The notes beneath the pieces were generated by a model that saw only the letters and a list, made by a program, of their open reading frames with translations, searched no databases and was not told the origin of the DNA. Below are positions 1 through 64,000 of a DNA stretch of 64,000 bases, one piece after another. The stretch is from contig CP103416.1 of the NCBI GenBank assembly GCA_024802545.1, forward strand, positions 2,418,001-2,482,000, written 5' to 3'. Every line of letters begins with the position of its first letter. The stretch's first letter is position 1. This stretch comes from SAR92 clade bacterium H455 (GTDB taxonomy: Bacteria; Pseudomonadota; Gammaproteobacteria; Pseudomonadales; Porticoccaceae). A program made the position numbers and the translations under genes.

Positions 1-251
1 CAGTATCGAAGTTCGCCGTAGAAGGCATGGTTCAGGTCTGGGCATCGGAGCTAGAGGGTTTAGGTTCGGTACGGATCAATGCGATCAATCCTGGCGCCAC
101 TGGCACCAGTATGCGGATGCAGGCTTTCCCGGCGGAAAACCCCGGCTCGGTGACAAGCCCAGAGCAGATTATGCCAACCTATCTGTATTTGCTCGGCGCC
201 GACAGTGCGGCAGTGAATGGCCAGTCTATCGATGCGCAACCGCACCGATAA
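1..251 (+). CDS. yciK: YciK-type short-chain dehydrogenase, 3' end only
   Basis: This is the C-terminal part of an SDR oxidoreductase cut by the left edge; the reading frame is open from base 3. The first codons give V-S-K-F-A-V-E-G-M, which fits the region just after the catalytic YxxxK lysine of SDRs. The stretch INPGATGTSMR followed by AFPAENP, the IMPTYLYLLG segment and the terminal DAQP are characteristic of the YciK branch. The Tyr and the NAD(P)-binding N-terminus lie outside the window. It converges with rluB, 19 bases away. Substrate unknown. Assignment to YciK is by recognition of the tail only. Confidence 0.8.
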   Translation, partial: VSKFAVEGMVQVWASELEGLGSVRINAINPGATGTSMRMQAFPAENPGSVTSPEQIMPTYLYLLGADSAAVNGQSIDAQPHR

Positions 252-270
252 ATCGCTTTAGAGACGGTCT

Positions 271-1107
271 TTATCTCCAGGTATTACCGCGAGCACGCAA
301 CTTTCTCTCTTTGCGCTCACGCATATCTTTTAATACATGTTTTTCGCTGAATCTCGGCGGGTGCAGGGCAACCGCTTTAAATAGAGACACCACCTGTTTA
401 GGGTCCAGCTCGAGAAAGTCTGAACGGCGCACAATCGATGGCAGTTCAATGGGACCATAACTAATACGCTTGAGGCGGTTAACTTCCACGTCCTGAGATT
501 CCCAAAGACGACGTACTTCGCGGGTACGGCCTTCAGCCAGAATCACTTTAAACCAGCGGTTGCGTCCACCCACATCATCCGAACTGCGAGCATGCTGGGC
601 TTTAACACTCTTAAAGCTGGCAACACCATCTTCGAGCACAACGCCTTCGGTCAAACGCTTGATCATGGCTTCGTCTACTTCACCGTGAATACGCGCCATA
701 TACTCGCGCTGCACTTCATAGGAGGGGTGCATAAGGCGGTTGGCCAGCTCACCGTGGTTGGTAAACAGGAGCAGACCACTGGTGTTGATATCGAGACGGC
801 CAATAGCAATCCAGCGACCGCGAGCTAGACGCGGCAGACGATCAAATACGGTGGGGCGACCATCGGGATCTGAGGTGGTGCAGACCTCCCCTTCCGGTTT
901 GCTGTACATCAGTACTCGCGGGCTGTCGTCAGTAACAATTTTAATCAATCGTCCGTCGACCAATATGCGGTCATCAGGGGCAGCGCGATCACCCAACTTG
1001 GCTGTTGAACCATTGACTGAAACTCGGCCTGCGGAGATCCACTTCTCAAGTTCGCGGCGCGAACCCAATCCTGCAGTAGCCAATACTTTCTGTAATTTTT
1101 CACTCAT
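271..1107 (-). CDS. rluB: 23S rRNA pseudouridine synthase RluB
   Basis: Pseudouridine synthase of the RsuA/RluB/E/F family, expected to modify U2605 of 23S rRNA. An N-terminal S4 RNA-binding domain (about residues 3-60) is followed by the catalytic domain with GRLDINTSGLLLFTN; Asp106 is the predicted nucleophile. The C-terminus is basic (KERKLRARG), as is common for RluB. At 278 aa it is of normal size for the family. The start overlaps the end of scpB by 8 bases, so it is the last gene of an scpA-scpB-rluB operon, a conserved arrangement in many bacteria. Confidence 0.93.
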   Translation of the reverse strand: MSEKLQKVLATAGLGSRRELEKWISAGRVSVNGSTAKLGDRAAPDDRILVDGRLIKIVTDDSPRVLMYSKPEGEVCTTSDPDGRPTVFDRLPRLARGRWIAIGRLDINTSGLLLFTNHGELANRLMHPSYEVQREYMARIHGEVDEAMIKRLTEGVVLEDGVASFKSVKAQHARSSDDVGGRNRWFKVILAEGRTREVRRLWESQDVEVNRLKRISYGPIELPSIVRRSDFLELDPKQVVSLFKAVALHPPRFSEKHVLKDMRERKERKLRARGNTWR

Positions 1108-1903
1108 GGTTTGAACTGCTCACCTGGTCGTCGGAGTCTAGACTTTGGTTATCGTCTAATGAATTATTAAGGGTGTTAATATCAAGATCGTTATCGATGC
1201 TGCCATTACTAGCGCTTTCATTAAAAGCATCGTTGATCACATTCTGGCCATCAACTTCTTGGTCGAGACTAAAGTTTTCGCTGTCGGCAAGGTCCGCACC
1301 CTGCTCTTCATCATTGGCCGCGACTAGCTCAGGCTTGTCGCCTGAGAGCGCCAGTTCCAACTCTGGATCCAGCTCGGCAAAGTCTTTAATTTCACTGAGG
1401 GCCGGCAGCTGCTCGAGACTTTTAATATTAAAGTAATCGAGAAAATTCTTTGTCGTCGCATAGAGCGCAGGTTTACCCGGCACATCACGGAAACCCACAA
1501 CTCGAACCCAGTCTCGCTCCTGCAGTGTTCTGATGGTGTCGGAGCTCACCGCAACACCTCTAACCTGTTCGATGTCACCGCGAGTCAGGGGCTGGCGATA
1601 GGCAATCAAAGCCATGGTCTCGAGCATTGCCCTGGAGTAGCGCTTAGGCTTCTCCGACCACAGACGATTGACCCATTCGGCGAGATCTTGACGCACTTGA
1701 AAACGGTAACCACTGGCGGTCTGCTTTAACTCAAAACCGCGGCCGCGACAGTCGGCTTCCACTTCTTCCAGTGCCGCTTTAATCTGGTCTCGAGGTGGAC
1801 GCTCGTCATCTTCGAAGAGACTTTCGATGCGCGCTATATCCATTGGCTTGCCCGCTGCTAGCAACGCGCCTTCAACAATTTTTTTAATCAGTTCAGCATT
1901 CAT
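1100..1903 (-). CDS. scpB: Segregation and condensation protein B
   Basis: Winged-helix kleisin-interacting subunit of the Smc-ScpAB condensin, which organises and segregates the chromosome. Residues 1-190 carry the recognisable ScpB core (IVEGALLAAGKPMD, then YSRAMLETMALIAYRQPLTRGDIEQVRGV). The last 60-70 residues form an acidic tail very rich in Asn, Ser and Asp, probably disordered and not part of the conserved fold. The start overlaps the scpA stop by 4 bases (ATGA type), indicating translational coupling. Its partner smc is at 25172-28669. Confidence 0.93.
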   Translation of the reverse strand: MNAELIKKIVEGALLAAGKPMDIARIESLFEDDERPPRDQIKAALEEVEADCRGRGFELKQTASGYRFQVRQDLAEWVNRLWSEKPKRYSRAMLETMALIAYRQPLTRGDIEQVRGVAVSSDTIRTLQERDWVRVVGFRDVPGKPALYATTKNFLDYFNIKSLEQLPALSEIKDFAELDPELELALSGDKPELVAANDEEQGADLADSENFSLDQEVDGQNVINDAFNESASNGSIDNDLDINTLNNSLDDNQSLDSDDQVSSSNHE

Positions 1904-2853
1904 GAGGTTCTAGCTTTAACGTGTATGGGCCCAAAGGTTTCGCTCTGGACGATTTCAACCAAGGACTCTTTGATCAGTTCCATAATGGCAAGGAAGGTCA
2001 CCACTACGCCAAGTTTGCCCTCGGAGCTTTTAAACAGGCTTACGAAGGGCACAAATTGCTCACCGCGCAGCGCTTCCAGCACATGGGTCATACGCTCTCT
2101 GGTGGAGAGTTTTTCCATCTGCACCTGGTGATTTTCAAACATGTCCGCACGGCGCAGTACTTCAGCTAATGCAGTTAACAGTTCACGCATATCCACGTCT
2201 GGGTGCTTAACTTCCTGGTTGCGCTCTGGAGCATGGGCCGAGGCCTGATGAATATCGCGCCCCAAACGAGGCATCTCATCTATATCGTCGGCGGCTTTCT
2301 TAAAGCGTTCGTATTCCTGCAGTCGACGAATCAGCTCAGCGCGAGGATCTTCTTCACTGTCTTCATCCATCACCTGACGGGGTAGCAACATGCGCGATTT
2401 GATCTCCGCGAGCATTGCCGCCATGACCAAATATTCTGCCGCCAACTCCAACTGAATGGATTCCATCAGGCCTATATAACCCATGTATTGACGGGTAATT
2501 TCAGCGACATTGATCTCGAGAATATCAAGATTCTGGCGACGAATTAAATAGAGCAGCAGATCCAGCGGCCCTTCAAAGGCTTCGAGAAAGACTTCCAGAG
2601 CATCCGGCGGGATATACAGGTCCTTGGGCATGATGTTCAGTTCTTTACCCTGAACCACAGCGAAAGGCATTTCTGACTGAGACGGATTTAGCGGCTGGCC
2701 CTCTACGGAAGAATCCGAATCCACAGCCGGAAGGTCAACAACTCCCACTTCACTCGACATAGCATCACCCACCAAATCAACAGCACTGTTGCTATGGTCT
2801 TCTGGGGGCTGTTGCTGCAGAGAAGTGGCTTCTGTGGTCACAATGGAACTCAA
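1900..2853 (-). CDS. scpA: Segregation and condensation protein A (kleisin)
   Basis: Kleisin subunit bridging the Smc heads. The conserved region starts near residue 85 with FEGPLDLLLYLIRRQNLDI and continues through the EYLVMAAMLAEIKSRMLLPR helix; the C-terminal winged helix includes VVTFLAIMELIKE. The N-terminal 80 or so residues are a low-complexity Ser/Asp/Glu-rich extension. A methionine just before the core (MPKDLYIPP, about residue 75) is an alternative start, but no better ribosome site decides it. First gene of the scpA-scpB-rluB operon. Confidence 0.9.
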   Translation of the reverse strand: MSSIVTTEATSLQQQPPEDHSNSAVDLVGDAMSSEVGVVDLPAVDSDSSVEGQPLNPSQSEMPFAVVQGKELNIMPKDLYIPPDALEVFLEAFEGPLDLLLYLIRRQNLDILEINVAEITRQYMGYIGLMESIQLELAAEYLVMAAMLAEIKSRMLLPRQVMDEDSEEDPRAELIRRLQEYERFKKAADDIDEMPRLGRDIHQASAHAPERNQEVKHPDVDMRELLTALAEVLRRADMFENHQVQMEKLSTRERMTHVLEALRGEQFVPFVSLFKSSEGKLGVVVTFLAIMELIKESLVEIVQSETFGPIHVKARTS

Positions 2854-2870
2854 TTATTCATTTGCCGGCA

Positions 2871-2876
2871 ATTATA
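2871..2876 (-). promoter_or_regulatory. Candidate -10 element of the scpA operon
   Basis: On the minus strand the perfect hexamer TATAAT lies about 20 bases upstream of the annotated scpA start, in the gap between scpA and the YciO-like gene. No convincing -35 hexamer is seen at 17 bases. If real, the transcript leader would be short, which would fit use of the annotated first methionine. Confidence 0.3.
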
Positions 2877-2911
2877 ACCGCAATGACCTCTGTGGCCATC
2901 ATGATTATCCA

Positions 2912-3526
2912 TTAAGCGGAGAAATCGCCCATACCCTGCCGTGTGATTTCTGGCACCGGGCCAGTCATATCGACAACAGTGGTGGGTTCAAGGCCACAGT
3001 GACCGCCGTCAATCAGCACATCCACATGGGCTTCAAGGGCAGCGCGGATATCGTAGGGGTCAGAGAGTGGGTATTCGTCCCCGGGCATAATCAGGGTGAC
3101 ACTCATCATCGGCTCGCCCAACTCGGCCAAAAGAGCCTGAGCGATGGGACTGTCCGGCACGCGCAAACCAATGGTTTTACGCTTTGGGTGCATCAGCCGA
3201 CGCGGCACTTCAGAGGTGGCGGGTAGAATAAAGGTAAAAGGCCCTGGCGTCTGGGCTTTGAGACTGCGAAATGCGCTGTTATCGACACGGGCATAGCTAG
3301 CCAGTTCAGAGAGGTCTCGGCACATCAGGGTGAAATTATGATTTTTATCCAACTGCCTGATGGTCCGAATACGATCCATGGCCTGTTTGTCGCCAATATG
3401 GCAACCAATGGCATAGACGGAGTCTGTGGGATAGACGATAACACCGCCTTTGCGGACAATCTCGGCCGCTTTAGCAATCAGTCGCTGCTGGGGATTTTCC
3501 GGGTGAATACTGAGATAGTCGCTCAT
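2912..3526 (-). CDS. yciO: YciO/YrdC-family (Sua5-like) protein
   Basis: Member of the Sua5/YciO/YrdC fold family. The KGGVIVYPTDSVYAIGC segment near residues 27-43 and the R-T-I-R-Q-L-D-K-N box correspond to the nucleotide and threonylcarbamoyl-AMP binding cleft. The branch is more like YciO than TsaC: it ends in PVPEITRQGMGD and lacks the long Sua5 C-terminal domain. YciO proteins show weak or different activity from TsaC, so a tRNA t6A role should not be assumed although tsaD is at 44171-45211. Length 204 aa matches YciO. Confidence 0.82.
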   Translation of the reverse strand: MSDYLSIHPENPQQRLIAKAAEIVRKGGVIVYPTDSVYAIGCHIGDKQAMDRIRTIRQLDKNHNFTLMCRDLSELASYARVDNSAFRSLKAQTPGPFTFILPATSEVPRRLMHPKRKTIGLRVPDSPIAQALLAELGEPMMSVTLIMPGDEYPLSDPYDIRAALEAHVDVLIDGGHCGLEPTTVVDMTGPVPEITRQGMGDFSA

Positions 3527-3587
3527 GAATATTTCTGGCTCTGAATAAGGCTCGCATTATCACATAGCGGAGGCCTGAGGGGTGAAT

Positions 3588-6500
3588 TTAGATCACCTTC
3601 TCGGACTTCAAAAACTGCTCGGTAAACAGCTGCGACGGCAAGGGTTTGCTGACTAAATAGCCTTGAAAAGTATCGCAGCCAAGCTGTTGCAAAATATAAC
3701 GTTGGGCCTCGGTTTCCACCCCCTCGGCAACTGTAGTCATACCGAGATTTTTCGCCAAGGCAATAATACCGGCAACGATGGCGCTGTCACTGGGGTCTGA
3801 CTCAATATCCGAGATAAACGAGCGGTCGATTTTCAATACGTCAACCGGCAACTTCTTAAGATAATTTAGCGATGAATATCCGCTGCCAAAGTCGTCCATG
3901 GCAACAGTGATACCCATTTGTTTAATTTTATTGAGCTCTTTAATCATAAGCTCCGGGTGATCCATCAACGTGCTCTCGGTAATTTCCAACTCGAGAACAT
4001 TTGGCGGCAAGTTGCTGCGTTTGATCAGATTTTGTAACTTGGTATGCAAGTCCTCCTGCATCAGATCCTTAACCGACAGATTTACCGCAAGAGTGAGCCT
4101 GTAACCCTCATCAAGCCAGCGCTTAATCTGTACCGCAGAATTTTCCAGCACCCAATCGGTGAGCTGGTTAATCAGCCCACTCTCCTCGGCCAGGGGAATA
4201 AATACATCAGGTGGCACCAACCCTTTAAGCGGATGTTCCCAGCGTACTAGCGCTTCGGCACCCACAAGGTCGCCGGTCTTGAAGTCAATCTGCGGCTGAT
4301 AGTGCAGGATCAACTGATCGCTATCTATAGCCTTGCGCAACTCCTGCTCTAACTTGAGCCGCTTAGCGATTTCAGCCTCCATACCGCGCTCATAAAAACA
4401 GAAGTCATTACGCTTTTCCTTGGCCCGGAACATTGCCGAATCGGCGTGCTTGATCAGAGCGCTAACATCCTCGCCGTCATCGGGAAAAATAGAGATGCCA
4501 ATACTGGTGGTGACAAACATCTTTTGTTGCATAAAGACGAAGGGCCGCGCCACCGAGCGACAGATCTTCTCAGCGACGCTGGACGCGCCATCAAGGCTGG
4601 CAATATTCTCCAGCACAACAGTGAATTCGTCGCCTCCAAGGCGGGCAACAAAATCATTTTCACGGACACAGTGACGAATGCGATCCGCGACCGCCTTAAG
4701 CAACAAATCACCCGCATCGTGCCCCATGGTGTCATTGATCATTTTGAAGCGATCCAGATCGAGGAATAAAATTGCAAAGCGCTGATTCTCGGTGGCCGCT
4801 CGATTAACCGTGACAGCTAACTGCTGTTTTAAATAAGTACGATTGGGCAAACCGGTTAGTGGATCGTGATAGGCAAGCTTCTTAACATCTTGCTCTGCTT
4901 TGTTGGCCTTAATCAGTCGCGCCACGCGCTGTTTGATCACCGAGAAGTTGATCGGTTTGGAGATGTAGTCTGTGGCACCGGAGGAAAAGGCCCGAATGAT
5001 CGACTGTTCATCATTCAGCGCGGTGATCATTAGCACCGGAATATCACTGCCATGGGGAAGTTCACGAATCATCTGGCAGGCATCAAAACCGTCTAGTTCA
5101 GGCATAACCGCGTCCATCAACACTAGGTCCGGCATATGGCGTTTGCAGATATTTAGGGCCTGCATGCCGTTGCTGGCCTCTTCAACCTCATAGTTTTCCC
5201 GAGTAAAGGCATCGACCAATGCCATACGCACAGTACGGTCATCGTCGACTACTAAAATATTGCTCGAGTTTGCGGTTTTCAAGGGGATTTTTGCGCTCTC
5301 ATCATCCAGAGAAATCTCCTGTTTAAGATCATTCTGCAACACATCAAAGGCTACAGAAATCCTTTTCAGTAATTGCTCCCCATCACTGAGATCTTCCTGA
5401 GTCGCGCCCTCTTCCAACCGCTTGCTCGCGGCGACTAGCTCAATGGCGCCAAAATTCGCCGCACTGCCTTTGATGGTATGGGCCATATCACGCACCTGGC
5501 GCGCATTGTTGTCCTTAAGGGCTACTTCTAGCTTGGCAATATAGATCGGTGTGTCTTCTACAAAGGCGTTGATCATCGACGACACCACCTCACCCACAGC
5601 CTCACGCAATGAGGCAATCACCTTGACGTCATAACTTAGGCCGGAGTATTTGGCGGCGGGCTGTTTCACCTTGGCCGCAGAGTCCTCAGTGGGTTCCTCG
5701 CCTGGCATTTCGTTTTGTTCTTGATCCTGAACTGACTCATCGGCATACCAAACCACCAGTTTTTCACGCAGTCCGGCTAAGCTTAGAGGCTTAGGCAAAA
5801 AATCACTCATACCGGCTTCGCGACAAATCAGCTCTTCATTTTTCGAGTTATTCGCAGTCATGGCGATAATTGGCAGCGTGCCAGCTTTACTACCTTCGTA
5901 GATTCTTATCTGCTTGGTGGCGTCATAGCCATTCATGACGGGCATATTGCAGTCCATAAAGACCAGGTCATAATCTTCGCGAACGACTTTCTCTAGGGCC
6001 TCTTTACCGTTGTTGGCCAGTGTCGCCTCGCAGCCGAGGCGCTCTAGCATAGCAACTGCAACCTGCTGATTAGCACGGCTGTCATCGACCACTAAAATTT
6101 TGCATAAGCGAGGAATCACCGCCTGTTCAGGCAATAGGTCGTCATCGATACCAGCGCCACTGCCATTACCACTACCAGCAACAAAGTATTTGGTTAATAT
6201 GTTCACCAGTGAATTGGAGCGCAATGGTTTATTCAGCCGAGGCAGGGCCAGTTCGCTGGTCTCAACATCTTTATACCAGGGGTTGCTGATCATCACTGCA
6301 GGCCCTTGGCCAAAGTTTGGCTCTAACTTGATAAACCTGAGCAGCTCATTAATTTTAATATCGCTTAGGTCCTGATCAATAAAAAGAATATCGAAACAAT
6401 CCCCTGCCTGACGCTGACGCTGACGCATAATATCCAAGGCTTGCAAACCCGATTCAGCAAATTCGGCTTTGACATCTAGGACTCTAAATTGCTGTGCGGC

Positions 6501-8183
6501 AAAACCACGAAGAATTTCACTGGCGCTGACAAACAGAGCACTAATATTTTCCAGGCCACTCACGGCTTTGCCATCCTCAGCCTCCACTTCAGATGACTGC
6601 GCCACCAGTAGTGGCAGAGTAAAGCCAAACTGACTGCCCTCACCCAGCGTACTGGCGACAAAAATATCACCGCCCATTAATTCAACAATCTGGCTGCTGA
6701 TCGCCAGACCTAAGCCAGTGCCTTGATAACCTTTGGTGTTTGAAGAGTCCACCTGAGTGAAAGCCTCAAAAATTCGCGCCTGATCCTCCGGTGCTATACC
6801 TATGCCTGTATCCTTAACGATAAATCTCACACGCACTGTTGAGCCCGCACCCTTGCGGTCCTGAGGCACCTGACCCGACGCGCCGGAAGCCATCTTCTCA
6901 TCATCATGAAGACTAATATGAATTGAGACCTCGCCGCGCTCGGTAAATTTAAGGGCATTGCCCGCTAGATTAATCAGTACCTGGCGAATTCTATCGCTAT
7001 CGCTATGCAGCGCTAAGGGAACATCATCATCGATTATATAGCCGATATTAAGATGCTTTTTAAGGGCCGTGCTGGAGAGTAAACCCACTACTTCATCAAG
7101 ACTTTCATGGAGCATGTAATCGCGATTAGTAATGCTTATTTTACCGGCATCGGCCTCAGAAAAATTGAGAATATCATCGATCAGTGCCAGCAGATTGTCC
7201 CCAGAGGATTTCGCTGTCTGCACATATTCCTGCTGCTTAAGGCTCAGCCCCATCGTGGTCAACAGATCTAACATACCCAGCACTGCATTCATCGGCGTGC
7301 GCAATTCATGGGTTACATTGGCGGCAAATTCCACTTTCATATCGGCAGATGTCATAGCCATTTTCATCGCCCGCTTCAGTTCTCGACGACGGTTTTCAAG
7401 CACCTGCATCATCCGATTAAAGGATTTTTGCATATCGGTAATATCCACCGGCCCCTGTATCTCAGCGCGAATTTTCTCTTCACCCTGCTGGGCTCGCTTC
7501 ATCACTGTGGATAAACGTTCAATTGGGGTGGTCAGACGGCGGGAGAAATAGAGCAAGGCAAAGAGCAAAATAATCGCGCCAACAAATGACCCTATTAAGT
7601 TATTTTGCAATATACTTTTTTGCATCTTATGGAGAGTGTCTTTGCCCACTACCACAGTGATGTATCCCAACAGAACATGGTCACTGCTTGCTGTATCCAT
7701 CACTTGGTGGTCATCGGCACTGCTGGTATAGACCGGGGAAGCGAATTTCCAAAAATCGATATTTTCCGATATCAAACTGAGTTCGGTAGCTTTTTCACTC
7801 GCCGCCTCAGGAGTCTGCAGGGTATCCTGATCAACAAAATCACTGCTATCGGCGACAAACATCGAACCCGTGGAAAACAACACATCCGACTTATCCGTTT
7901 CAATCAATATTCCCTTTACACCGGGAAAGTTCATCGCATCCTCGCCAATATCGCTAGCGGCCTCAGGACTCTGGTATAGCAGTGCAATTTCACTGCGCCG
8001 CGCCAGAGATTCAGTTACCTGTTTGCCCTGGAGCACCTCGTGTTCTTCGATAATCGAACTTGAAATTTTGCTTACGGTAACCGATGTGACGAAAGCCAAC
8101 ACTAGAATGCCGAAAATAAAGACTAGGGATATCTGGGTTTTAAAGCGCAACTTATCAAACCAATTAGGTTTTAGTCTAGGCAT
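3588..8183 (-). CDS. Hybrid sensor histidine kinase with REC, HPt, GGDEF and EAL domains
   Basis: A 1531-residue inner-membrane signalling protein. Order: TM1 about 16-38; a periplasmic region 39-190; TM2 about 196-214; HAMP 215-265; HisKA with VTHELRTPMN (phosphoacceptor His292); HATPase about 390-525 (DTGIGIA, GTGLGLAIS); a divergent receiver-like region 547-665 (possible acceptor Asp603/605); REC 694-810 (Asp744); HPt with AHTIKGSA (His902); REC 975-1095 (Asp1024); GGDEF 1183-1187 intact, preceded by an RxxD inhibitory site (Arg1174-Asp1177); EAL 1310-1312 followed by the NLS, DDFGSGYSSL and EGVE motifs of active phosphodiesterases. It therefore combines a BarA-like phosphorelay with a bifunctional c-di-GMP module. 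Only 6 bases separate it from the upstream binding protein, so the two are cotranscribed, and that protein may deliver the signal to the periplasmic region (inference). Confidence 0.95.
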   Translation of the reverse strand: MPRLKPNWFDKLRFKTQISLVFIFGILVLAFVTSVTVSKISSSIIEEHEVLQGKQVTESLARRSEIALLYQSPEAASDIGEDAMNFPGVKGILIETDKSDVLFSTGSMFVADSSDFVDQDTLQTPEAASEKATELSLISENIDFWKFASPVYTSSADDHQVMDTASSDHVLLGYITVVVGKDTLHKMQKSILQNNLIGSFVGAIILLFALLYFSRRLTTPIERLSTVMKRAQQGEEKIRAEIQGPVDITDMQKSFNRMMQVLENRRRELKRAMKMAMTSADMKVEFAANVTHELRTPMNAVLGMLDLLTTMGLSLKQQEYVQTAKSSGDNLLALIDDILNFSEADAGKISITNRDYMLHESLDEVVGLLSSTALKKHLNIGYIIDDDVPLALHSDSDRIRQVLINLAGNALKFTERGEVSIHISLHDDEKMASGASGQVPQDRKGAGSTVRVRFIVKDTGIGIAPEDQARIFEAFTQVDSSNTKGYQGTGLGLAISSQIVELMGGDIFVASTLGEGSQFGFTLPLLVAQSSEVEAEDGKAVSGLENISALFVSASEILRGFAAQQFRVLDVKAEFAESGLQALDIMRQRQRQAGDCFDILFIDQDLSDIKINELLRFIKLEPNFGQGPAVMISNPWYKDVETSELALPRLNKPLRSNSLVNILTKYFVAGSGNGSGAGIDDDLLPEQAVIPRLCKILVVDDSRANQQVAVAMLERLGCEATLANNGKEALEKVVREDYDLVFMDCNMPVMNGYDATKQIRIYEGSKAGTLPIIAMTANNSKNEELICREAGMSDFLPKPLSLAGLREKLVVWYADESVQDQEQNEMPGEEPTEDSAAKVKQPAAKYSGLSYDVKVIASLREAVGEVVSSMINAFVEDTPIYIAKLEVALKDNNARQVRDMAHTIKGSAANFGAIELVAASKRLEEGATQEDLSDGEQLLKRISVAFDVLQNDLKQEISLDDESAKIPLKTANSSNILVVDDDRTVRMALVDAFTRENYEVEEASNGMQALNICKRHMPDLVLMDAVMPELDGFDACQMIRELPHGSDIPVLMITALNDEQSIIRAFSSGATDYISKPINFSVIKQRVARLIKANKAEQDVKKLAYHDPLTGLPNRTYLKQQLAVTVNRAATENQRFAILFLDLDRFKMINDTMGHDAGDLLLKAVADRIRHCVRENDFVARLGGDEFTVVLENIASLDGASSVAEKICRSVARPFVFMQQKMFVTTSIGISIFPDDGEDVSALIKHADSAMFRAKEKRNDFCFYERGMEAEIAKRLKLEQELRKAIDSDQLILHYQPQIDFKTGDLVGAEALVRWEHPLKGLVPPDVFIPLAEESGLINQLTDWVLENSAVQIKRWLDEGYRLTLAVNLSVKDLMQEDLHTKLQNLIKRSNLPPNVLELEITESTLMDHPELMIKELNKIKQMGITVAMDDFGSGYSSLNYLKKLPVDVLKIDRSFISDIESDPSDSAIVAGIIALAKNLGMTTVAEGVETEAQRYILQQLGCDTFQGYLVSKPLPSQLFTEQFLKSEKVI

Positions 8184-8189
8184 AAGTGA

Positions 8190-9128
8190 TCACCGCGCTG
8201 GGAGGACTAGATCGATGTGCTCACGCATATCATCGGTCAAATTAATCCCTAGATGGTTGCTGGTGCGCTCATTGAGGGTAACGAATACATCGCTCAATGG
8301 CTGCATTTTCCGAGCTATCTCTGCGCATTCAGTAAATGGCTGATCGTCGGCAATGATCTGCGCCAGATGTCCAAGACTTAAACCCATCTTGTAGTTATTG
8401 GGATAGACAGAAAACAGCGCGCCACGCTTTACATGTACCGGGTTCGATGAGAACACCACAAAGCGCTTTTCCCAAGACTCCTGCAACAATATAGATAACA
8501 TCGCATTGTTAACAAATGAGCCGCTCGGCAGAATCCATAAAGCGTCGTCCTCACCTAAGGTTTGCATCAGATTGCGATAGACTGTTGCTGCAGTCCTGAT
8601 ATCTTCGGCCTCATGAATAACCAAGCTGAGGCCTTGAAGTCCCTCAGACTCTTGTAACGGGGAGCTTCCCACCTCCAGATTAAAATCACCGACAGTGGTT
8701 CCCGGCTTAGCAATCACATGAACCTTTTTAACGCTGGGAACTAAAAACCGCAACTTACTGGATATGGCTTCAAAACTAGGGGTCAGGCTGATCCCATAAA
8801 CCCTGTTAAATTCACCATTAACCGCACCGACTATTACTTTGTGTTGTAGGTTCTGCTTGGAGACCTGCCGGGCCAAGCGATTGCCCAGCACCAATACTGG
8901 AGACTGCCTGTCGAGAACATGGACAAAGTCCACGGGAGACTGATTTTCTGCTAATGCGACGCGCTGCACCTGCTGCCCATAACCGTCCTCAGCACCTCGA
9001 ACAATTTCTTCAAAGACACGGGCAAATGGCTCTCGCACCTGTGGGTAGACGATCACCAGCTCAACCGCGGCAGCGGTAACGCTGCGGCAGAAGATCAGTG
9101 CTACAAGGGCAATAAACAGCGCCCGCAT
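8190..9128 (-). CDS. Periplasmic ABC-type substrate-binding protein (PF04392-like)
   Basis: A 312-residue exported protein: N-terminal signal ALFIALVALIFCRSVTAAA, then a two-lobe binding-protein body. The first lobe contains PVLVLGNRLARQV and a VIVGAVNGEFNRVYGISLTPSFEA stretch, and the second KVHVIAKPG and ALWILPSGSFVNNAMLSILL, matching the ABC_sub_bind (PF04392) type found beside sensors and TonB receptors. No permease or ATPase gene is nearby, so a sensory rather than transport role is likely (inference). Upstream, AGGAGG lies about 25 bases from the ATG with a small CTATAA/TTATAG hairpin between them that would bring it to normal distance. Confidence 0.75.
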   Translation of the reverse strand: MRALFIALVALIFCRSVTAAAVELVIVYPQVREPFARVFEEIVRGAEDGYGQQVQRVALAENQSPVDFVHVLDRQSPVLVLGNRLARQVSKQNLQHKVIVGAVNGEFNRVYGISLTPSFEAISSKLRFLVPSVKKVHVIAKPGTTVGDFNLEVGSSPLQESEGLQGLSLVIHEAEDIRTAATVYRNLMQTLGEDDALWILPSGSFVNNAMLSILLQESWEKRFVVFSSNPVHVKRGALFSVYPNNYKMGLSLGHLAQIIADDQPFTECAEIARKMQPLSDVFVTLNERTSNHLGINLTDDMREHIDLVLPAR

Positions 9129-9169
9129 GCTCCCTATAATTTTTATAGCACTACCTCCTGTACTGCTGT

Positions 9170-9208
9170 AAAAAGAGCTAGCAAATTGCCTTAACGGCTT
9201 GCTAGCTC
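9170..9208 (-). terminator. Rho-independent terminator after the TonB receptor gene
   Basis: A perfect 10-bp stem (GAGCTAGCAA at 9175-9184 with TTGCTAGCTC at 9199-9208) encloses a 14-base loop that can itself pair (GCC/GGC). On the minus strand it is followed by five T residues (9170-9174). It separates the enzyme/receptor operon from the binding-protein/sensor pair, so readthrough would be partial at most. Confidence 0.85.
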
Positions 9209-9234
9209 ATCTATGTCTACATATTAATACTAGT

Positions 9235-11367
9235 TCAAAAGCTGTAGCGAATCTCGCCCAATAGAGCTCTGCCCGACAACGGCAAGTCATTGGGAATAAA
9301 TGGCATGGGATCAGAGTTGGGGCTCGGTTCACGGGCGTCTTCGTCAAATAGGTTGTTCACTGTCAAAGCAAACTCAAAGGCGTTACTCATGACTTTTCGC
9401 AGTGACAGATCAAATAGGATGTAGTCGTCTATATCTGGTCGCATATCCCCACTGAGACGATTGCGATCCATAACCCAATTGGCACGCACATTAAGCCGCC
9501 AATCTTTCGGCAAGATCCAGTCAGCACGCAGATAGAGCTGCTTTTCTGGGGACTTGGCTGCAGGCACATCCTGTGTTTCATCGGTGGAATTTTGCACCGC
9601 GAAATTACCGGTCAGAGTGAAATTATCCGTTGCCTGCCAGGTCGCCTCAAACTCCATACCATAGCCTGTCTGTTCTCCAGAGTTTTGCGCGGTGCGAGTA
9701 CTATTATTAGTATCGGGAATAAACTGGATAATATCGGTCCAGTCGTAATAGAAAAAATTCGTCATCAATGTCAGTTCATAATTGGGTCGATAATCAAACG
9801 CCAATTCATAGCTTTTAATCTCTTCCGGCTTAAGATTGATATTGCCGAGAATTAAAGGGTTATTAATTGCCCGCGTTTGAGCAAATGAAGGGGCGCGAAA
9901 CGCCTCGCCGTAGAGTAACTTTGTGGTTAATTTGTAACTGGTAGACCAGACCAAGGCCAACCTTGGATTGGTGGTGGCACCGAAATCCGAGTAGTTATCA
10001 TGTCGCAGCCCTGCGGTTAATTCCCAGTCATTGGCTAACTGCCAGACATCCTGAAGAAACACATATCTATTATCACGACTGTCTTCGGTGAGGAATACGT
10101 AGAGACTGTCGGACACATCAACCAATGGATCACCAGGCAAAATTGGCAATTCAGTCTCTGGATTAATGCCAAAGTTTTTCCACTCGGTTATTTTGTCAAT
10201 TTCACCATCGTAATAGCCGGCGCCAGCACTGATACGATGTTTTTCGATACCGCTGTGCTCCATGCGCACACCGAAGCGAGCATGCCGTTCAAAAATCTCT
10301 GGATTGCCTATTACGCCATCGGGAAAGGGGGGAAATATCGGTAACCCGGACAGATCAAGAAAGGGACCAGTAGAACCGGCTGGGTAGAGAATAAAGTTAC
10401 CCTCCACTTCCTGAGAGGTATCAAAATAACTGGTTTGAAACTCAACTAAGGTGTTATCAAATATCTCCTCATCAGTGTAGGTGAGATCTATATTGAATCG
10501 TTGACTGGAAAATTTGTTTCCTGGATTAAGTGCTTGAGCTGCACCGGCGCCATCACCGATATTATTGCGAATCTGACTGCCCGCTCTGAGCCGCAATTTT
10601 TTGTAACTTGCCTCAAGACGCAAATCAATATTCTCAGCAGAGCGATTAACTGAACCTGGGGCATTTGAAACTGCAGTTCCAGTAATGAAATCAAGTAGGC
10701 TTTGAGCATCGCTGCTGATCACCGCATCAGATCCATCAGTTTTCGTAAACTCAATGGTGCCCATATAACCTAGCTCACCTTTTTCGCCCGCCCCAGTAAC
10801 CCAAACATCCGTAGTATCAAAAGAGCCGACTCTTACCCCGGCAGAATTATGCTTAACCTCATCGGGAGTCTTGGTAACTATATTGATCACTCCGGCAAAG
10901 GCGTCGGCACCATAGAGTGCTGAACCGGGTCCGCGAATAACTTCTATTCGCGAGATCGCTTCAACCGGCATACCGCCCCAAACAACATTGCGATCGCCCT
11001 GAAATAAATTGGTAATGGGAATGCCATTGATGAGCATTAGAACTTGAGGGTTGAAGTCTGAAGAAATACCGCGGAAAAGATATTGCGCATTATATCCAAT
11101 CACGTCACGACTTATATGCAAACCGGGAACCGATTCTAAGATCTGGTCAATATCTCGAGCGCCCAAAGCACGTATCTGGCTGGCAGTAATAACTGATGCC
11201 ACCGCCGGTGCTTTGGCGATTGGCTGGGTGGTGCCTGTAGCAATTGAAACATAGTCTTCATCACCGTAGAAACCGGCGAAATCAACATCTGAGTTAAGAG
11301 AATTTTCGGCAAATGCCCCATTGCAATTCAGAATTAATAAGAAAAATACTGCATACAGCTTAGTCAT
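9235..11367 (-). CDS. TonB-dependent outer-membrane receptor
   Basis: A 710-residue outer-membrane beta-barrel receptor. Signal peptide (YAVFFLLILNCNGAFA), a TonB-box-like segment (DYVSIATG, about residues 37-44), plug domain from residue 50 (PAVASVITASQIRALGARDIDQILESVPG, then VIRGPGSALYGADAFAGVINIVTK) and a barrel ending in the aromatic RYSF. Energised import of a scarce ligand via TonB/ExbBD is the family role. It begins 3 bases after the stop of the citrate-synthase-like gene upstream, so it is the distal gene of that operon. Nothing in the sequence fixes the ligand. No Fur-like box was identified. Confidence 0.93.
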   Translation of the reverse strand: MTKLYAVFFLLILNCNGAFAENSLNSDVDFAGFYGDEDYVSIATGTTQPIAKAPAVASVITASQIRALGARDIDQILESVPGLHISRDVIGYNAQYLFRGISSDFNPQVLMLINGIPITNLFQGDRNVVWGGMPVEAISRIEVIRGPGSALYGADAFAGVINIVTKTPDEVKHNSAGVRVGSFDTTDVWVTGAGEKGELGYMGTIEFTKTDGSDAVISSDAQSLLDFITGTAVSNAPGSVNRSAENIDLRLEASYKKLRLRAGSQIRNNIGDGAGAAQALNPGNKFSSQRFNIDLTYTDEEIFDNTLVEFQTSYFDTSQEVEGNFILYPAGSTGPFLDLSGLPIFPPFPDGVIGNPEIFERHARFGVRMEHSGIEKHRISAGAGYYDGEIDKITEWKNFGINPETELPILPGDPLVDVSDSLYVFLTEDSRDNRYVFLQDVWQLANDWELTAGLRHDNYSDFGATTNPRLALVWSTSYKLTTKLLYGEAFRAPSFAQTRAINNPLILGNINLKPEEIKSYELAFDYRPNYELTLMTNFFYYDWTDIIQFIPDTNNSTRTAQNSGEQTGYGMEFEATWQATDNFTLTGNFAVQNSTDETQDVPAAKSPEKQLYLRADWILPKDWRLNVRANWVMDRNRLSGDMRPDIDDYILFDLSLRKVMSNAFEFALTVNNLFDEDAREPSPNSDPMPFIPNDLPLSGRALLGEIRYSF

Positions 11368-11370
11368 TAT

Positions 11371-12177
11371 TCACACCCTCCAGTGCTTGACTGTCTCGCC
11401 TCCCGTATAGTTGAGGCGAGCAGTCCGTAAGGGAAAAAAACATCCTTCCTGCTGATTTGATGCATCTATAAAACAAGGCATCGCACCAGCAGTGAAGGCT
11501 AACGTCGCCATATGATAAAAATCCATAGGGCTCAGTTCTTCATCAGCCAATAAACCAGCACAGACTGCTGCAATATTGATTTGGTATTTAAATCGACTAG
11601 CGGCTAAATACTCCGCTACAGCAAAGGCTAATTTGATATATTTGCCTTCACCGCAGCCTATTGAACGAGCAAAATTCATCATCGGTTCTACTCGTTCATC
11701 CGCCGTAACTAAGGGCCTTCCATAGCCGTAGACACTGCGATACTGCTTTAACTCTGCTCGAACAATTTGCTCTAGGTCCTCACCCTCAGCTAATCGCTTA
11801 TCCGCGCGGTATAAAAAATCTGTCGCTCCTTTAATTGGCTTTAGCCCATAAATTGTCGCCTCGGTAACCGCTACTGATGCGGCTGCAGCAAGTGCTCCTG
11901 TGGAGCGGGCGGTGCCGGCCAGTGCTGATACACGATTATTCCAAATGCGCGGATCTGGAAAGCTGGTACAAATAACCCACATACCCTCCATTAGTCGTGA
12001 AATCTGCGGTGATTTTTTCCCGGTGCTGGCTAACAGCAAATACTCCATCCATGAGCTGTTATTTAATTCCTTAAACACATCTTTTCCACGCAATACTACC
12101 TTCTCGCCAGGAAACCAACCGCCCATTGAGGTGCGCCAATTATCCTCAAACTTCTCTAACTTACTGTGAACCGACAT
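11371..12177 (-). CDS. Small citrate-synthase-fold protein A, active-site residues missing
   Basis: A 268-residue protein resembling the C-terminal citrate synthase/citryl-CoA lyase region. The helix IWNNRVSALAGTARSTGALAAAASVAVTEA, the loop GYGRPLVTADERVEPM and the tail TARLNYTGG can be aligned by eye with the GSSGANP, GFGHRVYKNYDPR and RQLYTG segments of citrate synthase. At the catalytic positions His264 becomes Pro, His305 becomes Arg and Asp362 becomes Asn or Ile (E. coli GltA numbering, manual alignment). It sits 27 bases after a second protein of the same fold and 3 bases before the TonB receptor. It may be a pseudoenzyme partner in a heteromer, or catalyse different CoA chemistry. Function unknown. 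Confidence 0.7.
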   Translation of the reverse strand: MSVHSKLEKFEDNWRTSMGGWFPGEKVVLRGKDVFKELNNSSWMEYLLLASTGKKSPQISRLMEGMWVICTSFPDPRIWNNRVSALAGTARSTGALAAAASVAVTEATIYGLKPIKGATDFLYRADKRLAEGEDLEQIVRAELKQYRSVYGYGRPLVTADERVEPMMNFARSIGCGEGKYIKLAFAVAEYLAASRFKYQINIAAVCAGLLADEELSPMDFYHMATLAFTAGAMPCFIDASNQQEGCFFPLRTARLNYTGGETVKHWRV

Positions 12178-12204
12178 ACAGTTTTCTCACTGGACCGAAT
12201 GGCC

Positions 12205-12996
12205 TCACGGATTTAATTTGAAACCGTTGGCGAAAAACGGGTATTTTCGCCAACCCAGCCTCTCTTGCTCAAGACTGTGAACTGCCGCTCCTGGGAGGCG
12301 CAATAGTAAAAACAGCATCTCAGCTTGTTCAGGCAAAAACTCAAGATCTTGGAGGGCAGCGGCAGCGACACCGGAAAAAGCCAAGGGGCATCCGGCAAAC
12401 TCTTCTAATGCGGTGCGATTGTCATTCAGCCATTGAAGGTGTGAGCCTTTGCCGACGTCGATGAGATGTGCCAGAGTCTGTTTGACTGGGGTCGGGCAAC
12501 TGACACCATTGGGATCAAATCCCGGCGCGTGCTCCATAGGCAGCCAGACATCTTCTCGGCCAAGCTGAGGCGGCTCTTTGATCAACTGCTGCCAGGCCTC
12601 CAGACTAGTCCCGCACTGCTGCCAATACTCCATAGCATGAAAGACTTCACGAGATCCCCCCAAGTTACCGGCTCCCACAGAGAGTGCAGCGATCAGCGCA
12701 GAGGCGTGTGTAGAGCCACCCACTCCAGCACTCATGGCAGCTCTAACGCTGTGATCTCTTGGCCCGGGATTGGCTAGTGCAACGGCCAACCCTTCAAGTA
12801 GTGCTGACTGTTCGGGCGTTGGCTGCTGCTGCTTAAAGAGCAGGTAGAGATAATCTATATAACTAGCGTTTTTTAATAGATCGCCGTAAACATCATAGCC
12901 ACCGCAAAAACAGCTTGCGGCGGCGAATTGGTTGTCAGACTCGGGGGTTTCACGCCAGATTTTTGTTTCAATAGTTTCAACAATTTCTTCAGGCAT
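12205..12996 (-). CDS. Small citrate-synthase-fold protein B, active-site residues missing
   Basis: A 263-residue paralogue-like partner of the downstream gene. The run RAAMSAGVGGSTHASALIAALSVG followed by NLGGSREVFHAM matches the core helices of citrate synthases and citryl-CoA lyases, and its length is like the free citryl-CoA lyase subunit. The GFGHRV histidine is replaced (GFDPNGV), the preceding ADH-type motif reads ANPGP, and the VD aspartate segment reads PLAFSG. So the canonical acid-base residues appear to be absent. The ATG overlaps the end of the ThDP-enzyme gene by 8 bases, showing tight coupling. The sequence is clearly divergent from protein A, so this is not a recent duplication. 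Confidence 0.7.
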   Translation of the reverse strand: MPEEIVETIETKIWRETPESDNQFAAASCFCGGYDVYGDLLKNASYIDYLYLLFKQQQPTPEQSALLEGLAVALANPGPRDHSVRAAMSAGVGGSTHASALIAALSVGAGNLGGSREVFHAMEYWQQCGTSLEAWQQLIKEPPQLGREDVWLPMEHAPGFDPNGVSCPTPVKQTLAHLIDVGKGSHLQWLNDNRTALEEFAGCPLAFSGVAAAALQDLEFLPEQAEMLFLLLRLPGAAVHSLEQERLGWRKYPFFANGFKLNP

Positions 12997-14809
12997 GTTT
13001 AATTTTCAGCACATTGGTTCTAAGTGCGATTGGCGGTGCTTCAGTAACGTCAATGCGCACATCGAGAACCGTTGGTCCTTTGCGTGCGCAGATAGTGTTG
13101 ATATCCAGGCTATTTAAGTCTGCAGGTGAATGAATAATATGACCCGGCGCGCCCATTGCCTCAGCCAGGGCCGAAAAATCTACAGGAGTTAACTTATTCG
13201 CAGTTGGTTCTGCACCAGTGAGCATTTGACCATGCTTAACCATGCCATAGGCATGGTCATTTAAAATCACAAAAATAAGGGTTAACTTTTCTTCTATCGC
13301 CACGGTGAGTTCCTGACCGCTCATCAGCCAACTGCCATCACCGGTAATACATACCACAGGGGTATTATCCAAAGCCAAACTGGTTCCCACAGCACTACCA
13401 ATAGCCCAGCCCATTGACGCAAAATCCATTGATGCGCTAAACAAACCTCCATGGCCTCGCATACCCGCAAGACGACGATCAAACGGGTGTAAATAATGTG
13501 TGCCCCAGGCGAAACTATTACCAGAGTCAGCTAAATAACGTGTATGCGGAGGAAATAGCTGTGGGAGGTAGTACATCAGACGTTGCGGTTTGATTGGTGT
13601 AGCGTCGCTGTTATAAGCAGCGAGATTGTCGCAGTCAAAATGCATTGTTAAATCGGCAGAAGACTTTTTCTTATCCTGTTTAACGGCCTTTTTATCCTTA
13701 ATGTCAACAACCGCTCTCAGAGGTGATCCCTTTGGATTCCCATATTGGCTATCTAGCCGATTAAAGATGGTTTCAAGGCAGCCTCTGACATGGAGTTTTG
13801 CCATTGGCGTCCGAGTTAAATTTGCCTCAGTGGATTCCACATGTATCAACTTGCCGTTAAGAAGAAGTTTGGTGTCCCAGGCATTACTGGAAAACTCACC
13901 AAAACGAGCGCCAATTGCAATCACCAAATCGACGCTGGGATCTATGAGCAACTGTTTCGCAGAATTATGCCCAGCAAAGCCAATAACACCCTTAAATAGA
14001 GGGTGATAAGGGCTGACCAAACCTTTGCCATGGGGCGTTACGATAATTTTTGCATCGATTTCAGAAGCAATACTCAAAATACTAACAATCGCCTCACTGG
14101 CTTCGTCGCCAATAATAAACACTGGATTCCGAGCCCGAGTGATCTCAACATTGAGTTTGGCAACGGCTTTCTCGTCAATCAGCGCCGGCCTATCCAATAA
14201 GTTATCCAATTGATAATGAGTCTGGCTGATAAGGTTATCCATCGCCATCACATCCCGCGGCACGCTGATATGAGCGGGACCAGCTGGGGAGCCCATAGCC
14301 GACATAATGGCGGCGGCAAGTTTATGTTCAAACTGGTCAACATGGGAAATAAGAGTATTGTATCTGGTGCAGTGGGAGTAGAGGCCGACAGTGTTGACCC
14401 CGGTGCAGGAAGAGTCCTGAATGGCGCCTTTACCAAAGGTTGAGATTGCCGTTTGCGCGGTGATCACTAACATTGGCACATTATTTTCGTAGGCGGAGGC
14501 GACCCCGGTAATCATATTGGTTGCGCCGGGCCCAGTGGTTGAGCAGCAGACTCCCAGCTTGCCGCTGTTTCTGGCGTAGCCATCGGCCATAAAGGCGGCG
14601 CCGGTTTCGTGGCGAGCTACTACAGCGCGCACTCCACCCCGTCGTTCACTGCGTGCTAGAGCATCGTAGAGTGGTTCTATGGCGCCTCCTGGCACCCCAA
14701 AAACATATTCAACTCCCAGTTGTTCAAGGTAAGCGACTAGTAAATCCGCCATTTTTGGCCCCATTGGTGTAACAGCCCGGCACCGTTCTCTACCTTCTAT
14801 GTCGGTCAT
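12989..14809 (-). CDS. Thiamine-diphosphate-dependent enzyme of the acetolactate synthase family
   Basis: A roughly 606-residue member of the POX/AHAS-like ThDP family. The N-terminal PYR domain has GVPGGAIEPLYDAL and RHETGAAFMADGYAR, whose Glu (about residue 68) activates the cofactor; the central domain has the GDEASEAIVSI region; the C-terminal PP domain has GDGSWLM and LNDHAYGM (the Mg-ThDP GDG-N motif). A Lys-rich insert lies around residues 350-380. There is no neighbouring ilvN-type regulatory subunit, so branched-chain synthesis is unlikely. The start is set at 14809 because AGGA lies 6 bases before it; a start 4 codons upstream lacks a ribosome site. It heads the operon with the two citrate-synthase-fold genes and the TonB receptor. 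Substrate unknown: carboligase, decarboxylase or acyl transferase are all possible. Confidence 0.85.
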   Translation of the reverse strand: MTDIEGRERCRAVTPMGPKMADLLVAYLEQLGVEYVFGVPGGAIEPLYDALARSERRGGVRAVVARHETGAAFMADGYARNSGKLGVCCSTTGPGATNMITGVASAYENNVPMLVITAQTAISTFGKGAIQDSSCTGVNTVGLYSHCTRYNTLISHVDQFEHKLAAAIMSAMGSPAGPAHISVPRDVMAMDNLISQTHYQLDNLLDRPALIDEKAVAKLNVEITRARNPVFIIGDEASEAIVSILSIASEIDAKIIVTPHGKGLVSPYHPLFKGVIGFAGHNSAKQLLIDPSVDLVIAIGARFGEFSSNAWDTKLLLNGKLIHVESTEANLTRTPMAKLHVRGCLETIFNRLDSQYGNPKGSPLRAVVDIKDKKAVKQDKKKSSADLTMHFDCDNLAAYNSDATPIKPQRLMYYLPQLFPPHTRYLADSGNSFAWGTHYLHPFDRRLAGMRGHGGLFSASMDFASMGWAIGSAVGTSLALDNTPVVCITGDGSWLMSGQELTVAIEEKLTLIFVILNDHAYGMVKHGQMLTGAEPTANKLTPVDFSALAEAMGAPGHIIHSPADLNSLDINTICARKGPTVLDVRIDVTEAPPIALRTNVLKIKHA

Positions 14810-14869
14810 TTTTTTCCTCATAAATTAATGCGATACACAGAAATGTTGATGTATTTTTTGCTAAATTTA

Positions 14870-14898
14870 TTAATAGATGATTAATTGCCCCTTATCAA
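14870..14898 (-). promoter_or_regulatory. Predicted sigma-70 promoter of the ThDP/TonB-receptor operon
   Basis: Minus-strand TTGATA (14893-14898) and TATTAA (14870-14875) are separated by 17 bases in an AT-rich intergenic stretch. A start site near 14863 would leave a leader of about 54 bases to the chosen start of the ThDP enzyme gene. Confidence 0.5.
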
Positions 14899-14948
14899 CT
14901 CAATCTATTTACTGATGCGGGGTCATGTGCTGTTTACCCGCCCTTGTC

Positions 14949-14976
14949 TCGACATAGGCCCCTGAGTGGTTACAAT
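14949..14976 (+). promoter_or_regulatory. Predicted promoter of the VC0807-like gene
   Basis: TCGACA (14949-14954) and TACAAT (14971-14976), 16 bases apart. The element overlaps a possible ATG at 14966, which supports the downstream start at 15005 for the gene it serves. Confidence 0.4.
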
Positions 14977-15004
14977 GCGCGTCTATACTGCGCAAAAGAA
15001 AACT

Positions 15005-15736
15005 ATGACTGACAGCACTGACAGACAACCACAGCCCAGCGAAAAGAAAGACAGCCCACAAAAAGAGAGCCTGCTGCTCAATCTGGCGTTTAATATCGCC
15101 ATACCCACTCTGGTGCTGACTAAACTCAGCGGCGCAGACTACCTGGGGATTAAGCTGGCAATTATTGTGGCCCTATCATTTCCGATTATTTACGGTGTCC
15201 GCGACTTTTTTGTCCGCGGCAAAATCAACTTCTTCTCGGCATTGGGGGTGGTCAGCGTTGCCTTGACCGGCGGCATTAGCCTGATGGAGTTAGATGCGAT
15301 TTATATAGCGATTAAAGAGGCCAGTATTCCGGCCCTCTTTGGTCTGGCGACACTGATTTCACTGAAAACCTCGCAACCACTAATTCATACTTTTTTGCTC
15401 AACGATTCGGTGCTTGAGATCGATAAGATCAATGCCTCGCTGCTGAGCCGCAACCGTAAACCGGAATTTGATCAGCTGCTGATCAATGCGTCCTGGATTC
15501 TGGCTGGCTCATTTTTGCTCTCTGCGGTACTGAACTATTTCCTCGCGGTGTATTTATTGACAGCAGATCCCGGCACTCAGGCCTTTAATGAGCAGCTCGG
15601 CAAAATGACCGCGCTCAGCTTTCCGGTGATCGCAGTGCCCGCTATGTTGGTGATGATTGGCGATATGTTTTACCTCTTTAGAGGCATCACCCGTATTACC
15701 GGGCTGTCCCTAGACGAAATTATTAAACAGAAATAA
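15005..15736 (+). CDS. VC0807-family integral membrane protein
   Basis: About 243 residues with several hydrophobic helices: LLLNLAFNIAIPTLVL, IKLAIIVALSFPIIYGV, FFSALGVVSVALTGGISL, IPALFGLATLISL, WILAGSFLLSAVLNYFLAVYLL and FPVIAVPAMLVMIGDMFYLF. The pattern fits the VC0807 family, often labelled as a putative transporter or septation-type membrane protein without proven function. The start at 15005 is preferred over 14966 because the latter lies within the predicted -10 region. It is followed after 12 bases by yciI and is probably cotranscribed with it. Confidence 0.75.
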   Translation: MTDSTDRQPQPSEKKDSPQKESLLLNLAFNIAIPTLVLTKLSGADYLGIKLAIIVALSFPIIYGVRDFFVRGKINFFSALGVVSVALTGGISLMELDAIYIAIKEASIPALFGLATLISLKTSQPLIHTFLLNDSVLEIDKINASLLSRNRKPEFDQLLINASWILAGSFLLSAVLNYFLAVYLLTADPGTQAFNEQLGKMTALSFPVIAVPAMLVMIGDMFYLFRGITRITGLSLDEIIKQK

Positions 15737-15748
15737 AAGAGTAAATTT

Positions 15749-16048
15749 ATGTGGTACGCAATAATCAGTGAAGATATTGAAAACAGCCTTGCACAGCGCT
15801 TAGCAGCCCGCCCGGCCCATTTGCAGCGACTGCAAGAATTAAAAGATGATGGTCGTCTATTTGTTGCCGGCCCCCATCCGGCAATAGATTCTATGGAGCC
15901 CGGTGAGGCCGGATTTACCGGCAGTTTGGTGATCGCTGAATTCCCATCGCTTACACAGGCTCAGCAGTGGGCCGATGCCGACCCCTTTGTCACAGCAGGT
16001 GTCTACCAGCAAGTAACAGTTAAACCGTTCAAAAAAGTACTGCCTTAG
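15749..16048 (+). CDS. yciI: YciI-like protein
   Basis: A 99-residue member of the YciI/YCII family, a small ferredoxin-like alpha-beta fold. [26 protein letters not shown] contains the conserved R-x-x-H element, DGRLFVAGP the next conserved block, and [20 protein letters not shown] the C-terminal signature. Biochemical role unsettled; some relatives act as lyases or dehydrochlorinases on small molecules. Its partner upstream is a membrane protein, as in many gammaproteobacteria. Confidence 0.88.
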
Positions 16049-16177
16049 CAGGCTGCTGTAACTGCTAGCCTGCCCTACCACAGACTAACGTGACATAATG
16101 ATTAGCAGTCAAATGGTTATCATTTGCTGCTGATCAGAGTATTATCCAACCCTTTCTAACTTATCGTTTTTGAAACC

Positions 16178-16930
16178 ATGAAATATCTCTTTTTGGCAGT
16201 ACCGATTTTAGCCCTATCCATCAGCCATTCTCTGTTTGCTCAGGAGGCTGCAAATCTCGACGCCGTGGATACAGCAACCCCAGAAAAAATTGAAGAAAAA
16301 ACTCAAGAGAAAGTTTATCTGCAGAATAAATCGGTCTGGGTTAGCGATGAATTTCTTGTGCCAATGCGCTCTTCTCCCTGCGATCGCTGCACCATTGTTC
16401 ATCGCGGTATTAAGTCCGGCACCAAACTCCAGCTTCTAGAAATGGTTGATGGCTGGGGACATCTGGTCACCAGTAGCGGTACCGAAGGCTGGATGGAAGA
16501 GCAGTATCTGGTGGATCAGCCGATTGCTCGCATTAGAGTAGAAGCCCAGCAGAAAGAGCTGGCGGCCCTGCAGCAGCGCAATAGCGAGCTGGTAAAAATA
16601 CTTGGCGAACTGAATGAGGCATCAAAAGCGGTGCGTGGTGAACTCGACAATAGCCAAGCTAACCAAAAGAATTTGGCCAATGAGCTAGCTGAGATCCGCG
16701 AGATCTCCTCGGACTCCATCGCCCTCAGTCAACAGAACCAGCAACTGGTGAAAAATAACCATATGCTGCAGCGAGAGAATGATTCGCTAAAGGCGAATGT
16801 CGATGATCTGCAAAAAGACCAGCGCAATGAGTCATTTCTCTATGGCGGCTTAACCGTATTTCTCGGAGCTATCCTAGTGATCCTGATTCCGAAACTGCGC
16901 GGTCGCAAACGTTTTTCTGAATGGCAGTAG
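16178..16930 (+). CDS. SH3-domain membrane protein, YgiM/TIGR04211-like
   Basis: A 250-residue envelope protein. Signal sequence FLAVPILALSISHSLFA, then a bacterial SH3 domain (about residues 48-112, SVWVSDEFLVPMRSSPCDRCTIVHRG to GWGHLVTSSGTEGWMEEQYL), a long Gln/Glu/Asn-rich coiled coil (about 120-215) and one C-terminal transmembrane helix (LTVFLGAILVILIPKL) with a basic cytoplasmic tail. This architecture is that of YgiM-type proteins. Role unknown, presumably periplasmic binding and oligomerisation. Two cysteines in PCDRC may form a disulfide. Confidence 0.8.
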   Translation: MKYLFLAVPILALSISHSLFAQEAANLDAVDTATPEKIEEKTQEKVYLQNKSVWVSDEFLVPMRSSPCDRCTIVHRGIKSGTKLQLLEMVDGWGHLVTSSGTEGWMEEQYLVDQPIARIRVEAQQKELAALQQRNSELVKILGELNEASKAVRGELDNSQANQKNLANELAEIREISSDSIALSQQNQQLVKNNHMLQRENDSLKANVDDLQKDQRNESFLYGGLTVFLGAILVILIPKLRGRKRFSEWQ

Positions 16931-16978
16931 TACGCCACCCAAACAAAATTATTTCTAAGCAAATAACTCGGAGGCAGT

Positions 16979-17635
16979 ATGCAAAACGTCGATCAAAAAT
17001 TATTCAGCCGTTTACTGCTGGTTTCTCTGGTGCTGCTATGCCAGGCTTTCTCCACAAGTGCTTACGCCGAAAACCCACAGATTAAACTGCAAACTGATAT
17101 GGGGGATATCCTCATTGAACTCTATCCAGAGCAGGCTCCAGTCTCAGTGGATAACTTTGTTAAGCACGCTAATAGCTTCCACTACGACGGTCTAATTTTT
17201 CATCGGGTGATCAAGGGCTTTATGATTCAGAGCGGCGGTCATACCTTTGATCTAACACCCCGTGAATCAGAGCGCGCACCAATTATCAATGAATCATTCA
17301 ATGGATTAAGCAATAGTCGCGGCACCATCGCCATGGCGCGCACCAATGATCCCGATAGTGCCAAAGCACAGTTTTTTATCAATCATGGCAACAATAAATC
17401 CCTCAATGCCCGCGGCTCAAAGGCTGGCTATGCAGTGTTTGGCTCCGTGATTAAAGGCATGGATGTGGTCGATGCTATAGCTGAGACTAAGGTGGCGACT
17501 ATGGGCATGTATCAAAATGTGCCTGTCACTGCTATTCGCATTCTCAGTGCCCGCTTGCTCAACCCGGATACTTGGAAGCCTCTTGCAGAACCGAAGACCT
17601 TGCCGGCCTTTGAAAAGCCAATCCCTATTCGCTAG
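16979..17635 (+). CDS. Exported cyclophilin-type peptidyl-prolyl isomerase
   Basis: A 218-residue cyclophilin with an N-terminal signal (LLLVSLVLLCQAFSTSAYA), so periplasmic like PpiA. Core motifs: IELYPEQAPVSVDNFVKH, FHRVIKGFMIQSGG (catalytic Arg of FHRVI), GTIAMART and AQFFINHGNN. Bacterial cyclophilins commonly lack the eukaryotic Trp position, as here. A GGAG ribosome site (TCGGAGGCAG) lies 7 to 10 bases upstream of the ATG. A 7-bp inverted repeat overlapping the stop (17633-17651) could act as a weak terminator. Confidence 0.9.
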   Translation: MQNVDQKLFSRLLLVSLVLLCQAFSTSAYAENPQIKLQTDMGDILIELYPEQAPVSVDNFVKHANSFHYDGLIFHRVIKGFMIQSGGHTFDLTPRESERAPIINESFNGLSNSRGTIAMARTNDPDSAKAQFFINHGNNKSLNARGSKAGYAVFGSVIKGMDVVDAIAETKVATMGMYQNVPVTAIRILSARLLNPDTWKPLAEPKTLPAFEKPIPIR

Positions 17636-17720
17636 TAGAGTCTTTCTACTAACAGGCAATTTACCCGCTTGTTCATAAGAGCCCCTCTTATAAAAACCTA
17701 TTGATAGAAGCCGTGTAGAT

Positions 17721-18467
17721 ATGACAGATCTCAGCATTAACCTCAATAAAATCGCCCTTATCCGCAATTCTCGAGAGGGCAACTATCCGGATGTGGTGGA
17801 GTTTGCCAAGGTCTGTATAGACCAGGGTGCCGACGGCATTACCGTGCACCCGCGCCCGGACCAGCGCCATATTCGTCCCGATGATGTGCGCCGTCTAGCA
17901 GCACTGGTAAAACCTCTAGTCAATGTGGAGTTCAATGTTGAAGGCAATCCTTTTGCCCCAGCAGTTGGCGACTATCCCGGGTTTATTGAATTGGTAGCTG
18001 AGACCATGCCGGATCAGTGCACATTGGTTCCCGATAGCGATGATCAGCTAACCTCGGACCACGGCTTTGACCTGACCTGTTCAGGTGAGCAGCTGCGACC
18101 TATTATTGAGCGGTTACATAGCTTGGGCATGCGCGTCAGCCTATTTATGGATCCAGATCTGGCACAGATTGAACTGGCCAAAGAGATTGGCGCAGACCGC
18201 ATTGAACTCTACACCGGCCCCTATGCGGCCGCCTGGGGCAGCGATCAGCTAGAAGAATTATTCCAGCAACATGTTGCCGCCGCAGCGCTATCCACTCGCT
18301 TGGGCATGGGCGTTAATGCCGGCCACGATCTCAATCTGCACAATCTGGCTAAGTTTGCAAGCATCCCCAACCTCCTGGAAGTCTCCATTGGCCACGCCTT
18401 TACTGTTGACTCTCTGACTCTGGGTATGGAAAAAACCGTGCACAGCTACAAAGCGCTGCTCGGGTAA
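17721..18467 (+). CDS. pdxJ: Pyridoxine 5'-phosphate synthase
   Basis: Catalyses ring closure of 3-amino-2-oxopropyl phosphate with deoxyxylulose 5-phosphate to form PNP in the DXP-dependent vitamin B6 pathway, cytosolic. TIM barrel with NLNKIALIRNSREGNYPDVVEFA, the ITVHPRPDQRHI loop, NVEGNP, and ELYTGPYA and GVNAGHDLN near the C-terminus. At 248 aa it is standard length. The next gene starts 3 bases after its stop, so the two form an operon. Confidence 0.95.
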   Translation: MTDLSINLNKIALIRNSREGNYPDVVEFAKVCIDQGADGITVHPRPDQRHIRPDDVRRLAALVKPLVNVEFNVEGNPFAPAVGDYPGFIELVAETMPDQCTLVPDSDDQLTSDHGFDLTCSGEQLRPIIERLHSLGMRVSLFMDPDLAQIELAKEIGADRIELYTGPYAAAWGSDQLEELFQQHVAAAALSTRLGMGVNAGHDLNLHNLAKFASIPNLLEVSIGHAFTVDSLTLGMEKTVHSYKALLG

Positions 18468-18470
18468 CCC

Positions 18471-19385
18471 ATGAATACCCCTGCCCTGACGAGCACCCAC
18501 CTGACAATCACCTGCGTGGGTGCTGGACGTCTAGGCACTACTCTCTGTCGTCTATTGCTAGAACAGCAATCGACTATCAGTATTTCCATTGGTCAAGTAC
18601 TCAATAACAGCCTCGAGTCGAGCCTCAGGGCCGTGGAATTTATCGGCGATGGTGCTGCAGCAAAAGATTCTCAGCAGCTTAAACCCGCTGATCTATGGCT
18701 TATCAGTACGCCAGATGACGCCATCCAAGAAGTCTCTGAAGCCTTAGCCAAATCTGGTGTTTTAGCGCCGGGTAATATTGTCTTTCACTGCAGCGGATCT
18801 CTCAGTTCAAAGATCCTTCGCCTGCCCGACGATCAGTGCTACCGCGCTTCTGTGCACCCCACACATAGCTTTGCTAACCCGACAAAATCTGTCTCTACAT
18901 TTCCTGGCAGTAGCTGCGCAGTAGAAGGGGATGAGCAGGCAGTTAAGCTATTGAACCTCTTGTTCGCTGCCATAGGCGGGATGTGCTTCCCCCTAAAAAG
19001 TGATAAAAAAGGCCTCTATCATGCTGCCACTGTGATGGCCTGCAATAATCTAGTGGCGCTGCTGGCTATGAGCAAGCAAATGTTAACTGAAGCGGGTATA
19101 GATGCTGCCCAGCAGGAGCTGATTCTCAATCCGCTGGTTCGCCAGACCGTTGATAACTATTTGAATAATTCAGATCCCGCAGACAGCTTAACCGGGCCAA
19201 TTTCCCGAGGCGACGAGACTACTGTGGCAACCCATCTCAACGCTCTCTCATCAAACCCTCAGTGGCGTGGCGCTTACACTGTACTGGGTGAAGTTGCGGT
19301 AGGCCTTGCTCAACAGCAGGGCTTTGCCAGTAGCGATGATTTGAAAAAAATATCCGATTTGCTGGCCAGTGCTACAGACCAATAA
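18471..19385 (+). CDS. Rossmann-fold/DUF2520 protein
   Basis: A 304-residue two-domain protein: NAD(P)-binding Rossmann segment CVGAGRLGTTLCRLLL at residues 14-29, then a helical DUF2520 domain containing FHCSGSLSSKIL, ASVHPTHSFANP and the CFPLKSDKKGLYHAATVMACNNLVAL stretch. It is related in layout to ketopantoate reductase-like and F420-dependent NADP reductase-like enzymes; no substrate is established. It follows pdxJ within 3 bases, suggesting coexpression with B6 synthesis. Confidence 0.82.
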   Translation: MNTPALTSTHLTITCVGAGRLGTTLCRLLLEQQSTISISIGQVLNNSLESSLRAVEFIGDGAAAKDSQQLKPADLWLISTPDDAIQEVSEALAKSGVLAPGNIVFHCSGSLSSKILRLPDDQCYRASVHPTHSFANPTKSVSTFPGSSCAVEGDEQAVKLLNLLFAAIGGMCFPLKSDKKGLYHAATVMACNNLVALLAMSKQMLTEAGIDAAQQELILNPLVRQTVDNYLNNSDPADSLTGPISRGDETTVATHLNALSSNPQWRGAYTVLGEVAVGLAQQQGFASSDDLKKISDLLASATDQ

Positions 19386-19408
19386 CAACAGTGACTAAAT
19401 AAAATCTT

Positions 19409-20185
19409 ATGAATCAAACCGACAGTCCCGAATATCTGGCACGCAAATCCGCCTACGATCGCCTTATTACCGTCTATGGGCGCAAGCCGGTCTATGAGAT
19501 TTTAGCCGATCGCTCTCTGCAAGTTTTCCGCCTCCATCTGGCCGACTCCAACCGTGGCGGTGGCATTGTCGATCAGATTAAAACCTTGGCTGCCCAGCGC
19601 AATATTGAAATCTGCTATCACAGCCGTGAGCAGCTAGCGCGTATCTCGCGCAACAGCAAACAGGATCAGGGGGTTGCCTGTGATATTCACAGTGCCGGTT
19701 ATCAGCCCTATAAACAGGCTCTGGAACAGCTGCCGACAGCCAATCAGCGACCACTGATTGCCGTAGATGGCATTACCAATCCACAGAATCTGGGGATGAT
19801 TATTCGCAGCATTACCGCCAGCCCAGCCTATGGCCTGTTGCTCCCCAGTAAAGGCTGTGCCGATATATCCGCCCTGGTGATCAAGGCCAGTGCAGGTACA
19901 GTGTTTAAAGGCAATATTTTGCGCTGTGAGTCCTTGGCCAAGGCGCTACCAGCCTTTATCGAAAAGGGCTTTGAAGTCTGCACCCTGTCATCCCATCAGG
20001 CGACACCCTTAGCTGAGTTCAAGCCACAGGCACCGATTATCTATGTCTTGGGCAATGAGACTGAGGGGGTCAGTAAAGAGATTGCGGCGCTGAGCAAACA
20101 CCGCGTGGGAATCCCCATGGCCAACGGTGTTGAGTCGCTGAATGTGGCGATTACAGCAGCATTAATTGCTTTTAGTGGTCTGTAG
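19409..20185 (+). CDS. SpoU/TrmH-family RNA 2'-O-methyltransferase
   Basis: A 258-residue SPOUT methyltransferase. An N-terminal RNA-binding substrate domain (residues 10-95, GRKPVYEILADR) precedes the knot: motif 1 AVDGITNPQNLGMIIRS, motif 2 IYVLGNETEGVSKEI, motif 3 VGIPMANGVESLNVAITAALIAF. The arrangement is like RlmB (Gm2251 of 23S rRNA) but the identity of the target is not secure. Its last 14 bases overlap the convergent MFS gene. Confidence 0.85.
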   Translation: MNQTDSPEYLARKSAYDRLITVYGRKPVYEILADRSLQVFRLHLADSNRGGGIVDQIKTLAAQRNIEICYHSREQLARISRNSKQDQGVACDIHSAGYQPYKQALEQLPTANQRPLIAVDGITNPQNLGMIIRSITASPAYGLLLPSKGCADISALVIKASAGTVFKGNILRCESLAKALPAFIEKGFEVCTLSSHQATPLAEFKPQAPIIYVLGNETEGVSKEIAALSKHRVGIPMANGVESLNVAITAALIAFSGL

Positions 20186-21434
20186 TTGGGTCTTTTGCTT
20201 TAAGTGACCAGAGCGGCGAAAACGCCGCAGCCAGCACTGAGACCAACAATGTTAGAATGGCGATAACCGCAAAGGTCAGTGCCAGTCCCGTATGCTCGAT
20301 GGCATAACCGCAGACCCAAGCGCCCAGTGGCGCTCCGCCAAACAGGCAGAGTTGATACACAGAGGCGGCGCGCGAGCGATGGGAGTGGGGAACCTGATTG
20401 TGCAGAATGGTTCGGCCCAATGTCATAGACAGCCCGGAGAACGCTCCCCAGGCAAAAATGATCGGAAAGAGCAGCCAAAATTTCGGCAGCAGCGCGATAA
20501 AAAACACTAGTGATCCGCGACCGAGAAAGCTAATAATCATTAATCTACCGGGACGCTTAAAGCTGTGTTTCTGCCGACTGACGGAAAAATTAGCTGCGAC
20601 AATACCTAGAGTAAAACTTACCTGCATCAATGCGAATAGCCCTGCCCCACCCTGATAGCCCTCTCTCGCCAAGAGTGGCATACCCACCAAATAGACACCA
20701 AAGGCGAGAAAGCCAGTGGCTGAGACCAGTAGCAACAGATGTAACAGGGTCTTGTCACTGGTAAACAGTGCAAAACCAGCGCGCAACTCCTTGAGGTTTT
20801 TGCGCGGGGTAGGTTTATCTTTAGCCTCTACAGAAACTATGGTTTCATCCACAGCCATCTCTGGATGACTGCGTCTAATCAGCACCGAGCTGAGTAAAAA
20901 CATCAGCAGCTGCAGTACTAACATTACAACCAGCCCCAAACCCTCCAATTGACCGGCGATGGCAAAGCCAATTCCCTGGGCAATAAACTGGATCATCACC
21001 ACTTTGGCTACGGCTTGGTGCATCAGCGTCTGAGACGCATAACCCAGCAGGCTTTCCCGGGCTGGCTGAACAAAGGCCGAAACCGTGCCGAAGACCATAC
21101 CAAAGAGAATCAACACAGTGAAAGTCAGCTGATCATAAATAATCGCGCCCAGCAGCAGTGCAATGGGCAGTGTGTAGAGCATATAGAGGTGTGACAGCCA
21201 GGTACCACGATGACGGCGATCAGAGATCACTCCGCCGGGCAAAATAAACAGTAAGTTGGGCAACAATACCGCAAGCTGAGCCAGTCCTAATCGACTGGGT
21301 GATTCCTCCAGCACACCGACAACCAGCCAGGGGTAGAGTACGGCATGGAGGCCCATGGCCAGATTACTACTGCCAATGGTCGCGAGGTAGTGACGGAAAG
21401 AGAATGTTTGAGTTGAAGAGGCTGGAGTGGACAA
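20172..21434 (-). CDS. MFS exporter, EntS-like
   Basis: A 420-residue major facilitator with about 12 hydrophobic helices, including FILPGGVISDRRHRGTWL at the helix 2-3 loop, which is the MFS motif A position (G-x-x-x-D-R). The overall type resembles EntS/MFS_3 multidrug or siderophore exporters (TVSAFVQPARESLLGYAS). The substrate cannot be read from sequence, and no siderophore cluster is adjacent. It begins directly after the stop of the small membrane protein gene, with which it forms an operon. Confidence 0.85.
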   Translation of the reverse strand: MSTPASSTQTFSFRHYLATIGSSNLAMGLHAVLYPWLVVGVLEESPSRLGLAQLAVLLPNLLFILPGGVISDRRHRGTWLSHLYMLYTLPIALLLGAIIYDQLTFTVLILFGMVFGTVSAFVQPARESLLGYASQTLMHQAVAKVVMIQFIAQGIGFAIAGQLEGLGLVVMLVLQLLMFLLSSVLIRRSHPEMAVDETIVSVEAKDKPTPRKNLKELRAGFALFTSDKTLLHLLLLVSATGFLAFGVYLVGMPLLAREGYQGGAGLFALMQVSFTLGIVAANFSVSRQKHSFKRPGRLMIISFLGRGSLVFFIALLPKFWLLFPIIFAWGAFSGLSMTLGRTILHNQVPHSHRSRAASVYQLCLFGGAPLGAWVCGYAIEHTGLALTFAVIAILTLLVSVLAAAFSPLWSLKAKDPTTDH

Positions 21435-21671
21435 TTATTTACGACGCATTCTAAGACGAGCTATGACCCAGCCAAGTGCCGCAGCGGCACCGACAATAAC
21501 CGCCAGCATCAGCAAGACAATGACGAGATTGGAAGCTAGGCTACTCAGGGAGACATTATAAAGTTTCGCTGCCATCAACAGGAAGGCGGCGCAGCCAAAC
21601 ATCGACGCCAGCCAAGCAGAGCGCTGCCTGATCGCTTTTTTTCCAGTTGCCTTCAAAGGTTCATACCCCAA
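21435..21671 (-). CDS. Small two-helix membrane protein
   Basis: A 78-residue protein with a basic N-terminus and two hydrophobic segments (WLASMFGCAAFLLMAAKLY and LVIVLLMLAVIVGAAAALGWVIARL), ending in basic RMRRK. I do not recognise a family. Its stop abuts the start codon of the MFS gene, so it may be an accessory or simply cotranscribed. Confidence 0.6.
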   Translation of the reverse strand: MGYEPLKATGKKAIRQRSAWLASMFGCAAFLLMAAKLYNVSLSSLASNLVIVLLMLAVIVGAAAALGWVIARLRMRRK

Positions 21672-21697
21672 TCAATCATTCGAATTATAAATAAGGT

Positions 21698-22123
21698 CTA
21701 GGCTGTCTCTTTAACCCACTCGCAGCGGATCTGAATATCAGAGCGCTCCGGTTCATGACAAAAACCATCGGTAGCAAAGACAAAGCTATGCAGGCCGGAC
21801 ATCTCAGTTTCTAAATGCACTGTGGCGCTGACCCAGTACATCTTACGCAGCAGCGACTCAAACTGTTCAAGCCAATAGGTCCACTCGTGCTCAACACCCT
21901 GATAGGAGGCACCAAAGTGCACCACCTCTGTAGCCAGACTCTGATCTGTAGCACCGGGCTCTGTGAGTGAAAACATCTCCCGATTGACCAGACTCCAGGT
22001 CTCCGACGAAGGCAGCGCCTGCATAGCATCGCGATTGCGCCGACGCTGTTGAATAAGCTCTTCGCTGGCAATATTTTTAATGCAGCCGTAGACCACTGAC
22101 TCGCTGCGAACATCTATGTTCAT
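21698..22123 (-). CDS. Hypothetical cytosolic protein
   Basis: A 141-residue soluble protein with no signal peptide, no transmembrane segment and no motif I recognise. It contains a Trp/Tyr-rich centre (EWTYWLEQFESLLRKMYWVSATVHLE). A ribosome site (AAGGAGATAG on the minus strand) precedes the ATG, which supports it as a real gene. It lies between ligA and the small membrane protein on the same strand. Confidence 0.6.
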   Translation of the reverse strand: MNIDVRSESVVYGCIKNIASEELIQQRRRNRDAMQALPSSETWSLVNREMFSLTEPGATDQSLATEVVHFGASYQGVEHEWTYWLEQFESLLRKMYWVSATVHLETEMSGLHSFVFATDGFCHEPERSDIQIRCEWVKETA

Positions 22124-22186
22124 CTCTATCTCCTTCGCTCTTTATTACTGTCTTATAACTACTATCTATTACTGCTAGTTGCGGGG

Positions 22187-24220
<2,034 letters not shown>

Positions 24221-24236
24221 TTAAATATCCTTGTGA

Positions 24237-25070
24237 TCACTGACCCTGACTGCGGCGAAAAGAAACGTCGCGGGCCCGCTGCCGATAATGATCGATGGTC
24301 TGGCGAGTCATGGAACTGCGCGTTTCATCGAGCACGCTGAGGTTCATAACCGAGGCCATACTATCCACCGACTCGACCATAATGTCGAAGGCGGACACTG
24401 GGTCGTCTATATCATCCAGAGCCATAAACAGAGTGACACCGGGAGTGGTCATCTGATCGATGGTTTTCAGATCGAAGGTGCCAGGGTTGACCAGATTGGC
24501 CATGCTAAATAGCACTTCACCAGAGCCGTCTTCGTGGAGATGGCGCTGGAATATTTTTAATTCGCCATAGCGAAGGCCAACATTTAATGCGGCTTCTTGC
24601 AATTGCTGGCCACTGAGCACCTCACCCTTGGGTGCCATAAGATGCATAATCAATATCTGCTGCTGCCCCGAGGTGGTTTTGGCTGATGCGGGCTTGGCTA
24701 GTTTCGCAGCCCTAGGGGAAACTCTTGCACTGGCAACAGGCTCTTCATTGAGTTGAAACTGTTCTTGCTTGGGCTGCTTATGGCGAAAGTCCGGCCCGTT
24801 CTCAAGAGCGCGGCGTAAATTTTCTTCCACCTGCTGGATATCTTCTTCGTCTCTGATGCCCACTAGGCGTGAACCACCGGAGGGGAACTGGCTGTCATTT
24901 AAGGGATCTTCAAAATCATCAGTGCGAGAATTTTTCTGTAACTTCCGCGACGACATATGCAGGCTCTCGTAGCGATGTTGTTTTATCCGACGCGCGCCGT
25001 CCAAGATGACAGCCAGCAAAACCAGCAGACCTACGGCGATTAAAACTTCTCTTGGGCCAATAACATCCAT
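24237..25070 (-). CDS. zipA: Cell division protein ZipA
   Basis: Inner-membrane anchor that tethers FtsZ at the division site. Single N-terminal transmembrane helix (EVLIAVGLLVLLAVILDGARRI), a Pro/Gln/Glu-rich linker and a C-terminal FtsZ-binding domain from about residue 135 (QQILIMHLMAPKGEVLSGQQLQEAAL to SVDSMASVMNLSVLDETRSSMTRQTIDHYRQRARD). At 277 aa it is typical. ligA follows 16 bases downstream. Confidence 0.92.
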   Translation of the reverse strand: MDVIGPREVLIAVGLLVLLAVILDGARRIKQHRYESLHMSSRKLQKNSRTDDFEDPLNDSQFPSGGSRLVGIRDEEDIQQVEENLRRALENGPDFRHKQPKQEQFQLNEEPVASARVSPRAAKLAKPASAKTTSGQQQILIMHLMAPKGEVLSGQQLQEAALNVGLRYGELKIFQRHLHEDGSGEVLFSMANLVNPGTFDLKTIDQMTTPGVTLFMALDDIDDPVSAFDIMVESVDSMASVMNLSVLDETRSSMTRQTIDHYRQRARDVSFRRSQGQ

Positions 25071-25171
25071 ACAAACAGCTACTCAAAAAATATCAATTTT
25101 TATGCCGGGTAATCGCTTTTCAGTGATTGATCCGCCCAGATCACTACTCCATTAAATTACTGCTTTTACTA

Positions 25172-28100
25172 TCAGGCATCTGCCAGTTCCGCCGCCTGAT
25201 TGACATCAACACTTACTAAACGGGAGACGCCGGGTTCGTGCATGGTCACGCCCATCAGCTGATTGGCCGCTTCCATTGAAATCTTGTTGTGGGTAATAAA
25301 GATAAACTGTACCTGATCCGACATCTCTTTAACCATAGCTGCATAGCGACCCACATTGGCATCATCCAAGGGGGCATCCACTTCGTCAAGCATACAAAAA
25401 GGTGCTGGGTTAAGTCGGAATATGGCAAATACCATGGCAATTGCGGTAAGTGCTTTTTCACCACCGGAGAGCAACTGGATCGAGGCGTTCTTTTTACCCG
25501 GTGGTCTGGCCATTAGGGTGACGCCGGTATCCAGCAGGTCGTCGCCGGTCAGTTCCAAGTAAGCGTGACCGCCACCAAAGAGTTTCGGGAACAGCTCCTG
25601 GATATTCTTGTTCACCAGCTCGAAAGTCTCTTTAAAGCGCGTACGGGTTTCACGGTCAATCTTTTGAATCGCCGTTTTCAATGTTTCCATGGCTTCTTCG
25701 AGTTCGGCGTTTTGGGTATCCAGATAATCTTTGCGCTCAGATTCAATCTTGTATTCATCTATAGCCGCTAAATTGATCGGACCCAGACGATTAATACGGT
25801 TGCCAATCAACTGCAGCTGCTCTTCCCAATCGACCATCTCGGCATCTTCAGCCAAATTTTCCAACAGAACCTCAAGATCGCCGCTCTTCTCGACGATCTG
25901 CTCTTCAATGGTGCGGCTCAGAGTTGTAATCTCTTGGGCGGCAATACGTTGGGTTTCGAGTCTGCCGCTCACTTCCTGCAACTGCTCTTCACGTTCCATG
26001 CGCTGCTTCTCTTGCTTGCGCATTTCGTGGTCCACCTCTTCCATTTCTGTGCGAGCTGTATTCAGTTCGCCTTCAATGGTGAGTCGTAACTCAAGTTTTT
26101 CTTCTAGCTCAAGCTGATACTTATCCGATGGATCATCTTTAATATCAAAGGCTTCACGGAGTTGAGTGCGACGCTCTTGGAGTCTCGCCACCTGGACTGT
26201 AAGCCGTTCAATACCCTCAAGAATAGAGCTCAGCTGAGTACTCAATGAGCCTTCGCGGACTGCTAGATCATGGCGCTGATCCCGGTCTTGGCGAGCCTTT
26301 TGGCGGGCTGTATCCAGATGCTCGCGAAAACCTTCACGCTGTTCCACCAAGGTCTCACGACGCTCGGTATCGGCTTCCATCTTTTCGATGGACTGCTGCA
26401 GCAACTGACGTGCTTCGGCTAAATTTTCCTGCTCCAACAACTGTTGCTGATGGACTTCGGCAAGTTCTTTATCGGCCCGCTCTTTACGTGCTTTCAGCTG
26501 TTCGATCTGAACCTGAAAGCCACTGAGTTTAGAGCGCAGGTCAGCATAGGTGCTCTGCTGCTGGGCAACACTGCCAGCAATTTCCTGGCGCTGCGCTTCC
26601 AGCTCTTGAAGTTTATTTTCATTGCTCTGGCGCCGCGTTTCTAATTCGCCAATCTGCTTGTCTAGGGCCTGCTTCTGCTCGCCAATGCTGAGCAACTCTT
26701 GCTTGCGTTTAAGCACACCGGCTGTAGCATCTTTGTCCCGAGCAACGCGCAACCAGTTATTGCCCAGCCAGATACCCTCGCGGGTAACCACTGATTCAAT
26801 CGGCGACAGAGACGGCTGCAAGGCGACCGCTTCAGCCAGTGTTTCAGCTGCGTAAATATTGCCCAGCAGACCTTGCACTGCATCACCGCTAACCAGATCA
26901 CTAAGTAGTTTGGCCTTGTTACCACTGGCAGCCGCCTGACCGGCTTTGCCAATCAACAGCAACTCACCCTTTTTAAAATCATCGAGCAGGCCGATATTGG
27001 CCACCACATCGTCCACTGCAACAGCCTGTAGATAGCTGCCCAAGACGGTCTCGGCGGCCACTTCCCAGCCATGGTCCGGCTTGACCGAATCCACTAGGCG
27101 CGGGTTGGAACCCAGACCTTTTGAGTCGAGCCATTTTTTCTCTGCGTCGTCACCCATTGCTGCTTGCTGCAGAGCTTCGAGAGAGGCGCGACGGCCATTT
27201 AAACTCTGCTGCTGACTGCGGGCCTGATCCAACTCAACACTGAGCTGCGTGACGCTGCCGCGGGCGCTTTCAATCTGCGCACTGTTTTCTATGCGTTGAT
27301 TTTCGATACGTTCGCGAGCCTGCTCTGCATCGCTGAGCTGCTCTTGAATCAGTGCCATCTCTTCTTCAGCTGGGCTGGCTAAATAACTGCTAGCTTCAGT
27401 GGCGAGATTATCGTGGCGTTCGCTGAGACGACGCATCAACTGTTCAAGATGCTGGATGCGTGACTGCTGAACTTCAGCTTGCTGGCGCGGTGCAGCAGAG
27501 GTCTGATTAAACTCGTCCCAAGCCTGCTGCCACTGCTGCATAGATTCTTCAGCAGCCTGTAAGGTTTCCGATGAAACAGTCTCGGCTTCGCGAGCCAGTT
27601 CGAGAGCCGGTGCCAACTGATCGAATTCCGCCTGCCAGCCGGTGGCTTTCTGAATATCGGCGTTAAGGTGTTGTTCGGATTCGGTAAAGTTGCGTTCCGT
27701 CTGCTCAAGATCTTTGTGCAGTTCCGAGGCGCGCTGTTGGGCGTGCTCAATAGCCTGTTCAATGCGGGCAACATCACCGCCAACTTTGTAGAAGCGCCCC
27801 TGCACTTCATTGAAGGTATCGTTTAAGTCAGCTGACTGAGTGCGCAATTTCTCAATTGAGGTATCACAGCCAATGCGCTCGGTAACAATGCGCTCACGCT
27901 CAATTTCCAGCTCGCCAATGACCTGCTTCTGTTCCATGGCCGAGGCGTTGTAACCACGCCATTTCAGGGCCAGCAACTCAGCGGACAATTGACGCTCTTC
28001 TTTTTTGTACTCGGAGTATTTTTCGGCCGCTTTGGCCTGACGCTCAAGACGATTTAATTGACGACCTAGCTCGTCGCGAATATCGGTGAGACGCTCAAGA

Positions 28101-28669
28101 TTTTCCATGGTGCGGCGGATACGGTTTTCAGTGTCCCGGCGACGCTCTTTGTATTTGGAAATGCCTGCGGCTTCTTCGATATAAACCCGCAGTTCTTCCG
28201 GACGGGCCTCAATTAGGCGGGAGATCATGCCCTGCTCAATAATCGCGTAACTGCGCGGTCCTAGACCGGTGCCAAGGAAAATATCAGTGATATCACGGCG
28301 GCGACATTTGCTGCCATTTAAATAGTAGTTTGACTGACCATCTCGGGTCACTTTGCGCTTGATGCCAATCTCGGAATAAGAGGCATATTCGCCGACGATA
28401 CGCCCTTCGGAGTTATCAAAGATCAGTTCAATAGACGCTTGGCCAACAGGCTTACGACCACCGGAGCCATTGAAAATAACATCGGTCATGGACTCGCCGC
28501 GAAGATTCTTTGCGGAGCTCTCACCCATCACCCAGCGAACGGCATCGATAATATTGGATTTGCCACAGCCATTGGGGCCGACGACGGCACAGAGATTGCT
28601 CGGAAAATGGACTGATGTCGGGTCAACGAAGGATTTAAATCCAGCCAGTTTTATCGATTTAAGCCGCAT
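25172..28669 (-). CDS. smc: Chromosome segregation ATPase SMC
   Basis: Condensin ATPase acting with ScpA and ScpB encoded at the left of the window. Walker A GPNGCGKSNIIDAVRWVMG at residues 32-50; two long coiled coils (about 165-500 and 660-1000); hinge domain about 510-640 (GLGSNPRLVDSVKPDHGWEVAAE to VVTREGIWLGNNW); ABC signature LSGGEKALTAIA from residue 1067; Walker B CMLDEVDAPLDD near 1092-1103. At 1165 residues it is standard for pseudomonad-type SMC. First gene of smc-zipA-ligA. Confidence 0.96.
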   Translation of the reverse strand: MRLKSIKLAGFKSFVDPTSVHFPSNLCAVVGPNGCGKSNIIDAVRWVMGESSAKNLRGESMTDVIFNGSGGRKPVGQASIELIFDNSEGRIVGEYASYSEIGIKRKVTRDGQSNYYLNGSKCRRRDITDIFLGTGLGPRSYAIIEQGMISRLIEARPEELRVYIEEAAGISKYKERRRDTENRIRRTMENLERLTDIRDELGRQLNRLERQAKAAEKYSEYKKEERQLSAELLALKWRGYNASAMEQKQVIGELEIERERIVTERIGCDTSIEKLRTQSADLNDTFNEVQGRFYKVGGDVARIEQAIEHAQQRASELHKDLEQTERNFTESEQHLNADIQKATGWQAEFDQLAPALELAREAETVSSETLQAAEESMQQWQQAWDEFNQTSAAPRQQAEVQQSRIQHLEQLMRRLSERHDNLATEASSYLASPAEEEMALIQEQLSDAEQARERIENQRIENSAQIESARGSVTQLSVELDQARSQQQSLNGRRASLEALQQAAMGDDAEKKWLDSKGLGSNPRLVDSVKPDHGWEVAAETVLGSYLQAVAVDDVVANIGLLDDFKKGELLLIGKAGQAAASGNKAKLLSDLVSGDAVQGLLGNIYAAETLAEAVALQPSLSPIESVVTREGIWLGNNWLRVARDKDATAGVLKRKQELLSIGEQKQALDKQIGELETRRQSNENKLQELEAQRQEIAGSVAQQQSTYADLRSKLSGFQVQIEQLKARKERADKELAEVHQQQLLEQENLAEARQLLQQSIEKMEADTERRETLVEQREGFREHLDTARQKARQDRDQRHDLAVREGSLSTQLSSILEGIERLTVQVARLQERRTQLREAFDIKDDPSDKYQLELEEKLELRLTIEGELNTARTEMEEVDHEMRKQEKQRMEREEQLQEVSGRLETQRIAAQEITTLSRTIEEQIVEKSGDLEVLLENLAEDAEMVDWEEQLQLIGNRINRLGPINLAAIDEYKIESERKDYLDTQNAELEEAMETLKTAIQKIDRETRTRFKETFELVNKNIQELFPKLFGGGHAYLELTGDDLLDTGVTLMARPPGKKNASIQLLSGGEKALTAIAMVFAIFRLNPAPFCMLDEVDAPLDDANVGRYAAMVKEMSDQVQFIFITHNKISMEAANQLMGVTMHEPGVSRLVSVDVNQAAELADA

Positions 28670-28758
28670 AGGTAGTCAGTCTTTTGTGTAATAAGTCGTG
28701 TGAAAAATCATGTAGACAATGCGCAACCAAGATCAATCACTGCCTACAATTGATGGTT

Positions 28759-28786
28759 ATTCTACACGTTCAGGCACTGACACAAA
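28759..28786 (-). promoter_or_regulatory. Candidate smc promoter
   Basis: On the minus strand TTTGTG (28781-28786) and TAGAAT (28759-28764) are 16 bases apart, within the gap between the ccmI terminator and smc. The -10 agrees at 5 of 6 positions; the -35 is weak. Confidence 0.35.
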
Positions 28787-28849
28787 ACAGAAATAAAAAC
28801 TCACTCCACTGAACTTCAGAAGCGCCTGGGAGAACTTCAAAATAACGCG

Positions 28850-28875
28850 AAAAAAGGCCCTACTGTGCGTAGGGC
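28850..28875 (-). terminator. Rho-independent terminator of the ccm operon
   Basis: Minus-strand stem GCCCTAC/GTAGGGC (28857-28863 and 28869-28875) with a 5-base loop, followed by a run of T residues (28850-28855). It overlaps the last codons and stop of ccmI and cleanly separates the operon from smc. Confidence 0.85.
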
Positions 28876-30092
28876 GAGGCGATCTCTAAAGAGAATTGAA
28901 GGTCTGCAGAACTGCTCTCGACCACATCGCTAATCACCTGCCAATCACCTTGCTGAGGTGTGGCACTGCCAGTGCTGGACAACCTTGCCACCACCCTGAT
29001 GTTTTTATCGACGAGACTGCGGCCGGCCATCAGCGCATCGCTGTCACTGAGTGTTAGTTCAAGAGGTAATTCACCGGCCAGCAGTTTGCGTGCTGCCAAA
29101 GGCATTGGCGGACCGTCGGCTTCGACAATCGCCACAAAGACTAACTGGCCTGGCTCAAACTGAATGCTCGGCGCTATGCTCAGATTGAGAGTGACCGTCA
29201 CTGCGTCGCTATCCGTGGGCATATCACCAGCCAACTGCAGCGCCTGCTGAATTCCACCCTGCAATGCTTTCCAGCTGTCACCCGCTGGGTTCAGTCCACG
29301 AGCAGCGCCCTGCCAATAGCTTATAGCGCGTGGGTAATCCGCTTCTTGAAATGCCTGAATACCTTTAAGTCCCAATACAGTTTGATTCTGAGAGTCGGCA
29401 CCATAGGCCTGGTCCAGCGCCACAATCACCCGATCGGAAAAGCGGTTGGCATCGACAAAAAAGAGTGCCTGTGCGTATTGAGCCAAAAGGTAGGGTTCAT
29501 TCGACTGGATCCGCAGTGCCTCGGCAAAATAGTCAGATGCTGCTAGCATATTGCTGGCTGCAACCGCATCTTCAGCCAAAATAGTCCAGTAGTAGAGATT
29601 ATCGGGCCGCTGCTTGACCCGCTCAGCGATTCTGGCAAGCAACTCTGGAGTCACCTGAGATTGCTGATTAACCATGCGTTCAGCAAGTGTCTCAGCAATC
29701 TGCTGATCAATTCCGGAACCCAGGCTGCGATACATCCCTAAGCTGGCCAGAGAAATAGCCACAATTAAAACCGGCAGAAGCCAAAATCCCTTCGCCGTGC
29801 CAATTAAAGCAGCTTGTTGCTGCGCAGCCGCGGTGTTGTTTAACAATAACTGTTCAGCCTCGACCAACATCTGGGCTTGCTGTTCGGTACTGATCTCACC
29901 ACGATCAAGCTGCTGTTGATACTGCAGCAGCTGATCGCGAAAAATATCAATATTGGCCTGCTCGGCAATATTAGCCGCTTCCTCAGCAGAGCTATTCTCA
30001 GCCTGCTCTCGTTTACTGGCGGTATAAAACGGCAGCGCGACGAAGGGTATGGTACCCAAGATTAGTATTGCTGTGACGAGTCCAAGACTCAT
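28860..30092 (-). CDS. ccmI: Cytochrome c maturation protein CcmI
   Basis: Apocytochrome c chaperone of the System I heme lyase complex. Two N-terminal membrane segments (SLGLVTAILILGTIPFVALPF and FWLLPVLIVAISLASLGMY) flank a cytoplasmic Gln-rich loop; the periplasmic part contains TPR-like helices (NLYYWTILAEDAVAASNMLAASDYFAEAL) and a C-terminal Ig-like domain. At 410 aa it is the fused, long type. The gene overlaps ccmH by one base. Confidence 0.88.
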   Translation of the reverse strand: MSLGLVTAILILGTIPFVALPFYTASKREQAENSSAEEAANIAEQANIDIFRDQLLQYQQQLDRGEISTEQQAQMLVEAEQLLLNNTAAAQQQAALIGTAKGFWLLPVLIVAISLASLGMYRSLGSGIDQQIAETLAERMVNQQSQVTPELLARIAERVKQRPDNLYYWTILAEDAVAASNMLAASDYFAEALRIQSNEPYLLAQYAQALFFVDANRFSDRVIVALDQAYGADSQNQTVLGLKGIQAFQEADYPRAISYWQGAARGLNPAGDSWKALQGGIQQALQLAGDMPTDSDAVTVTLNLSIAPSIQFEPGQLVFVAIVEADGPPMPLAARKLLAGELPLELTLSDSDALMAGRSLVDKNIRVVARLSSTGSATPQQGDWQVISDVVESSSADLQFSLEIASPYAQ

Positions 30093-30598
30093 TATTCAGA
30101 TCCTTGTTTAGGGCTATTCAATAATTTATCGAGACGCTGCTGTTGGTCAGCACTGCGCACAGGTATATCGGTTTCTTGACTGTCGCCGAGCTTCTTGCGC
30201 CGCGACAGGCGCAGCACAATCAATCCACCCAGTACCACTAGTACCACCGGCGCAGCCCATAAAAACCAAGTGGCGCGATTCACTTCTGGACGGTAGAGGA
30301 TAAATTCTGAGTAGCGATTTTTTAGGTAGTCTTTGATCTCGGCATCGGTCAAATCCTGCTCTAGCAGACGCTGCACTTCGGCACGCAGGTCTTGGGAAAT
30401 TGCCGAATTGGAGTCTGCCAAATTTTGATTTTGGCACTTGGGACAGCGCAGTTCTTCAAGTAATTGTTGATAGCGGGGGCGCAGAGATTCATCGGAAAAA
30501 CTGACTACATCCTCAACCGCCATGGCGGCGCTAGAAAGCAGGAAGAATAAGCCAACTTGTTTCAACAAGCCCAAACTCGGCCACACATTACTCTGCAT
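30092..30598 (-). CDS. ccmH: Cytochrome c maturation protein CcmH
   Basis: Thiol oxidoreductase component that keeps apocytochrome CXXCH cysteines reduced for heme ligation. Signal segment to about residue 27, then the LRCPKCQNQNLADSNS motif with Cys52/Cys55, a helical domain, and a transmembrane helix (ATWFLWAAPVVLVVLGGLIVL). At 168 aa it is the short CcmH/NrfF type, consistent with a separate ccmI. Overlaps ccmG by 11 bases. Confidence 0.93.
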   Translation of the reverse strand: MQSNVWPSLGLLKQVGLFFLLSSAAMAVEDVVSFSDESLRPRYQQLLEELRCPKCQNQNLADSNSAISQDLRAEVQRLLEQDLTDAEIKDYLKNRYSEFILYRPEVNRATWFLWAAPVVLVVLGGLIVLRLSRRKKLGDSQETDIPVRSADQQQRLDKLLNSPKQGSE

Positions 30599-31130
30599 TG
30601 GCTTCGTCCACTAACTGCTGATACAGATCGCGGAACTCCTCATTCCACACCCGCTCGTCCACCACACCCACACGGCGATGACGAACAATTCCCTCGGCAT
30701 CGACTAGATAAGTTTCCGGCGCGCCGTAGACACCCAGATCAATACCCAGCACACCGCGGGGATCAAAGATTGAAAACTGATAGGGGTCACCTCGCTCTTG
30801 CAGCCAGTCCTGAGCCAATTTGCGATGATCCTTGTAATTGAGACCGACTATCACCACGCCATCTTTAGCCAGGCTATTTAGCCAAGGATGCTCAATGCGA
30901 CAGGCAAAGCACCAGGTCGCCCAAACATTGACCAGCAGCACCTGACTATTAAAATCATCGGTGCTAACTTGGCGCTCAGGCTCGTGTAATTCTTCGAGAG
31001 AAAATTCTGGAAAGGGTTCGCCGACCAGAGCTGAGGGTAGATCCAAAGGGTCTTTGCCAAGGCTGAAAAAGAGAAAGGCGCCTAGGGCCAGACAGAGAGC
31101 AAAGGGAATAAACAGAGTTAGCCGATTCAT
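30588..31130 (-). CDS. ccmG: Thiol:disulfide interchange protein CcmG/DsbE
   Basis: Membrane-anchored periplasmic thioredoxin that reduces CcmH or apocytochrome c. N-terminal anchor (LFIPFALCLALGAFLFFSL), thioredoxin fold with WATWCFACRIEHPW (Cys74, Cys77) and YGAPETYLVDAEGIVRHRRVG containing the cis-proline region. At 180 aa it is of normal length. Overlaps ccmF by 4 bases. Confidence 0.95.
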   Translation of the reverse strand: MNRLTLFIPFALCLALGAFLFFSLGKDPLDLPSALVGEPFPEFSLEELHEPERQVSTDDFNSQVLLVNVWATWCFACRIEHPWLNSLAKDGVVIVGLNYKDHRKLAQDWLQERGDPYQFSIFDPRGVLGIDLGVYGAPETYLVDAEGIVRHRRVGVVDERVWNEEFRDLYQQLVDEANAE

Positions 31131-33175
31131 TGTGCGCCGACCTCTAGCACTGTTGCTCCTGACTGAGCTGCTGATTGAGCTTTTGATAGAGCACCTGGCT
31201 GACGTCGACGATAGCGTTTATCCATCACCGATAGCAGACCACCCAAACCAATCATTAAGCCGCCCAACCAGATGCAGCGGACAAAGGGTTTCACATGCAG
31301 GCGAATAGCCCAGGCATCATCTTTAAGCGGCTCGCCGAGAGAGACATAGAGATCACGAGTCAGACCAGCATCCAGAGCCGCTTCGGTCATTACCTGATTG
31401 CGCGCTTCATATTTGCGTTTCTCTGGGTGCAATACAGCCACCAGGCGATCATTTTTATAGGCACTAATCTGCCCACGACTGGCACCGTAGTTAGGACCCT
31501 GAACAAAGTCGAGACTATCGAAAGTAAACTCATAGCCGGCCACTTCCGCGCGATCTCCGGGCACCATACGCACATCTTTCTGCACGTCGTAGACTGAGCT
31601 TAAGCCAACGCCAAGGGCGCAGACGGCTATACCTATATGGGCGACCTGCATTCCCCAGTAACTGCCGGGCAATTTAGTCATATTTATTAATCTGGATCCC
31701 GACTTAGAAGAACCGCGATCCAACTTCTGCCACAGATCCTCAAGACTCATAGTCACGACCCAAAAGCTCGCGCCAAGGGTAATTGCGGCTGTAATCGAAT
31801 AGGTCTCCCACGACATACTCTCAGCCAAAAATAGCGGCAATATCAGCGCAGCAGTGAGACTGATCAGAAACGGCACCATGCCCTTGTTCAGCAAACTATT
31901 GGCGTCAGTTTTCTTCCAGCGGGAGAACACTGCAAAGCCCATAGCTACCATCAGACCCAGAGCCATAGGGACAAAGAAGAAGTTGAAGTAGGGAGGCCCA
32001 ACGGAAATCTTACCCAGATCCAAGACATCCGCAATCAGCGGATAGAGCGTGCCGATCAAGATCATCGCCATGGCGCTGACCAACAGGACATTGTTCAACA
32101 ACAGCATCATTTCTCGGGATAGGCCGCTGTAACTAACCACCTCGGCATCGCCCTTTTGACGCTGAACAACAGGCCCTCGAAGGGCAAACAACAACAGCGA
32201 GCTGCCCACTACCAAGCCAAGAAAAGCGAGAATAAAGATACCGCGCTCTGGGTCATTGGCAAAGGCATGTACCGACGTCAGCACCCCCGAACGCACCAAG
32301 AAGGTACCCAGAAGACTGAGAGAGAAAGCCAAAATAGCCAATAGCAAGGTCCAGCTGCGGAAGGCGCCACGCTTTTCCGTTACCGAAATACTGTGCACCA
32401 GCGCGGTTCCCACCAGCCAGGGCATCAGCGAGGCGTTTTCCACCGGATCCCAGAACCACCAGCCGCCCCAACCCAGTTCGTAGTAGGCCCACCAGCTGCC
32501 GAGGGTGATCCCGATGGTGAGAAATACCCAGGCACTATTAATCCAGGGTCGTGCCCAGCGCGCCCAAGCGCTATCGAATTGACCGCCAATCAGCGCCGCC
32601 ACAGCAAAGGCAAAGGCCACTGAAAAGCCGACATACCCCATATACAGCATAGGTGGATGGACAATTAGACCGAAATCTTGCAGCAGCGGATTTAGATCGC
32701 CGCCCTCGGTGGGAGAGAATGGCAGTATTCGCGCAAAAGGATTCGAAGTTAAAAGAATAAACAGGCCAAAGCCTACAGAGATGGCGCCGAGAATCGACAG
32801 CACTCGCGATGAAAGCACTAGCGGCAGATGGCCGCTAAACGTCGCCACCGCCGCAGACCAGACCGCAAGGATCAACGCCCAAAGTAACAGCGAGCCCTCG
32901 TGAGCACCCCATACCGCACTGACCTTAAATTGCGTTGGCAGCAGGGTATTGGAATTATTCGCCACATACTGCAGAGAGAAATCATCCTGCACAAACGCCG
33001 CAGTTAAACAGGCAAACGAGATCGCCACAAAGACAAGTTGGCCAAGAGCCAGCGAGTGGCCAAGACGCATCCAGGTGCGATAGCCGGCAAAGGAACCAGC
33101 CATGGGAACAATCGCCTGAGCTACAGAGAGACAGAGGGCGACAATCAGTGCTATATGACCATATTCAGCAATCAT
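31127..33175 (-). CDS. ccmF: Heme lyase CcmF
   Basis: Large polytopic subunit that attaches heme to apocytochromes. The tryptophan-rich WWD heme-handling motif appears as GWGGWWFWDPVENASLMPW (about residues 229-247), with the adjacent periplasmic histidine regions. Roughly 14-15 hydrophobic helices; the C-terminal periplasmic domain ends in a basic tail. At 682 aa it is slightly longer than E. coli CcmF. It overlaps ccmE by 4 bases. Confidence 0.96.
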   Translation of the reverse strand: MIAEYGHIALIVALCLSVAQAIVPMAGSFAGYRTWMRLGHSLALGQLVFVAISFACLTAAFVQDDFSLQYVANNSNTLLPTQFKVSAVWGAHEGSLLLWALILAVWSAAVATFSGHLPLVLSSRVLSILGAISVGFGLFILLTSNPFARILPFSPTEGGDLNPLLQDFGLIVHPPMLYMGYVGFSVAFAFAVAALIGGQFDSAWARWARPWINSAWVFLTIGITLGSWWAYYELGWGGWWFWDPVENASLMPWLVGTALVHSISVTEKRGAFRSWTLLLAILAFSLSLLGTFLVRSGVLTSVHAFANDPERGIFILAFLGLVVGSSLLLFALRGPVVQRQKGDAEVVSYSGLSREMMLLLNNVLLVSAMAMILIGTLYPLIADVLDLGKISVGPPYFNFFFVPMALGLMVAMGFAVFSRWKKTDANSLLNKGMVPFLISLTAALILPLFLAESMSWETYSITAAITLGASFWVVTMSLEDLWQKLDRGSSKSGSRLINMTKLPGSYWGMQVAHIGIAVCALGVGLSSVYDVQKDVRMVPGDRAEVAGYEFTFDSLDFVQGPNYGASRGQISAYKNDRLVAVLHPEKRKYEARNQVMTEAALDAGLTRDLYVSLGEPLKDDAWAIRLHVKPFVRCIWLGGLMIGLGGLLSVMDKRYRRRQPGALSKAQSAAQSGATVLEVGAQ

Positions 33176-33642
33176 TTATAGCTCCCGCCCTGCTCTTTTT
33201 TCTCTTCTTGCTTCGCCTTGTAAGCCGCATTCATAGCATCCGCCACTTCGGGAGGGGTATATTTTTCATCGTGTTTGGCCAAAATCTGGGTCGCCTGGAG
33301 CACCAAATTTTCATCGACCTTGCCGGAGGCAATGGCGGCCTCCCCTTCAGCAAACAGATCCGGAAGTATGCCGGTGTGCTCGACAGTCAGCATCTCGACA
33401 CCGTCGGTAATCTTGAACTGGACCCACAGGGAATCATCCGAGCGCAGCACCGAGCCATCTACCACCATGCCACCAGCACGCAAAAACGTACTCTTCGGCG
33501 CTTCACCGGAAACAATCTGTGCTGGGGTGTAAAAGAAATTGCCATTCTCGCGGAGCATGTAGACCACCAGACCGATGACTAAGGCCGCGGCCACCACAAG
33601 CAGTATGACTAACTGTAAACGTTGTTTACGCAATGGATGCAT
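33172..33642 (-). CDS. ccmE: Periplasmic heme chaperone CcmE
   Basis: Carries heme covalently from CcmC to CcmF. N-terminal membrane anchor (LVILLVVAAALVIGLVVYML), OB fold, and the heme-binding motif LAKHDEKY with His124 and Tyr128. At 156 aa it is normal. One-base overlap with ccmD and 4-base overlap with ccmF. Confidence 0.95.
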   Translation of the reverse strand: MHPLRKQRLQLVILLVVAAALVIGLVVYMLRENGNFFYTPAQIVSGEAPKSTFLRAGGMVVDGSVLRSDDSLWVQFKITDGVEMLTVEHTGILPDLFAEGEAAIASGKVDENLVLQATQILAKHDEKYTPPEVADAMNAAYKAKQEEKKEQGGSYK

Positions 33643-33869
33643 TAATTACTTTCCTCATGACTGTCTGACAAAGATGCTGTTTTTGCGGCACGCTCACGAT
33701 CCTGCTGACGCTGGATATCTCGATTCACTTCTTGCAGCAGCGCGCGCTGCTTAAACAGTGGCGCAATAACCAACCACAGCATTGCCGCCAAAGTCACTGC
33801 AAGCGATGACCACACATAGACGCCATGGCCACTCATATTTAGTAAGGCCTCGAAGCTCTCAAAGTACAT
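33642..33869 (-). CDS. ccmD: Cytochrome c maturation protein CcmD
   Basis: Small single-helix protein that helps release holo-CcmE from the CcmABC transporter. One transmembrane segment (YVWSSLAVTLAAMLWLVIAPL) precedes a basic, helical cytoplasmic tail. At 75 aa it fits the family. The identification rests on position between ccmC and ccmE together with this topology. Confidence 0.9.
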   Translation of the reverse strand: MYFESFEALLNMSGHGVYVWSSLAVTLAAMLWLVIAPLFKQRALLQEVNRDIQRQQDRERAAKTASLSDSHEESN

Positions 33870-33871
33870 AG

Positions 33872-34681
33872 TTAGCCCCCCGCCTTGGCAGTTACCAGCT
33901 CGCGAACCCAGCTGGTCTTGCGTTCACGACGGAGAATTTCATTGCGCGTGTGCAGAATAAGCGCCACTGCGTAAAACAGATAAAAGCCGACAATCATCAC
34001 CAGAAGAGGCATAAACATATCCATATGCATACTCGGCGCCGACGTCAGTTTGATCGTCGCCGGCTGATGCAATGTATACCACCAGTCCACCGACTTATTG
34101 ATAATCGGAATATTTACTGTACCCACAAGGGCCAGAATCGCACTGGCCTTGCTCGCCGCGTCGACGCTGTGATAGGCATACTGCAGAGCCATTACACCGG
34201 CATAGAGGAACAGCAGGATCAGCATAGAAGTAATCCGCGCATCCCAGACCCAATAGGCACCCCAGGTGGGCTTACCCCATACCGCGCCAGTAAACAGTGC
34301 AATAAAGGTCAAGACAGCACCTATGGGCGCCGCCGCTTTCATGACCATATAGGAAATTTTCATCTTCCAAATTAGCCCGATGGCGCCGGCTATAGCCATA
34401 ATAAAATAGCCTGACTGGGCTAAGAACGCCGCTGGCACATGGATATAAATAATTCTAAAACTATTGCCCTGCTTGGCATCTTCGGGAGCAAAAGCCAGTC
34501 CCCAGACCAAACCGATGGCCAGCACTAGCAGTGCCGCCAGAGACAACCAAGGCAACCATTGACCACTGCGCTGATAGAACCACCGCGGTGACCCGAGGCG
34601 ATAAAACCACTGCCAGCTTGGAGACTCCTTCGAGGACTCACCGGAGAGAATGTTGGAGAACTTATCAGAAAGCCAACTCAT
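33872..34681 (-). CDS. ccmC: Heme handling protein CcmC
   Basis: Six-helix membrane protein that loads heme onto CcmE. The WWD-type motif is WGAYWVWDARITSMLIL (about residues 136-152), with conserved periplasmic histidines flanking it (IYIHVPAAF, YTLHQPATI). An N-terminal hydrophilic extension of about 25 residues precedes the first helix. At 269 aa it is normal to slightly long. It is 2 bases from ccmD. Confidence 0.95.
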   Translation of the reverse strand: MSWLSDKFSNILSGESSKESPSWQWFYRLGSPRWFYQRSGQWLPWLSLAALLVLAIGLVWGLAFAPEDAKQGNSFRIIYIHVPAAFLAQSGYFIMAIAGAIGLIWKMKISYMVMKAAAPIGAVLTFIALFTGAVWGKPTWGAYWVWDARITSMLILLFLYAGVMALQYAYHSVDAASKASAILALVGTVNIPIINKSVDWWYTLHQPATIKLTSAPSMHMDMFMPLLVMIVGFYLFYAVALILHTRNEILRRERKTSWVRELVTAKAGG

Positions 34682-34703
34682 ATCTGCAAACCTATTTCAT
34701 TCA

Positions 34704-35399
34704 TTAGTTACTGGCCGTGACGCGCAACGCCCCGGCAGCTGCTAGAGGACAGAGCGCCACTGATGCGGCAAACATAGCGCCCAGTATCGCCAGGGGCGGC
34801 AGCCAATTTAATCCATCCACGGCATAGCTTACCGTCGCCGTACCAAAAATAATCACTGGCATGTATAAAGGCATTACCAGCAGTGACAGCAACAGACCAC
34901 CTTTGCGCAGGGACACCGTCAGCGCCGCACCCACAGCACCGACCAAGCTTAAACAGGCGGTGCCCAGGGCCAGACTGCAGACCAGCGGCAGATAACCGAC
35001 ACTGGGCAGCGACATCATCAATCCGAGCAGCGGTGAAACCAGCGTCAGGGGCAGACCAGTAGTCAGCCAGTGAGCCGCTATCTTGCCTAATAGGGGCAGC
35101 GGCAATAACTGGGGAGTAATTAGCATCTGTTCAAGACTACCGTCTTGATAGTCACTGGTAAACAATCCATCCATTGACAGCAGTGTCGCCAGCAGAGCCA
35201 TCACCCAAATCATGCCCGCCGCAACCTTTTCAAGCTGTGCCGCTTCTGGCGTTAAGCCCAGAGGAATCAGGGTCGAGACCATAATAAAAAATATAACTGG
35301 ACTGGCGACTTCGCCACTGCGCCGATAGGCCAACAGTAGATCCCGTCGCAACCAGGCGGCAAAACCACTGTCCATTTTTCGCGCCGCTTGACTCGCCAT
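34704..35399 (-). CDS. ccmB: Heme ABC exporter permease CcmB
   Basis: Membrane subunit of the CcmABC complex. Six hydrophobic helices; FFIMVSTLIPLGLTPEAAQL and DGSLEQMLITPQLLPLPLLGKIAAHWL are family-typical. At 231 aa it is standard. It overlaps the ccmA stop by one base and is 22 bases ahead of ccmC. Confidence 0.94.
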   Translation of the reverse strand: MASQAARKMDSGFAAWLRRDLLLAYRRSGEVASPVIFFIMVSTLIPLGLTPEAAQLEKVAAGMIWVMALLATLLSMDGLFTSDYQDGSLEQMLITPQLLPLPLLGKIAAHWLTTGLPLTLVSPLLGLMMSLPSVGYLPLVCSLALGTACLSLVGAVGAALTVSLRKGGLLLSLLVMPLYMPVIIFGTATVSYAVDGLNWLPPLAILGAMFAASVALCPLAAAGALRVTASN

Positions 35400-36040
35400 T
35401 AGGTCAAACTCTCAACTGAAGACAACAGTTTGTATTTACGGAGGCCGGTGAGTGCCAGATCTTGGTGAGTCGAGAGAATCACAACACCGCCCTTCGCCAC
35501 ATGTTGCTGCAAGCAGGACTGCAAAAATACCACGCCCTGCTTATCAATTGAGGTGAAGGGTTCATCCAGATACCAGAGGCGCGCCTCGCTGATCAGCAAC
35601 CGCGCTAGGGCAACCCGGCGATGCTGACCTGCAGACAGAGCGTAACAGGGCATATCCGTGTATCCGGCCAAGCCAACCTGAGTGAGCGCATCCTGAACTG
35701 ATAGGCTATTTGACTGGGCTGAACTAGCCACCATCCAGCGCAGATTTTCCTCGGCACTGAGATTTAATTTAACCGCGGGCTGATGCCCAATATAAAGCAT
35801 ATCAGAGAGATAGCCATAACGGCATTTGGATAGCGACTGACCAAGATAGAAAATATCTCCAGCACTGGGCTGAAGGGAACCGGTAAGCAGGCGCAGCAGG
35901 GTCGTTTTGCCGCTGCCATTGGCACCCTCAATCTGCAACAGGTCGCCGCCGGCCACAGAAAAATTCACCCCTGAGAACAGGCAGCTGTCATCACGATCGA
36001 AGGCGAGATTTTCAACACTCAATAATGGCGCTTGCGACAC
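35399..36040 (-). CDS. ccmA: Heme ABC exporter ATP-binding protein CcmA
   Basis: ATPase of CcmABC whose ATP hydrolysis releases holo-CcmE. Walker A GANGSGKTTLLRLLTG (from residue 39), signature LSAGQHRRVALARLL, Walker B LWYLDEPFTSID. At 213 aa it is normal. First gene of the nine-gene ccm operon, which runs without gaps longer than 25 bases to ccmI. Confidence 0.95.
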   Translation of the reverse strand: MSQAPLLSVENLAFDRDDSCLFSGVNFSVAGGDLLQIEGANGSGKTTLLRLLTGSLQPSAGDIFYLGQSLSKCRYGYLSDMLYIGHQPAVKLNLSAEENLRWMVASSAQSNSLSVQDALTQVGLAGYTDMPCYALSAGQHRRVALARLLISEARLWYLDEPFTSIDKQGVVFLQSCLQQHVAKGGVVILSTHQDLALTGLRKYKLLSSVESLT

Positions 36041-36078
36041 AAATAGATTCCAAGGGAAGTGAATTTTTGACGCTGGCC

Positions 36079-36108
36079 ATTATGCCAACATTAGGGTTGG
36101 AATGTCGC
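36079..36108 (-). promoter_or_regulatory. Candidate ccm operon promoter
   Basis: Minus-strand GCGACA (36103-36108) and CATAAT (36079-36084) are 18 bases apart, 39 to 68 bases upstream of ccmA. No FNR-type box was seen beside it. Confidence 0.4.
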
Positions 36109-36174
36109 AAAAATCTGCTTAATAGCTTCGCGGTGAAAATGTTGACGGGTAGGGGTATCAGAAAGCTCGGCGTG

Positions 36175-36194
36175 AGGACCGAGCCGGGGATCTT
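36175..36194 (-). terminator. Terminator-like hairpin after the PA3496-like gene
   Basis: Six-bp stem GCTCGG/CCGAGC with an 8-base loop. On the minus strand it is followed by TTTCT. It lies 30 bases past the stop of the small gene at 36225. Confidence 0.5.
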
Positions 36195-36224
36195 ATTAAA
36201 TGATCAAGCTTTTTATCTTAGACC

Positions 36225-36407
36225 TCAATCTAAGTCAAAATCGTAATCATAGTCTTGGATCTGTTTTTTGAGCCGCGCCTGCTCAAGCTTTTCCTCCAAG
36301 CGGCGGCGCGCTTCGCGGTCAACCTCCATTTGACGCTTTTCAGACAGCACAGGTTCTTGCTGGTCTGCAAAATCGTCGTCTGTATCTAGCTCTATTTCAT
36401 CGCTCAT
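36225..36407 (-). CDS. PA3496-like small acidic/basic protein
   Basis: A 60-residue protein with an acidic N-terminus (IELDTDDDF), a basic helical middle (REARRRLEEKLEQARLKKQI) and a Tyr/Asp tail (DYDYDFDLD). This layout matches the PA3496 family, described as putative envelope integrity proteins. A conserved protein of this size on its own transcription unit is plausible, but the role is not established. Confidence 0.65.
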   Translation of the reverse strand: MSDEIELDTDDDFADQQEPVLSEKRQMEVDREARRRLEEKLEQARLKKQIQDYDYDFDLD

Positions 36408-36743
36408 AAGTCACCCTTCAATTAGAGCCCACATCAGGATTCGGCCAACCGCGCTGCCCTCACCAACAGTGCAAAAAAGTAATTCCAAAACAGGTTTTCG
36501 TCAAGAACTTAAAACCCATGTTTTTCAATGAGTTAAAAAATAGTTTTGCCGAGAGGAAACAACAACAGCAAAATCACCCCAGTGATAGAGGTGTAGCTAA
36601 AATGGAGTGTACAAAAACCCGCCCAAAACTGTCTGCCTGAAACTACTAGCCGCTTCAGTACTCCAATCCCCAACTGCGTTCAAGCCGTAACATTTGTATA
36701 AGAGATTGAGTCACTTAATTACTATCATGGAGCAAACAAAAGA
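36408..36743. other. Intergenic region between the divergent PA3496-like gene and msrA
   Basis: 336 bases without a supported gene. It must hold both promoters. A TATAAG at 36697 is a possible -10 for msrA, but no good -35 is seen. No repeat or stable hairpin stands out. Confidence 0.5.
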
Positions 36744-37352
36744 ATGAAGCCTAACCGATCACTTACCGCCACCATCATTGCCCTCAGCCTTTGCAGCTTT
36801 ATGACATTAAAGGCCGCTGCCAAGGAACAGAGCGCTGTGTTTGCCGGAGGCTGCTTTTGGTGCACTGAAAGTGATTTCGAAAAGCTCGATGGTGTGATAT
36901 CCGCCACATCTGGGTACATAGGAGGCCAACTAAAGAATCCAACCTACAAACAGGTTTCGGCCGGAGGCAGCGGCCATACCGAAGCCGTCGAAGTGATTTA
37001 TGATGATCAAACGGTCAGCTACAGCGAACTGGTGGAGTATTTCTGGAAGACTATTGACCCCACAGATGACGGCGGTCAATTCTGTGATCGCGGTCAGCAG
37101 TACCGCAGCGAGATTTTCTATCAAACTGAAGAGCAGCGCAGTATCGCCCAATCGTCAAAGGATGCCCTCGCTGCCAGCGGCCTTTTAAAAGCTGAGATCG
37201 TCACCCAGCTCACGCCCTGGAGTCGCTTCTATGCCGCAGAGGATTACCATCAGGATTACTACCTAAAAAACCCAATACGCTACAACTATTACCGCTGGGG
37301 CTGTGGTCGCGAGAAACGTCTCGCGGAGCTATGGGATGGGCCAGCGAAGTAA
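36744..37352 (+). CDS. msrA: Peptide methionine sulfoxide reductase A, exported
   Basis: Reduces methionine-S-sulfoxide. The catalytic motif GGCFWCTESDFEKLDGV places the nucleophile at Cys37, and YRSEIFY and the C-terminal NYYRWGCGREKRL (with a recycling Cys) are present. Unlike cytosolic MsrA, the protein begins with a signal-like segment (LTATIIALSLCSFMTLKAAA), so a periplasmic location is expected. Length 202 aa includes this leader. Confidence 0.93.
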   Translation: MKPNRSLTATIIALSLCSFMTLKAAAKEQSAVFAGGCFWCTESDFEKLDGVISATSGYIGGQLKNPTYKQVSAGGSGHTEAVEVIYDDQTVSYSELVEYFWKTIDPTDDGGQFCDRGQQYRSEIFYQTEEQRSIAQSSKDALAASGLLKAEIVTQLTPWSRFYAAEDYHQDYYLKNPIRYNYYRWGCGREKRLAELWDGPAK

Positions 37353-37415
37353 TAAACAAAAGTGTTAGATTAGCGACCCATCACCAGTGGGCCGCTACAT
37401 GCGGCGGAAACATAA

Positions 37416-38324
37416 CTAGTGAATGACCAAAACATCCCCACGAACATGATGAATGACCTTCTCCGAAGTATTGCCAAACAGTTTGTCCGCCACCTTGGTC
37501 GTGAGCTTTCTCGCTGCAGCACTGCCAATCACTAGAGCACCGTTGTCCCCTACCGCATCCGCAAGTTCAATATCAGCAAAACCACGCCTGACCTCAATGG
37601 CATCTGCATCAATAGCGAGCTTGACAAGAGTCTCGCGGATAACTTTTTCGGCATGGTCCAAGGCCTGTTCACCCATATCCGCAATCACGGTGGGGAACTG
37701 ACCGGGCATTCCAGGCATAGGCCCAACAATGGCCTGCGTTTGCAACCAGTCTGGGACCACCGACACCACATGTAATTCGGCATCCAGAGCAGTGGCCAGC
37801 TCACTGGCTTTTTGCAACACACGCTCGCCCAAGAGTCGATGATTTTCAGTTTCATCCAGAGTGCTAAAAGCTGCCACCACTCTGTCTAATTGTGCAGTGG
37901 AATCATTGACCAACCAAACTGGACAGCTGGCACCGCGCAGTAGATGCCAGTCCTCCGGGGTATGCAAAAATTCAGCTATACGAGAATGGCGCTGCACCGC
38001 CTTAATCACCAGGTCGGCGGAAATCTTTTTCGCCTCCGAGATCACATGAAAGTGCCAGCGCCGGCCCCAGTGCATGGTCGATGTAAAGTGATCGCCAAAT
38101 TTATCCGTGAGTCGCCGCAGCTTGACCTCGGCTTCATCGAGTATCGACTGCTTCACCTCTTGATAATTATCGAATCCCACATAGCGATTAAGCTCTTCAA
38201 TGGAATCATATACAGTCATAAATAGATGGATATCACCGCCACTGGTAGCGGCCAATTGAATTGCCTGCCTGAGCACATGTTCGTCACTACTTGAGCCATC
38301 TAACACAACCAGCATATTTTTCAT
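37416..38324 (-). CDS. Tandem universal stress protein (UspA x2)
   Basis: A 302-residue protein with two UspA domains, residues 1-145 and about 155-302. The second ends with the ATP-binding-type loop GALVIGSAAARKLT and KVIHHVRGDVLVIH; the first starts MLVVLDGSSSDEHVLRQA. Tandem Usps are commonly induced by oxygen limitation in pseudomonads. Here a FNR-type box and a GATAAT -10 (38392-38397) are placed upstream with near class II spacing, so ANR/FNR activation is likely (inference). Confidence 0.9.
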   Translation of the reverse strand: MKNMLVVLDGSSSDEHVLRQAIQLAATSGGDIHLFMTVYDSIEELNRYVGFDNYQEVKQSILDEAEVKLRRLTDKFGDHFTSTMHWGRRWHFHVISEAKKISADLVIKAVQRHSRIAEFLHTPEDWHLLRGASCPVWLVNDSTAQLDRVVAAFSTLDETENHRLLGERVLQKASELATALDAELHVVSVVPDWLQTQAIVGPMPGMPGQFPTVIADMGEQALDHAEKVIRETLVKLAIDADAIEVRRGFADIELADAVGDNGALVIGSAAARKLTTKVADKLFGNTSEKVIHHVRGDVLVIH

Positions 38325-38417
38325 TACAACCCTCGCAATAGCGTTATTTACAGTAGTTTCAGTGTAGTCGGCAAACCGTCCGACGGCACAAATTATCTGA
38401 ACACAGGGAAAATCGGA

Positions 38418-38431
38418 CTGATGTAAATCAA
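38418..38431. promoter_or_regulatory. FNR/ANR box between usp and fnr
   Basis: CTGAT-GTAA-ATCAA matches the TTGAT-N4-ATCAA consensus at 9 of 10 positions. Toward usp (minus) it is 20 bases from GATAAT at 38392-38397, centring near -40 of the predicted start, as in an activated class II promoter. Toward fnr (plus) it covers the -35 position of a TATACT at 38441-38446, which suggests autorepression (inference). Confidence 0.75.
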
Positions 38432-38587
38432 CTCAAGGTCTATACTGAACTTAAGGGTATGGGTGGATTAACGGTTGCTGGACGCGACCTGAGCCACCTA
38501 GAAGATATTGTGACTAATCGTTTACATTAATGTCCCCAAATACCAGTGAAGATCTGGCCGCAGACTCATTATTGATAGGGATTTCTA

Positions 38588-39334
38588 ATCATCGAGACTA
38601 CAAAAAAAATATTCGTCGGCTTCGAAAGACCGCTTAGCTGCCACAGCTGTCGTATCAGCAGCCTCTGCTTACCTCTGGGCCTGAATGCCGATGACCTCTA
38701 CAAACTCGACGAATTTATCCAGCGTAAAAAACCGCTGCAGCCAAGGGAAGGAGTGTATTTTAGCGGCGACCCCTTCACCTCTGTTTACGCTGTTCGCTCC
38801 GGCTCAATTAAATGCTTTTGCATTGATTCCGATGGCCGCGAACAGGTCACTGGATTCTATTTCCCAGGGGAGGTATTTGGCTGGGATGGACTAGCCGACG
38901 AGCAGTATCAAAAAACAGCTATAGCTCTTGAGACCACCTCTGTCTGCCAAATACCCTATGAGCAGCTAGATGAATTAGGCAATTCAATACCCTCGATCCA
39001 AAGATATATGATGAAGCTGATCAGTCGCGAGATCAACGCCGACCAACGCTTGATTGCGCTACTAGCAGGCAGCTCGGCACAGCAAAAACTCTCCAGTCTA
39101 TTACTCAGCATCTCTGATCGTCGGGCCCTACAGGGGCTCTCTTCGACGCGAATTTGGCTGCCTATGTCCAGGGGTGAAATCAGCAGCTATCTCGGCCTAA
39201 CAGTTGAAACGGTCAGCCGCGTGCTGGGGCATTTCCAGAGAAACAAATACCTCTCGGTGAATAAAAAAGAGATAGAAATACTCGACAAACAAGCACTTCG
39301 CGATCTGATGCACAGCACCGAGGAAGTCGAGTAA
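38588..39334 (+). CDS. fnr: FNR/ANR oxygen-responsive regulator with non-standard start
   Basis: CRP/FNR-family regulator that senses oxygen through a [4Fe-4S] cluster. Counting from an ATC at 38588, the cysteines fall at 18, 21, 27 and 120: the C-x2-C-x5-C and fourth Cys of E. coli FNR (20, 23, 29, 122), all offset by two. The cNMP-like roll is followed by the HTH with LGLTVETVSRVL, carrying the E-SR residues that read TTGAT sites. Total 248 aa equals family size. However, the frame between the stop at 38576 and Cys18 has no ATG, GTG or TTG. AGGGA at 38577-38581 is well placed for ATC at 38588 or 38591. The first conventional start, GTG at 38753, would delete three cluster cysteines. An A8 run at 38602-38609 gives an alternative explanation (slippage or a one-base error). 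Confidence 0.88.
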   Translation: MIETTKKIFVGFERPLSCHSCRISSLCLPLGLNADDLYKLDEFIQRKKPLQPREGVYFSGDPFTSVYAVRSGSIKCFCIDSDGREQVTGFYFPGEVFGWDGLADEQYQKTAIALETTSVCQIPYEQLDELGNSIPSIQRYMMKLISREINADQRLIALLAGSSAQQKLSSLLLSISDRRALQGLSSTRIWLPMSRGEISSYLGLTVETVSRVLGHFQRNKYLSVNKKEIEILDKQALRDLMHSTEEVE

Positions 39335-39408
39335 TTTACAACTGCCCTCTTTACCACGATAATCAGCCCAACAATCCCCCTAATCTAATTCAATATGGAG
39401 AAAATAGA

Positions 39409-39690
39409 ATGACCACAGCAAGTGCGCGACATATATTGGTTGATAGCGAAGAGAAATGTGCAACATTAAAGCAGCAGATTGAAGCTGGCGCAGACTTCGC
39501 CAACGTAGCAAGTGAGCATTCAAGCTGCCCTTCAGGTAGCCGCGGCGGTGATCTCGGTCAGTTCGGCCCAGGACAAATGGTCAAAGAATTCGACGATGTA
39601 GTATTCGCCGGTGAGCTGGGTATGGTTCACGGTCCCGTTCAAACCCAGTTTGGTTACCATTTATTAGAGATCACCAGTCGCGAAGACTAG
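39409..39690 (+). CDS. ppiC: Parvulin-type peptidyl-prolyl isomerase
   Basis: A 93-residue single-domain parvulin, cytosolic, without signal peptide. ARHILVDSEEKC, SEHSSCPSGSRGGDLGQFGPGQMVKEFDDVVF and GPVQTQFGYHLLEI are the diagnostic PpiC blocks. A GGAGAAAATAG ribosome site precedes the ATG. Confidence 0.95.
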   Translation: MTTASARHILVDSEEKCATLKQQIEAGADFANVASEHSSCPSGSRGGDLGQFGPGQMVKEFDDVVFAGELGMVHGPVQTQFGYHLLEITSRED

Positions 39691-39705
39691 TTCATTTCTC
39701 TTTAG

Positions 39706-39753
39706 CCCATCAATGTCTTCAACAGAAACTCTGATTGCTGCGATATTGATGGG
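39706..39753. repeat. Inverted repeat after ppiC
   Basis: CCCATCAAT (39706-39714) and ATTGATGGG (39745-39753) are perfect 9-bp arms around a 30-base spacer, 15 bases after the ppiC stop. No T-tract follows, so it could be a weak terminator or a protein-binding site. Confidence 0.5.
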
Positions 39754-39798
39754 TTACTTACCCGCCGTTAAAAACCCTTCTGCAGAATCGGTTATTGA

Positions 39799-39827
39799 TT
39801 GAGCTCAAACTCAGCGAGCCTTACAAT
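39799..39827 (+). promoter_or_regulatory. Predicted cca promoter
   Basis: TTGAGC (39799-39804) and TACAAT (39822-39827) are exactly 17 bases apart. The start site near 39834 leaves a leader of about 118 bases before cca. Confidence 0.5.
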
Positions 39828-39951
39828 AGCGCGTATCCACTGCGTTAAGAACTAAACAACTCAAACGCAGACAATCCGCAAGCTGAGCTATTAAATTCAG
39901 AAATTAGTTCAGAGACTAGCCAAGACACTGGCTCAGGCACTGGAAATCTAC

Positions 39952-41184
39952 ATGAAAATCTATCGAGTTGGCGGCGCCGTTCGCGACAAATTACTCAATT
40001 ATTTCAGTGATGAAAATGATTGGCTGGTGGTGGGTGCGACCCCAGAAAAAATGGTCGAACTCGGTTACCTGCCAGTCGGCAACGATTTCCCGGTATTTAT
40101 CAAACCTGACACTAGTGAAGAATATGCCCTGGCCCGCACCGAACGCAAATCAGGTCATGGCTACGGCGGCTTTACCTTTCATGCCGCTGCAGATGTCAGC
40201 CTTGAAGAAGATCTGGTGCGCCGGGATCTGACGATTAACGCCATGGCCGAAGATGAGGATGGCCAGCTTTACGATCCCTATCAGGGTCAGGCCGATCTGG
40301 AGAAAAAGATCCTCCGCCATGTCTCTGACGCCTTTACCGAAGATCCTTTGAGAGTGTTGCGAGTGGCCCGCTTTGCCGCCCGCTATCACCACCTGGGGTT
40401 CACTATTGCTCCTGAAACCATGGAATTGATGAGCGCAATCGCCAGCAGCGGCGAGCTGGATTATTTGGTCGCTGAGCGAGTTTGGAAAGAAACTGAGCGG
40501 GCCCTCGGCGAGCGCTCACCTGATGTCTATATAGACATCCTGCGTCAATGCGGTGCGCTGGATGTTCTCTTTCCTGAAGTCTCACGGCTGTTTGGTGTGC
40601 CACAGCGCGCCGACTATCATCCAGAAATTGACACCGGCATCCACACTTTGATGGCACTGCAGCAGTCAGTTCGGCTTTCCGACAGCAGCAAAATTCGCTT
40701 CGCCGTGCTGGTTCATGATCTTGGCAAAGGTATTACCCCAGACCATGTACTACCCAGCCATCGCGGCCACGAAGCCCGCGGCGTGTCATTGGTCAATGAT
40801 GTTTGCGATCGCTTTAAGGTACCCAATGATGTGCGTCAGTTAGCTCTGGTAGTCACCGAGTATCACCTGATGTGTCACAAAGCCCTGGAGCTCAAAGCAG
40901 AAACTATTGTCAATCTACTCAAAGGCGTGGGCGCACTAAAATCCCGCGACCGTCTTGAAGACTTTATTCTCTGCTGCGAGGCTGATGCCCGCGGCAGAAC
41001 CGGCTTTGAAGATCGCGAATACCCCTCTTCGGCCTATCTCCGCGCGGCACTCGACGGAATCAGCAATGTCAGTGTTGCCGACCTTGTCGAAGCCGGGCTA
41101 GATGGCGCGGAGATTGGTCGACAATTACATCTGCGCCGTACTGCACGTATGACAGAAATCAAACAACAATATCCCAATAAGTAG
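39952..41184 (+). CDS. cca: CCA tRNA nucleotidyltransferase (class II) with HD domain
   Basis: Adds and repairs the 3' CCA of tRNAs. Head domain with YRVGGAVRDKLL at residues 4-15; the metal-binding pair is E21-N-D23 where E. coli Cca has D21-x-D23. RRDLTINAMA and the basic EDPLRVLRVARFAARY helix follow. The C-terminal HD phosphohydrolase domain has LVHDLGKG. At 410 aa it matches the E. coli multifunctional type (412 aa). folM begins 6 bases later. Confidence 0.95.
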   Translation: MKIYRVGGAVRDKLLNYFSDENDWLVVGATPEKMVELGYLPVGNDFPVFIKPDTSEEYALARTERKSGHGYGGFTFHAAADVSLEEDLVRRDLTINAMAEDEDGQLYDPYQGQADLEKKILRHVSDAFTEDPLRVLRVARFAARYHHLGFTIAPETMELMSAIASSGELDYLVAERVWKETERALGERSPDVYIDILRQCGALDVLFPEVSRLFGVPQRADYHPEIDTGIHTLMALQQSVRLSDSSKIRFAVLVHDLGKGITPDHVLPSHRGHEARGVSLVNDVCDRFKVPNDVRQLALVVTEYHLMCHKALELKAETIVNLLKGVGALKSRDRLEDFILCCEADARGRTGFEDREYPSSAYLRAALDGISNVSVADLVEAGLDGAEIGRQLHLRRTARMTEIKQQYPNK

Positions 41185-41190
41185 CGAATT

Positions 41191-41937
41191 ATGAACAACA
41201 GCACCGCAACCCCTGTAGTACTGATTACTGGCGCCGCCAGACGTATTGGCGCAGTCACCGCCGAACTATTTCACAACGCCGGCTACAGTGTGATTATCCA
41301 CTACAACCGTTCCGCTGCTGACGCCGACCGACTCTGCGAGAAATTTAATCAGCTGCGTGCCGATAGCTGTGTGCTGGTGCAGGCGAATCTCAATGATATG
41401 GCTGGTATAGACAAAATTATTCAGCTGGTGGGCTCGATCGGACGTCTCGATGTGCTGATAAATAACGCCTCAAGCTTCTATCCCACGCCCCTAGAACAGT
41501 GTACCAATGAGCAGTGGGACGATCTTATCAACAGCAATCTCAAAGGACCGTTTTTTCTGACTCAAGGCTTGGCGCCACAGCTTACTGCTGCCCGTGGCTC
41601 CGTAGTCAATATCTCTGATATGCATGCCCGACAGGCGCTCAAGGATCACCCGATCTACACCATTGCCAAGGCCGGCAATATCGCTATGACCAAATCAATG
41701 GCGCTGGACATGGCGCCTCAGGTACGGGTAAATAGTGTCGCACCTGGTGCAATTCTGTGGCCTGAGCACGAGGAAGATGATATTTCCAAACACAACTCTG
41801 TGCTCAACAATGTTCCCATGGGACGCCTGGGCAGTGAGATGGATATTGCTGGAACCGCGTTCTTTTTGGCGGTTGATGCCAGCTATGTAACAGGTCAAAC
41901 CATCGCGGTGGATGGCGGCAACTCAAACAGCCTGTAA
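41191..41937 (+). CDS. folM: Pteridine reductase, FolM-like SDR
   Basis: A 248-residue SDR. The TGAARRIG nucleotide motif (T-G-x3-R-x-G) is typical of pteridine reductases rather than general SDRs; NNASSFYPTPL, a DMHARQALKDHPIYTIAKAGN active-site region with Y-x3-K, and a C-terminal VTGQTIAVDGG follow. Expected to reduce dihydrofolate or dihydromonapterin with NADPH. folK and folB lie 1.4 kb away on the other strand, so pterin genes cluster here. Confidence 0.88.
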   Translation: MNNSTATPVVLITGAARRIGAVTAELFHNAGYSVIIHYNRSAADADRLCEKFNQLRADSCVLVQANLNDMAGIDKIIQLVGSIGRLDVLINNASSFYPTPLEQCTNEQWDDLINSNLKGPFFLTQGLAPQLTAARGSVVNISDMHARQALKDHPIYTIAKAGNIAMTKSMALDMAPQVRVNSVAPGAILWPEHEEDDISKHNSVLNNVPMGRLGSEMDIAGTAFFLAVDASYVTGQTIAVDGGNSNSL

Positions 41938-41969
41938 TATTACAGAACGCCACAGGCGCTGAATATTAC
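41934..41969. terminator. Terminator-like hairpin between folM and GNAT gene
   Basis: GTAATATT (41934-41941) and AATATTAC (41962-41969) pair perfectly; inside, CGCC and GGCG form a second stem around ACA. It overlaps the folM stop and lies between converging genes, so it may serve both strands. No long T-tract is present. Confidence 0.5.
41948..41961. repeat. 14-bp direct repeat, left copy
   Basis: CGCCACAGGCGCTG, repeated exactly at 42485-42498. The two copies enclose the GNAT gene, 537 bases apart. Confidence 0.8.
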
Positions 41970-41980
41970 CTTCAAATCAC

Positions 41981-42490
41981 CTACAGTTTCTTGTGCATAA
42001 TCAAGGCATCGACGTAGCCACTGGCGGACTGAAAAGCCTCTGGAATCTTGCCGATAGTCGAGAATCCAAGCTTCTCCCAGAGGTGCACAGCACCTGTATT
42101 TGTTGAGACAACGAAGTTAAATTGCATCGCCAGAAACCCCTGCATTAAAGCAGCCTCTTGGGAATGCTCACACATCATCGATGCGACACCCTTTCCGCGC
42201 TGATTCTCATCAACCACATAAGCCGCGTTGCATATATGAGCGCCCAATAGTGGTTGATTTGGCTTTATGTAATATGAACCCAGAACGCAGTCATTTTCAT
42301 CAACAGCGACAAAGGTTGCCGATACGTTATGAATCCAAAACTCATGCGCTTGAGTTTCGGTTATATTAGAAAATGCGTATGTTTCACCGGCGTGGAAAAT
42401 GGGCCTAATGATGGCCCAAACATCGAGCCAATCAGAGGGTTTAAAAGGTCGGATTATGATCACTGCACTCAACTTATTAAGAGGCGCCAC
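41981..42490 (-). CDS. GNAT-family N-acetyltransferase
   Basis: Acetyl-CoA-dependent acyltransferase. IRPFKPSDWLDVWAIIRPIFHAGETYAF is the N-terminal helix region, and VVDENQRGKGVASMMCEHSQEAA is the CoA-binding V-x-x-x-x-R-G-x-G motif; VVSTNTGAVHLWEKLGFSTIGKIP is the usual C-terminal block. The GTG start at 42490 lies inside a 14-bp direct repeat and has no clear ribosome site; a GTG ten codons in is an alternative. Substrate unknown. Confidence 0.85.
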   Translation of the reverse strand: MAPLNKLSAVIIIRPFKPSDWLDVWAIIRPIFHAGETYAFSNITETQAHEFWIHNVSATFVAVDENDCVLGSYYIKPNQPLLGAHICNAAYVVDENQRGKGVASMMCEHSQEAALMQGFLAMQFNFVVSTNTGAVHLWEKLGFSTIGKIPEAFQSASGYVDALIMHKKL

Positions 42491-42498
42491 AGGCGCTG
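42485..42498. repeat. 14-bp direct repeat, right copy
   Basis: Identical to 41948-41961. It covers the annotated GTG of the GNAT gene. Confidence 0.8.
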
Positions 42499-42522
42499 TT
42501 CGCTAGAGACCCCAAAAGGAAT

Positions 42523-43197
42523 TTAGCCACTAATTGGCAACAGGGTAATCTCTACCCGACGATTAAGCTGCTTGCCCGCGGCACTGCCATTGTCTGCTAT
42601 AGGCTGTCGTTCACCAAAACCAATGGTCTCTATTCTAACCGGCAAGATCGATTGCGACACCAGATAACTCGAAACAGATTGCGCGCGCCGCTGGGATAAA
42701 TCCTCATTAAAAGCTGCACCACCGTCACTGTCTGTATGGCCAGCAACCACGACTAAGGTTTTGTCATACTCTTCGAGCACCAAGGCTACTGAATCGAGCA
42801 CTGAATAAAAGCTCGCATTAATATCCGCACTGTTGCTGGCGAAGGTAATATTGCCCGGCATAATCAGATTGATATTGTCTCCAACCCGCTCGACACTGAC
42901 CCCAGAACCACGTAGCTGTTGACGCAGCTTTGCCTCCTGGGCGTCCATATAATAACCGATACCACCACCAATGGCCGCGCCGCCGCCCGCAGCGGCCAAG
43001 ATGCGTTTATTGCGCTTACGGCTGTCTTCATCTTTGTTGTCCAGATAGGCCACCACAGCGCCAACGCCGGCACCTATGCTGGCGCCAATGGCTGTTTTGC
43101 TGGCTTTTTCGTCACCAGTGTAGGGATCAAAGGTGGTGCAGGATGTCAGTGCGGCGAGAATGGCGAGAGAGAAAAGGCCGACGAGGGATGTTTTCAT
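42523..43197 (-). CDS. OmpA-family lipoprotein with glycine zipper
   Basis: Outer-membrane lipoprotein of about 224 residues. Lipobox LTSC follows the hydrophobic signal (SLVGLFSLAILAA); then a glycine-zipper stretch (AIGASIGAGVGAVVAYL and AAGGGAAIGGGIGYYMDAQE) and a C-terminal OmpA-like peptidoglycan-binding domain (ITFASNSADIN, VVAGHTDSDGGAAFNEDLSQRRAQSV, GFGERQPIADN). The start at 43197 is chosen over one 14 codons upstream because AAAGGAG lies 6 bases before it and the signal peptide then begins properly. Confidence 0.92.
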   Translation of the reverse strand: MKTSLVGLFSLAILAALTSCTTFDPYTGDEKASKTAIGASIGAGVGAVVAYLDNKDEDSRKRNKRILAAAGGGAAIGGGIGYYMDAQEAKLRQQLRGSGVSVERVGDNINLIMPGNITFASNSADINASFYSVLDSVALVLEEYDKTLVVVAGHTDSDGGAAFNEDLSQRRAQSVSSYLVSQSILPVRIETIGFGERQPIADNGSAAGKQLNRRVEITLLPISG

Positions 43198-43299
43198 GGT
43201 TACTCCTTTAAAAATTTTGGGCGTCACTACCCTGATCAAAAATTATTTACTTGCTTGATTATAGTGGACGAAAAATCAACTGCGCCCAATAATCGACAG

Positions 43300-43815
43300 C
43301 TACTTTGCCCGGGTAATATTTTCGCCGCGCCAGACAAAATCAATCGGCCACAACTTTTGCTTATCTTTGTCGAAATCCTGCCACAGTTGCAGATAGCTTG
43401 TGCCTAGCTGCGGATGTACTGTCGTGGCGGCAATTTCAGCCAGAGGCTGCAGCACAAAGGCATTCTTAAGTATTTCATCGCGGGGTATAGAGACCCCATC
43501 GATCACCCCGACACGATCATCGACGGTTAAAATATCAATATCCAAACTTCGCGCGCCAAACTTGGGCGCAGTGCGATCACGACCCTGCACGTCTTCGACT
43601 GCCTTGAGTATTTTCGACAGCTCACCGACCGATTGGGTCGAATGAATGCCCACTACCAGATTGTAGAAACTGTCGCCTTCAAAACCCACTGCCTCACTCT
43701 CATACACCGAGGAGATAATCAGCTCACCAAAGGTGTCGGCTAGTGCATCCATCGCCGCCTCAATATTGCGCTGGGCTTCAACATTGCTACCGAGACTGAG
43801 ATAGACAAGTGCCAC
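43300..43815 (-). CDS. folK: Dihydropterin pyrophosphokinase
   Basis: Transfers pyrophosphate from ATP to 6-hydroxymethyl-7,8-dihydropterin. YLSLGSNVEAQRNIEAA at the N-terminus, the DRTAPKFGARSLDIDIL signature (metal-binding D-x-D), and PRDEILKNAFVLQPLAEIA. At 171 aa it is normal. One-base overlap with folB, giving a folB-folK unit. Confidence 0.94.
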   Translation of the reverse strand: MALVYLSLGSNVEAQRNIEAAMDALADTFGELIISSVYESEAVGFEGDSFYNLVVGIHSTQSVGELSKILKAVEDVQGRDRTAPKFGARSLDIDILTVDDRVGVIDGVSIPRDEILKNAFVLQPLAEIAATTVHPQLGTSYLQLWQDFDKDKQKLWPIDFVWRGENITRAK

Positions 43816-44174
43816 TAGGGCTTCACTCCTCTTTCGATTAAGATTCCCACATCTTGAGAACCTCTAAGGGCCCCCGGCTTGCTTACACGCAATCGCAACC
43901 AGGGCACAGAAAACTCATTTCTGACTATACCAGCAACCTCTTCGGCCATGCGCTCAACCAATAAGAACTCGCTCTCTTCAATAAACTTAATCAGTCGCTT
44001 GGCAATCGATTTGTAGTTAAGAGCATACTGAATGTCGTCAGTCTCTGCGGCACGGCGAATATCATGGGCCATTTCCAAGTCAAGACTAACAGTTTGTTTG
44101 ACCTCGCGCTCCCAATCATAGATCCCAATAATGGTTTCGATACGCAGGTCTCTTATATAGACAATATCCATCAA
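43815..44174 (-). CDS. folB: Dihydroneopterin aldolase
   Basis: Folate pathway enzyme of 119 residues. [23 protein letters not shown] carries the pterin-binding start of the family; [29 protein letters not shown] includes the conserved Glu and Lys region; [19 protein letters not shown] ends it with the catalytic Lys. Overlaps tsaD by 4 bases and folK by 1, so tsaD-folB-folK form one operon. Confidence 0.94.
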
Positions 44175-45211
44175 ACAGCTTCCTGTAACCCAGTCAATTT
44201 ATCCAGCGGCCATCGCGGCGTCGCCGCAATCACCAATTCATTTTTTTCTCCCGCCAACAGCCGCTGACAGCCAGCATAGGCAATCATTGCCCCATTGTCG
44301 GTACAAAACTCATGGCGGGCATAAAACACCTCAGCGCCCTCTTTAGCAAGAGCCACCTCGAGTTTTTCACGCAATCTGGTGTTAGCGGATACGCCGCCAG
44401 CGATTACAAGACGCTTCATGCCGGTTTGCTGCATGGCGCGGCGACATTTAATCACCAATGTATCCACCACCGCTTCTTGAAAGCCGGCACAGATATCGAG
44501 CATGCACTGCTCATCTGGGAGTACATCATCACCACGATTTTTTTCAATCAGATTGCGAGTAAAGGTTTTTAAGCCGGAAAAGCTAAATTCCAATCCCGGG
44601 CGATCGGTCATGGGCCGCGGGAAACTAAATCGGTCAATAGTGCCGCGATCAGCCATGGCAGCTAAACGCGGGCCTCCGGGATAATCCAGATCCAAGAGCT
44701 TGGCGGTCTTGTCAAAGGCTTCCCCAGCGGCATCGTCAATCGATTCGCCGAGCAGCTCATATTGTCCAATCGCAGTGACTGAGACGAGCTGGGTATGACC
44801 ACCAGAGACCAGCAGAGCAACAAAGGGAAAGGCCGGAGGATTATCTTCAAGCATTGGCGCTAACAAATGTCCTTCCATATGATGAACACCCAGCACCGGT
44901 ATACCTAGGGTGTAACCCAGGGCAGTTGCTGCAGCTCCACCCACCATTAATGCACCCATAAGACCTGGGCCAGCAGTGTAAGCAATGCCATCCAAATCCG
45001 CCCTAGTGACATCAGCTGCGGCCAAAACCTTCTCCAACATGGGCAATATCTTGCGCACATGATCTCGTGAGGCCAGCTCTGGCACTACGCCGCCGTACTC
45101 GGCATGGAGTTTTACCTGAGAATAGAGATTATGCGCCAATAGCCCACGCTCACTGTCATAGACAGCAACGCCGGTTTCATCACAGGAGGTTTCGACACCG
45201 AGAACAAGCAT
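44171..45211 (-). CDS. tsaD: tRNA N6-adenosine threonylcarbamoyltransferase
   Basis: Catalytic subunit of t6A37 synthesis, transferring threonylcarbamoyl to tRNAs reading ANN codons. [13 protein letters not shown] at the start, metal-binding HHMEGH with His110 and His114, [10 protein letters not shown], and the C-terminal [18 protein letters not shown] block. At 346 aa it is standard. Divergent from rpsU, an arrangement conserved in gammaproteobacteria. Confidence 0.96.
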
Positions 45212-45357
45212 TTAAAGGGGCCTTGCAGTATTGGTTTAGAGTAGTGCCAACGCTGGACAAATCGTCGGCTGAGAGCGTAACTGTAAACCCTCTGCTAAGC
45301 TGTGTGAACCTGTAGTTTGCAGTCTCGCAAGTACCTTTAAAAAGGCACTAAAAAACT

Positions 45358-45386
45358 TTGCATCAAAACAGGGAAGTGTATAGACT
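45358..45386 (+). promoter_or_regulatory. Predicted promoter of the rpsU operon
   Basis: TTGCAT (45358-45363) with TAGACT (45381-45386) at 17 bases, or TATAGA (45379-45384) at 15 bases. It lies about 80 bases before rpsU. Confidence 0.45.
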
Positions 45387-45405
45387 ACGCGCCCTTAAAG
45401 GGTCA

Positions 45406-45424
45406 GCTAACAAAGTTGGTTAGC
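45406..45424 (+). promoter_or_regulatory. Leader hairpin before rpsU
   Basis: GCTAAC (45406-45411) and GTTAGC (45419-45424) form a perfect 6-bp stem with a 7-base loop in the rpsU leader. A short palindrome CCCTTAAAGGG precedes it at 45392-45402. These may shape rpsU mRNA stability or translation (inference). Confidence 0.45.
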
Positions 45425-45468
45425 GACAGATCACTGTACACAAGTGTTTACCACAGGATTATATATAG

Positions 45469-45684
45469 ATGCCAAGCGTTCGACTTAAAGAAAACGAGCC
45501 CTTTGACGTAGCGTTACGTCGTTTCAAACGTTCTTGCGAAAAAGCGGGAATTCTAGCTAAAGTTCGCAGTTGCGAGTTCTACGAGAAGCCCACGTGGGAA
45601 CGCAAGCGCAAAGCAGCAGCAGCTGTAAAGCGCAACCAGAAAAAAGTATCTCGCGAATCACGCAAGTTTACTCGACTCTATTAA
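45469..45684 (+). CDS. rpsU: 30S ribosomal protein S21
   Basis: A 71-residue basic ribosomal protein needed for initiation. [28 protein letters not shown] and the [20 protein letters not shown] block are diagnostic. First gene of the macromolecular synthesis operon; a terminator at 45733 follows it and would adjust the ratio to dnaG and rpoD. Confidence 0.98.
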
Positions 45685-45732
45685 GTCCCGCTCTTTTAAC
45701 CCAGAGCAGTACTACAGAGAGTCAATGCAGAG

Positions 45733-45754
45733 AGCGCCCAACCGGCGCTTTTTG
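45733..45754 (+). terminator. Rho-independent terminator after rpsU
   Basis: Stem AGCGCC/GGCGCT (45733-45738 and 45744-45749), loop CAACC, then T5 and G. It corresponds in position to the attenuating terminator between rpsU and dnaG of enteric bacteria. Confidence 0.88.
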
Positions 45755-45795
45755 TGTTTCTGGAATTCAGTAATACCATCCGCAGGAGAGTTCAT

Positions 45796-46242
45796 ATGTC
45801 CATGAAAACGACGCTTAAAGATGCCATGAAAGAGGCAATGCGAGCCAAAGACAAATCCCGACTAAGCGCAATTCGTCTAGTCCAAGCCGAAATTAAACGC
45901 GTAGAAGTTGACGAGCGCATCGATATAGATGACGCACGGGTTTTAGCCATTCTCGACAAAATGGTTAAACAGCGTCGCGACTCTATCAGCCAGTACGAAG
46001 CTGCCGGTCGTCAAGAGCTGGCGGAGATTGAAATCGCCGAGATCAATGTGATTCAAGATTTTCTGCCGACAGCACTCACCGACGCTGAAATTGCCGAATT
46101 GGTTCAAAACGCGATTAGCCAGACTGGCGCTGCCTCAATGGCCGATATGGGTAAAGTAATGGGCATTCTGCGCCCACAGGTTCAGGGGCGTGCGGATACC
46201 GGTGCCGTCAGCGGCTTGGTTAAAGCTGCCCTAAATAGTTAA
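45796..46242 (+). CDS. yqeY: GatB/YqeY domain protein
   Basis: A 148-residue helical protein of the YqeY family, related to the tRNA-binding tail of GatB. MKTTLKDAMKEAMRAKDKSRLSAIRLVQAEIKR and the C-terminal DMGKVMGILRPQVQGRADTGAVSGLVKAAL are typical. The start is set at 45796, preceded by AGGAG at the correct distance; an upstream extension would overlap the rpsU terminator. It is inserted between rpsU and dnaG, as in many non-enteric gammaproteobacteria. Confidence 0.93.
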   Translation: MSMKTTLKDAMKEAMRAKDKSRLSAIRLVQAEIKRVEVDERIDIDDARVLAILDKMVKQRRDSISQYEAAGRQELAEIEIAEINVIQDFLPTALTDAEIAELVQNAISQTGAASMADMGKVMGILRPQVQGRADTGAVSGLVKAALNS

Positions 46243-46315
46243 ATAGCTAAGCAGGTTTATTTCCCGGCCCAAGGCGTTACACTAAACCCTTAAAAAAGAG
46301 CAGCCTGTAACCCCG

Positions 46316-48289
46316 ATGGCCGGACGAATCCCGCAAACCTTTATTGATGACCTACTCGATCGCGTCGACATAGTCGATGTGGTCAACGGTCGTGTAGGGC
46401 TTAAAAAAGCCGGCAAAAACTACAAAGCCTGCTGCCCCTTCCACGAAGAAAAAAGCCCCTCCTTTACCGTTGCCCAAGACAAACAGTTTTACTACTGCTT
46501 TGGCTGTGGTGCCGGCGGCAACGCCCTCGGCTTTGTCATGGAGTTCGACCGTCTCGATTTTTTACCCGCGGTGGAAATGCTAGCGCGCAATGCCGGCCTA
46601 GAAATCCCCCGAGAAGCAGCCCAAGATCCTGGCATAAGCAAACAAAAAGACAACCTCTATTCGATACTCTCTGAGTCCGATCTCTATTTTCGCCAGCAGC
46701 TACGTAAACATGCTAGCGCCGCCACTGCAGTCGACTATCTCAAGGCCCGCGGCCTTAGCGGACAGATTGCCAAACAGTACGGCGTGGGCTACGCCCCGCC
46801 GGGGTGGGACAATCTTTTAAAGGCAGTGGGCAGCGACGATCAGCGTACTGGGCTGCTCCATGAATCGGGCATGCTAGTCGTCAAGCCGGAAGAGAAAAAG
46901 CAATATGACTTCTTTCGCCACCGCATCACCTTCCCGATCCGCGACCAGCGCGGCCGCACTGTCGGCTTTGGCGGGCGGGTTCTGGACGACAGCAAACCCA
47001 AATATCTCAACTCGCCGGAGACACCGGTGTTTAGCAAGGGCCGCGAGCTCTACGGTCTTTATGAGGCACGACAAGCACTAAAAGAAATTCCCTGTCTGAT
47101 AATGGTTGAGGGCTATATGGACGTTATCGCCCTGGCCCAGTTCGAGATCAACAATGCGGTTGCCACATTGGGCACTGCACTGACCGAAAGCCATCTGCAA
47201 AAGATCTTTCGCTACACTTCTGAGATCGTATTTTGTTTTGATGGCGACAACGCTGGCCGCAAAGCCGCGGCTCGAGCACTGGAAACAGCGATCCCAGAAA
47301 TGCGCGACGGCGTTTCAGCAAAATTTTTGTTTCTGCCCGACGGCGAAGATCCAGACACCATGGTTCGTCAGCTGGGCAAGCAAGCGTTTATGGAGCGGGT
47401 CGATCGAGCCCAACCGCTCTCCGAATTTCTCTTTGAACAACTCAGCGATGGCATCGACAGCAGCACCGCCGACGGCAAAGCCCGCCTGAGTAAGGTCTGC
47501 GCGCCACAGATAAATCGCATTCCTCAGGGAGTATTTCGGCAGCTGATGCTTGAGGAGCTCTCCAGTCGCACCGGCATATCAGCAGAAAATTTGCGCGATT
47601 ATGTGGCTACGCACAAGCCCCCCGCTCAGCGTGTCAGTGCATCTCCGCCGCCAGTGCAAGCACCATTCCAGTCCAGCAGCCAAAGTCGTCAAGTGCCACC
47701 GCAGGACTTTTACTCAGGACCACCACCAGATGACGTGTACGGTGATGGCGACTATGAGCAGCCCTATCCAGAAATCGTCGCCGTGCGCCGCAGTAAAATT
47801 CGCCTGTCGCCGATCAAGTTTCTCAGTGCGCTGCTGGTCAATCATCCGCAGCTAGCGGAGTATGTTGAAGATATTGAAATGCTCAGCGTCTCAGCAGACC
47901 CAGATATGACATTGTTTCTCAAGATCTTGGCGCTGGTGAACAGCGAGCCTGCCTGCAGCAAAACCTCGCATATATTTGCCCGCTGGCAGGCTACCTACTC
48001 GGATCAAACAGAATTACAGCTACTCAAAACCCTCGCCGGAAGCGAACTTCACCAGCCACCCAAAGGCACAGGCCGCGACGATGATCAGGAGTTTTGCGAC
48101 ACTCTCGCCCACGTCTCTCGAGATGTCTTTGAAGCCCTGCCCCCAGAGCGCAAAGCAGATATTTTACTGACTTTGGAAACCCTCAATGAACGTCAGATTA
48201 AGCAGCTCTGGAAGATTCACATACAATTGGGCGACGACAATCAACACATCGAGCTAAAAAAGAAGATAAAACAACGACTTGTAGTCTAA
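46316..48289 (+). CDS. dnaG: DNA primase
   Basis: Synthesises RNA primers at the replication fork. CHC2 zinc ribbon at residues 40-64 (CPFHEEKSPSF, then CFGCGAGG), N-terminal primase core with the basic GYAPPGWDNL region, TOPRIM domain with MVEGYMDVIAL and the CFDGDNAGRKAAARAL metal site, a Pro-rich linker (about 440-480), and a C-terminal DnaB-interacting helical domain. At 657 aa it is of usual length. Confidence 0.97.
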   Translation: MAGRIPQTFIDDLLDRVDIVDVVNGRVGLKKAGKNYKACCPFHEEKSPSFTVAQDKQFYYCFGCGAGGNALGFVMEFDRLDFLPAVEMLARNAGLEIPREAAQDPGISKQKDNLYSILSESDLYFRQQLRKHASAATAVDYLKARGLSGQIAKQYGVGYAPPGWDNLLKAVGSDDQRTGLLHESGMLVVKPEEKKQYDFFRHRITFPIRDQRGRTVGFGGRVLDDSKPKYLNSPETPVFSKGRELYGLYEARQALKEIPCLIMVEGYMDVIALAQFEINNAVATLGTALTESHLQKIFRYTSEIVFCFDGDNAGRKAAARALETAIPEMRDGVSAKFLFLPDGEDPDTMVRQLGKQAFMERVDRAQPLSEFLFEQLSDGIDSSTADGKARLSKVCAPQINRIPQGVFRQLMLEELSSRTGISAENLRDYVATHKPPAQRVSASPPPVQAPFQSSSQSRQVPPQDFYSGPPPDDVYGDGDYEQPYPEIVAVRRSKIRLSPIKFLSALLVNHPQLAEYVEDIEMLSVSADPDMTLFLKILALVNSEPACSKTSHIFARWQATYSDQTELQLLKTLAGSELHQPPKGTGRDDDQEFCDTLAHVSRDVFEALPPERKADILLTLETLNERQIKQLWKIHIQLGDDNQHIELKKKIKQRLVV

Positions 48290-48331
48290 GATAACAAAAA
48301 TTGGCGCGGCCAAATAAAGCCCAAATTGGTG

Positions 48332-48360
48332 CGGACATAGGGGATATTATCGGCTATAAT
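48332..48360 (+). promoter_or_regulatory. Predicted promoter of rpoD
   Basis: CGGACA (48332-48337) and a perfect TATAAT (48355-48360) are 17 bases apart, just after the dnaG stop. It would give rpoD independent expression, as seen for the internal rpoD promoters of enteric bacteria. The -10 is also part of a GGGGAT/ATCCCC inverted repeat (48340-48364). Confidence 0.6.
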
Positions 48361-48400
48361 CCCCGGCTATTTTTAAGCCTCTAAACAGTAATTGAGCCCT

Positions 48401-50239
48401 ATGAGCGATACGAACCAAAAGCAACAGTCCGGCATCAAAGACCTTATAGCCAAGGGCCGCGAACAGCGGTATCTGACCTATGCTGAAGTCAATGATCACC
48501 TGCCAGAAGATATAGCCGATCCGGAACAGGTCGAAGATATCATCCAGATGATCAACGACATGGGTATTACCGTCTTTGAGACAGCCCCAGATGCCGACAC
48601 TCTTTCAAGTCTCGCCAGTGACAACACGCCCGATGAAGTAGCAGCTGCAGAAGCCGCCGCTGCTTTGGCGTCAGTCGAATCCGAACAACACCGCACCACC
48701 GATCCAGTGCGCATGTATATGCGCGAGATGGGTTCGGTTGAACTGTTGACTCGTGAAGGCGAAATTGAGATTGCCAAACGCATTGAAGAAGGTACCCGCG
48801 AGCTGATGTCCGCGGTTGCTGACTGGCCGACCACCGTCGCCACAATTATTGCTGAGTATGAAAAGGTTGAAGCGGGCGAGAAGAAGCTCACCGATATTAT
48901 AAGCGGTTACCTCAACCCTATGGAGCATGTGCCCTCAGCGCTGGCCCAGCAGCAAGCTGCTGAAGCCCTGAAGCTTGAGAATCCCGAAGAGGTAGAGGAA
49001 GAGGAAGAGGAAGAGCAGCACGAAGGCGGTCTGGATCCTGAAGTCGCCTTTGAACGCTTTGACGCTATCCGCAAGCAGCTTAAGAAAACTGATGCCTGTA
49101 TCGCCCGTTACGGACGCAATGGTGAAGCTTCACAAAAGAATCTCGAAGAGTTGGCCGAACTGTTCAAGTTTTTAAAACTGACTCCGCGCCAGTTTGATCC
49201 ATTGATTGCCAAAGTTCGTCTCGCAGTAGAACGCGTTCGCGCCGAAGAGCGCAAGATTATGCGTCTCTGCATCCGCCTGGGCAAAATGCCGCGCAAGGAA
49301 TTTATTAAACTGTTCCCCGGCAATGAATCCAATATGATGTGGACCACAGAGTTGGCCAAGTCAAAAGAGAGCTGGGCTGAGCGTGTTGCCGAACAGGAAG
49401 TGGAAATTCTCCGCTCACAGCGCAAGCTGGCGCAGGTTGAAAAACTTGCCGACATGAATATTGCACAGATTAAAGACATCAATCGCCGCATGACCATGGG
49501 TGAAGCCATGGCCCGTCGTGCCAAGAAAGAAATGGTTGAAGCTAACCTGCGACTGGTTATCTCCATCGCCAAAAAATATACTAACCGTGGGCTGCAGTTC
49601 CTCGATCTGATTCAGGAAGGCAATATCGGCTTGATGAAAGCAGTAGACAAGTTTGAGTATCGCCGCGGTTACAAATTTTCCACCTATGCAACCTGGTGGA
49701 TCCGTCAGGCGATCACCCGATCGATTGCCGATCAGGCCCGCACCATTCGTATTCCCGTGCACATGATTGAGACGATCAACAAGCTCAACCGTGTTTCCCG
49801 TCAAATGCTCCAGGAGATGGGTCGTGAACCCACTCCCGAAGAACTGGCAGAGCGCATGGAAATGCCGGAAGACAAGATTCGCAAAGTCCTCAAGATCGCC
49901 AAAGAGCCAATCTCCATGGAGACGCCCATTGGCGAAGACGAAGATGCCAGCATCGGCGATCTGATCGAAGATACCACTATCGCCCTACCCCTTGATGAAG
50001 CCACCAAGAATAACCTCACCGAGTCTACTCGCGGTGTTCTTAGCAGCCTGACAGCAAGAGAAGCGAAAGTATTGCGTATGCGTTTCGGTATCGACATGAA
50101 CACTGACCACACCCTCGAAGAAGTCGGCAAACAGTTCGACGTAACCCGAGAGCGTATTCGTCAGATCGAAGCCAAGGCACTGCGCAAGCTGCGTCATCCT
50201 ACCCGTTCGGATCACCTGCGCAGCTTTATTGACGACTAA
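48401..50239 (+). CDS. rpoD: RNA polymerase primary sigma factor RpoD (sigma-70)
   Basis: Housekeeping sigma factor. Region 1.1 ([27 protein letters not shown]), region 1.2 ([31 protein letters not shown]), an acidic spacer containing eight consecutive Glu near residues 195-205, regions 2.1-2.4 ([39 protein letters not shown] and [21 protein letters not shown]), region 3 and region 4.2 ([22 protein letters not shown]). The ATG at 48401 is preferred over a TTG three codons upstream. About 612 aa. Confidence 0.97.
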
Positions 50240-50373
50240 TAAAAAATAGCTGTAGCCCGCTCAGGATGACAGCTTAGGTACTCGGCACAAGAAGTTGAGT
50301 GCCCTGAATGACAAAGTAAGTGATACACCAGAAAGACAAGTTTTAAACTTAACATAAGAAAGCGTTTACACTT
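50240..50373. other. Spacer between rpoD and the tandem repeat
   Basis: An AGCTGT/ACAGCT inverted repeat (50248-50253, 50269-50274) is flanked by an A-run that would be a T-tract on the minus strand, so it is a modest terminator-like element. The 11-base motif AAAGACAAGTT occurs at 50332-50342 and recurs at the end of both downstream repeats. No gene is seen. Confidence 0.45.
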
Positions 50374-50490
50374 AACGCAGGATTTTTGTTTCTAGGTTAG
50401 GAGCCGCGCAGCAAGCTGAGGGAGCATACATAAAGTATGTGATCGAAGATTGTGAGCACGCGACGACGCATAGGGGCAAAAAGACAAGTT
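50374..50490. repeat. Tandem repeat element, copy 1 (117 bp)
   Basis: Begins AACGCAGG and ends AAAAAGACAAGTT. It contains a CATAC-ATAAA-GTATG hairpin and a GTGAGCACGCGACGACGC segment. About 91 percent identical to copy 2, with a 2-base indel. Short reading frames inside it are not credible genes. Confidence 0.85.
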
Positions 50491-50491
50491 A

Positions 50492-50606
50492 AACGCCGGA
50501 TTTTTGTTCCTAGGGTAGGAGCCGTGCAGTACTGAAGGAGCATACATAAAGTATGTGACCGAAGATTGTGAGCACGCGACGACGCATAGGGACAAAAAGA
50601 CAAGTT
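50492..50606. repeat. Tandem repeat element, copy 2 (115 bp)
   Basis: Second copy, one base after the first, ending two bases before the tRNA. The differences from copy 1 are mostly single transitions, while the hairpin and the GTGAGCACGCGACGACGC block are identical. This suggests structural or RNA-level constraint, or recent duplication. Confidence 0.85.
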
Positions 50607-50608
50607 AA

Positions 50609-50685
50609 GGGCCCTTAGCTCAGTTGGTTAGAGCATCCGACTCATAATCGGCAGGTCCCGTGTTCAAGTCACGGAGGGCCCACCA
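50609..50685 (+). tRNA. tRNA-Ile with CAU anticodon (lysidine-modified type)
   Basis: A 77-base cloverleaf with encoded CCA. Acceptor GGGCCCT/AGGGCCC, D stem GCTC/GAGC, anticodon loop CTCATAA giving CAT, T stem CCGTG/CACGG. CAT could mean Met, but the acceptor has C4-G69 and C5-G68, the pairs favoured by TilS, and the body resembles E. coli ileX/ileY rather than elongator Met (U4, A5). So it should decode AUA after lysidine formation. Automated tools often label it tRNA-Met. Confidence 0.9.
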
Positions 50686-50690
50686 ATTCA

Positions 50691-50728
50691 CCAACCACGC
50701 GTCTTACTCGAAAAAGACGCGTGGTTGG
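50691..50728 (+). terminator. Long perfect hairpin downstream of the tRNA
   Basis: Fifteen-bp perfect stem (50691-50705 with 50714-50728), loop ACTCGAAA, starting 5 bases after the tRNA CCA. It lacks a T-tract, so it may act as terminator, 3' processing barrier or both. Confidence 0.7.
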
Positions 50729-50989
50729 CACCTCAAAAATACAGCCCAAGCAAACGCCCAGTTTAGTCATCAATATTTAAACGCACCAATATTCACTTCC
50801 CAAATGTTCAAACCACCTAAAAATACACGGCAACAACCATTAAAATTCATATAAACATAGACACTCTATAAAAATTCAGTAATATTTATTCATAGTCGAA
50901 TAAGTTGAGTCCACCTATCAGTGAAAAGCAGCTTATGGGCTTTACTGAATCAGTAAATCACCGTCACCTGAAGAAGTGCGAGAAAAATC
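50729..50989. other. AT-rich intergenic region upstream of the LuxR-type gene
   Basis: No gene. It contains a possible -10 (TATAAA near 50867), a half-site TTCAGTAA at 50875-50882 and the full dyad at 50941-50957. Confidence 0.5.
50941..50957. promoter_or_regulatory. Perfect 17-bp dyad before the LuxR-type gene
   Basis: TTTACTGAATCAGTAAA is an exact palindrome with one central base, 33 bases before the start codon. A second half-site lies 60 bases upstream. Position and size fit an operator, possibly for autoregulation (inference). Confidence 0.55.
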
Positions 50990-51607
50990 ATGCCCTACGA
51001 ACGTAACAATGTCATTGTCGTAAAAATTCTCGGCGCCCCAACTTCGGCCCTGAAGGCAATTTCAGAAATCAGCAGTCACTCGCTAGCTGACAATATAGTC
51101 ACCATGAGTCTGACACCCAACTTTGATTTTTTTAAGCGCAAAGCCCTTAACGAGGTTAAGAGCAAAAACAAAATATCGAAATTGACGGTACTTAATTTAG
51201 TTTTCGACGACTCGTCTGAGTTAAAAGCTACGCCACCACCCAGTCAAATTGGCCATGACAAGTTGAGCTTTATTAACCAAAAGCAATTAGCTAACCTAGA
51301 AGAGTTTAGTAGTTTTGTTATAGCCTCAGTGCTGCCCGAAATTCCTCTGCCAGAGGAATTCTGGATTCCAGTTGAATCCTTATTAACTAAGCGCGAGTGG
51401 GATATTTTACAACTGGTATATCAGGGCAACTCGAGTAAAAAAATCGCCGCGGCTCGAACACTCAGCCATAGAACGGTTGAATTACATCGTCAAAACTGTG
51501 CTCACAAACTCGGCCCGATCACCCCAATACTGCTGGCTTCGCTATTTTCAAGTAGTGTCTTGGAGACCTATTCTTGGGCTAATCCCGAGGTTGAAGCAGC
51601 TATCTAG
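50990..51607 (+). CDS. LuxR-type orphan transcriptional regulator
   Basis: A 205-residue DNA-binding protein. The C-terminal GerE/LuxR helix-turn-helix spans about residues 131-178 (LTKREWDILQLVYQGNSSKKIAA, then RTVELHRQNCAHKLG). The N-terminal 125 residues show neither a receiver Asp motif nor an autoinducer-binding signature, so the input is unknown. No partner kinase or synthase is adjacent. The dyad at 50941 is a candidate target. Confidence 0.8.
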   Translation: MPYERNNVIVVKILGAPTSALKAISEISSHSLADNIVTMSLTPNFDFFKRKALNEVKSKNKISKLTVLNLVFDDSSELKATPPPSQIGHDKLSFINQKQLANLEEFSSFVIASVLPEIPLPEEFWIPVESLLTKREWDILQLVYQGNSSKKIAAARTLSHRTVELHRQNCAHKLGPITPILLASLFSSSVLETYSWANPEVEAAI

Positions 51608-51692
51608 TTAATCGCATAGTTAAGCGCTTCTGATGACGCCCCCAGTCAACTGTTAGGCACCTCTTACGTATTTCAAAGAACAAGAACCTAGC

Positions 51693-53744
51693 CTAAAAAG
51701 GGCCGTCCTGACTCTCCGGAACGCCCCATAGGGCAGACCAAACCGCGGTGCCATCAATATAAAACACCGCATCACCATCAAATACCGCACGCTGGCGACT
51801 GTCCCACCACTGCTCTGTTGTCGCCACAATCTGCCCAACCTCAACAATCGAAGCGTCTGCTGGACGATCTTTGCTGTCGATTTCAAATAAGAACAAACGT
51901 CGCTCTTCACTGTAGCCAGCCTCATCGGAATAGAAGCTCAGGGAGGCTGGGACTGAAAATCGATCAGTGGTCTCATCGATTGCTTGATAGGTAAATGCAT
52001 GACGATTGTAACGGGCTTCTGAATAGCTCCAGTTTGCACCGGGGCTGAGACTTGTAGAACCTAGCGAAAAAGGGGCCGTCAGAGAGGCCACATTAAACAG
52101 TTCGAGTTTCACCAGTCCCTGTTCATCCTGCCCCAAACCGAGCAGCAGCTCACCATTAACCGGGTGCAGGAAATCTGAGAAACCGGTAACGCTAAGCTCT
52201 CCCGCAATAAGGGGATCTAGCGGATCAGAGAGATCGAGAACATAGAGCGGATCTATGCGCTCAAATGTCACCAGATAGAGCTTGTCACCAAAGAAGCGTG
52301 CGCCATACAGGTCCTCGTTGGGCTTACCTATAGCCGCGGTGCGCTCAGCATTGGGCAGCGTCGCCACTAGATTCAATTCCAGTTTGTCGGTCGCCAGCTT
52401 AAGCACTGAGAGCTGATGATCAATCCGGTCTTCTGCGTTGGCGCTGCGCTGACTGGTGACCAGGCGCAGATAACCCTCGTGTTCATTGATACGGAAATCT
52501 CTGTCGCCACTGAGAGCCAGTGCGCCATCGACCACTCCGGAGCCAAGGTAATCAAGTTCTGCAGATAGAGCATAGCTGTGCACCAGGGTCCGCGAATCAG
52601 CCTCGGCATAATCGACCTGGGTCAGATAGATGGCATTATTACTCACGTAAATACCAGAGGTGGGCTCCAGATAGCAGACAGCATTTGCCACTGACTGACT
52701 GCCCAGGTCAACGGCGATCAGTATTGTCATGGTCGGAAAACCAGAGTTTTCCGGTGCGAGGCTGTTTTCGCTATCAGTAACACGGCAATCAGATGCGCTG
52801 AGCAGCGGACTTTCGACACCATTAATCGCCATATTGGGCAGAATATCCTCGGGCTTCAGGGCTTCCAGTAGGGCTTCATTTTCTGTTACCTGGAGGCTAT
52901 CCGGATAATAATTATAATCCACGACCTCGGGAGTATGACGGGCCACAAGATAAACCATATCCCCCTGTCTGCGACTACTGACAAAGCCACCCTGAAACTC
53001 GAGTTGCAGCTGTCTATCCGGATTACTTGTATCGGTTATATCGTAAATATCTAACGCCGTGGTCTGCCCTGCCCAGAGCGATGGATCGTCAAAGGAATCG
53101 CCAAACAGCCCCCACCAGCCACTACTGCTAATCGAAATTAACTGGTTATCATTGGTATACAGACCTTCAACGGTCCGACTGCCACTGAGGGGGATAGTGC
53201 TCACCTCAGTGGCCTTGGCTGTTTCAGGATCAGTGGAGAGTATGCGTATACTGCGATCTTCATTTACGCTGGGAGCGGGCATTGAATCTACAGCTAGGCT
53301 GTCGTCCTCCAAAAAAGGCTCGATAAACGCTATATCATCTACTATAAAGCAGCAGTCCATCCCACGGCTCGGTGCAATAAATAGATGATCGCCATCGTAT
53401 TTTACATAGTCGTGCTCATCGACGCTGGCTTCCAATGTATAGGTGGTGGTAAAACTATCACTGCTGGCTGGCGCCGAGCTCTCCATATCCATGGCGACCC
53501 CATCGGCCATATCAACAGTGGCGGCTTTAGCCACATTATCAGTCGCTACCTGGGTAAATCCCTGTCGCACTCTGTCCAGTAGCTGACTTTGGCTCTCCAC
53601 TTCGATCAGCAGTCCCTGGGGCGTGGGCTGAATGATCGGCGGTTCAGTGGTTTGCGGCGCTGAGGAACCACCACCGCCTCCGCCTCCGCAAGAGACTATT
53701 ATCATCGTCAATGGAATGAACGCGAATTGGGATATTTTTTTCAT
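51693..53744 (-). CDS. Beta-propeller-domain lipoprotein
   Basis: A lipoprotein of about 683 residues: signal FAFIPLTMIIVSC with the lipidated Cys followed immediately by seven Gly, a disordered Pro/Thr linker, then repeated beta-strand units throughout. It resembles secreted proteins with a C-terminal beta-propeller domain (PF09826 type): repeats such as GSRTVEGLYTNDNQLISIS, YGARFFGDKLYLVTFERIDPLYVLDLSDP and GELSVTGFSDFLHPVNGELLLGLG. The start at 53744 is used because upstream codons do not belong to a signal peptide. Function unknown; calcium or protein binding at the cell surface is possible. Confidence 0.75.
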   Translation of the reverse strand: MKKISQFAFIPLTMIIVSCGGGGGGGSSAPQTTEPPIIQPTPQGLLIEVESQSQLLDRVRQGFTQVATDNVAKAATVDMADGVAMDMESSAPASSDSFTTTYTLEASVDEHDYVKYDGDHLFIAPSRGMDCCFIVDDIAFIEPFLEDDSLAVDSMPAPSVNEDRSIRILSTDPETAKATEVSTIPLSGSRTVEGLYTNDNQLISISSSGWWGLFGDSFDDPSLWAGQTTALDIYDITDTSNPDRQLQLEFQGGFVSSRRQGDMVYLVARHTPEVVDYNYYPDSLQVTENEALLEALKPEDILPNMAINGVESPLLSASDCRVTDSENSLAPENSGFPTMTILIAVDLGSQSVANAVCYLEPTSGIYVSNNAIYLTQVDYAEADSRTLVHSYALSAELDYLGSGVVDGALALSGDRDFRINEHEGYLRLVTSQRSANAEDRIDHQLSVLKLATDKLELNLVATLPNAERTAAIGKPNEDLYGARFFGDKLYLVTFERIDPLYVLDLSDPLDPLIAGELSVTGFSDFLHPVNGELLLGLGQDEQGLVKLELFNVASLTAPFSLGSTSLSPGANWSYSEARYNRHAFTYQAIDETTDRFSVPASLSFYSDEAGYSEERRLFLFEIDSKDRPADASIVEVGQIVATTEQWWDSRQRAVFDGDAVFYIDGTAVWSALWGVPESQDGPF

Positions 53745-53930
53745 TATTATTCTCAAATAGACTTGCGGGCCAGTGTATTCAAGTTTACCTACAGCTTCAA
53801 CTTGAGGCGAAATCCTTGGTATGCAAAAGACATTCTCATAGTGGCGCTCGCTCAAGATACTTTAAATGGCAACCGCAGAATCAAATCGCTAAACTGCAAC
53901 TACGCCTTTGACCAAAAATAATCAGCAAAA

Positions 53931-56225
53931 ATGCATCCACCGACCCGCGCCAGTTTTATCTATCGCCTTACGCTTATTATCACTGGAACTCTGCTGATAG
54001 CGTTTATTGGCGCTGCGATTATCAGCCCAAAAGCACCCTCTGATCCACTCACCATTACCGGCACAGCGATAAATAGTAGCGACAACGCTTACCTTGGCAG
54101 CAACGACTGTGCCGGATGTCATACACAGGCCTACCAAGATTGGCAGGGCTCAGATCACGATCAGGCTATGCAGCACGCCACAGCGACCACGGTGAAAGGC
54201 GACTTCAATAACAGCTCATTCGAGGGTCCAAGCAATAGCGCCCTATTTTCGAAAAAATCAGATGGCTTTTATGCACGCCTGGCCGGCACTGATGGGCGAG
54301 TCAAGGATCACAAAATTCTCTACACTTTTGGCACTGAACCTCTACAGCAATATCTGGTGGCATTTCCCGGTGGCCGCCTACAGCAACTTCCGGTGGCCTG
54401 GAATACCCTGACCAGTCAGTGGTTTGATCCACAGCCAGAGTTATTGGCACAACCAGGCGAGTGGGTGCACTGGTCTGAGGGTGGCAAGAACTGGAACAGC
54501 ATGTGTGCCGACTGCCACAGTAATAATGTTGCAAAGAATTTTGACATTGCCAGTGATAGCTACAGCACCACTGTTACTGAACTCGATGTCGGCTGTGAAT
54601 CCTGCCATGGCCCCGGTCGTGATCATGTTGAGGCAGTTAGCTCGGCAGATTTTAATGCCACTCTAAATGAACTGCATATCGACATGAGAGTCGGAGAGGA
54701 CTCACAGGCGGTGGTGGATCAGTGCGGTCGCTGTCATGCCCGCCGCCAACAACTGACCACAAAATTTGAGCATGGCAGCAGCCAACTGCTGGATCACTAT
54801 TTACCGCAGCTGCTGTCGCCGCCCACCTATCACAGCGATGGTCAGATTCTCGACGAGGTATTCGTCTACGGTTCTTTTGTGCAGAGCAAAATGTATCACT
54901 CCGGTGTCGGCTGCGTGGATTGTCACCAGCCCCACAGCGTTAAACTTAAAGCCGAGGGCAATCAGCTCTGTGTCGGCTGCCACAGCAGTGAGCAGTTCGA
55001 TACACCCAAGCATCATCACCATGGCGCAGATCTATCCCAGCCAGCGAATATCCCGCAGGCTCAGGGAACCCAGTGTATTGACTGTCATATGCCAGGGCGG
55101 ATCTATATGGGCAACGATTACCGTCGCGACCATAGCTTTCGTATTCCACGACCGGATCTCAGCGTCGCCCATAATACACCCAATGCCTGCAATGACTGCC
55201 ACAGCAAAGAGTCCGCCGACTGGGCTGCGGCAAAGGTTGAGCAATGGTTTGGTCCTGAGCGGCCGGCGCATTTTTCTGAAATCCTCAGTGCTGCAGCCAG
55301 TCAACCTAATGACTCCGTTGAGCCATTAGTCTCGCTGTTAAATGATCTTTCACAGCCGGCGATTGCCCGCGCCACAGCAGCCTCGCTCCTAGCTCCCGAT
55401 ATCTCGCAGCCAATGGTTGAGCGCGCTCTGACCAATGCCAGCAACGATGCCAGTGCCCTATTGCGAACCACCTCGATTCGGGCGCTCAATGTCAGTCCCA
55501 ATAAGGTCAGCCCCCTACTAGAACGCATCAATGATCCTGTGCGTGCGGTGCGCATAGCCGCCGCTGAAGGACTGGTTGATGTACCAGAAAACCTAATCCC
55601 AAATGCCATGTCTGATGCCTTTAGTCGAGCTCACAAAGAGTATCAGACCTCGCTGCTGGTCAATGCCGACTTTCCCTCAGGTCGCATGGCCATGGCGCTG
55701 GATCAGCATCGCCGCGGTAACCTCGACAGAGCCGTAGAAGAATATCTGGCGGTATTAAAAATCGACAACGGCTTTAACGCTGCACGAATGAATCTGGCGC
55801 AACTTTACTACGGCCAAGGAAAGTTAAGCGAAACAGAAAAACTGTACCGGTCCGTGATTGAGCGCGAGCCAGAGGCCAGCGACGCGCACTATTCATTGGG
55901 ACTATTGATGGCCGAGCAGGGAGATTACCAGCAAGCGGCACTGTCCCTTGAGGCGGCAGCCGTCACTGGCAATAACCCCCGCGCCTGGTACAACCTTGCG
56001 GTGCTCAATCAACAATCTGGGAAAGTGCTGGAGGCTGAAAAGGCCTATATCACAGCTCTGCAATTGATCCCTGGCAATGCCGAGTTTATCACTGGCCTAG
56101 TAAGCCTCTATGGCCAACAGCGGCAATGGGCAAAAGCCCTGCGGCTAATTGATCAGGCGCTGGTCGACGACCCCACAAACCTCAGCCTACAACAATTGAA
56201 ACGGGCCATAACCCAACGCCTTTGA
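53931..56225 (+). CDS. Octaheme c-type cytochrome with HEAT-like and TPR domains
   Basis: A 764-residue exported cytochrome. N-terminal membrane or signal helix (LTLIITGTLLIAFIGAAII), then eight CXXCH sites: CAGCH (Cys60), CADCH, CESCH, CGRCH, CVDCH, CVGCH, CIDCH and CNDCH, all in the first 440 residues. Next comes a HEAT-like helical region (about 455-560, IARATAASLLAPDI, AVRIAAAEGLVDVPE), then TPR repeats to the end (NAARMNLAQLYYGQGKLSETEKLYRSVI, DAHYSLGLLMAEQGDYQQAALSLEAAA, RAWYNLAVLNQQSGKVLEAEKAYITAL). The c554-like spacing suggests an electron carrier or nitrogen/sulfur redox enzyme. Depends on the Ccm system at 28.9-36 kb. Confidence 0.85.
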   Translation: MHPPTRASFIYRLTLIITGTLLIAFIGAAIISPKAPSDPLTITGTAINSSDNAYLGSNDCAGCHTQAYQDWQGSDHDQAMQHATATTVKGDFNNSSFEGPSNSALFSKKSDGFYARLAGTDGRVKDHKILYTFGTEPLQQYLVAFPGGRLQQLPVAWNTLTSQWFDPQPELLAQPGEWVHWSEGGKNWNSMCADCHSNNVAKNFDIASDSYSTTVTELDVGCESCHGPGRDHVEAVSSADFNATLNELHIDMRVGEDSQAVVDQCGRCHARRQQLTTKFEHGSSQLLDHYLPQLLSPPTYHSDGQILDEVFVYGSFVQSKMYHSGVGCVDCHQPHSVKLKAEGNQLCVGCHSSEQFDTPKHHHHGADLSQPANIPQAQGTQCIDCHMPGRIYMGNDYRRDHSFRIPRPDLSVAHNTPNACNDCHSKESADWAAAKVEQWFGPERPAHFSEILSAAASQPNDSVEPLVSLLNDLSQPAIARATAASLLAPDISQPMVERALTNASNDASALLRTTSIRALNVSPNKVSPLLERINDPVRAVRIAAAEGLVDVPENLIPNAMSDAFSRAHKEYQTSLLVNADFPSGRMAMALDQHRRGNLDRAVEEYLAVLKIDNGFNAARMNLAQLYYGQGKLSETEKLYRSVIEREPEASDAHYSLGLLMAEQGDYQQAALSLEAAAVTGNNPRAWYNLAVLNQQSGKVLEAEKAYITALQLIPGNAEFITGLVSLYGQQRQWAKALRLIDQALVDDPTNLSLQQLKRAITQRL

Positions 56226-56250
56226 GGAGTAGCCACACAACTTCAAAGGC
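56218..56250. terminator. Inverted repeat between converging cytochrome and phosphatase genes
   Basis: GCCTTTGA (56218-56225) and TCAAAGGC (56243-56250) pair over 8 bp around a 17-base loop that follows the cytochrome stop. It has no T-tract. It may terminate in both directions. Confidence 0.4.
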
Positions 56251-56256
56251 TGAAAC

Positions 56257-57963
56257 CTATTGGCGCCGCTGCGGTCTTGTCAAAAAGAGCGCCTCTGAGG
56301 CTTTCTCAAATAGATTGCCTGCATGGTTCATCACATGGAAAACGATGCTCTGCTCATGGGAGCCAGTCACCAGATGTGCCCCGGGGCCAATCCCATAGAT
56401 TGCCACATCCTCACCACCGTGAGTCTCACTTTCTAAGGGCACCAGTACTTCCTGATGAAAACCCTCAGTCTCAGTGTCTAGAGCGGTTAAATCCTGACGC
56501 CCCGCCACTGACTTACTGTAATAGGCCATATCGGCATTAGTCTCATCACCCAGATAACGAAATCCAAGACCATTGGTATAACCCAAGGTGGTGTAGGGCA
56601 GTCCATCCTCATCTAATGCAGGCTTGTTGGACCCTACATTCACCACCTTACCCAGAATCGGATTACCGCGTTTTGGATAGCCGGCCATGGTAAAAGTATG
56701 ACTGTGATCGGCGGTGACAATAATCAGCGTATCCTCGCGGCTGGTGGCATCAAGTGCAGCCTGAACTGCGCGAGATAATTCCACCGTATCGCTCAAGGCG
56801 GCAAAGGCACTGTTGGCATGATGGCCGTGGTCAATGCGCCCCGCTTCCACCATCAAGAAAAAACCCTGCTCATTGTTATCGAGAATATCGATCGCCTTGG
56901 CGGTCATTTCAGTGAGCGAGGGCTCACCTGCAAGGTCATTCTGACGATCGGCCTCGTAGCGCATTCCTGACTCATTAAATAGACCGAACAGATTTTCGCT
57001 ACTGTCAGTATCAACAGCGTCGAAACCGGCCTGATCAATCACATAGTCACCCCTGGGATACAGTGCTTGCCACTCTTGCACTAGGTTGCGACCATCATTG
57101 CGGTCACCCTCTACCGAGCTGCTGGCGTCGCGGCTATTGGCCGCTGGGTCATTGGGCAAGAACTCACGACGTCCACCCCCCAGCGCGACCTCGATACCAT
57201 CCACGTCAATACCGGAATAGCGAGCTTCGAGATTGCGCTCAAAATTGACCAGCTGCGAGGCAATATCTTCACAGCCGGCAGCAATTGCCGCAGCAGGCAT
57301 CATCGAGGGATTTTCCCAATCGCGATCGGCGGATTTAGCATAGGTTGCAGCAGGTGTGGCGTGAGTGATTCGTGCAGTGGAGACAATGCCTGTAGAGAGT
57401 CCAGCAATTTCGGCCAGTTCCAGCGCGGTAAACAACTGGTTGCCGGCAGCTGATTCACAATCACCTTTATGAGCGTCTTGGTCGAGGCCAACAATCCCTA
57501 TATTGGTTTTAACACCACTGATCAGAGCGGTCATAGTACCCGCCGAATCCGCTGTTTGAGCATCGACGTTGTAGGTTTTCGCGAGGCCCACGAAGGGGAA
57601 CTTGCCAAAGCTGAGACTATTCTCTTCACCAGACATGCCCTGCTGCTGCCCTTCAAAAATACGCGCGGCAGTGACTGTGGTTACACCCATACCATCGCCG
57701 ACAAAGAGGATAATATTTTTCGCCGAGCCCGCCTGCAATGCCAGTCGCTGTACCTGCCGATTGGTCTCTGCGACCACTGCTGCAGACTCCGTATACCATT
57801 GATTATCAATGCTCGTAAGTAGTGCCTCAGGCACAGCGGACGGCGTCTCTGGAGATAGGGAACCCGATGTATCAGGTGGCGTACAGCCAATCATTAACAG
57901 TGCAGCTAGGCTTAGCGCAGATCGATTCGGTCGACGAAGGTTTGGCGAGGTTAACTTGGGCAT
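56257..57963 (-). CDS. Alkaline phosphatase, PhoA-superfamily lipoprotein
   Basis: A lipoprotein of about 568 residues (lipobox MIGC) of the alkaline phosphatase family. NIILFVGDGMGVTTVTAARI holds the first metal-binding Asp, TADSAGTMTALISG the nucleophilic Ser, EAGRIDHGHHAN and TADHSHTF further zinc ligands. Releases phosphate from monoesters in the periplasm. The start at 57963 is used because AGGA lies 9 bases upstream and the lipoprotein signal then begins at MPKL. No Pho box was identified by eye. Confidence 0.92.
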   Translation of the reverse strand: MPKLTSPNLRRPNRSALSLAALLMIGCTPPDTSGSLSPETPSAVPEALLTSIDNQWYTESAAVVAETNRQVQRLALQAGSAKNIILFVGDGMGVTTVTAARIFEGQQQGMSGEENSLSFGKFPFVGLAKTYNVDAQTADSAGTMTALISGVKTNIGIVGLDQDAHKGDCESAAGNQLFTALELAEIAGLSTGIVSTARITHATPAATYAKSADRDWENPSMMPAAAIAAGCEDIASQLVNFERNLEARYSGIDVDGIEVALGGGRREFLPNDPAANSRDASSSVEGDRNDGRNLVQEWQALYPRGDYVIDQAGFDAVDTDSSENLFGLFNESGMRYEADRQNDLAGEPSLTEMTAKAIDILDNNEQGFFLMVEAGRIDHGHHANSAFAALSDTVELSRAVQAALDATSREDTLIIVTADHSHTFTMAGYPKRGNPILGKVVNVGSNKPALDEDGLPYTTLGYTNGLGFRYLGDETNADMAYYSKSVAGRQDLTALDTETEGFHQEVLVPLESETHGGEDVAIYGIGPGAHLVTGSHEQSIVFHVMNHAGNLFEKASEALFLTRPQRRQ

Positions 57964-58182
57964 AGTCTGAGTCCTGTCTCGACGGTTATTATCAAAAAGT
58001 GGTTGATATTTGCCGCAGCAGTATGCCACTGAATGCTAACTTTAAAACCATCAATTGAATGGAATTAGACCTAGCAGCACAGGCATTTAACATTCAACAG
58101 CATGGAGCATATGATTCAGAGGGCGCGGCAGTATAAGGCTATGCCATCTGCATGTTTACAGCGATGGCTTGAACAAGACATC

Positions 58183-59244
58183 TCAAATCAGTGTCTGATC
58201 GTCGAACACTGGATTCGGGGAGTGTTGTGCGCCGGCCTGAAAGACCTCAACCGATGCGGCTGCCTCTTTAATATCCTCAAAGCGAGCGATATGAAACAGG
58301 GCGTCACCTTCGTTGACCAGAGGAATATTGCTCCTGCCGATCACCAGACCGTTATATTGTGCGGTGACGGGATAGTCTGTTGGATCAAACAGGTCAGACG
58401 GGTCTGAGATAACACCTAAGACATCACCGCTCCTCACTCTGGAACCGAGAGCGACAACCGAGCGCAGTATGCCGCTCTGCGGTGCTCGCTCCCAACTACT
58501 TGAGCGGGCAACAAAGGGGTCATGGCGCTTGCCAGGATTTTTTGTCGGTGCCAACATGACCAATTTTCGCATAACCGATAAAATACCGCGCACGCCGGCA
58601 CGGATGGATAACTCGTCAAAGCGCAATGCTTCACCGGCTTCGTAGAGCAACACTTTCACCCCATACTCATCAGCCGCTTGGCGGAGTGAACCATCACGTA
58701 AATTTGAGTTGAGTAATACCGGGACTGAAAAAGCCTCGGCTAATTGTTTTGTCTCTGGGTCATCCAGATTGGCGCGAATTTGTGGCAGGTTGGAGCGATG
58801 TATGGCACCAGTATGCAGATCGATACCATAATCGCACTGCCGCACCACTTCCTGCAGAAAAATATGAGCCAGCCTTGCGGCCAGTGAGCCCCGGCTGGAG
58901 CCTGGAAAAGAGCGGTTCAGGTCACGCCTGTCTGGCAGGTAGCGAGAGTGCTGGATAATACCAAATATATTCACCACGGGAATGACTATCAGCGTGCCAC
59001 GCAAGCGCTTAAGTGCGCTGGTTTTTAACAGGCGCCGGGTTATTTCAACGCCGTTAAGCTCATCGCCATGAATAGCGGCGCTAATAAACACAGTTGGCCC
59101 ACTGGTTTTCCCGCAGATAACCTGTAGTGGAATATTGACATTGATATGGGTATATAACTTGCCAATAGGCAGTTCAATAACGCGCCGCTCACCAGGTTGT
59201 ATCGTGATCCCGTTAATCGTCACCGGTTTATTTTTGGTCGTCAT
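58183..59244 (-). CDS. Aspartoacylase/succinylglutamate desuccinylase-like zinc peptidase
   Basis: A 353-residue M14-type zinc hydrolase. ISAAIHGDELNGVEITRRLL gives the H-x-x-E zinc site, IDLHTGAIHR the second histidine, and VPVVNIFGIIQHSRYLPDRRDLNRSFPGS the substrate Arg/Asn region. The C-terminal beta domain ends in a ligand-dependent capping part. Together with the adjacent RimK and RimB-like genes this forms a widespread three-gene unit; the physiological substrate is unproven. A 12-base gap to rimK indicates cotranscription. Confidence 0.85.
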   Translation of the reverse strand: MTTKNKPVTINGITIQPGERRVIELPIGKLYTHINVNIPLQVICGKTSGPTVFISAAIHGDELNGVEITRRLLKTSALKRLRGTLIVIPVVNIFGIIQHSRYLPDRRDLNRSFPGSSRGSLAARLAHIFLQEVVRQCDYGIDLHTGAIHRSNLPQIRANLDDPETKQLAEAFSVPVLLNSNLRDGSLRQAADEYGVKVLLYEAGEALRFDELSIRAGVRGILSVMRKLVMLAPTKNPGKRHDPFVARSSSWERAPQSGILRSVVALGSRVRSGDVLGVISDPSDLFDPTDYPVTAQYNGLVIGRSNIPLVNEGDALFHIARFEDIKEAAASVEVFQAGAQHSPNPVFDDQTLI

Positions 59245-59255
59245 ACAGGTAACTA

Positions 59256-60167
59256 TTATCCTTTGCCGCGTGTACGTGTTTTATTGGGTTTGGCGTTTTT
59301 CTCGATAAAATCGATAATCATTCCGGCGACATTTTTTTGAGTCGCTTCTTCAATGCCTTTCAATCCCGGCGAAGAGTTCACCTCCATCACCAGTGGGCCT
59401 CGACTGGATCGCAATAAATCGACACCGCACACATTGAGCCCCATGATAGTCGCGGCCTTAATGGCTGTTTTGCGTTCGGCAGGCGAGAGCTTCACCAGTT
59501 GAGCTGAACCACCACGATGCAGATTGGAACGAAACTCTCCCTCGGGGGCTGTTCTCTGCATAGCCGCAATAACCTTGCCTCCAACAACCAGACAGCGAAT
59601 ATCGCTGCCGCCAGCTTCTTTAATAAACTCCTGAATAAGGATATTACTTTTTACCCCCATGAAGGCCTGAATAACACTTTCTGCCGCTTTTTTGGTCTCG
59701 GCCAGCACCACGCCAATACCCTGAGTTCCTTCAAGTAGCTTAATAACCAGTGGTGCACCGCCGACCTCTCGAATCAAGCTTTTGACATCATCTGGCGAAT
59801 TGGCGAAAGCGGTTACAGGTATGCCAACCCCTTTGCGCGACAATAGCTGGATGGAGCGTAGCTTGTCTCGAGAACGAGAAATTGCAACGGACTCGTTGAC
59901 GCAATAAGTACCCATCATTTCAAACTGGCGTACCACTGAAGTACCATAAAAAGTCACTGAAGCGCCAATGCGAGGGATGACCGCATCAAAATCACCGGGA
60001 TTAAACTCTTCGTTTTTGAAGTGTATGGAAGGATTCTCGGTACCCATATCCATAAAACAGCGAATATGGTCAATAACACGGATGTCGTGACCACGTTCTT
60101 TGGCAGCTTCCACAAGACGGCTTGTGGAGTAAAGTTTGGGGTTCCGCGACAAAATGGCAATTTTCAT
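59256..60167 (-). CDS. rimK: RimK-type ATP-grasp glutamate ligase
   Basis: A 303-residue ATP-grasp ligase of the RimK family, which in E. coli and Pseudomonas adds Glu residues to ribosomal protein S6. [27 protein letters not shown] is the N-terminal domain; [17 protein letters not shown] and [25 protein letters not shown] lie in the ATP-grasp core; [17 protein letters not shown] is the metal-binding C-terminal block. The Lys-rich tail ([11 protein letters not shown]) is variable. Confidence 0.94.
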
Positions 60168-60221
60168 GGGTTCTCCTAGGTTATTTGGATCCTGCGTTTA
60201 ATTATTATGGACTGCAAAAAG

Positions 60222-60692
60222 TCACATTGAGGGGGAACCTGAGAGATAAGACGCCGCCGGGTTGACACAATACAAATCATTCAAGGCTGTGCGTCCCAGT
60301 AACAGTCGAAACTTCATCGTGTCACGATTGGTCAATGTTACCTCAATCATTCGTTTTATATCGCCAATAGTGACTGTTGTTTCTATCACAAAGCGACGCT
60401 CTGCATGACCACCGGAATCGGTAATTGTTCGCTCTTCCAACACGGCGGCATCACAAACAACCTCGGTTTCGTTGTCATTTTGATTAGGGTGGATGCCAAA
60501 CCTGACACGCTGTTCATCACCTTTATGGTAGGGTTCAACGAAGTAGGCGTGCAGGGCAGAGGTTCGTGCCCCGGTATCAACCTTTGACTTGATGGATGAA
60601 ATCCCCAGGTTTGGCAAGCTGACCCACTCACGCCAGCCCAGGGTGATCAGTTCAGATTGTTTTGCTGATTGATGTGTCGTGTTGGCACACAT
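60222..60692 (-). CDS. rimB: RimB-like retropepsin-type protease
   Basis: About 156 residues of the ATP-dependent zinc protease/RimB family, which trims the glutamate tails added by RimK in pseudomonads. [32 protein letters not shown] carries the aspartic D-T-G-A motif; [37 protein letters not shown] is the conserved closing block. The start at 60692 is preferred: a GAGA site lies about 9 bases upstream. First gene of rimB-rimK-aspartoacylase. Confidence 0.88.
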
Positions 60693-60761
60693 GGTATTGA
60701 TCTCTAAAGGGATAAAAAATTTTCGCAAGCATAGATGATTTACCACTAGGTATATACAAAA

Positions 60762-60870
60762 ATAGAGGGGGTGACTTGGGATACTAGAGTGACGTCTATT
60801 AGCTTAACCTTGCGAAGATTGTGGATACCCTTTATACCCCTCTATGCCCCTCTATGCCCCTCTATGCCCC
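60762..60870. repeat. 10-bp tandem repeat with opposed arm upstream of rimB
   Basis: CCCCTCTATG is repeated three times (60837-60866) plus CCCC. Its complement ATAGAGGGG occurs once at 60762-60770, so any of the three copies can form a 9-bp stem with it. Confidence 0.75.
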
Positions 60871-61165
60871 ATTAACCCCTCTCATAGGCAGGAGAAACCA
60901 CACTGCCTATTACTCAGTCATTACTCCGCCGAGCTATTTCAGAGCGCTCGAGGGTTATCGCAATTCAGCGGCCGATTAGTTTTGTCACGGCGACATCAAA
61001 ACGTGACTGGACAGATTGGTAGTTCAGTGATTGCAGCAGCTCCCCCGAAAAATCCTTCTGTGGTTTCCCTGAGTGGACCTGCCAGTTCCATCACCTGATT
61101 GAGGGTGTAGTGAGCACTGTTAATCAAAGTGCCGTTAATCCAAGCAGTATTAATCAACAGTACAG
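60871..61165. other. Non-coding stretch between rimB promoter region and the XRE-like gene
   Basis: No credible gene. An 84-codon frame from 60844 starts inside the tandem repeat and resembles nothing. At 61121-61165 a degenerate 15-base unit starting TTAATC repeats three times (61121, 61136, 61151). Confidence 0.5.
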
Positions 61166-61489
61166 CTAGTCAAAGCGCAGAATTTCGTCGATATCCAGGC
61201 CGTGAGCCTTGGCTATTTTGAACAGCTGCCAGAGCGACACTATGGCTTGGGGATTCTGCTCCATTCTCTGGTACTGACGCAGAGACAATTCATAGTCGGC
61301 CATATCTTCTTGAACTAGGTGGCCATTTTTACGCAACGAGACGATCCGCTTCTGCAATTTTTTCTGTAACTGCAAAAATTCATCGTAATAAGCAGAATCT
61401 GCATTTGGGCGTTGCATATCAGTTTGCTCAGATAACCATTGACCTAGGCCGCCAAGGTTGGCATATTCGAAATCACAGCAACACGCCAT
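61166..61489 (-). CDS. XRE-like helix-turn-helix protein with Cys-rich start
   Basis: About 107 residues. The start MACCCDF contains three adjacent cysteines. A basic coiled segment (LQLQKKLQKRIVSLRKNGH) leads into an XRE-like HTH: VQEDMADYELSLRQYQRMEQNPQAIVSLWQLFKIAKAHGLDIDEIL. A GGAGG ribosome site 9 bases before 61489 fixes this start. The cysteines could bind metal or sense redox (inference). The gene is divergent from a lipoprotein gene with a perfect palindrome between. Confidence 0.7.
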   Translation of the reverse strand: MACCCDFEYANLGGLGQWLSEQTDMQRPNADSAYYDEFLQLQKKLQKRIVSLRKNGHLVQEDMADYELSLRQYQRMEQNPQAIVSLWQLFKIAKAHGLDIDEILRFD

Positions 61490-61549
61490 GCTTGACGTCC
61501 TCCGTGACGAAATAATTGAATGTGAATCTGTGGACAGTGAAAACAACAA

Positions 61550-61566
61550 GGCTCTCTCAGAGAGCC
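61550..61566. promoter_or_regulatory. Perfect 17-bp palindrome between XRE-like and lipoprotein genes
   Basis: GGCTCTCTCAGAGAGCC is an exact dyad with one central base, 61 bases upstream of the XRE-like start. It could be an operator for that regulator or a compact hairpin. Confidence 0.55.
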
Positions 61567-61589
61567 AACAATGGAGCTATTTAATCAGT

Positions 61590-61631
61590 GCACTCTTTAT
61601 CGGTGCATTTTTAGATACATTTTAAGAGTGC
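61590..61631 (+). promoter_or_regulatory. Hairpin next to the lipoprotein start
   Basis: GCACTCTT (61590-61597) and AAGAGTGC (61624-61631) pair perfectly and end just before an ATG at 61633. If transcribed, it would hide a weak AAGAG site, leaving AAGGAA at 61639 free for the GTG at 61654. Confidence 0.4.
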
Positions 61632-61653
61632 TATGCACAAGGAACCAAAACCC

Positions 61654-62085
61654 GTGACAATTCAGCTATTGAAAAAACTGACAGCCATAGTCCTAATGCT
61701 TGCCGCAACCCTAACATTACTGGGTTGCGCGAATAACTCATCACAACCCAATTATGATCTGGACACCTATACCCTGGGTCGCAGCGCAGTATTCACCCAG
61801 CGCGAGCTGATTAACGAACAGCTAAAAGATCCAGCCGAGATAAATTCTCAAGTCCGCGACACCCTGATATACAACTACTGTGATCTAGTGGCACGAAATG
61901 CCATCTACATAGCCCGAGACAACCTACCCAAGCAGTGCCAAAGCCTCAGCGCTAAAGAGCCATTCAGCGACAATAAACAGCGTCAGTGTGCCTACAACTA
62001 CCATATCTGCGTCAAGGCCTGCCCTCTGCGCACCAACGACTGTCAGCCTTGTATTAAACGCGCCAAAAAGTGCCTGGCTCCCTAG
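61654..62085 (+). CDS. Hypothetical Cys-rich lipoprotein
   Basis: About 143 residues. Signal LLKKLTAIVLMLAATLTLLGC with a lipobox Cys, then a helical domain with RDTLIYNYCDLVARNAIYIARDNLP and a C-terminus rich in Cys (CAYNYHICVKACPLRTNDCQPCIKRAKKC). The pairs suggest disulfides or metal binding. GTG at 61654 is preceded by AAGGAA at 9 bases; an ATG at 61633 is the alternative. Not recognised. Confidence 0.65.
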   Translation: MTIQLLKKLTAIVLMLAATLTLLGCANNSSQPNYDLDTYTLGRSAVFTQRELINEQLKDPAEINSQVRDTLIYNYCDLVARNAIYIARDNLPKQCQSLSAKEPFSDNKQRQCAYNYHICVKACPLRTNDCQPCIKRAKKCLAP

Positions 62086-62124
62086 AATGACTCCCAAGAA
62101 AGGCCCCTGAGCAAACTAACTTAT

Positions 62125-62760
62125 CTAAGCCGGGTCAGAACCATAGGCATAAAATCCACCGCGCTCAAGGGCAGCCTTATAGGCTGGACGCTGCTGCATG
62201 CGCTGACGATAGGCGGCGATGTTCGGCAGTGTCTCCAAGGAATAGAGCAGCGGTGTAATCTCAACTACAAATGAAAGCTGAATATCAGCGCCAGAAAAAC
62301 TGTTATCCACTAACCAATCAACCCCCTGCAGTGAATTCTCTATATAGCCGAGATGACGCTGCAGCTCGTCACTGATGCGCGGTTGCAGTGGCGCACCGGC
62401 GTCGCCCAAGCGTGCCGTATACATTTTCAGCATCATGGGCAACATCGCACTACCCTCTGCATAATGCAGCCACTGCAGGTACTGCTCATAGCTATCAGTG
62501 TCGGTTTCAGGCTGCAAACGACCAGCGCCATAGTGGCGTAAAACATAGTCAATAATCGCGCCAGACTCAATAATGGTGGCTTCGCCATCAGTTAAAACGG
62601 GCGACTTACCCAGCGGATGAACCAGCTCCAACTCCGGGGGTGCAAGATTGGTCACTGGATCGCGCTGATAGGCTTGTAACTGATACTCTAGGCCGAGCTC
62701 TTCGAGTAACCAGAGGATGCGTTGCGAACGGGAATTATTTAAATGATGGACAGTCAACAT
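62125..62760 (-). CDS. Glutathione S-transferase
   Basis: A 211-residue GST. The thioredoxin-like N-domain has LTVHHLNNSRSQRILWLLEELGLEYQL (Ser for glutathione activation), and HPLGKSPVLTDGEATIIESGAIIDYV gives the glutathione-binding cis-Pro and E-S. The helical C-domain includes SFSGADIQLSFVVEI. A cytosolic conjugating or thiol-transferring enzyme; substrate unknown. Confidence 0.92.
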   Translation of the reverse strand: MLTVHHLNNSRSQRILWLLEELGLEYQLQAYQRDPVTNLAPPELELVHPLGKSPVLTDGEATIIESGAIIDYVLRHYGAGRLQPETDTDSYEQYLQWLHYAEGSAMLPMMLKMYTARLGDAGAPLQPRISDELQRHLGYIENSLQGVDWLVDNSFSGADIQLSFVVEITPLLYSLETLPNIAAYRQRMQQRPAYKAALERGGFYAYGSDPA

Positions 62761-62972
62761 AGCTGAGACTCTAGTAGGAAAGATTAACTACTGCTCTAAA
62801 GGGCAGTTCATTGCGCTGGCGGTCCAGCTGCCGGTGCAGTATACCTAAAAACTAAGCCGGTAAAATACAGCAACTAAAGCCAGCGCAACAGCTGCTGATA
62901 GCATCAAACAATTGTTCTCTGATATTAACCGCTGTAAGCTACGCTCTCGATCGATTCCGCCCTGAGATTATC

Positions 62973-63860
62973 TTGCCCAAAGCCTTTGTCTACCCAGCGT
63001 TGCGCTCAACCCGCGACAATTTTAAATGTCCTAGCTGCGATCAAGCATTGATCATGCAGGATGATCCGCAACCGCGCACTTACCGCTGCAACAATCAGCA
63101 CAGTTTTGATCTGGCTCGCGAGGGTTATCTCAATCTGTTATTGCCCCAGCACAAGCGTAGTCGCAATCCCGGCGATAGCGACGAGATGATTCGCAGCCGC
63201 CAGCGCTTTTTAAATGCCGGTTACTATGAGCCCCTGTCTGACGCCATTGTTGCCGCCGTTGCCAAGGCCGCAAGCGGGCCCGAACAGACTGTTTTGGATC
63301 TCGGCTGTGGCGAGGGCTACTATATGCAGCAGCTGCGTATGGCTTCTGCAACGGCATCGACCAAACTTAAACTGTTGGGCATGGATATCTCAAAGTTTGC
63401 CGTGCGCCTAGCCGCGAAACGCAAGATGGATGCGCGCCTCGCAGTAGACAGTGTCTACAATATTCCGTTATTTGAGAATCGTGTCGACACGGCTATTTCA
63501 GTGTTTTCACCGATCAGTATCGAAGAGACCGCTCGCGTGCTTAAACCCGGCGGCCAGTTAATTATGGTCGGCCCTGGCGCAGAGCATTTAGCTGGGCTCA
63601 CGGCGTTAATCTATGAGCAGTCACTGCCCCACGGCGGCAACACCGCAGGTCTGGAAAAGACAAGTCAATTTAATTTGCTGGAACAGATTGAAATCAAGCA
63701 GACTATTGTCGTCACCGGCAGCGATATTCTCGACCTGCTAAAGATGACCCCCTACTACTGGCACAGTCGCCCAGAACAGCAGGAGATGTTGGCCAAGCTG
63801 GACAAGCTTGAAACCCTGATCCACTTCAAAATCAATGTTTATCAGAACCAAAGCAGCTAA
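62973..63860 (+). CDS. rlmA: 23S rRNA (guanine-N1)-methyltransferase RlmA
   Basis: Methylates G745/G748-type positions of 23S rRNA. N-terminal zinc site FKCPSCDQAL to YRCNNQHSFDLAREGYLNLLLPQHKRSRNPGDS, SAM-binding VLDLGCGEGYYMQQL, and C-terminal TPYYWHSRPEQQ. The gene begins with TTG, as no ATG or GTG fits before the zinc site; it is about 15 residues longer at the N-terminus than E. coli RlmA. Confidence 0.92.
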   Translation: MPKAFVYPALRSTRDNFKCPSCDQALIMQDDPQPRTYRCNNQHSFDLAREGYLNLLLPQHKRSRNPGDSDEMIRSRQRFLNAGYYEPLSDAIVAAVAKAASGPEQTVLDLGCGEGYYMQQLRMASATASTKLKLLGMDISKFAVRLAAKRKMDARLAVDSVYNIPLFENRVDTAISVFSPISIEETARVLKPGGQLIMVGPGAEHLAGLTALIYEQSLPHGGNTAGLEKTSQFNLLEQIEIKQTIVVTGSDILDLLKMTPYYWHSRPEQQEMLAKLDKLETLIHFKINVYQNQSS

Positions 63861-63885
63861 CATAATCACAAATAAAAGATCTAAT

Positions 63886-64000
63886 ATGAGCCCTGCAGAG
63901 CAACAGTTTTTAACCCGCAACAAACTCCCTGAAAGCTATTTGTTGAGCGCCGCAAGATGGTTTTCGCCACTGCTTGAGAAATACCAAAGCGCCGGTGACA
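63886..64000 (+). CDS. Probable D-glycerate 3-kinase, 5' end only
   Basis: The first 38 codons of a gene cut by the right edge. FLTRNKLPESYLLSAARWFSP matches the N-terminus of COG4240-type kinases (D-glycerate 3-kinase-like, P-loop). The P-loop itself lies beyond the window, so the call rests on this short stretch. Confidence 0.4.
   Translation, partial: MSPAEQQFLTRNKLPESYLLSAARWFSPLLEKYQSAGD

Follow-up and report, generated by a model that had tools for sequence, protein, structure and literature searches.

A ThDP enzyme and paired citryl-CoA-lyase-fold proteins encoded with a TonB-dependent receptor, a binding protein and a sensor kinase: a possible make-and-sense circuit in about 40 bacterial families

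The window, which is the whole stretch of 64 000 nucleotides analysed, carries a group of closely packed genes on its minus strand. Four of these, encoding a ThDP-dependent enzyme, two proteins of similar size (A and B) and a TonB-dependent outer-membrane receptor (TBDT), had been proposed as an operon, and their positions, the 8-base overlap between the first two and the following gaps of 27 and 3 bases were all confirmed. The four genes are real but do not make up the complete set, as the genes for a binding protein and a sensor kinase located just downstream also belong to it. The features are as follows.

14870..14898, minus strand: promoter-like site TTGATA-17-TATTAA, upstream of the ThDP gene
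12989..14809, minus strand: ThDP gene, ThDP-dependent carboligase/decarboxylase-type enzyme, 606 aa (start called by the ORF caller at 14821, 610 aa)
12205..12996, minus strand: A gene, predicted citryl-CoA-lyase-fold subunit, 263 aa
11371..12177, minus strand: B gene, predicted citryl-CoA-lyase-fold subunit, 268 aa
9235..11367, minus strand: TBDT gene, TonB-dependent outer-membrane receptor, 710 aa, with a signal-peptide-like start (by eye)
9170..9208, minus strand: hairpin and U-run between the receptor and binding-protein genes, a terminator or attenuator
8190..9128, minus strand: binding-protein gene, periplasmic, PF04392, added here to the original four genes
3588..8183, minus strand: sensor gene, kinase fused to GGDEF/EAL, 1531 aa, added here to the original four genes

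The start of the ThDP gene is better placed at 14809, because only the second ATG is present in five aligned relatives (L032, L034, L035, L036 and L038). The predicted promoter was found as described; the first five bases of its -10 hexamer were identical in six of six aligned sequences and the -35 sequence TTGATA was present in four of six, with the window counted in both cases. The strong terminator that had been proposed is also present (folding of 9160-9234 gave -24 kcal/mol, z -3.45), and a sequence resembling the hairpin was found in three aligned relatives. Neither the terminator nor the promoter appeared in the output of a mechanical pattern scan. As the terminator-like hairpin lies between the receptor and sensor genes, the six genes need not form one transcript. 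The window is from a member of the Porticoccaceae near strain MOLA455 (L032), whose A protein is 95% identical.

The ThDP protein matched all three of the Pfam TPP_enzyme domains (N, M and C) and includes the catalytic Glu and the GDG-N motif, the features expected of the ThDP superfamily. When 68 homologues were aligned, the catalytic Glu72 (numbered from 14821) was found in all of them and the GDG motif in 67, the remaining one being masked. The acetolactate synthase motif GMVKQWQ includes a Trp, and at this position the window, which reads GMVKHGQ, has Gly531 (same numbering), as do 66 of the 68. The score against the model for the acetolactate synthase large subunit (TIGR00118) was 291 bits, short of the cut-off of 538, and the protein fell below the cut-off in all of the NCBIfam models examined (the best 25 of 58). 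The best relatives in the PDB were BbmA (1e-82) and CsmA (1e-67), whose reaction was not found in the literature searched. A ThDP-A fusion protein of 886 aa is encoded in L111, which points to consecutive enzymatic steps for the two parts.

Neither A nor B had a Pfam match at E<=0.1, and both scored below the cut-offs for the NCBIfam citryl-CoA lyase (PRK06224), with 45.5 versus 245 bits for A and 40.9 versus 193 bits for B. Two lone citryl-CoA lyase relatives (L146 and L141) pass their own NCBIfam cut-offs. When compared by profile (hhalign) with a set of eight lone citryl-CoA lyases, A gave a probability of 99.8% and B one of 99.6%. The top Foldseek match of both structure models was citryl-CoA lyase 6HXP (probability 1.00), with E-values for these low-confidence models of 0.03 for A and 6e-4 for B. 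The models were built from 8 and 7 closely related rows and have mean pLDDT values of 59.8 and 48.6; because they are weak, all statements about residues rest on alignments. The original prediction of two citrate-synthase-fold proteins of about 265 residues agrees with the lengths of 263 and 268 aa and with both comparisons, and A and B are assigned on these predictions to the citryl-CoA lyase/citrate synthase fold.

The active sites are altered. Residues were counted, after alignment to the lyases, in a set of 69 A and 61 B sequences that includes close relatives. Where the lyases have the GFGH motif, most A sequences have GFDP or GFGS, and B has GYGR. The His residues of this motif and of the HGGA motif have catalytic roles known from work on citrate synthase and ATP-citrate lyase. 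The position of the GFGH His (162 in A) is occupied in A by Pro in 43, Ser in 11 and Thr in four of the 69, with His not among the six commonest residues, and in B it is replaced by Arg154 in 61 of 61. In place of the HGGA His, B has Tyr110 (58/61) or Phe (3/61). The aligned position in A is Leu in 33, as in the window, His in 12 and Tyr in nine of the 69, so a minority of A may keep this His. The acidic residue is retained, as Glu243 in 66 of 69 A and as Asp/Glu238 in 59 of 61 B; His240 is retained in A, and Arg162 (the Arg of the DPR motif), Trp79 and Asn81 of B are each invariant (61/61).

In all 65 pairs A was upstream of B on the same strand; 51 pairs were within 100 bases of one another and the median overlap was 4 bases if the most upstream start is taken. 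We read A and B as a linked pair with new chemistry, probably a heterodimer that arose from a duplicated citryl-CoA lyase. Judged by sequence, the ThDP, A and B proteins are not an ordinary acetolactate synthase or citrate synthase. A search of plasmids with A recovered only three records, annotated as citryl-CoA lyase and about 25% identical, and plasmid searches with ThDP (E<=1e-60) and B (E<=1e-5) gave no match.

The receptor exceeded the gathering scores for both the Pfam Plug and TonB_dep_Rec domains, and its best NCBIfam matches were models for heme, siderophore and B12 receptors, all below cut-off (best 25 of 34). The sensor has the domain order sCache_4-HAMP-HisKA-HATPase-REC-REC-Hpt-REC-GGDEF-EAL, where the sCache_4 match (18.4 bits) is under the Pfam cut-off of 22.1. 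In two other loci (L091 and L130) the sensor is split into two proteins: an sCache_4 kinase is encoded next to the binding protein, and the second protein, REC-REC-PAS-GGDEF-EAL, next to ThDP. The partner kinases in L091, L093 and L130 carry sCache_4-HAMP-HisKA, and no sCache_4 match was found in those of L106 and L107. In L093, the protein adjoining ThDP is REC-SpoIIE, and STAS- and Che-like genes, as read from the sequence, are also present. In the loci whose gene order was compared, the binding protein adjoins a kinase. The receptor and the binding protein both have signal-peptide-like starts (by eye), and the enzymes are without evident secretion signals. The arrangement is that of LuxPQ, a secreted binding protein beside a membrane kinase, both locations being predicted. 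The binding-protein gene and the kinase/GGDEF-EAL gene, which the original prediction had missed, are the strongest functional clue.

A was detected in 47 of 112 genomes of the family. ThDP (E<=1e-120) was found in 50, namely the same 47 together with G033, G074 and G095, and the binding protein (E<=1e-10) in 49, made up of 45 of the 47 A genomes plus G011, G017, G029 and G095. Fisher tests among the 112 genomes, which ignore kinship, gave 2e-28 for A with ThDP and 4e-24 for A with the binding protein. Within the order, A and ThDP occurred together in 44 genomes, A only in three and ThDP only in eight; the searches covered 390 and 381 genomes, so the two sets differ slightly. Ten weaker lyase-type matches were removed before these counts were made, none of which (0/10) is from a genome with ThDP at E<=1e-100. 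At E<=0.001, in counts that include weak lyase matches, A was detected in 43 of the 369 genomes searched at class level and in 28 of the 398 at phylum level.

Gene neighbourhoods were compared using 60 loci chosen over the range of scores, 14 more and 11 led by ThDP. The resulting table held 69 loci, comprising 61 core loci (A at least 100 bits, 40 families) and eight lone citryl-CoA lyases; L190-L192, L194, L195, L206-L216 and the close relatives L001-L038 were left out of it. B was present in 59 of the 61 core loci, ThDP in 58, TBDT in 49, the binding protein and a kinase in 38 each and GGDEF/EAL in 35. In the 47 that were well covered (6.5 kb or more on each side), the corresponding numbers were 46, 46, 41, 35, 36 and 31, with TBDT counted at 300 bits or more. 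By contrast, the eight lone-lyase loci had no B, ThDP, TBDT or binding protein, and only one kinase and one GGDEF/EAL. Twenty control places of 18 kb in 14 of the same genomes had no ThDP, no binding protein and no TBDT of at least 300 bits, with one weaker match to the latter. A and B are thus found with ThDP, and mostly with a TBDT, in about 40 families, some of them outside the class of the window. The tabulation therefore links A, ThDP and the binding protein both in the 112 family genomes and across families, and the concern raised with the original prediction, that the genes might not occur together outside this species, is not borne out by the genomes searched. Any kinase, REC, GGDEF or EAL was found in 37 of the 47 core loci, compared with seven of the 20 control places and two of the eight lone-lyase loci. 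As signalling genes are common elsewhere, the link to a kinase is by itself of modest weight (p 0.0015, Fisher test, kinship ignored).

Outside the class, four loci of f246 (L184, L185, L188 and L189) hold TBDT, A, B, ThDP, binding protein and kinase packed in that order. Four others, in f254 and f267 (L182, L183, L186 and L187), have ThDP-A-B but neither a receptor nor a binding protein close enough to be seen, some of the contigs being short, and the sensing part is therefore not obligatory within reach. The binding protein was missing from 12 and the receptor from six of the 47 well-covered core loci. Ten of the 47 failed a strict test for signalling genes. Among these, the domain scan found a hybrid kinase in L114, a chemoreceptor in L132 and, in L186, a giant Pkinase-AAA-GAF-HisKA_3 protein and a LuxR-type regulator. 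Kinases were identified in L184 and L189 by a looser comparison, and neighbours in L110 and L187 cluster with or resemble signalling genes. In L109, L112 and L125 no signalling gene was recognised. Signalling genes are present where the receptor is not in reach in L186, L113 and L114, the latter two having hybrid kinases.

The 40 largest clusters of neighbouring genes include no recurrent permease family. The next commonest cluster after the six genes was found in only nine of 64 loci and holds ABC ATPases; the one that was scanned (in L100) has two ABC domains and an ABC-F-type C-terminal domain. Genes for possible tailoring enzymes were seen sporadically, including a sulfotransferase in L134 and L135, a short-chain dehydrogenase in L112, L119 and L125, a chloroperoxidase-like protein in L094 and an O-methyltransferase in L118. 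Their distribution is too patchy to point to a particular product.

In one member of the same family, the single-contig genome G095, A is absent and a 316-residue KASIII is encoded between ThDP and the receptor (locus L190).

L190, 10554-11501: KASIII (FabH-like) gene, ACP_syn_III Pfam domains over cut-off

This gene is 22 bases from ThDP and the receptor, binding protein and fused kinase genes follow. The cut-offs of the NCBIfam FabH models were not reached. The catalytic triad of KASIII enzymes is Cys-His-Asn, and Cys111, His243 and an Asn in triad context are shared by the L190 protein and one encoded in L215. The L190 ThDP is sister to the A/B-linked ThDP of G094 (SH-aLRT 96), so the replacement of A and B looks recent. 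L215 (G409) belongs to another family and has a 44%-identical KASIII beside a ThDP of a separate clade, with A not found; here the KASIII gene runs in the opposite direction, the ThDP frame is split in two, and no receptor or binding protein could be recognised within the contig of 12 kb. The replacement is therefore seen in two genomes, G095 and G409. A search with the L215 KASIII of 14 chosen genomes that included G409 matched only G409 at E<=1e-20, and the remaining KASIII-type matches within the family of the window share 22-29% identity with the protein of L190. Several loci with ThDP and no A or B were not treated as replacements. L206, L207 and L209-L212 (f9 and f13) are mostly near contig ends and A/B may lie beyond, L208 has a further ThDP gene with no partners in view, and the ThDP genes of L191 and L192 are fragments (321 and 290 aa). 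As a KASIII stands in place of A and B in one close relative, A and B probably carry out acyl-CoA condensation-type chemistry, and the replacement suggests CoA-thioester condensation or acyl transfer.

Enzymes that appear cytoplasmic, a receptor and a binding protein whose starts resemble signal peptides, and a sensor kinase together fit a system that makes a small molecule and senses it through the receptor, the binding protein and the kinase, and we put the chances that the six genes form such a unit at about even. In the cytoplasm, the ThDP enzyme would decarboxylate a 2-oxo acid and ligate the resulting activated carbonyl to a second substrate, an acceptor that is fairly bulky. In the next step, A and B would condense a CoA thioester or transfer an acyl group, by a chemistry other than that of citrate. 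The small product would leave the cell, and it, or a complex of it, would pass through the TonB receptor into the periplasm, where the PF04392 protein would bind it and signal its presence to the sensor kinase. In the window, a phosphorelay would drive the GGDEF/EAL (c-di-GMP) output; in other lineages the output would be a separate GGDEF-EAL regulator, a REC-SpoIIE protein or a chemotaxis system. The boldest form of this reading is a widespread and so far unrecognised signalling circuit with a signal class of its own, where ThDP with a catalytically rewired A/B heterodimer (or, in some lineages, KASIII) makes an autoinducer that re-enters via the TBDT and is read by the binding protein and kinase, leading to c-di-GMP and chemotaxis. 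It is tentative, and we consider it somewhat more likely to be wrong than right.

The binding protein and kinase could equally well sense a foreign nutrient. The TBDT would then import an external compound, the binding protein and kinase would detect it, and ThDP and A/B would cleave it via CoA thioesters. Substrate-induced uptake would fit the position of the receptor, binding protein and kinase genes adjoining those for the enzymes; A and B derive from a lyase-type fold, and ThDP enzymes are able to cleave as well as join. CoA-related genes near a few loci are a further point in favour of breakdown: an acyl-CoA dehydrogenase-type cluster is present in L129 (domain-scanned), L134, L135 and the lone-lyase locus L144, while L182 has an AMP-binding ligase and L187 a MaoC/short-chain dehydrogenase protein. 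Breakdown is nevertheless rather unlikely, given that the enzymes that replace A and B belong to a condensing family and that, with a minority of neighbours domain-scanned, nothing beyond the six genes recurs in more than the nine of 64 loci noted above. Two models had originally been offered, import of a ligand followed by C-C cleavage and production of an iron chelator reimported by the receptor. The replacement of A and B by KASIII brings production with reuptake nearer to the evidence than import and cleavage, and no specific support for the iron chelator was found.

A metallophore more generally would be an alpha-hydroxy-carboxylate-type chelator made by ThDP and A/B, with the TBDT returning the metal complex and the binding protein and kinase detecting it. 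Uptake of metal chelates is a common role of TonB receptors, the curated models closest to this one, though below cut-off, are for heme, siderophore and B12 receptors, and SbnG is reportedly a citrate-synthase-like enzyme that serves the siderophore staphyloferrin B. We regard this as improbable, as no NIS synthetase or NRPS was recognised among the recurring neighbour families (part of them domain-scanned) and the recurrent partners are instead kinases and c-di-GMP genes. A chance location of ordinary acetolactate synthase and citrate synthase paralogues beside a receptor gene would account for the shared folds and superfamilies. It is very hard to reconcile with curated scores that are all below the cut-offs shown, the Gly in place of the Trp of acetolactate synthase, the loss of the GFGH His from both A and B and a linkage that spans 40 families, and we give it almost no weight. 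Within what was searched, no close characterised homologues with such ordinary roles were found.

No description of the gene set was found in the open literature, judged by title and the start of the abstract among the matches listed. In two Caulobacter papers that include both 'citryl-CoA lyase' and 'TonB-dependent receptor', the former term labels a citrate lyase beta chain. Together with the wide co-occurrence, this supports the original view that the set is functionally linked and apparently undescribed. If the make-and-sense reading is right, some 40 sampled families, including the small-genome marine Porticoccaceae, share a hidden circuit for sensing a small molecule, with a new type of synthase and a TonB receptor placed in the signal path. 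The citrate-synthase fold would have been rebuilt as a two-subunit enzyme with a catalytic His turned into Arg. The cluster is compact and testable, with three enzymes and one binding protein.

Each part of the set resembles a known system and departs from it. IlvB-type acetolactate synthase has the same ThDP superfamily domains and catalytic Glu, but its Trp position is Gly in the window enzyme, which also misses the TIGR00118 cut-off. BbmA and CsmA (8X3X, 8X3Z) have, like the window enzyme, a small Gly at the position of the acetolactate synthase Trp and are the nearest solved ThDP enzymes, yet their sequence likeness to the window ThDP is distant. Citryl-CoA lyase and the CCL module of ATP-citrate lyase (6HXP, 6HXJ) match A and B in fold and length, and citryl-CoA lyase has the acidic position in common with both and the DPR Arg in common with B; however, A and B come as a pair, the GFGH His is gone from both and the HGGA His is gone from B and most A. 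For the circuit as a whole, the logic would work like that of LuxPQ or PQS-type systems. AI-2 sensing by LuxP/LuxQ and the NspS/MbaA system both combine a periplasmic binding protein with a membrane sensor that has a kinase or GGDEF-EAL output. This is the pairing seen in the window, and linked signal synthesis is the logic proposed, but unlike LuxPQ the window has a PF04392 binding protein, a TBDT in the cluster and a ThDP enzyme with a citryl-CoA-lyase-fold synthase instead of LuxS. PqsBC and PpyS are KASIII acyl-CoA condensing enzymes that make diffusible signals. The likeness lies in the heterodimer formed by PqsBC, as proposed for A and B, and in the KASIII that replaces A and B in one relative of the window, whereas the fold of A and B themselves is predicted to be that of citryl-CoA lyase rather than thiolase.

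Divergent genes encoding VC0807-family, YciI-like, SH3-like and peptidyl-prolyl-isomerase-like proteins adjoin the cluster in the window (14966–17635). This set was retained beside the cluster in 6 of the 64 neighbourhoods, all from the Porticoccaceae, the family of the window.

Among the neighbourhoods of homologous loci fetched from other genomes (L-numbers), L111 contained a single open frame of 886 residues (6776–9433) joining the ThDP-dependent enzyme and A, the first of the citryl-CoA-lyase-fold pair, in a genome of 1.5 Mb. A KASIII-like gene was found where A and B would stand in L190 (10554–11501), the rest of that cluster being complete. In L119 (5081–15883), one A–B pair was flanked by two ThDP and two TonB-dependent receptor genes, and a short-chain dehydrogenase was also present. 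The receptor gene of L094 was adjoined by one for a vanadium-chloroperoxidase-like protein (4724–6226; PF21167, PF22778). A sulfotransferase, identified by domain scan in L134 (7344–8600) and by membership of the same protein cluster in L135 (9097–10395), lay between the receptor and A, and possibly tailors the product proposed for the ThDP enzyme, A and B.

Chemotaxis-type genes flanked the cluster in L091, where an MCP was detected by domain scan, and, by protein cluster or sequence reading, in L093, L095, L096, L098, L099, L102 and L110. Outside the Gammaproteobacteria, in L186 (10392–16198) and L187 (10825–16655), ThDP-A-B was followed by a 1727–1730-residue protein, shown by domain scan in L186 to be a Ser/Thr kinase-AAA-GAF-HisKA_3 protein, and by a LuxR-type response regulator, domain-scanned in L186 and represented in L187 by a gene of equal size.
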